This document shows, one piece after another, positions 1 to 16,123 of a stretch of 16,123 bases of DNA. The notes below the pieces were generated by a model, which was not told the DNA's origin, did no database searches, and was given only the letters and a program-made list of their open reading frames with translations. Position numbers and translations under genes: made by a program. This stretch comes from Acidimicrobiia bacterium (GTDB taxonomy: Bacteria; Actinomycetota; Acidimicrobiia; Acidimicrobiales; Acidimicrobilacustridaceae), in the NCBI GenBank assembly GCA_018882825.1, contig VERC01000020.1, forward strand, positions 1-16,123, given 5' to 3'. Each line of letters starts with the position of its first letter. Within the stretch, counting starts at the first letter, position 1.

Positions 1-326
1 GAGGTGTGCAACTCACCGATGGGCATGGCCAGTTCGGTGCCGGGCTCCATGGCCAGCGCGCCCTGTCTGGCCATGGCCGCGAACAGACGACCGTTGGTGT
101 TTCCCCCCCGGTTGTCGGACCGCCGCCAGAACACGCAGTGCACGACCTGCACCCCGGCCACGCGGGCGCCGTGCACGAGGCGGGTCAGGTTGGGCACGGC
201 CCGCTCGTGGGCCACAGTGGCCAGTTCCGGCAGTTGCGAACGCGGACCGAGCACCCCGTTCTGACACTCCGAGGTGACGACCGCGGTGCGCATCGGGTCG
301 AGGAGATCGGACAGGTCGACGGGCAT
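1..326 (-). CDS. Isochorismatase-family cysteine hydrolase, C-terminus cut off
   Basis: Only the first 108 codons are present; the gene runs off the left edge. The start is the ATG read from 326 down, chosen because GAGGAG lies a few bases upstream on the minus strand. Residues 14-28 (TAVVTSECQNGVLGP) form the first beta strand and acid loop of the isochorismatase-like fold, and residues near 55-70 (AGVQVVHCVFWRRSDNRGG) the second strand and substrate loop. The catalytic Cys would lie beyond the edge, so activity cannot be judged. Family members hydrolyse isochorismate, nicotinamide or N-carbamoyl amides; the substrate here is unknown. The usual catalytic Asp of the first motif is Glu20 here. 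The gene is divergent from the thiolase gene, sharing a 178-base intergenic region with a palindrome close to this start. Confidence 0.8.
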   Translation of the reverse strand, partial: MPVDLSDLLDPMRTAVVTSECQNGVLGPRSQLPELATVAHERAVPNLTRLVHGARVAGVQVVHCVFWRRSDNRGGNTNGRLFAAMARQGALAMEPGTELAMPIGELHT

Positions 327-342
327 GGGGCTCCTCAGCAGG

Positions 343-357
343 ATCGGACGGTCCGAT
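343..357. promoter_or_regulatory. 15-base palindrome, candidate operator between divergent genes
   Basis: The sequence ATCGGAC-G-GTCCGAT has perfect 7-base arms around one central base. It lies 17 bases from the start codon of the hydrolase gene and about 150 bases upstream of the thiolase gene, a place where a dimeric repressor (TetR or GntR type, for example) would act on the hydrolase promoter or leader. A second, weaker repeat ATCCG-N4-CGGAT lies at 397-410. No regulator gene is present in the window, so the partner is unknown. It could also form a small RNA hairpin in the hydrolase leader. Confidence 0.4.
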
Positions 358-504
358 TCTCCCCCACCGGGCCCGTCCGCACCGGCCATCACACCGATCC
401 GGCCACGGATTCCTGCGGTCGGGGGACCTGCGATAGACAATGCCACGCGCCCGCAACGGTCCGGGTGCCCATCCGCCGAGACGGCGCCCAACGAGGAGTC
501 CCCA

Positions 505-1731
505 ATGCCCGAAGCAGTCATCGTCTCCACCGCCCGCACCGCCATCGGACGGGCCCACAAGGGCTCGCTCACCCAGGTCCGACCCGACGACCTCGCCGCC
601 ACCATCGTGGCCGCCGCCATCGCCAAGGTGCCCGCTCTCGCCGGTGTCACCTGGGACGACCTCATGCTCGGATGTGCACAGCCGGCCGGCACGCAGGGCT
701 ACAACATGGCCCGCATCGTCGCCGACCTCGCCGGACTCGGTCACGTGCCGGGCGTGACGGTGAACCGGTACTGCTCGTCGTCACTGCAGACCATCCGCAT
801 GGCCGCCCACGCCATCAAGGCCGGTGAGGGCGACGCCTTCATCGCCGCCGGTGTCGAGACGGTCAGCCAGTTCGGTCTCGGCATGTCCGACGGCATGCCC
901 GGCACACACAACCCGCGCATGGCCGCCGCCGAGGAACGCACCGCCGCGCGTTCGGCCGCCGGAGTGCCCGTGTGGACCCCGTTCGCCGGCGGTATCGCCG
1001 ACTACTACCTGGGGATGGGCCAGACCGCCGAGAACGTGGCCCAGTACGAGAACGTGTCGCGCGCCGATCAGGACGAGTTCGCCGCTCTGTCGCAGCAGCG
1101 GGCCACCGCTGCGCTCGAGCGCGGCTTCTTCGAGCGGGAGATCACGCCGATCGAGACGGTCGACGCCGACGGCAACCCGGTGACGATCACCCGTGACGAC
1201 GGCATCCGCGCCGGCACCACCGTGGAGAAGCTGTCCGAGCTGAAGCCGGTGTTCCGGCCCGACGGCACCGTCACCGCCGGCAACGCCTGCCCGCTCAACG
1301 ACGGCGCCGCCGCCGTGATCGTGATGAGCGACACCAAAGCCGCGGAGTTGGGGATCACGCCGCTGGCCCGCATCATCTCGTCGGGTGTGAGTGGTCTCGA
1401 TCCGGAGATCATGGGTCTCGGTCCGATCGAGGCGTGCCGGCAGGCCATGGCCCGGGCCGGGATGACCATCGACGACATCGATCTCGTCGAGATCAACGAG
1501 GCGTTCGCCGCGCAGGTCGTTCCCTCGGCCCGCCACCTCGGCATCTCCTACGACAAGTTGAACGTGAACGGTGGCGCCATCGCCCTCGGACACCCGTTCG
1601 GCATGACCGGTGCCCGCATCATGACAACGCTGCTCAACGGCCTCGAGGACACCGGTGGCACCATCGGCATGGAGTCGATGTGCGTCGGCGGTGGCCAGGG
1701 CATGGCCATGATCGTCGAGCGCCTCTCCTGA
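505..1731 (+). CDS. Thiolase (acetyl-CoA acyltransferase/acetyltransferase)
   Basis: A 408-residue thiolase, of normal family length, that would cleave 3-ketoacyl-CoA with CoA or condense two acyl-CoA units in the cytoplasm. The nucleophilic Cys90 is in NRYCSSSLQTI, the NEAFAAQ motif is present, the catalytic His363 is in GGAIALGHPFG and the acid/base Cys393 in SMCVGGGQG, so all catalytic residues are intact. The ATG at 505 is chosen because GAGGAG (493-498) sits 6 bases before it and the protein then begins directly with the family pattern EAVIVSTARTAIG; the open frame upstream to 274 is non-coding extension. It is followed after 44 bases by an SCO6745-family gene on the same strand and is probably co-transcribed with it. 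Beta-oxidation or sterol/aromatic ring degradation is likely, but the sequence alone does not choose between them. Confidence 0.95.
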   Translation: MPEAVIVSTARTAIGRAHKGSLTQVRPDDLAATIVAAAIAKVPALAGVTWDDLMLGCAQPAGTQGYNMARIVADLAGLGHVPGVTVNRYCSSSLQTIRMAAHAIKAGEGDAFIAAGVETVSQFGLGMSDGMPGTHNPRMAAAEERTAARSAAGVPVWTPFAGGIADYYLGMGQTAENVAQYENVSRADQDEFAALSQQRATAALERGFFEREITPIETVDADGNPVTITRDDGIRAGTTVEKLSELKPVFRPDGTVTAGNACPLNDGAAAVIVMSDTKAAELGITPLARIISSGVSGLDPEIMGLGPIEACRQAMARAGMTIDDIDLVEINEAFAAQVVPSARHLGISYDKLNVNGGAIALGHPFGMTGARIMTTLLNGLEDTGGTIGMESMCVGGGQGMAMIVERLS

Positions 1732-1775
1732 ACGACACCACACCCTCGACCGCACTGGTCGAGCGCACCCGCCGC

Positions 1776-2615
1776 ATGGCGCGGTCGGTGCAGACGACGG
1801 TGGGCTGGATCTTCTGGGACCCCGGCGCGGTCGAGCGGTACGCCGCGCTGGGGATCCCCGAGGCCTTCGCGTCGCCGGGTGGCTACATCGCCACCCGGGC
1901 TGCGCCGCTCGCCCCGGCCGGCCCCGAGGCCGTGATCGCCGCCTTCGGATCGATCTCCCCCGCCGGCATCCGCGCCGTGTTCGACGTCGTCGGCGACCCG
2001 GTGCGATTCCTCGACTTCTGGCACGCCCGCGACGAGGCGATCGTCGCGGGCCTCCACCTTCACGCCCCCGACATCGTCGAGCCGTTGCGCGAGTTCGGCC
2101 CCGATCTGTGGGCCGTGGTGGAACGACTGCCGCTCACCGGGCGGGTGCTGTTCGGCGCCGTGCGCGCCATGCCTCGCCCCTACGATCCGCTGTTGTCCGG
2201 TTGGCATGCGGTGAACGCGTTGCGCGAATGGCGTGGCGACACGCACTGGGCGGTGACCGTGGCTGCCGGTCTCGATCACGCCGAGGCGTCGATCCTGCAC
2301 AACGCGTGGCTCGGGTACGAGAGCGACTGGTTGGCGCTGTCGCGTGGCACTGCGCCCGCGGACATCGAGGCGGGGTGGTCCGCGTTGTCGGCGCGCGGAC
2401 TGGCGGTGGACAGAGCGGTCACCGAGGAGGGCCTCGCCCTGCGCCAACGGATCGAGGACGACACCGACCGACTCACCGTCCTGCCCTGGCACCTCCTCGG
2501 CCCCGAGCGGACCGACACACTCGTCGAACTTCTCGAACCCCCGTGCACGCTCCTGCTGGAACGCGTCGACGTCACCGCCGGACCGAACTACCAGCCCGGC
2601 TCACGGGTGCGCTGA
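1776..2615 (+). CDS. SCO6745-family protein (function unknown)
   Basis: A 279-residue soluble protein. The N-terminal stretch TTVGWIFWDPGAVERYAALG, the GYIATRAAPLAPAGPEAVIAAFGS region, and the later LLSGWHAVNALREWRGDTHWAVTVAAG and LHNAWLGYES segments match the layout of the actinobacterial SCO6745 family, which carries a winged-helix-like fold but has no settled biochemical role. No signal peptide or membrane segment is seen. The ATG at 1776 is the first in-frame ATG after the thiolase stop and gives a family-typical N-terminus, but it has no clear Shine-Dalgarno sequence, so translation may depend on coupling to the thiolase gene 44 bases upstream. It ends 19 bases before the end of the convergent NTF2-like gene, with no obvious hairpin between. 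Confidence 0.75.
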   Translation: MARSVQTTVGWIFWDPGAVERYAALGIPEAFASPGGYIATRAAPLAPAGPEAVIAAFGSISPAGIRAVFDVVGDPVRFLDFWHARDEAIVAGLHLHAPDIVEPLREFGPDLWAVVERLPLTGRVLFGAVRAMPRPYDPLLSGWHAVNALREWRGDTHWAVTVAAGLDHAEASILHNAWLGYESDWLALSRGTAPADIEAGWSALSARGLAVDRAVTEEGLALRQRIEDDTDRLTVLPWHLLGPERTDTLVELLEPPCTLLLERVDVTAGPNYQPGSRVR

Positions 2616-2634
2616 CGACCGCAGCGCCGCCGAC

Positions 2635-2964
2635 TCAGTGATCGGCGACGAAGTAGGTCAGCGAACGGATGTGCTCGCCCTCGACCACGAACAGGTCGAC
2701 GACGTGGAGCACGTCACCACTGGCCAGCGATATCTCGATCTCGGCCGCCACCCGCTCGCCGGCCACCAGCAGCGGACCGCACTGCCGGGGCTGCGGCCTC
2801 GATGCATCGATCGACGCGCCGTAGAACTCGGCGATGGCTTCACGCCCGGAGACGACGGTGCCGAGCCCGATCAGTCGGGCATCGTCGTGGAACAGTTCGA
2901 CGACGTCGAGGTCGCCGGCGCGCATGCAGGCGAAGTAGCGCTCGACGACCTCGACCGGCGTCAT
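2635..2964 (-). CDS. Small NTF2-like (SnoaL/ketosteroid-isomerase fold) protein
   Basis: A 109-residue protein with the NTF2-like pattern: an N-terminal helix pair (MTPVEVVERYFACMRAGDLD), the short acidic segment VVELFHDDARLIGLGTVVSG, then REAIAEFYG and alternating strands to the end (DVLHVVDLFVVEGEHIRSL). Members act as isomerases, cyclases or ligand-binding subunits; no specific active site can be assigned here. The ATG at 2964 lies 4 bases after the ilvD stop codon, so it is almost certainly translated in the same operon as ilvD, perhaps by re-initiation. That placement does not itself imply a role in branched-chain amino-acid synthesis. Confidence 0.85.
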   Translation of the reverse strand: MTPVEVVERYFACMRAGDLDVVELFHDDARLIGLGTVVSGREAIAEFYGASIDASRPQPRQCGPLLVAGERVAAEIEISLASGDVLHVVDLFVVEGEHIRSLTYFVADH

Positions 2965-2968
2965 CGAC

Positions 2969-4828
2969 TCAGCGGCGCTGCAGTTGGGTGACGTCGCGCA
3001 CGGCGCCGGTGGCGGCCGAGGTGGTCATGGCGGCATAGGCCTGCAGGGCCGGCGACACCTGCCGGGTGCGCACCTCCGAGGGCGTCCACGCCGCCGCGCC
3101 CCGGGCCTCCTCGGCGACGCGTCGCTCGGCGAGAGTGGCATCGTCGACGTCGAGCGAGATCGACCGGGTGGGGATGTCGATGGTGATGGTGTCGCCGTCG
3201 TGCACCAGGGCGATGAGACCTCCCTCGGCCGCCTCGGGCGACACGTGTCCGATCGACAGCCCGGAGGTGCCTCCGCTGAATCGACCATCGGTGAGCAGCG
3301 CGCAGGCCTTTCCGAGCCCGCGGGCCTTGATGTAGGAGGTCGGGTACAGCATCTCCTGCATGCCCGGGCCGCCCTTGGGTCCCTCGTAGCGGATCACCAC
3401 GACCTCACCGGGTCGGATCTCGTCGGCGAGGATCGCCTCCACGGCGGAGTCCTGACTCTCGAAGACACGGGCCGGACCGGAGAACCGGAACAGCTCCTCA
3501 TCGACACCGGCGGTCTTGACGATGCACCCGTCGACGGCCACGTTGCCGTAGAGCACGGCCAGTCCACCCTCGACGGTGTAGGCGTTGTCGATCGAGCGGA
3601 TGCAGCCAGCGACGCGGTCGGTATCGTGCGAGGGCCAACGGGTGTCCTGACTGAACGCCACCTGCGTGGGGATGCCGGCCGGACCGGCGAGCCAGAAGTG
3701 CCTGGCCTCATCGGTGCACGTCGGCCTCACCAGATCCCACTGATCGAGCGCCGCCCGCATCGACGGACTGTGCACCGTGGGCAGCGACGAGTCGATGAGT
3801 CCGGCGCGGTCGAGTTCGCCGAGGATGCCCGGGATACCACCGGCCCGGTGCACGTCCTCGATGTGGTACTGCTCGGTGGCCGGCGACACCTTGCAGATGT
3901 TGGGCACGCGCCGACTCAACGCGTCGATGTCGGCCATGGTGAAGTCGACACCGCCCTCCTTGGCCGCCGCGAGGATGTGCAGCACGGTGTTGGTGGAACC
4001 ACCCATGGCGATGTCGAGCGCCATGGCGTTGGTGAACGCCGCCTTGGTGGCGATGGAACGGGGCAGGACACTGTCGTCGTCGTTCTCGTAGTGACGACGG
4101 GCGAGGTCGACGACGAGACGACCCGCCTCCTTGAACAGTCGCTCGCGATCGGCGTGGGTGGCGACGATGGTGCCGTTGCCCGGCAATGACAGACCGAGCG
4201 CCTCGGTGAGGCAGTTCATCGAGTTGGCGGTGAACATGCCCGAGCACGAACCACACGTCGGACAGGCCGACCGCTCGATGTCGGCCACCTCCTCGTCGGT
4301 GTAGGCGTCGTCGGCGGCCTTGACGATCGCCGAGATGAGGTCGACCTTGACCTCGTTGCCGGCCAGGCGCGTCTTGCCCGCCTCCATCGGTCCCCCGGAG
4401 ACGAACACGGCGGGGATGTTGAGTCGCATGGCAGCGATGAGCATGCCCGGCGTGATCTTGTCGCAGTTGGAGATGCACACCATCGCGTCGGCGGTGTGAG
4501 CGGTGACCATGTACTCCACCGAGTCGGCGATGAGATCGCGACTGGGAAGGCTGTAGAGCATCCCGTCGTGACCCATGGCGATGCCGTCGTCGACGGCGAT
4601 GGTGTTGAACTCCTTGGCCACACCACCGGCCGCCTCGATCTCGCGGGCCACGAGTTGGCCCAGATCCTTGAGATGCACGTGACCGGGCACGAACTGCGTG
4701 AACGAGTTGCACACGGCGATGATCGGCTTCTCGAAATCACCATCGGTCATGCCGGTGGCGCGCCACAGCGCACGGGCTCCAGCCATGTTGCGGCCCTGGG
4801 TGGATGTGTGGGATCGATAGGTCGGCAT
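2969..4828 (-). CDS. ilvD: Dihydroxy-acid dehydratase
   Basis: A 619-residue IlvD, which dehydrates 2,3-dihydroxy-3-methylbutanoate (or -pentanoate) to the keto acids that precede valine, isoleucine, leucine and pantothenate. Key residues fall almost exactly on E. coli numbering: Asp81 (metal), Cys122 and Cys195 (iron-sulfur ligands, in CISNCDK and CPTCGSC), Asp123, Lys124 (the carboxylated lysine), Glu492 in GGPGMQEM and Ser518 in GRFSGGTSG. All are intact. The ATG at 4828 gives [22 protein letters not shown], a standard N-terminus; the frame stays open further upstream to 5029 but that stretch overlaps the neighbouring gene and is not family-like. No Shine-Dalgarno sequence is seen, but TAGCGT lies 7 bases before the ATG, suggesting a leaderless mRNA. 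Confidence 0.97.
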
Positions 4829-4835
4829 GGCCAGA

Positions 4836-4841
4836 ACGCTA
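4836..4841 (-). promoter_or_regulatory. Putative -10 element for leaderless ilvD mRNA
   Basis: Read on the minus strand, TAGCGT (TANNNT type) is followed by exactly 7 bases and then the ilvD ATG, which would place the transcription start at or next to the start codon. There is no purine-rich ribosome site between. The -35 region is not recognisable. The element lies in the 71-base gap after the Coq4-like gene, so ilvD could be transcribed both from here and by read-through. Confidence 0.45.
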
Positions 4842-4899
4842 GTGCCGCGTCGCGCGCCAGCGCCCACCACCCCGCAACGGTCGAAGCACTCACCCGGGT

Positions 4900-5880
4900 T
4901 CAGAGGTCGACGTCGATGACCTCCGGGAACGGATCCCGCGGCGGCAGGACACCGAAACGCTGACGCAATTCGGCGATGGGTCGATCGGCGAGGTCGAGGA
5001 GGCTGACCGCGTTGTAGTTCGACGTGCACCGGGTTCCGCGCAGGAACGACTCCACCATCAGTTCGATCGTCCCCTCCCGCTCCAGCACGCCCTCCTTCGA
5101 GACGAAGTCCGCCGCGCCGAACACGCCGAGTTCGTAGGCGGCGAGACCGGCGACGAACTGCATCCAGTGGGCCTCGTTGTCCTCCATTCCCAACTGGAAA
5201 GCGGTCAGTGCGATCTCTCCGGGTGCACTCGGACCGAGTCCGGCGACGAGGTGACTCATGTCGTGCTGGAGGAAGAACGCGGGATGCGCCACACCCTCGC
5301 CGGGGATCTTGAAGCGGTTCTCCAGGTAGAACTCGATGTACTCACGTCCGAGCGTCCCGCGGGAGAGGTCGCGCATGGCCCGCAGCCGCCGAGCGAGGTC
5401 GGGATCGTCGATGGCGTCGTCGATCCCCTCGAACCGAGCCAGCACCGCCGGCTCACTGAGTCGATCACGACCTCTGTCCCATGCCTGCCGGAAGTGCTCG
5501 AGGGCCTGGGTCGTCTCGTCGCGCACCACCCCCCGGACGAGCCGGAGCCCCTCGTCGTCACCGCCGAGCGCCAGGGCGAACCCGTCGACCAGCAGGACCT
5601 GCTCGTCCGTCTGGGGGTGGCGCATGACCTCGAACAGCACGAGCATCTGACGGAGCCGCCACGCCGCCACCTCGTCATCGAACAACTGCGCCACTTCGAT
5701 CGGGCTGATGATGGGCAGTGAGTCCAGATCGAGGTCGTTGCGCAGCCACACCGATGTCGCCAGCAGTTGGAACAGCCGTCGCTGCTCGGGAGTTCCGCCG
5801 TCGCCGGTGTCGATCGCCGTGCGGATCACGCGTGCGGCGGGATGGACGAGATCGGACCGACCATTGAGGGTCACGCTCAT
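4900..5880 (-). CDS. TerB-like/Coq4-like two-domain protein
   Basis: A 326-residue soluble, alpha-helical protein with no signal peptide or membrane segment. Residues about 60-120 ([20 protein letters not shown], then [21 protein letters not shown]) look like a TerB-type helical domain with a DG turn. Residues about 174-250 look like Coq4: [17 protein letters not shown], then H206-D207-x2-H210-x11-E222, exactly the HDxxHx11E metal motif of Coq4, within [18 protein letters not shown] and [12 protein letters not shown]. Coq4 acts in ubiquinone synthesis, but actinobacteria make menaquinone, so the role here is unknown. I chose the ATG at 5880 because TACCCT lies 7 bases upstream (leaderless pattern); a GTG at 5910 would add 10 residues. 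It is divergent from the amidohydrolase gene and upstream of ilvD. Confidence 0.75.
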
Positions 5881-5887
5881 GAGCCGC

Positions 5888-5893
5888 AGGGTA
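5888..5893 (-). promoter_or_regulatory. Putative -10 element for leaderless Coq4-like mRNA
   Basis: On the minus strand TACCCT is followed by 7 bases and the ATG at 5880, with no Shine-Dalgarno sequence between. This supports the inner ATG as the start over the GTG at 5910, which would lie upstream of the promoter. No convincing -35 is seen. Confidence 0.4.
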
Positions 5894-5992
5894 GACCGCG
5901 ATTCCGCCACGGGAGCGGCGACCCGACGTCGAGTCCGGTTCGCACGCCGGACCGACCGACTCGCACCAGGAGCTCCAGGGCCCTCGGTGCCC

Positions 5993-6046
5993 TAGTGTCG
6001 CCCTCCGAGGGTCCGCCCCACGGACCGACCCCGACCGCCGGAGGAG
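5993..6046 (+). promoter_or_regulatory. Leader of the amidohydrolase gene: possible -10, short hairpin, strong RBS
   Basis: TAGTGT at 5993-5998 is a possible -10 box; a start near 6005 would give a leader of about 46 bases. Within it GGTCCG (6010-6015) and CGGACC (6021-6026) can pair as a 6-bp hairpin with a 5-base loop. GGAGGAG at 6040-6046 is a strong Shine-Dalgarno sequence 4 bases before the ATG and fixes the start. The hairpin does not cover the RBS, so a switch is not indicated. The -10 call is weak. Confidence 0.4.
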
Positions 6047-6050
6047 ACCG

Positions 6051-7271
6051 ATGGCTCAGCCCAACTACACGATCATCTCGGCCGACTGTCACGCCGGCGG
6101 AAGCCACGAGCAGTACCGCGAGTACCTCGACCCCGAGTGGCGCGACGAGTTCGACGCGTGGCGCGGCCAGTACAAGAACCCGTGGAAGGACCTGCGCGAC
6201 ACCGATCTGCGCATCCGCAACTGGGACGACGATCGTCGTGACGCCGACCAACTGTCCGACGGTGTCGTGGCCGAGGTCGTCTACCCCAACACCGTGCCGC
6301 CGTTCTATCCCGGCTTCGTGCTGTTCGCCGGCCCGCCCACGGCGGAGGACTACGCCAAGCGCCGGGCCGGCATCCACGCCCACAACCGGTGGATGGTCGA
6401 CTTCTGTGCGCGCCAGCCCGAGCGACGCGCCGGCATCGGCCAGTTCTTCCTCAACAACATCGACGATGCGCTGGCCGACATCCGGTGGATCGCCGAACAG
6501 GGTCTGCGCGGCGGCGTGCTGTTGCCGAGCGTGGCCCCCGACGTGAAGTGGATCAAGCCGCTCTACGACCCCTGCTACGACCCGATCTGGGCGGCGTGCC
6601 AGGACCTCGACCTCGTGGTGAACCTGCACTCGGGCACCGGCTCTCCCGACTACGGGCGCTACGCCGTCACGCCGATGCTGATGATCAGCGAGGTGGCGTT
6701 CTACGGCCAGCGGGCCTTCGCCCACCTGCTGCTGTCGGGCGTGTTCGAGCGGTTCCCCAAGCTCAAGTTCGCCATGACCGAGGGTTCGGCCGCCGGCATC
6801 GTGGCGCTGGTCGACCAACTCGACCCGGTGATCAAGAGGGTCAACTCGGGTGAGATCGGCGAGTTGAAGTACACGCAGGAGAACGGCCTGCCCAAGCTCG
6901 CCAGCGAGTACTTCGCCCAGAACTGCTGGATCGGTGCCAGTTTCCCCAACGTCCCGGACGTGGAGACGCGCAAGCGTCTCGGCCCCGACCGGTTCATGTG
7001 GGGCTCGGACTACCCCCACGACGAGGGGACGCCCCCGTTCACCCGGGAACACCTCCGCCAGGTGTTCCCCGGCGTCGGCGTGACCGAGATGCGTCGGATC
7101 CTCGGCGAGAACGCCGCCAAGCTCTACAAGTTCGATCTCGACGCGCTCGCCCCGCTCGCCGCACAGTACGGGCCCACCGTCGAAGAACTCTCCGAGCCCC
7201 TCACCCGCTTGCCCGAAGGCGCCAACGAGGCGCTCCTGCGAGCCGACGAGTACCTGCGCAAGTCGGCCTGA
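6051..7271 (+). CDS. Amidohydrolase 2 family metal-dependent hydrolase (TIM barrel)
   Basis: A 406-residue protein of the amidohydrolase-related family that includes ACMSD-type decarboxylases and hydratase-like enzymes. The metal site is visible: Asp12-x-His14 at the end of the first strand (ISADCHAG), His193 in VVNLHSGTG, and Asp320 in MWGSDYPHDEGTP. Members hydrolyse or decarboxylate ring or amide substrates; the SDYPH-D-G form is common in actinobacterial proteins tied to degradation of lipids, sterols and aromatics, but no substrate can be named. There is no signal peptide, so it is cytoplasmic. The start is fixed by GGAGGAG just upstream. The gene is monocistronic: a 13-bp hairpin terminator follows 23 bases after the stop, and a tRNA gene faces it. 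It is divergent from the Coq4-like gene. Confidence 0.93.
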   Translation: MAQPNYTIISADCHAGGSHEQYREYLDPEWRDEFDAWRGQYKNPWKDLRDTDLRIRNWDDDRRDADQLSDGVVAEVVYPNTVPPFYPGFVLFAGPPTAEDYAKRRAGIHAHNRWMVDFCARQPERRAGIGQFFLNNIDDALADIRWIAEQGLRGGVLLPSVAPDVKWIKPLYDPCYDPIWAACQDLDLVVNLHSGTGSPDYGRYAVTPMLMISEVAFYGQRAFAHLLLSGVFERFPKLKFAMTEGSAAGIVALVDQLDPVIKRVNSGEIGELKYTQENGLPKLASEYFAQNCWIGASFPNVPDVETRKRLGPDRFMWGSDYPHDEGTPPFTREHLRQVFPGVGVTEMRRILGENAAKLYKFDLDALAPLAAQYGPTVEELSEPLTRLPEGANEALLRADEYLRKSA

Positions 7272-7294
7272 GCGACCGAGGCGACCGCACGCGG

Positions 7295-7327
7295 AGGGGC
7301 CCGGCACCTGGTGCCGGGCCCCTCGTT
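7295..7327. terminator. Intrinsic terminator hairpin between amidohydrolase and tRNA-Ala
   Basis: AGGGGCCCGGCAC (7295-7307) and GTGCCGGGCCCCT (7311-7323) form a perfect 13-bp, GC-rich stem with a CTG loop, followed on the plus strand by CGTTCGTTCCT, which is T-enriched but not a clean T run. It lies between the amidohydrolase stop and the 3' end of the convergent tRNA, so it could end transcription of both. On the minus-strand side no T run follows, making it better suited to the plus-strand gene. Confidence 0.8.
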
Positions 7328-7335
7328 CGTTCCTG

Positions 7336-7412
7336 TGGTGGAGGTGAGGAGAATCGAACTCCCGACCTCTACGTTGCGAACGTAGCGCTCTAGCCAACTG
7401 AGCTACACCCCC
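7336..7412 (-). tRNA. tRNA-Ala (anticodon CGC)
   Basis: The minus strand folds as a full 77-base tRNA including an encoded 3' CCA. The acceptor stem GGGGGTG pairs with CACCTCC and contains the G3:U70 wobble pair, the alanine identity element. The D arm (GCTCAGTTGGCTAGAGC), anticodon stem CTACG/CGTAG around the loop TTCGCAA (anticodon CGC, reading GCG) and T arm (GGGAGTTCGATTCTCC) are all standard. The 3' end abuts the terminator hairpin shared with the amidohydrolase. It lies 56 bases downstream of the GlpR-like gene on the same strand and has its own likely promoter. Confidence 0.97.
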
Positions 7413-7424
7413 GCAGGGGCCGTC

Positions 7425-7430
7425 AATGTA
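7425..7430 (-). promoter_or_regulatory. Putative -10 box of the tRNA-Ala promoter
   Basis: On the minus strand TACATT lies 12 bases before the mature 5' end of the tRNA, a distance that would give a primary transcript with a 5' leader of only a few bases. No strong -35 is recognisable 17-18 bases further up. The tRNA could also be co-transcribed with the GlpR-like gene that ends at 7469. Confidence 0.4.
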
Positions 7431-7468
7431 CCGGACCGGGACGAACCGGTGAGAATCGCCGATGCGGT

Positions 7469-7984
7469 TCAGTTACCGCCGACGACATACATACGGCGTT
7501 GGGGCTCCTCGTCGACGATGCCGTCGATCACGTCGTCGTGCTGCGGGATCACGGTGGGGAGGGGCCGCACCTTCGCGCGGCGCTCCAACTTTCGCTTCTG
7601 CGCGTCGACGAGCAGGGCCACGTAACCGACGAGGGCGCCGACACAGAGCAGGAACAGCAGCCACATGACGCCACCGGCCAGCATCGCCAGCAGGAACGTC
7701 GCGCCCGTGGCCCCGGCCGTGCCGAAGAGCACGTCACGACGTCGCTTCTTCTGGGGGGACAGTTGGGGTCGGACCGGGGCGAAGTACTGCCCATTGCCGA
7801 GCGGGGCCGACCGGGGTGCCACCGGAACCGCCGGCGCCTCGGGGTTGGTGCGGCCGAGAATGGAGAGGTGGGTCGAGAACGAGTTGATGGAGTTCACCCG
7901 ACGGGCGGAGGAACGGTTCTTGATCCACGAGACGAGGTAGACGGCCCACACCACGGCGAGGACGAACAGCACGAGGAACGTCAT
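7469..7984 (-). CDS. GlpR-like membrane protein (receptor of a gephyrin-like MoeA paralogue)
   Basis: A 171-residue membrane protein: helix 1 at about residues 2-20 (LVLFVLAVVWAVYLVSW), a cytoplasmic segment with RRVNSINSFSTHLSILGR at 28-45, a basic stretch KKRRR at 79-83, a helical hairpin at about 86-127, and a charged tail rich in acidic residues. This order (one N-terminal helix, an SxxSFxxxLxxL segment, RRR, two helices, basic stop) is the plan of actinobacterial GlpR, the membrane partner of the MoeA-like protein Glp that links gephyrin-type proteins to FtsZ in Corynebacterium. Identification is by layout and the short motif, so moderate. The start at 7984 is set by a near-perfect AAAGGAGGT; a longer frame to 8083 is rejected. 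The neighbours moaC (upstream) and, 7 kb away, moeA fit a MoeA link. Confidence 0.6.
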   Translation of the reverse strand: MTFLVLFVLAVVWAVYLVSWIKNRSSARRVNSINSFSTHLSILGRTNPEAPAVPVAPRSAPLGNGQYFAPVRPQLSPQKKRRRDVLFGTAGATGATFLLAMLAGGVMWLLFLLCVGALVGYVALLVDAQKRKLERRAKVRPLPTVIPQHDDVIDGIVDEEPQRRMYVVGGN

Positions 7985-7990
7985 GGGGGT

Positions 7991-7999
7991 ACCTCCTTT
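7991..7999 (-). promoter_or_regulatory. Strong Shine-Dalgarno sequence that sets the GlpR-like start
   Basis: On the minus strand AAAGGAGGT ends 6 bases before the ATG at 7984. It is the best match to the 16S rRNA tail in the window and places the start 33 codons inside the longest open frame. Confidence 0.85.
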
Positions 8000-8043
8000 G
8001 CGGGCAGGAACGGGCGGAGAGGGGAACCTTCCCGCCCGGACGA

Positions 8044-8066
8044 ACGTTACGGTTCTACTACAGAAC
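8044..8066 (-). promoter_or_regulatory. Possible promoter with inverted repeat upstream of the GlpR-like gene
   Basis: GTTCT-ACTAC-AGAAC (8052-8066) is a perfect 5-base inverted repeat with a 5-base spacer. On the minus strand it is immediately followed by TAACGT (8049-8044), a TANNNT -10 candidate, so the repeat would lie in the spacer between -35 and -10. The -35 hexamer (CCGGAC) is poor. It lies in the 198-base gap after moaC, where I see no gene. Confidence 0.3.
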
Positions 8067-8182
8067 GTCCGGCCCTCACCCATTCGAGGGACGTTGCGAG
8101 ACGATCGTCACAGCCGTGGACCCGACCAGCGCGGGCAGCATGCCGAACCATCATCGTCCCGATACCGCCGAACAGGGCGGGC

Positions 8183-8728
8183 TCAGAGCAGGTCGTCGCC
8201 CAACTCGCCGGTGAAGGGCTCACCGAGGACCTCGTCGCCGAGCACGGCGTCGGGATCGCGCCGGTAGGGTCCCGAACGTCCTCCGGTCTTCTCCCACAGG
8301 GCGAGGTCCCCGATCACCATCGACCGATCGGAGGACTTGCACATGTCGTAGATGGTCAGTGCCGCCACCGAGCATGCGGTGAGGGCCTCCATCTCCACGC
8401 CGGTGCGGTCGACGGTCTCCACCTGGGTCTCGATCTCGATGAAGTCGTGGCCGATGTGGAAGTTCACGTGCACCGAACCCACCAGCAGCGGATGGCACAG
8501 CGGGATGAGGTCCGGGGTGCGCTTGGCCGCCTGGATGCCGGCCACGCGGGCCACGGCCAGCACGTCACCCTTGGTGATGGCTCCCCGGGCCACCAGCGAG
8601 GCGGTCTCCGGGTCCATGTGCACACGGCCCTTGGCGATGGCCCGCCGGTGGGTGGCGTCCTTGGGGGTGACGTCGACCATCCGCGCCCGGCCCAGTGGAT
8701 CGAGGTGACTGAGGCCGCGATCGGTCAT
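8183..8728 (-). CDS. moaC: Cyclic pyranopterin monophosphate synthase MoaC
   Basis: A 181-residue MoaC, which converts the 3',8-cyclo-GTP product of MoaA into cyclic pyranopterin monophosphate, the second half of step one of molybdenum-cofactor synthesis. Family motifs are all present: LSHLDPLGRARMVDV near the start, IPLCHPL with His79, GVEMEALTACSVAALTIYDMCK with Asp128 and Lys131, and WEKTGGRSG with Lys147; the last three fall on E. coli active-site numbering. The protein is some 20 residues longer than E. coli MoaC, with an acidic C-terminal tail (DEVLGEPFTGELGDD). There is no Shine-Dalgarno sequence; TAGACT lies 6 bases before the ATG, suggesting a leaderless transcript. It is divergent from the cupin gene and about 5.5 kb from moaA. 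Confidence 0.96.
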   Translation of the reverse strand: MTDRGLSHLDPLGRARMVDVTPKDATHRRAIAKGRVHMDPETASLVARGAITKGDVLAVARVAGIQAAKRTPDLIPLCHPLLVGSVHVNFHIGHDFIEIETQVETVDRTGVEMEALTACSVAALTIYDMCKSSDRSMVIGDLALWEKTGGRSGPYRRDPDAVLGDEVLGEPFTGELGDDLL

Positions 8729-8732
8729 CCTG

Positions 8733-8844
8733 TCAGTCTACGACCCGACCGGGCCAAGGGCCCGGTGCGACGAACCGGGGGCATCGATCCGCCGACCACG
8801 GCGAGAAGGTGGTCGGCAGGGCCCGGCACCGCCCGACAGACTGA
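8733..8844. promoter_or_regulatory. Divergent moaC/cupin promoter region with mirrored start leaders and a hairpin
   Basis: The two divergent genes begin with nearly the same leader: on the minus strand TAGACT-GACAGG-ATG (moaC) and on the plus strand CAGACT-GAGCCG-ATG (cupin). The shared AGACTGA forms a 7-base inverted repeat (8733-8739 and 8838-8844). Each hexamer is 6 bases from its ATG, as expected for a -10 box of a leaderless mRNA. Between them ACCGGGCC-AAG-GGCCCGGT (8748-8766) is a perfect 8-bp inverted repeat that could be an operator or hairpin. No clear -35 boxes. Confidence 0.45.
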
Positions 8845-8848
8845 GCCG

Positions 8849-9832
8849 ATGACCACCTCCGAGAAGGCAACGGTCGAGTTGGTGATGGGCGGCATCGCCG
8901 TCGACATCGACGACGACGACTGGTCGGGCGAGGCCCGCTACTTCGAGTACTCGCGGGCCGCCAACCCCGTCGGCTCGGGGCGCGTCCCGCCGCTGCCCAT
9001 GGAGCGGTTCCCGGCCGGACGTCATCGCGCGATCACCACCGGCATCGTGCCGTTCGATCTCTCCGAGGCGCTGGGCACGTCGACACCGGCCACGTCACCG
9101 GCACTGCTGGCGGCGTTCATCCGCATCGCCCCCGGTGACACCGTGGAGACGGCCCCGGTGGCCACCTCGGAGCTGTACTGCGTGATCGCCGGGGAGGGCT
9201 CGTCCATCATCGACGGGCGCGAGCTGCGGTGGGCGACCGGTGACTTCTTCGTGCTCCCGGCGAACTGCCGCACCGTCCATCGGGCCACGACCGACACGAC
9301 GCTGTACTGGGTGACCGACGAACCGCTGCTGCGTCACCTGGGTGTGGCGCCCACCGAGCAACGCTTCGCCCCCACTCGGTTCCCGGCCGAGCGACTGCGG
9401 GCGGAGTTGGCCGACGTCGAACACTCGCCGCGGGCCACTGACCGCAACCGTCTGTCGGTGCTGCTCAACACGGTGCCCAACGACATGACCCAGACGGTGA
9501 CCCACGTGCTGTGGGCCATGTACGGGTTGGTGCCGGTCGGCACCGTGCAACGACCGCATCGTCACCAGTCCGTCGCTCTCGATCTCGTCGGTCAGTGCGC
9601 ACCGGGATGCTTCACGCTCGTGGGCCGTTCGATCGACGAGGACGGCGAGATCATCGACCCCATCCGCGTCGACTGGGAACCGCAAAGCGCCTTCGTCACG
9701 CCGCCGGGACTGTGGCACGCCCATCACAACGAGTCGGGTGAACCGGCGTGGATCATCCCCATCCAGGACGCCGGACTGCACAGTTACCTGCGGACGCTGG
9801 ACATCCGGTTCGCCCCGCCCCGCCGGACCTGA
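8849..9832 (+). CDS. Bicupin protein of the gentisate 1,2-dioxygenase type
   Basis: A 327-residue protein with two cupin domains, the architecture of gentisate and 1-hydroxy-2-naphthoate dioxygenases. The first cupin spans about residues 85-155 (ELYCVIAGEG, then WATGDFFVLPANCRTVHRA); the second about 225-310 (PHRHQSVALDLVG with His237 and His239, then TPPGLWHAHHNES with His290, His292 and His293). The first cupin lacks the HxH metal motif that these ring-cleaving enzymes normally carry there, while the second keeps a full histidine set, so any iron would sit in the C-terminal cupin. Ring cleavage is therefore possible but unproven; a sugar- or regulatory-type cupin is an alternative. The ATG at 8849 is chosen because it begins a sensible N-terminus and has a -10-like CAGACT 6 bases upstream. 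The open frame upstream to 7499 is spurious. Confidence 0.78.
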   Translation: MTTSEKATVELVMGGIAVDIDDDDWSGEARYFEYSRAANPVGSGRVPPLPMERFPAGRHRAITTGIVPFDLSEALGTSTPATSPALLAAFIRIAPGDTVETAPVATSELYCVIAGEGSSIIDGRELRWATGDFFVLPANCRTVHRATTDTTLYWVTDEPLLRHLGVAPTEQRFAPTRFPAERLRAELADVEHSPRATDRNRLSVLLNTVPNDMTQTVTHVLWAMYGLVPVGTVQRPHRHQSVALDLVGQCAPGCFTLVGRSIDEDGEIIDPIRVDWEPQSAFVTPPGLWHAHHNESGEPAWIIPIQDAGLHSYLRTLDIRFAPPRRT

Positions 9833-9928
9833 TCGGCGATCGCACGCCGGAACTGAACCGGGTCGTCGAGCGACTCTCCCTGAGCATGCGCAGACGTGCA
9901 TGGCGTTCCGAGCCAGGAGGATTCCCCG

Positions 9929-10693
9929 ATGTCCGCCCCGACCCCCCGTGTGCGGGCCCGCCGACGACCCATGGTCGCCGTCGCCATCGCCGCTGCTCTG
10001 CTGTTGATCACCGCCGTCCCGGCTGGCGCCCACGCTGGCTTCAAGGCGTACTCCTCATTCGGATTCGCGCCGAATCCGAATGGAGGGTCGAACGCCGCCT
10101 CGGGCGATCAGGCCACTCCTCCCTACGAGGCGGGGACATCGGTGCAGATGGCGATGCGCGCCGCCGTCGAGGTCCCGGCCGGCCAGACATGGGATCCGGC
10201 CCTGCACAGCAACGTCGACATGAAGGTCACCGTCCCCGGAGGGTGGACCGACGCCACATGTGGCAGCGCCCATCTTCAGGTCAACGACGGTTCGACGAAC
10301 AGCACCAACCAACCGGGCCCCGCAGCGGCCGGTTGGCAGTGCGAGACCTACTCGAGCATGGGGCGGACCGTCATCCACTTCTGGGGTCCACCACTGACAG
10401 CCGGTGGTGACCAGTCGGACGCAGCGCAGTACTTCGTGTTCTCGGTGACAACGCCGACGCCCTCGGTGCAGACGACGTACGGAGAAGGCGGGACCGAGGG
10501 TTTCACCGCCGACCAGCAGTACGCCGACGGACGCGTCTCGCACTGGTACCCGAGCGCCGACTGGGTCGGGACCTATCCGCCCGGGGCGGAACCGACCACA
10601 CCGGCCGGGGGGCTGCGACGTACCGTCGCCGCATTCGTGCCGGCACCACCCGGGCCGGCGCCCGAACCCACTCCCCCGCACTTCGCCGGTTGA
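9929..10693 (+). CDS. Exported YcnI-like (DUF1775-type) protein, candidate copper binder
   Basis: A 254-residue secreted protein. Residues 1-34 are a Sec signal peptide (RARRR, hydrophobic core MVAVAIAAALLLITAV, then PAGA), and cleavage after Ala34 would leave His35 as the mature N-terminus (HAGFKAYSSFG). YcnI proteins bind Cu(II) through this N-terminal His with help from a conserved Trp; here YADGRVSHW places Trp206 in the matching place. Two Cys (in DATCGSAH and WQCETY) may form a disulfide. The C-terminus is Pro-rich (PAPPGPAPEPTPPHFAG) with no membrane anchor. The ATG at 9929 is fixed by AGGAGGA at 9915-9921. The next gene, a second YcnI-like protein with an anchor, starts 10 bases after the stop, so the pair is an operon. 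This copy is the more divergent of the two. Confidence 0.75.
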   Translation: MSAPTPRVRARRRPMVAVAIAAALLLITAVPAGAHAGFKAYSSFGFAPNPNGGSNAASGDQATPPYEAGTSVQMAMRAAVEVPAGQTWDPALHSNVDMKVTVPGGWTDATCGSAHLQVNDGSTNSTNQPGPAAAGWQCETYSSMGRTVIHFWGPPLTAGGDQSDAAQYFVFSVTTPTPSVQTTYGEGGTEGFTADQQYADGRVSHWYPSADWVGTYPPGAEPTTPAGGLRRTVAAFVPAPPGPAPEPTPPHFAG

Positions 10694-10703
10694 GGGGCTG
10701 ACG

Positions 10704-11447
10704 ATGACTCGATGGTCGAGGCGAGCGGCGACCGCGGCGGCCACGGTCGCCGTCGCCTGGGTCACCATCGGTGGCGCGACGGGCGTGGCCTCGGCCCACG
10801 CCGAGTTCCAGGAGTCGACGGTGATCGCGGGTTCGACGACGACGCTCACGCTGGACGTGCCCAATGAGCGACCCGCACCCCGCTACACCACGACGGTTCG
10901 GATCCAGATCCCTGCCGGCTGGTCGGCGATGGGCTGCACCCAGCCCGCGGGCTGGACCTGCACGGCCGGGAGCGGAGAGATCGCGTTCCAGTTCGCTGGA
11001 GGCCCCCGACAGGAGGCGTTCTCGTTCACCCTCCGCGCCCCCGAATCAGCACGCACGTCGACCTTCCCGGTGGTGCAGATCTACGACAACGCGGAGAACG
11101 TCCTGTGGTCCGATACCGCGATCCTGCGTGTGGCGGTCGATCCCAGTCCCGCGCCTTCGCCACCGACGTCGGCGCCGGCACCCGGCCCGCCGACCTCCGT
11201 GGCTCCCGGGTCCACTCGACCGGCCGACGCCGGCACCGCCGACGCTTCGCAAACGGGTGAGTCGCCGACCACGGCGTCGGCGACGGCCGCTCCTGATGGC
11301 TCCGCCACATCGGCTGGAGGTGGTGAGGTGACCAGCCCGCGAGCGACCGAGTCGAACGGTGGATCGCCGATCGTCCCAGTGATCCTCGGAGTGACCGCGG
11401 TGCTGGTCATGGGCGGCGTGATCGCGCTCATTCGTCGGCGCACCTAG
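10704..11447 (+). CDS. Membrane-anchored YcnI-family (DUF1775) protein, candidate copper binder
   Basis: A 247-residue exported protein. Signal peptide 1-31 ends in VASA, giving a mature N-terminus at His32 (HAEFQES). Residues 32-145 form the DUF1775 domain: LTLDVPNERPAP, then VRIQIPAGW, the FSFTLRAPESA strand, and QIYDNAENVLW with Trp135, the likely second copper-site residue. Residues about 148-220 are a Pro/Ala/Ser/Thr-rich, wall-spanning linker, followed by one membrane helix (PIVPVILGVTAVLVMGGVIALI) and RRRT on the inside. Thus the copper-site domain is held outside the membrane. GAGGGG upstream supports the ATG at 10704, 10 bases after the preceding YcnI-like gene. Its TAG stop overlaps the stop of the convergent anti-sigma-like gene within the palindrome CTAG. 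Confidence 0.88.
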   Translation: MTRWSRRAATAAATVAVAWVTIGGATGVASAHAEFQESTVIAGSTTTLTLDVPNERPAPRYTTTVRIQIPAGWSAMGCTQPAGWTCTAGSGEIAFQFAGGPRQEAFSFTLRAPESARTSTFPVVQIYDNAENVLWSDTAILRVAVDPSPAPSPPTSAPAPGPPTSVAPGSTRPADAGTADASQTGESPTTASATAAPDGSATSAGGGEVTSPRATESNGGSPIVPVILGVTAVLVMGGVIALIRRRT

Positions 11448-12055
11448 ACGGACCGGAGCGGCTCCGTCGTTGCGTCACGATCACGAAGACCGGCGCGGGT
11501 CAGGACCCAGACGGCAGCGACGCTGACCAGTTCCGGTGCATGGATCGCCTCGTGCACCAGCGGCACGTGGCCCTCCACCACGTCGATGGTGGCGGTGATC
11601 GCCAGCGCGCAACTCACCACGATCGCCACCGGCAGGACGGTTCGGGCCCGCGACGGGCGAATCACGACGACGACCAGCGCCGCGCCGTAGGCGAGGGTGA
11701 ACGCGCCGAGATGTCGTGCATCGTGCACGTCACCGACACCGCTCCCGAGGAGGTCGGAGACCGAGGATGCGACCACCCACAGCGCACAGATGGCCAGTAC
11801 GACCCGAGCCAGGCTCAATGTCCACATACCGTCGAGAGACCGCGAGCGACGCACGACCTGCGCGGACACGTCCACGTTCTCGCCGGCCACGCCGATCGAG
11901 CGTCGGCGTAGTCGATGGACGAAGTCCGAGTGCGACTCGCAGTCCGGGCACTGCTGAAGATGCTCCCTGAGGTCCGCGTCGTCGAGTCGGGTGTCCTCGC
12001 CATCGACCTGCGCGCTGATCGCCTGCTGGACCGAGGAGCACGTCACCGGTGCCAC
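11444..12055 (-). CDS. Zinc-finger membrane anti-sigma factor-like protein
   Basis: A 203-residue protein. The N-terminal domain carries H32-x3-C36-x2-C39 (REHLQQCPDCES), the zinc-associated anti-sigma signature (zf-HC2), preceded by Cys6. Four hydrophobic helices follow at about 80-100, 116-132, 139-160 and 174-188. With the zinc domain inside, the basic loop RPSRART is cytoplasmic and two loops face outside: GVGDVHDARH (His111, His115) and EGHVPLVHEAIHAPE (His163, His168, His172). It would hold the divergent ECF sigma factor inactive until a signal is sensed; clustered outside histidines suggest a metal ligand. The start is a GTG at 12055 preceded by GGGAGGGGG; the frame open further upstream overlaps the sigma gene and is rejected. 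Target assignment rests on being back to back with the sigma gene. Confidence 0.8.
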   Translation of the reverse strand: MAPVTCSSVQQAISAQVDGEDTRLDDADLREHLQQCPDCESHSDFVHRLRRRSIGVAGENVDVSAQVVRRSRSLDGMWTLSLARVVLAICALWVVASSVSDLLGSGVGDVHDARHLGAFTLAYGAALVVVVIRPSRARTVLPVAIVVSCALAITATIDVVEGHVPLVHEAIHAPELVSVAAVWVLTRAGLRDRDATTEPLRSV

Positions 12056-12095
12056 GATCCCCCTCCCTCGTTCGGCTGCTGGGCGACCATCAGGC

Positions 12096-12102
12096 AATGA
12101 TA
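12096..12102. promoter_or_regulatory. Shared back-to-back -10 element for sigma and anti-sigma-like genes
   Basis: The seven bases AATGATA read as AATGAT on the plus strand, 6 bases before the sigma GTG (a leaderless layout), and as TATCAT on the minus strand, a 5/6 match to TATAAT, about 40 bases before the anti-sigma-like GTG. The intergenic region is only 52 bases, so both promoters must overlap here and use of one could exclude the other. No clear -35 or ECF-type (GGAAC...CGT) promoter is visible, so autoregulation by the sigma factor cannot be shown. Confidence 0.4.
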
Positions 12103-12107
12103 GGGAG

Positions 12108-12635
12108 GTGTCCACCGGCGACCCCCTCCTGCCCTTGCTACTGGCGGCTCGAGAGGGGAACGACGTAGCCCTGTCGGAACTCGTGCGGCGCACCCAGCCC
12201 GTGCTGTGGCGGGTGTGCCGTGACCTCGGCACCGATGGCGATGCCGCCGACCTCGTGCAGGAGACCTACGAACGGATGTTGCGGGCCATGCACGGCTACG
12301 AGGGACGGGCCCCGGTCCGGCCCTGGTTGCTGAGGATCGCGCGCAACGTGTGCGCCGACGCCGTGCGTCGGAACCAACGACGCCGTCGGTTGATCGAGCG
12401 AGCGGCGGCATCGCTCGAACCGGAGGGTCGCGAGATCGCAGATCGATCGATCGCGCCGCTGGTGGCCGCACTGGATCGGGACCGCTTCGAGGCGTTCGTG
12501 CTCACCCAACACGTCGGTCTGAGCTACGAGGAGGCTGCACAGGTGTTGAACTGCCCTGTGGGCACGATCAGGTCCCGGGTGTCCCGGGCGCGGTCCGACC
12601 TGCGCGCGGCGCTGCGGGCAGCGGACTCTGCCTAG
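12108..12635 (+). CDS. ECF RNA polymerase sigma factor (SigC-like)
   Basis: A 175-residue group-4 (ECF) sigma factor with only regions 2 and 4. Region 2, about residues 9-92, includes the region 2.2 core-binding pattern DAADLVQETYERMLRAMHGY and the region 2.3-2.4 segment RPWLLRIARNVCADAVRRNQRRRR. Region 4, about 115-170, contains LTQHVGLSYEEAAQVLNC and GTIRSRVSRARSDLR, the helix-turn-helix that reads the -35. There is no C-terminal extra domain. The first usable start is GTG at 12108; GGGAG abuts the codon too closely to be an RBS, and AATGAT lies 6 bases upstream, so the mRNA is probably leaderless. It is divergent from the anti-sigma-like gene and near the two YcnI-like genes, which are plausible targets. 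It ends 3 bases from the stop of a convergent NTF2-like gene. Confidence 0.92.
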   Translation: MSTGDPLLPLLLAAREGNDVALSELVRRTQPVLWRVCRDLGTDGDAADLVQETYERMLRAMHGYEGRAPVRPWLLRIARNVCADAVRRNQRRRRLIERAAASLEPEGREIADRSIAPLVAALDRDRFEAFVLTQHVGLSYEEAAQVLNCPVGTIRSRVSRARSDLRAALRAADSA

Positions 12636-12638
12636 TTC

Positions 12639-13106
12639 TCAGTCCGAGGCAAAGACGTCGAACGAACCGAGCACGGCGCGCGAGTCCTTGAGCCGGTGCA
12701 CGATGAGCCACTGCCCGTCGATGCGTCGCCATGTGTCGTGGTACTCCCCCAACGTGGAGAACGTGGTCGTGGCGTGCGCGCCGGTGCCGAGGTGCATGTC
12801 GCTCACGTAGGCGTGGCTCACCGCGGTGTCGACGTCGACGTCGACCACGATGTTGCCGAGCAGGTGCTGGGTGGGACCGCACACGTCGAGGAACTCACGG
12901 ATCGACTCGACGATCCGATCGGCGCCGACCTCGGGTCCGCGACCGAACTCGGCCTCGGCGTCGTCGGCCAGCAACGTGCGCACCACCACCCAGTCCCGGG
13001 CGTCCATGCCCCGGGCGAAGGCCATGAGTCGCCGAGCGATGTCGCGCTCGTCGAGCAATCGGGTCAGCAGCGCCGCGGGATCACCTTCGGGTCGTTCGTG
13101 GGCCAT
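12639..13106 (-). CDS. NTF2-like (SnoaL-type) protein
   Basis: A 155-residue soluble protein of the NTF2-like fold in its longer form. The pattern is LLDERDIARRLMAFARGMDARDWVVVRTLLADDAEAEFG at the start (helices and the first strand, with Asp35, Asp38 and Asp49-50 in the pocket region), then IVESIREFLDVCGPTQHLLGNIVVDVD, and late strands with YHDTWRRIDGQWLIVHRLKD. Members include dehydratases, isomerases and ring-hydroxylating dioxygenase beta-like subunits. No substrate can be given. It lies 37 bases downstream of the TauD/TfdA-type gene on the same strand and may be its operon partner. No strong Shine-Dalgarno sequence precedes the ATG. Confidence 0.85.
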   Translation of the reverse strand: MAHERPEGDPAALLTRLLDERDIARRLMAFARGMDARDWVVVRTLLADDAEAEFGRGPEVGADRIVESIREFLDVCGPTQHLLGNIVVDVDVDTAVSHAYVSDMHLGTGAHATTTFSTLGEYHDTWRRIDGQWLIVHRLKDSRAVLGSFDVFASD

Positions 13107-13143
13107 GCCCCATCATCGCCCGCCGATCGGCAATCCGTCTCGC

Positions 13144-14040
13144 TCAGTGCGGGCGCTCGCCGCGCAACGACACCCGTTGGATGACCCGCCGGGCATCGCC
13201 GTAGTCACCCACCACCGAGTGCTGGGTCACGCGGTTGTCCCAGAAGGCGATGTCGCCCGGCGTCCAGTGGTGACGAACCACGAATTCGGGACGCACCGAA
13301 TGCGTGTAGAGGAACGACAGCAACATCGCGCTCTCGTCAGGATGCAAGCCCTCGACGTGCGAGGTGAACCCGGGATTCACGAACAGGGCGCGCTCGCCCG
13401 TCTCCGGATGGACGCGCACGACGGGATGGCGGACTGGTTCCAGAGACGACAGCACCTCGCCCTCCCACTCCCCGCCGCCGTCGCGCCGGGCCAACTGCGC
13501 GCCGAATGCCGCTCGGCCGTCGTGGACGGCCGTCAGCGTGGCGAGGTAGCCCTGCAGTGAGGGGCTGAGCGCGGCGAGGGCCGCCACCTGGTCCGACCAC
13601 ATCGTGTCGCCACCGGATGGCGGAATCACCACGGCGTTCAGGATCGATGCCGATGGTGGTCGCTCGACGAAGGTGACATCGGTGTGCCAGTCCAAGCCTG
13701 CACTCCGGGTGGCGACATCGCCGTAGTGGGCGTAGACCTCGCGAGACGCCGAGTAGTCGATCTCGAACACGCTCGGATGGCCCTCGACACCCCCGAGCAC
13801 GGGATGGCCGGGGGTGAGCTCACCGAAGCGGGAGGCGAACCGCTCGTGCTGCTCGGTGGTGAGATGCTGAGACCGGAAGAACACCACCCGCCGCTCCAGC
13901 CAGACCCGACGGATCGCCGCCACCGTGTCGTCATCAAGTTCGACCGACAGGTCCACCCCGGCGATCTCCGCCCCGATCGTTCCCGACAGCGGACGGACGT
14001 CGAGGTCGACCGACGGCCGCGACCGTTCGGTGAGGGTCAC
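13144..14040 (-). CDS. TauD/TfdA-family Fe(II)/2-oxoglutarate-dependent dioxygenase
   Basis: A 298-residue non-haem iron dioxygenase. The facial triad is visible: His119 and Asp121 in GLDWHTDVTF and the distal His274 in WDNRVTQHSVVGDY. Arg285 in RRVIQRV would bind the 2-oxoglutarate carboxylate and Arg289 may contact substrate, as in TauD. Ends such as LDVRPLSGTIGAEIAGVDLS at residues 13-32 are the standard opening of this family. Members oxidise taurine, alkyl sulfates, 2,4-D or similar; the substrate cannot be inferred. The start is GTG at 14040, and it overlaps the TGA of the upstream 46-codon frame in the four bases GTGA, so translation is probably coupled. It is followed by an NTF2-like gene. 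Confidence 0.92.
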   Translation of the reverse strand: MTLTERSRPSVDLDVRPLSGTIGAEIAGVDLSVELDDDTVAAIRRVWLERRVVFFRSQHLTTEQHERFASRFGELTPGHPVLGGVEGHPSVFEIDYSASREVYAHYGDVATRSAGLDWHTDVTFVERPPSASILNAVVIPPSGGDTMWSDQVAALAALSPSLQGYLATLTAVHDGRAAFGAQLARRDGGGEWEGEVLSSLEPVRHPVVRVHPETGERALFVNPGFTSHVEGLHPDESAMLLSFLYTHSVRPEFVVRHHWTPGDIAFWDNRVTQHSVVGDYGDARRVIQRVSLRGERPH

Positions 14041-14177
14041 AGCACACCGACGGCGGAGAGCACGAGAGCGATGGCGGCCGGAAGCATCGACAGCACCACC
14101 CAGATCGCCGTCGGACGGGGCGGGTCATCGGTGACGAGGAGATCCGGCTCGGCCCTGTCGGGAAAGTTGACCACCAT
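14037..14177 (-). CDS. 46-residue single-pass membrane microprotein upstream of the TauD-like gene
   Basis: A short frame read from the ATG at 14177 to the TGA at 14037. Residues 1-22 are hydrophilic and acidic (NFPDRAEPDLLVTDDPPRP) and 24-46 form one hydrophobic helix (AIWVVLSMLPAAIALVLSAV). Evidence for reality: TTGACA and CAGAAT at 18-base spacing lie upstream, with CAGAAT 7 bases from the ATG, so a leaderless mRNA would begin at this codon; and its stop overlaps the GTG start of the dioxygenase gene (GTGA). It could be a real membrane peptide or a coupling leader that controls dioxygenase translation. I know no family for it. Confidence 0.6.
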   Translation of the reverse strand: MVVNFPDRAEPDLLVTDDPPRPTAIWVVLSMLPAAIALVLSAVGVL

Positions 14178-14184
14178 GGTCGGG

Positions 14185-14214
14185 ATTCTGATCGCCCGGC
14201 CGGGACATTGTCAA
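14185..14214 (-). promoter_or_regulatory. Promoter of the microprotein/TauD-like/NTF2-like unit
   Basis: On the minus strand a perfect -35 TTGACA (14214-14209), an 18-base spacer and CAGAAT (14190-14185, 4 of 6 to TATAAT) lie in the 68-base gap after moaA. The -10 ends 7 bases before the ATG of the 46-codon frame, so the transcript would be leaderless. This is the best sigma-70-type promoter I see in the window and it separates the unit from moeA-moaA. Confidence 0.6.
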
Positions 14215-14245
14215 GTGATTCGGTGGAAATTGTCGTGTGGGGACC

Positions 14246-15253
<1,008 letters not shown>

Positions 15254-15262
15254 GGCGGCAGG

Positions 15263-16123
15263 CTACGGGCGCAGCAGGCGGACCCGCACGACGGTGCCGG
15301 CCTCGAGACTGTCGCCGTCGGGCAGTTCGGCCAGCGCATCGGCCGAGGCCATGGCCGCCATGTGGTGCGAGCCCTGGGCGCCGGCCGATCGCACGCGGTA
15401 GGTGCGGGTGGCGTGGTCCCACGCGCATCGCACTCGGGCGAAGTGGGTCTTGCCGTCGGGGCGCCGGCGCAACGGCTCGTCGAGCACGCCGTCGACGATC
15501 GGCCCGTCCAGGTCGGTGGCGCCGTGTCCACCCATGCGGCGCAGCCCGGGTCGACAGAACAGTTCGAAACTGACCATCGACGACACCGGGTTGCCGGGCA
15601 GACCGAACACAGGCACGCGTCCACCGTCGGCCCGGGCGATGGTGCCGAAGGCCAGGGGCTTGGCCGGTTTGATCGCCACCTGCATCCACCGCATGTCACC
15701 GATGCGGTCGAGCACGACCTTGACGTAGTCGAAGTCGCCCATGCTCACGCCACCGGTGGTGACCAGCGCGTCGGCCCTCTCCGCGCCGTCGCGCAGCACC
15801 GACTCGATGGCCGCTTCGTCGTCGGCCACCAGTCCGAGGTCGACGGTCTCGTACCCATAGGTGCGCAACAGCGCCAACAGCCCGAGTCGGTTCGAGTCGC
15901 GGATCTGTCCGGGACCGAGCGGTCGACCGTCACCCACCAACTCGTCACCGGTGGACACCACCGCCACCCGGGGGCGGGGCACCACGTCGAGTTCGGTGAC
16001 TCCCACAGTGGCCAGCACACCGAGATGGGCCGGACCGAGCAGCGTGCCGGCTGCCACCACGACGTCGCCGGGCACCACGTCGTCACCGGCGGGGCGGATG
16101 TGCTGCCCCGCGGTCGCCGCCGC
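15263..16123 (-). CDS. moeA: Molybdopterin molybdotransferase MoeA (gephyrin-like), N-terminus beyond the window
   Basis: The last 286 residues of a MoeA protein are present; the frame is open through the right edge. Seen from the edge: GQHIRPAGDDVVPGDVVVAA (domain 1/2 loop), RVAVVSTGDELV, GQIRDSNRLGLLALL, ALVTTGGVSMGDFDYVK (the MoCF/MPT-binding motif), IKPAKPLAFG and VFGLPGNPVSSMVSFELF, followed by the C-terminal beta-barrel domain 4. MoeA inserts molybdate into adenylated molybdopterin in the last step of cofactor synthesis. It precedes moaA by 9 bases. Actinobacteria often also have a MoeA paralogue, Glp, that works in cell division with GlpR; which of the two this is cannot be told without the N-terminus and the rest of the genome. 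The moaA linkage favours a cofactor role. Confidence 0.93.
   Translation of the reverse strand, partial: AAATAGQHIRPAGDDVVPGDVVVAAGTLLGPAHLGVLATVGVTELDVVPRPRVAVVSTGDELVGDGRPLGPGQIRDSNRLGLLALLRTYGYETVDLGLVADDEAAIESVLRDGAERADALVTTGGVSMGDFDYVKVVLDRIGDMRWMQVAIKPAKPLAFGTIARADGGRVPVFGLPGNPVSSMVSFELFCRPGLRRMGGHGATDLDGPIVDGVLDEPLRRRPDGKTHFARVRCAWDHATRTYRVRSAGAQGSHHMAAMASADALAELPDGDSLEAGTVVRVRLLRP

What the first reader, a model, noticed from the sequence alone, without database searches (positions are those of the whole stretch)
9929..12635. Candidate copper-sensing module: two YcnI-like proteins facing an ECF sigma/membrane anti-sigma pair
Seen: two adjacent exported proteins whose mature N-termini would be His, convergent with a zinc-finger four-helix membrane protein, which is back to back with an ECF sigma factor. 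Known: YcnI (DUF1775) proteins bind Cu(II) via the N-terminal His and a Trp, and usually sit near copper importers; M. tuberculosis SigC has been tied to copper acquisition. Inferred: these four genes form a circuit in which extracytoplasmic copper status, sensed by the membrane protein, frees the sigma factor to express the YcnI pair. No CopC/CopD or other transporter lies beside them, which is unusual.
Basis: partly seen in the sequence, partly recalled or inferred. Interest (0 to 1): 0.72.

Follow-up and report, generated by a model that had tools for sequence, protein, structure and literature searches.

The report
Copper-linked sigma switch with secreted binders
An uncultured actinobacterium carries a membrane protein and sigma factor that very probably switch on two secreted copper-binding proteins, and related pairs often sit beside copper-handling genes in other actinobacteria, giving a testable answer to how SigC-type regulators could sense copper.

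Summary
P1 (9929-10693+) and P2 (10704-11447+) are exported YcnI-fold proteins with N-terminal His. They face a zinc-finger, four-helix membrane protein (RSD, 11444-12055-), back to back with an ECF sigma factor (SIG, 12108-12635+). A matrix from 62 RSD promoters of other genomes (GGAAC-N17-CGAC) picks one site in the window, just before P1: 23.1 bits, next best 7.6. That motif precedes RSD in 62 of 77 loci, shuffles giving 0.3, and recurs before YcnI, PCuAC and SCO1 genes. Copper genes lie within 5 kb of RSD in 50 of 77 loci. SIG is the best SigC (ECF36) match in its genome, below the family cut-off. RSD has a His/Glu set at the outer helix ends, invariant in 47 homologues, less strict in 97 loci. 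In four mycobacteria-like loci a homologue of RSD shares one frame with SigC; such fusions are in print (PMC8999054). Not shown: copper binding by RSD, and whether scarcity or excess is the signal. Verdict: a new variant of the SigC/ECF36 copper system.

The parts
9849..9875 (+). ECF-type promoter of P1-P2: GGAAC-N17-CGACT
   Evidence: only exact match in the window (0.07 expected, 13 of 200 shuffles had one); 23.1 bits with a matrix from 62 promoters of other genomes, next site 7.6; motif also before P1 in L024, L025, L026, L030
9929..10693 (+). P1: exported YcnI-fold protein, mature N-terminus His35; E81 and W206 conserved; C-terminus PHFAG
10704..11447 (+). P2: YcnI/DUF1775 with mature His32, Glu55, Trp135 matching B. 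subtilis YcnI His27, Glu50, Trp137; C-terminal membrane helix
11444..12055 (-). RSD: zf-HC2 domain plus four transmembrane helices; putative membrane anti-sigma factor and sensor
   Evidence: start codon chosen by a GGAGG-like site, not tested
12056..12107 (.). short divergent space between RSD and SIG; lacks the GGAAC-N17-CGAC motif found here in most relatives
12108..12635 (+). SIG: ECF sigma factor, nearest to SigC/ECF36

Best explanation
The four genes are a SigC-like copper-response switch and its output. RSD sits in the membrane, holds SIG through its zinc-finger domain, and is proposed to read extracytoplasmic copper at a His/Glu cluster formed by the outer ends of its helices (H111, H115, E169, H172, E175, with D158). 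When copper there is short, RSD lets SIG go (inferred). SIG-RNA polymerase then transcribes the P1-P2 operon from GGAAC-N17-CGACT at 9849-9875. P1 (secreted) and P2 (membrane-tethered) bind Cu(II) at their N-terminal His and pass it towards CopCD and cytochrome oxidase assembly encoded elsewhere. Shown by computation: gene content, linkage, the shared promoter, ligand conservation in P2 and the motif before copper genes in relatives. Inferred: binding of SIG by RSD, copper as the ligand, starvation as the signal, and delivery to CopCD.
For: Promoter: GGAAC-N17-CGAC upstream of RSD in 62 of 77 loci, 0 of 77 at spacing 16 or 18, 1 of 77 on the SIG strand, shuffle mean 0.26. The P1 site is far the best in the window with a matrix trained on other genomes. 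Of 79 motif hits not at RSD in 0.99 Mb, 36 lie before YcnI, PCuAC, SCO1 or P1, 1.1 expected. Where P1/P2 are not linked to RSD in the assembly, the P1-P2 gap still carries the motif: exactly in G022, with one base of CGAC changed in G006 (15.6 bits). Control: 1 of 20 other ECF loci has the exact motif. Linkage: copper markers near RSD in 50 of 77 loci; DUF1775 within 5 kb of RSD in 20 of 59 genomes, 32 of which have the family at all (my count from the coordinates); CopCD beside RSD in 12 of 12 loci of family f69. Partners: RSD-type and SigC-type domains in one open frame in 4 of 6 mycobacteria-like loci (domains named by Pfam and NCBIfam in L207 and L209), homologous to RSD along its length (hhalign 99.4%). 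Function: M. tuberculosis SigC prevents copper starvation (PMC7924339, passages); YcnI binds Cu(II) (PMC8424229, passages).
Against: 27 of 77 loci have no listed copper marker within 5 kb. The window's own clade (window, L024, L025, L026, L027) and 10 more of the 77 lack the exact motif before RSD. With spacing 16-18 and CGAC only, the window's single match is no more than chance (1.3 expected). Two of the 20 control ECF loci have near-matches of 16-17 bits (L215, L222). The proposed ligands vary in distant members: H115 is H in 76 of 97, E175 is E in 70 of 97. In the four fused loci and L206 no motif lies before RSD and no marker other than SIG was found. SIG misses the SigC cut-off (113 against 219 bits). 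B. subtilis YcnI plays a secondary role in copper import (PMC13344008, passages). No experiment was possible.
Confidence: 0.72

Rival explanations
1. Same circuit, opposite sign: copper excess releases SIG, and P1-P2 mop up copper outside the cell.
For: YcnI may sequester Cu(II) and limit how much enters the cell (PMC12154828, abstract). A metal sensor could in principle work either way.
Against: The recurrent neighbour families are import and delivery genes (CopCD, PCuAC, SCO1, YcnI). P-type ATPases were searched for only in the 17 loci: strong hits in L054 (the source of the query) and L050, weak in L043. Mtb SigC acts in copper starvation.
Confidence: 0.2
2. The switch reads a failure of the copper-dependent respiratory oxidase or the thiol state of its assembly, not copper itself; copper genes are outputs.
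For: SCO1 (16 of 77), cupredoxin-like lipoproteins (15) and TlpA-like thioredoxins (12) lie near RSD; one RSD relative lies beside a CtaG assembly gene (L203). Recalled, not found in the held library: C. glutamicum SigC responds to oxidase impairment.
Against: H111 and H172 at the outer face of RSD are kept in 93 and 97 of 97 loci, which suits a metal site.
Confidence: 0.2
3. P1 is a surface structural protein (adhesin or S-layer part) that shares only an Ig-like fold with YcnI.
Confidence: 0.2
4. The genes are neighbours by chance and SIG controls something else.
For: G006 keeps the two pairs apart.
Against: Two gene orders keep all four together, and the P1-P2 gap carries the family motif, or one base off it, even when unlinked.
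Confidence: 0.03

Closest known systems
SigC of Mycobacterium tuberculosis (group ECF36)
   Same: The gene beside RSD is the best SigC-model match of its genome in 7 of 9 genomes tested, the other two (mycobacteria-like) having a SigC above the cut-off elsewhere; copper-acquisition role of SigC (PMC7924339); the same motif precedes a PPE gene beside the fusion gene in L207, SigC's known target being the ppe1-nrp operon
   Different: SIG is below the SigC cut-off; Mtb sigC is monocistronic with no known anti-SigC (PMC7924339 section 2.8, passage), whereas SIG has a separate membrane partner
ECF36 proteins fused to a DUF2275 anti-sigma domain (e.g. Mycolicibacter heraklionensis, PMC8999054)
   Same: [quoted passage not shown] the fused loci found here are homologous to RSD
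   Different: Separate divergent gene here; RSD itself gave no PF10039 hit; no copper regulon or promoter is given in the passages read
YcnKJI copper system of Bacillus subtilis
   Same: YcnI fold and His/Glu/Trp copper ligands
   Different: There a YcnK repressor and a YcnJ importer; here an ECF switch, two YcnI-fold proteins and no importer alongside
CorE copper-dependent ECF of Myxococcus xanthus
   Same: ECF sigma factor tied to copper (PMC8999054, passage)
   Different: CorE senses with its own C-terminal extension; SIG (175 aa) has none
RsrA/ZAS and other zf-HC2 anti-sigma factors
   Same: zf-HC2 zinc finger (RsrA model 23.9 bits, cut-off 62.5)
   Different: Four transmembrane helices with an outer His/Glu cluster

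Membership tests
YcnI/DUF1775 (P2) | Pfam PF07987 score above the curated cut-off | tested here: met
   48.9 bits, cut-off 25
YcnI/DUF1775 (P2) | Copper ligands His, Glu, Trp (His27, Glu50, Trp137 in B. subtilis) | tested here: met
   H32, E55 (+23, as in YcnI), W135; among 40 sequences of the loci, window included, H 40, E 22, W 40
YcnI/DUF1775 (P2) | Binds Cu(II) | not testable with these tools
   no binding assay
YcnI/DUF1775 (P1) | Pfam PF07987 score above the curated cut-off | tested here: not met
   12.8 bits, cut-off 25; so P1 is called YcnI-like in fold, not a member
YcnI/DUF1775 (P1) | YcnI fold | tested here: met
   [not shown]
YcnI/DUF1775 (P1) | His/Glu/Trp copper site | tested here: inconclusive
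   H35, E81, W206 conserved, but that E81 takes the place of Glu50 was not shown
SigC / ECF36 (SIG) | NCBIfam NF007231 score above 219 bits | tested here: not met
   113.1 bits, 111.5 bits
SigC / ECF36 (SIG) | Best SigC match of its genome, well clear of other ECFs | tested here: met
   111.5 against 40.1 bits in G000; that genome is 80% complete
SigC / ECF36 (SIG) | Drives copper-acquisition genes | tested here: inconclusive
   motif before such genes; no transcription data
zf-HC2 membrane anti-sigma factor (RSD) | Hx3Cx2C zinc finger followed by transmembrane helices | tested here: met
   H32, C36, C39 invariant in 47 homologues; PF13490 34.1 bits; four helices
zf-HC2 membrane anti-sigma factor (RSD) | Binds and inhibits the neighbouring sigma factor | not testable with these tools
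   only indirect: divergent pairing and one-frame fusion in relatives
CorE-type copper ECF | Cys-rich C-terminal regulatory extension | tested here: not met
   SIG ends 10 residues after the region 4 match (118-165 of 175)

The most novel reading that the evidence does not exclude
RSD-type four-helix zinc-finger proteins are the ancestral copper sensors of SigC-type sigma factors in Actinomycetota. They bind extracytoplasmic copper directly at the H111/H115/E169/H172 cluster and release the sigma factor when empty. M. tuberculosis SigC is then a derived form that lost its sensor. P1, a family with only 26 relatives found, is a secreted protein copper scavenger, working like a protein counterpart of a small-molecule chalkophore, next to the membrane-bound P2.
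Probability: 0.4. Interest if true: 0.8.

Novelty: new variant of a known kind. Interest (0 to 1): 0.63.

Why it matters
How bacteria sense copper shortage outside the cytoplasm is poorly known, and for SigC the authors of PMC7924339 list it as an open question with no anti-SigC factor identified. A separate membrane partner, conserved in many actinobacteria, with an outer His/Glu set, an exact promoter and a clear copper link, makes that question directly testable in harmless organisms. It also ties the uncharacterised P1 family and two unnamed protein families to copper handling.

Tried and rejected

Rows dropped before counts: nine loci that repeat others or nearly so (L039, L040, L043, L044, L045, L051, L052, L054, L055), and four weak family hits (L034, L035, L036, L038). 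Of the class hits (166 of 395 genomes at E<=1e-3) I fetched 60 regions from 59 genomes, the strongest not already held, down to E 3e-19, passing over G045 (fetched later) and G114. Of the phylum hits (43 of 396 at E<=1e-10) I fetched 20 regions and left out 11 genomes outside the class whose match covers only about the first 100 positions. Of those 20, a motif lies directly before RSD in 14 and a copper marker near it in 13. In the motif count my window was 220 bases before RSD; L158 has sites slightly further out and was counted as a miss. SIG was matched in 76 of 86 RSD loci, repeats included; it was not found in L041, L049, L053, L125, L127, L131, L141, L142, L144 and L150, some of them at contig ends.

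Literature: no held paper has both DUF1775 and 'ECF sigma'; the C. glutamicum SigC copper papers are recalled and were not found; the 2021 ECF reclassification is not held; the held texts of PMC8103513 and PMC7406223 do not contain copper or SigC. Only passages, listings or abstracts were read, never whole papers.

Full report
What is there. The window is bases 1-16123 of contig C170 of a draft genome of 2.25 Mb, 80% complete. Relatives with RSD are MAGs titled Acidimicrobiaceae, Microthrixaceae or Actinomycetota and the isolate Desertimonas flava. P1 and P2 run together with a 10-base gap, P2 and RSD end tail to tail with overlapping stops, and RSD and SIG start back to back about 50 bases apart. 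P2 is a DUF1775 protein; P1 is below that family's cut-off. SIG's two best NCBIfam models are PRK12535 and SigC, 115.5 and 113.1 bits, the next being 86.3; neither of the two reaches its cut-off.

Linkage in the genus and family. Of 37 family genomes, 6 have P1 and 13 have RSD. Five have both; in four of those the genes lie together, in the order P1 P2 RSD SIG (window, G015) or RSD SIG P2 P1 (G007, G017). G011 shows the P2 tail beside RSD at a contig end. G006 keeps the pairs on separate contigs, and G022 has P1-P2 head to head without an RSD hit.

The promoter. Reading the upstream regions by eye suggested GGGAAC, 17 bases, CGAC. Tested on 77 non-repeated RSD loci, GGAAC-N17-CGAC lies on the RSD strand within 220 bases of RSD in 62; spacings 16 and 18 gave 0; the SIG strand gave 1; shuffles averaged 0.26, at most 2. 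The 15 misses include the window and its four closest relatives. A matrix from those 62 sites, none of them from the window's clade, scores the site before P1 at 23.1 bits, the next best position in the window at 7.6. In the window alone the exact CGACT pattern is found once with 0.07 expected, while the looser CGAC pattern at spacings 16-18 is found once with 1.3 expected, so the strength of the case lies in the comparison. Where P1-P2 lie apart from RSD in the assembly the gap between them still has the motif, exactly in G022 and with GGAC for CGAC in G006 (15.6 bits). Around 20 other ECF genes, 1 has an exact match; two more reach 16-17 bits. So the P1-P2 operon very probably carries the promoter that this sigma family uses. 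SIG itself nearly always lacks it, so the pair is wired for feedback through RSD, not through SIG. The window's clade has lost the motif before RSD, which I read as loss of that feedback (inference).

The wider regulon. Clustering all frames within 5 kb of RSD put, after RSD and SIG themselves, an unnamed exported family with a WHDHR motif, CopCD, YcnI, SCO1, PCuAC and a cupredoxin-like lipoprotein near the top, among antisense shadows. Pfam confirms SCO1, PCuAC, CopC, CopD and DUF1775 for representatives; the WHDHR and cupredoxin-like representatives have no match. At least one of CopCD, YcnI, SCO1, PCuAC, cupredoxin-like or P1 is within 5 kb in 50 of 77 loci; 27 have none. Of 143 motif hits (CGAC followed by A, C or T) in 0.99 Mb, 64 precede RSD, 36 precede YcnI, PCuAC, SCO1 or P1, 2 precede WHDHR or TlpA and 41 precede no marker; among the 79 not at RSD, 1.1 of the 36 would be expected. 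Independently, 32 of 59 RSD-bearing genomes have DUF1775, and in 20 of these a copy lies within 5 kb of RSD (my count from the coordinates). Outside the class, all 12 fetched loci of family f69 have CopCD beside RSD and the motif before RSD.

SIG and SigC. In seven genomes the gene beside RSD is the best match to the SigC model by a wide gap, 111.5 against 40.1 bits in the window's genome; in two more genomes, of family f83, a SigC above the cut-off lies about 11 and 19 kb from an unfused RSD relative. Six f83 loci were read. In four of them RSD-type and SigC-type domains share one open frame (L204, L207, L208, L209). In L207 and L209 this was named: zf-HC2, a DUF2275 membrane domain and full SigC (363 bits, cut-off 219) in 457 residues. 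The membrane parts are homologous to RSD (hhalign 99.4%, E 1.9e-21 over 187 columns). That some ECF36 proteins are fused to a DUF2275 anti-sigma domain is already in print (PMC8999054, passages). What I did not find in print is the separate partner in this branch, the promoter, the copper link of RSD-type systems and P1; this rests on searches of the held library only.

Sensor. Across 47 homologues H111, R114, H115, D158, E169, H172 and E175 are invariant. Over 97 loci including distant ones H111 is kept in 93, H172 in 97, D158 in 94, E169 in 82, H115 in 76 (otherwise Glu or Asp) and E175 in 70. In the model they lie at the starts of helices 110-132 and 166-193 and the end of 134-161, which the positive-inside rule places outside (inference from R133, R136, R138 between helices two and three). 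In four f83 members the outer loop is rich in His and Met. I take this as a copper site; metal identity is not shown.

Mechanism and limits. The output genes are uptake and delivery proteins, YcnI and YcnJ support growth under copper limitation in B. subtilis (PMC13344008, passages; PMC12154828, abstract), and SigC counters copper starvation (PMC7924339, passages). So release of SIG on copper shortage is the likelier sign, but excess or an oxidase-defect signal remains possible. Binding of SIG by RSD, copper binding and transcription need the bench.

Noticed in passing
window 10676-10690 and P1 family: P1 proteins mostly end exactly in F-T-G or F-A-G, usually P-x-F-T/A-G, after a variable Thr/Pro linker: 23 of 29 rows. 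Other rows have SLH, calcium-binding-repeat or LPxTG-like tails (one looks frameshifted), and L026's P1 has Fn3-like repeats (by eye), as if the motif were a sorting or anchoring signal.
   Followed up: partly
L126:2213-3337 and similar, 30 of 77 loci within 5 kb of RSD: An exported protein family with a conserved WHDHR..HWM motif travels with RSD, CopCD and YcnI; its representative has no Pfam or NCBIfam match; a candidate copper protein.
   Followed up: partly
L042:11846-12235, family near RSD in 15 of 77 loci: Small cupredoxin-like lipoproteins near SCO1; the representative has no Pfam or NCBIfam match. 'Cupredoxin-like' is my reading by eye.
   Followed up: no
L029:1790-1830, L030:5076-5144, L025:9331-9399: Back-to-back promoters in the P1-P2 gap form a palindrome of the -35 boxes (GTTCCC...GGGAAC).
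   Followed up: partly
L207:7654-7679 (-), L204:8300-8325 (+), L208:8166-8191 (+): The same motif lies before a PPE gene divergent from the SigC fusion gene (Pfam PPE checked in L207 only), reminiscent of SigC control of the ppe1-nrp operon.
   Followed up: partly
   Followed up: no
window 8186-8728 (-), 14249-15253 (-), 15263-16078 (-): Molybdenum cofactor genes moaC, moaA and a moeA-like gene flank the region without an obvious link to copper (moeA by eye).
   Followed up: no
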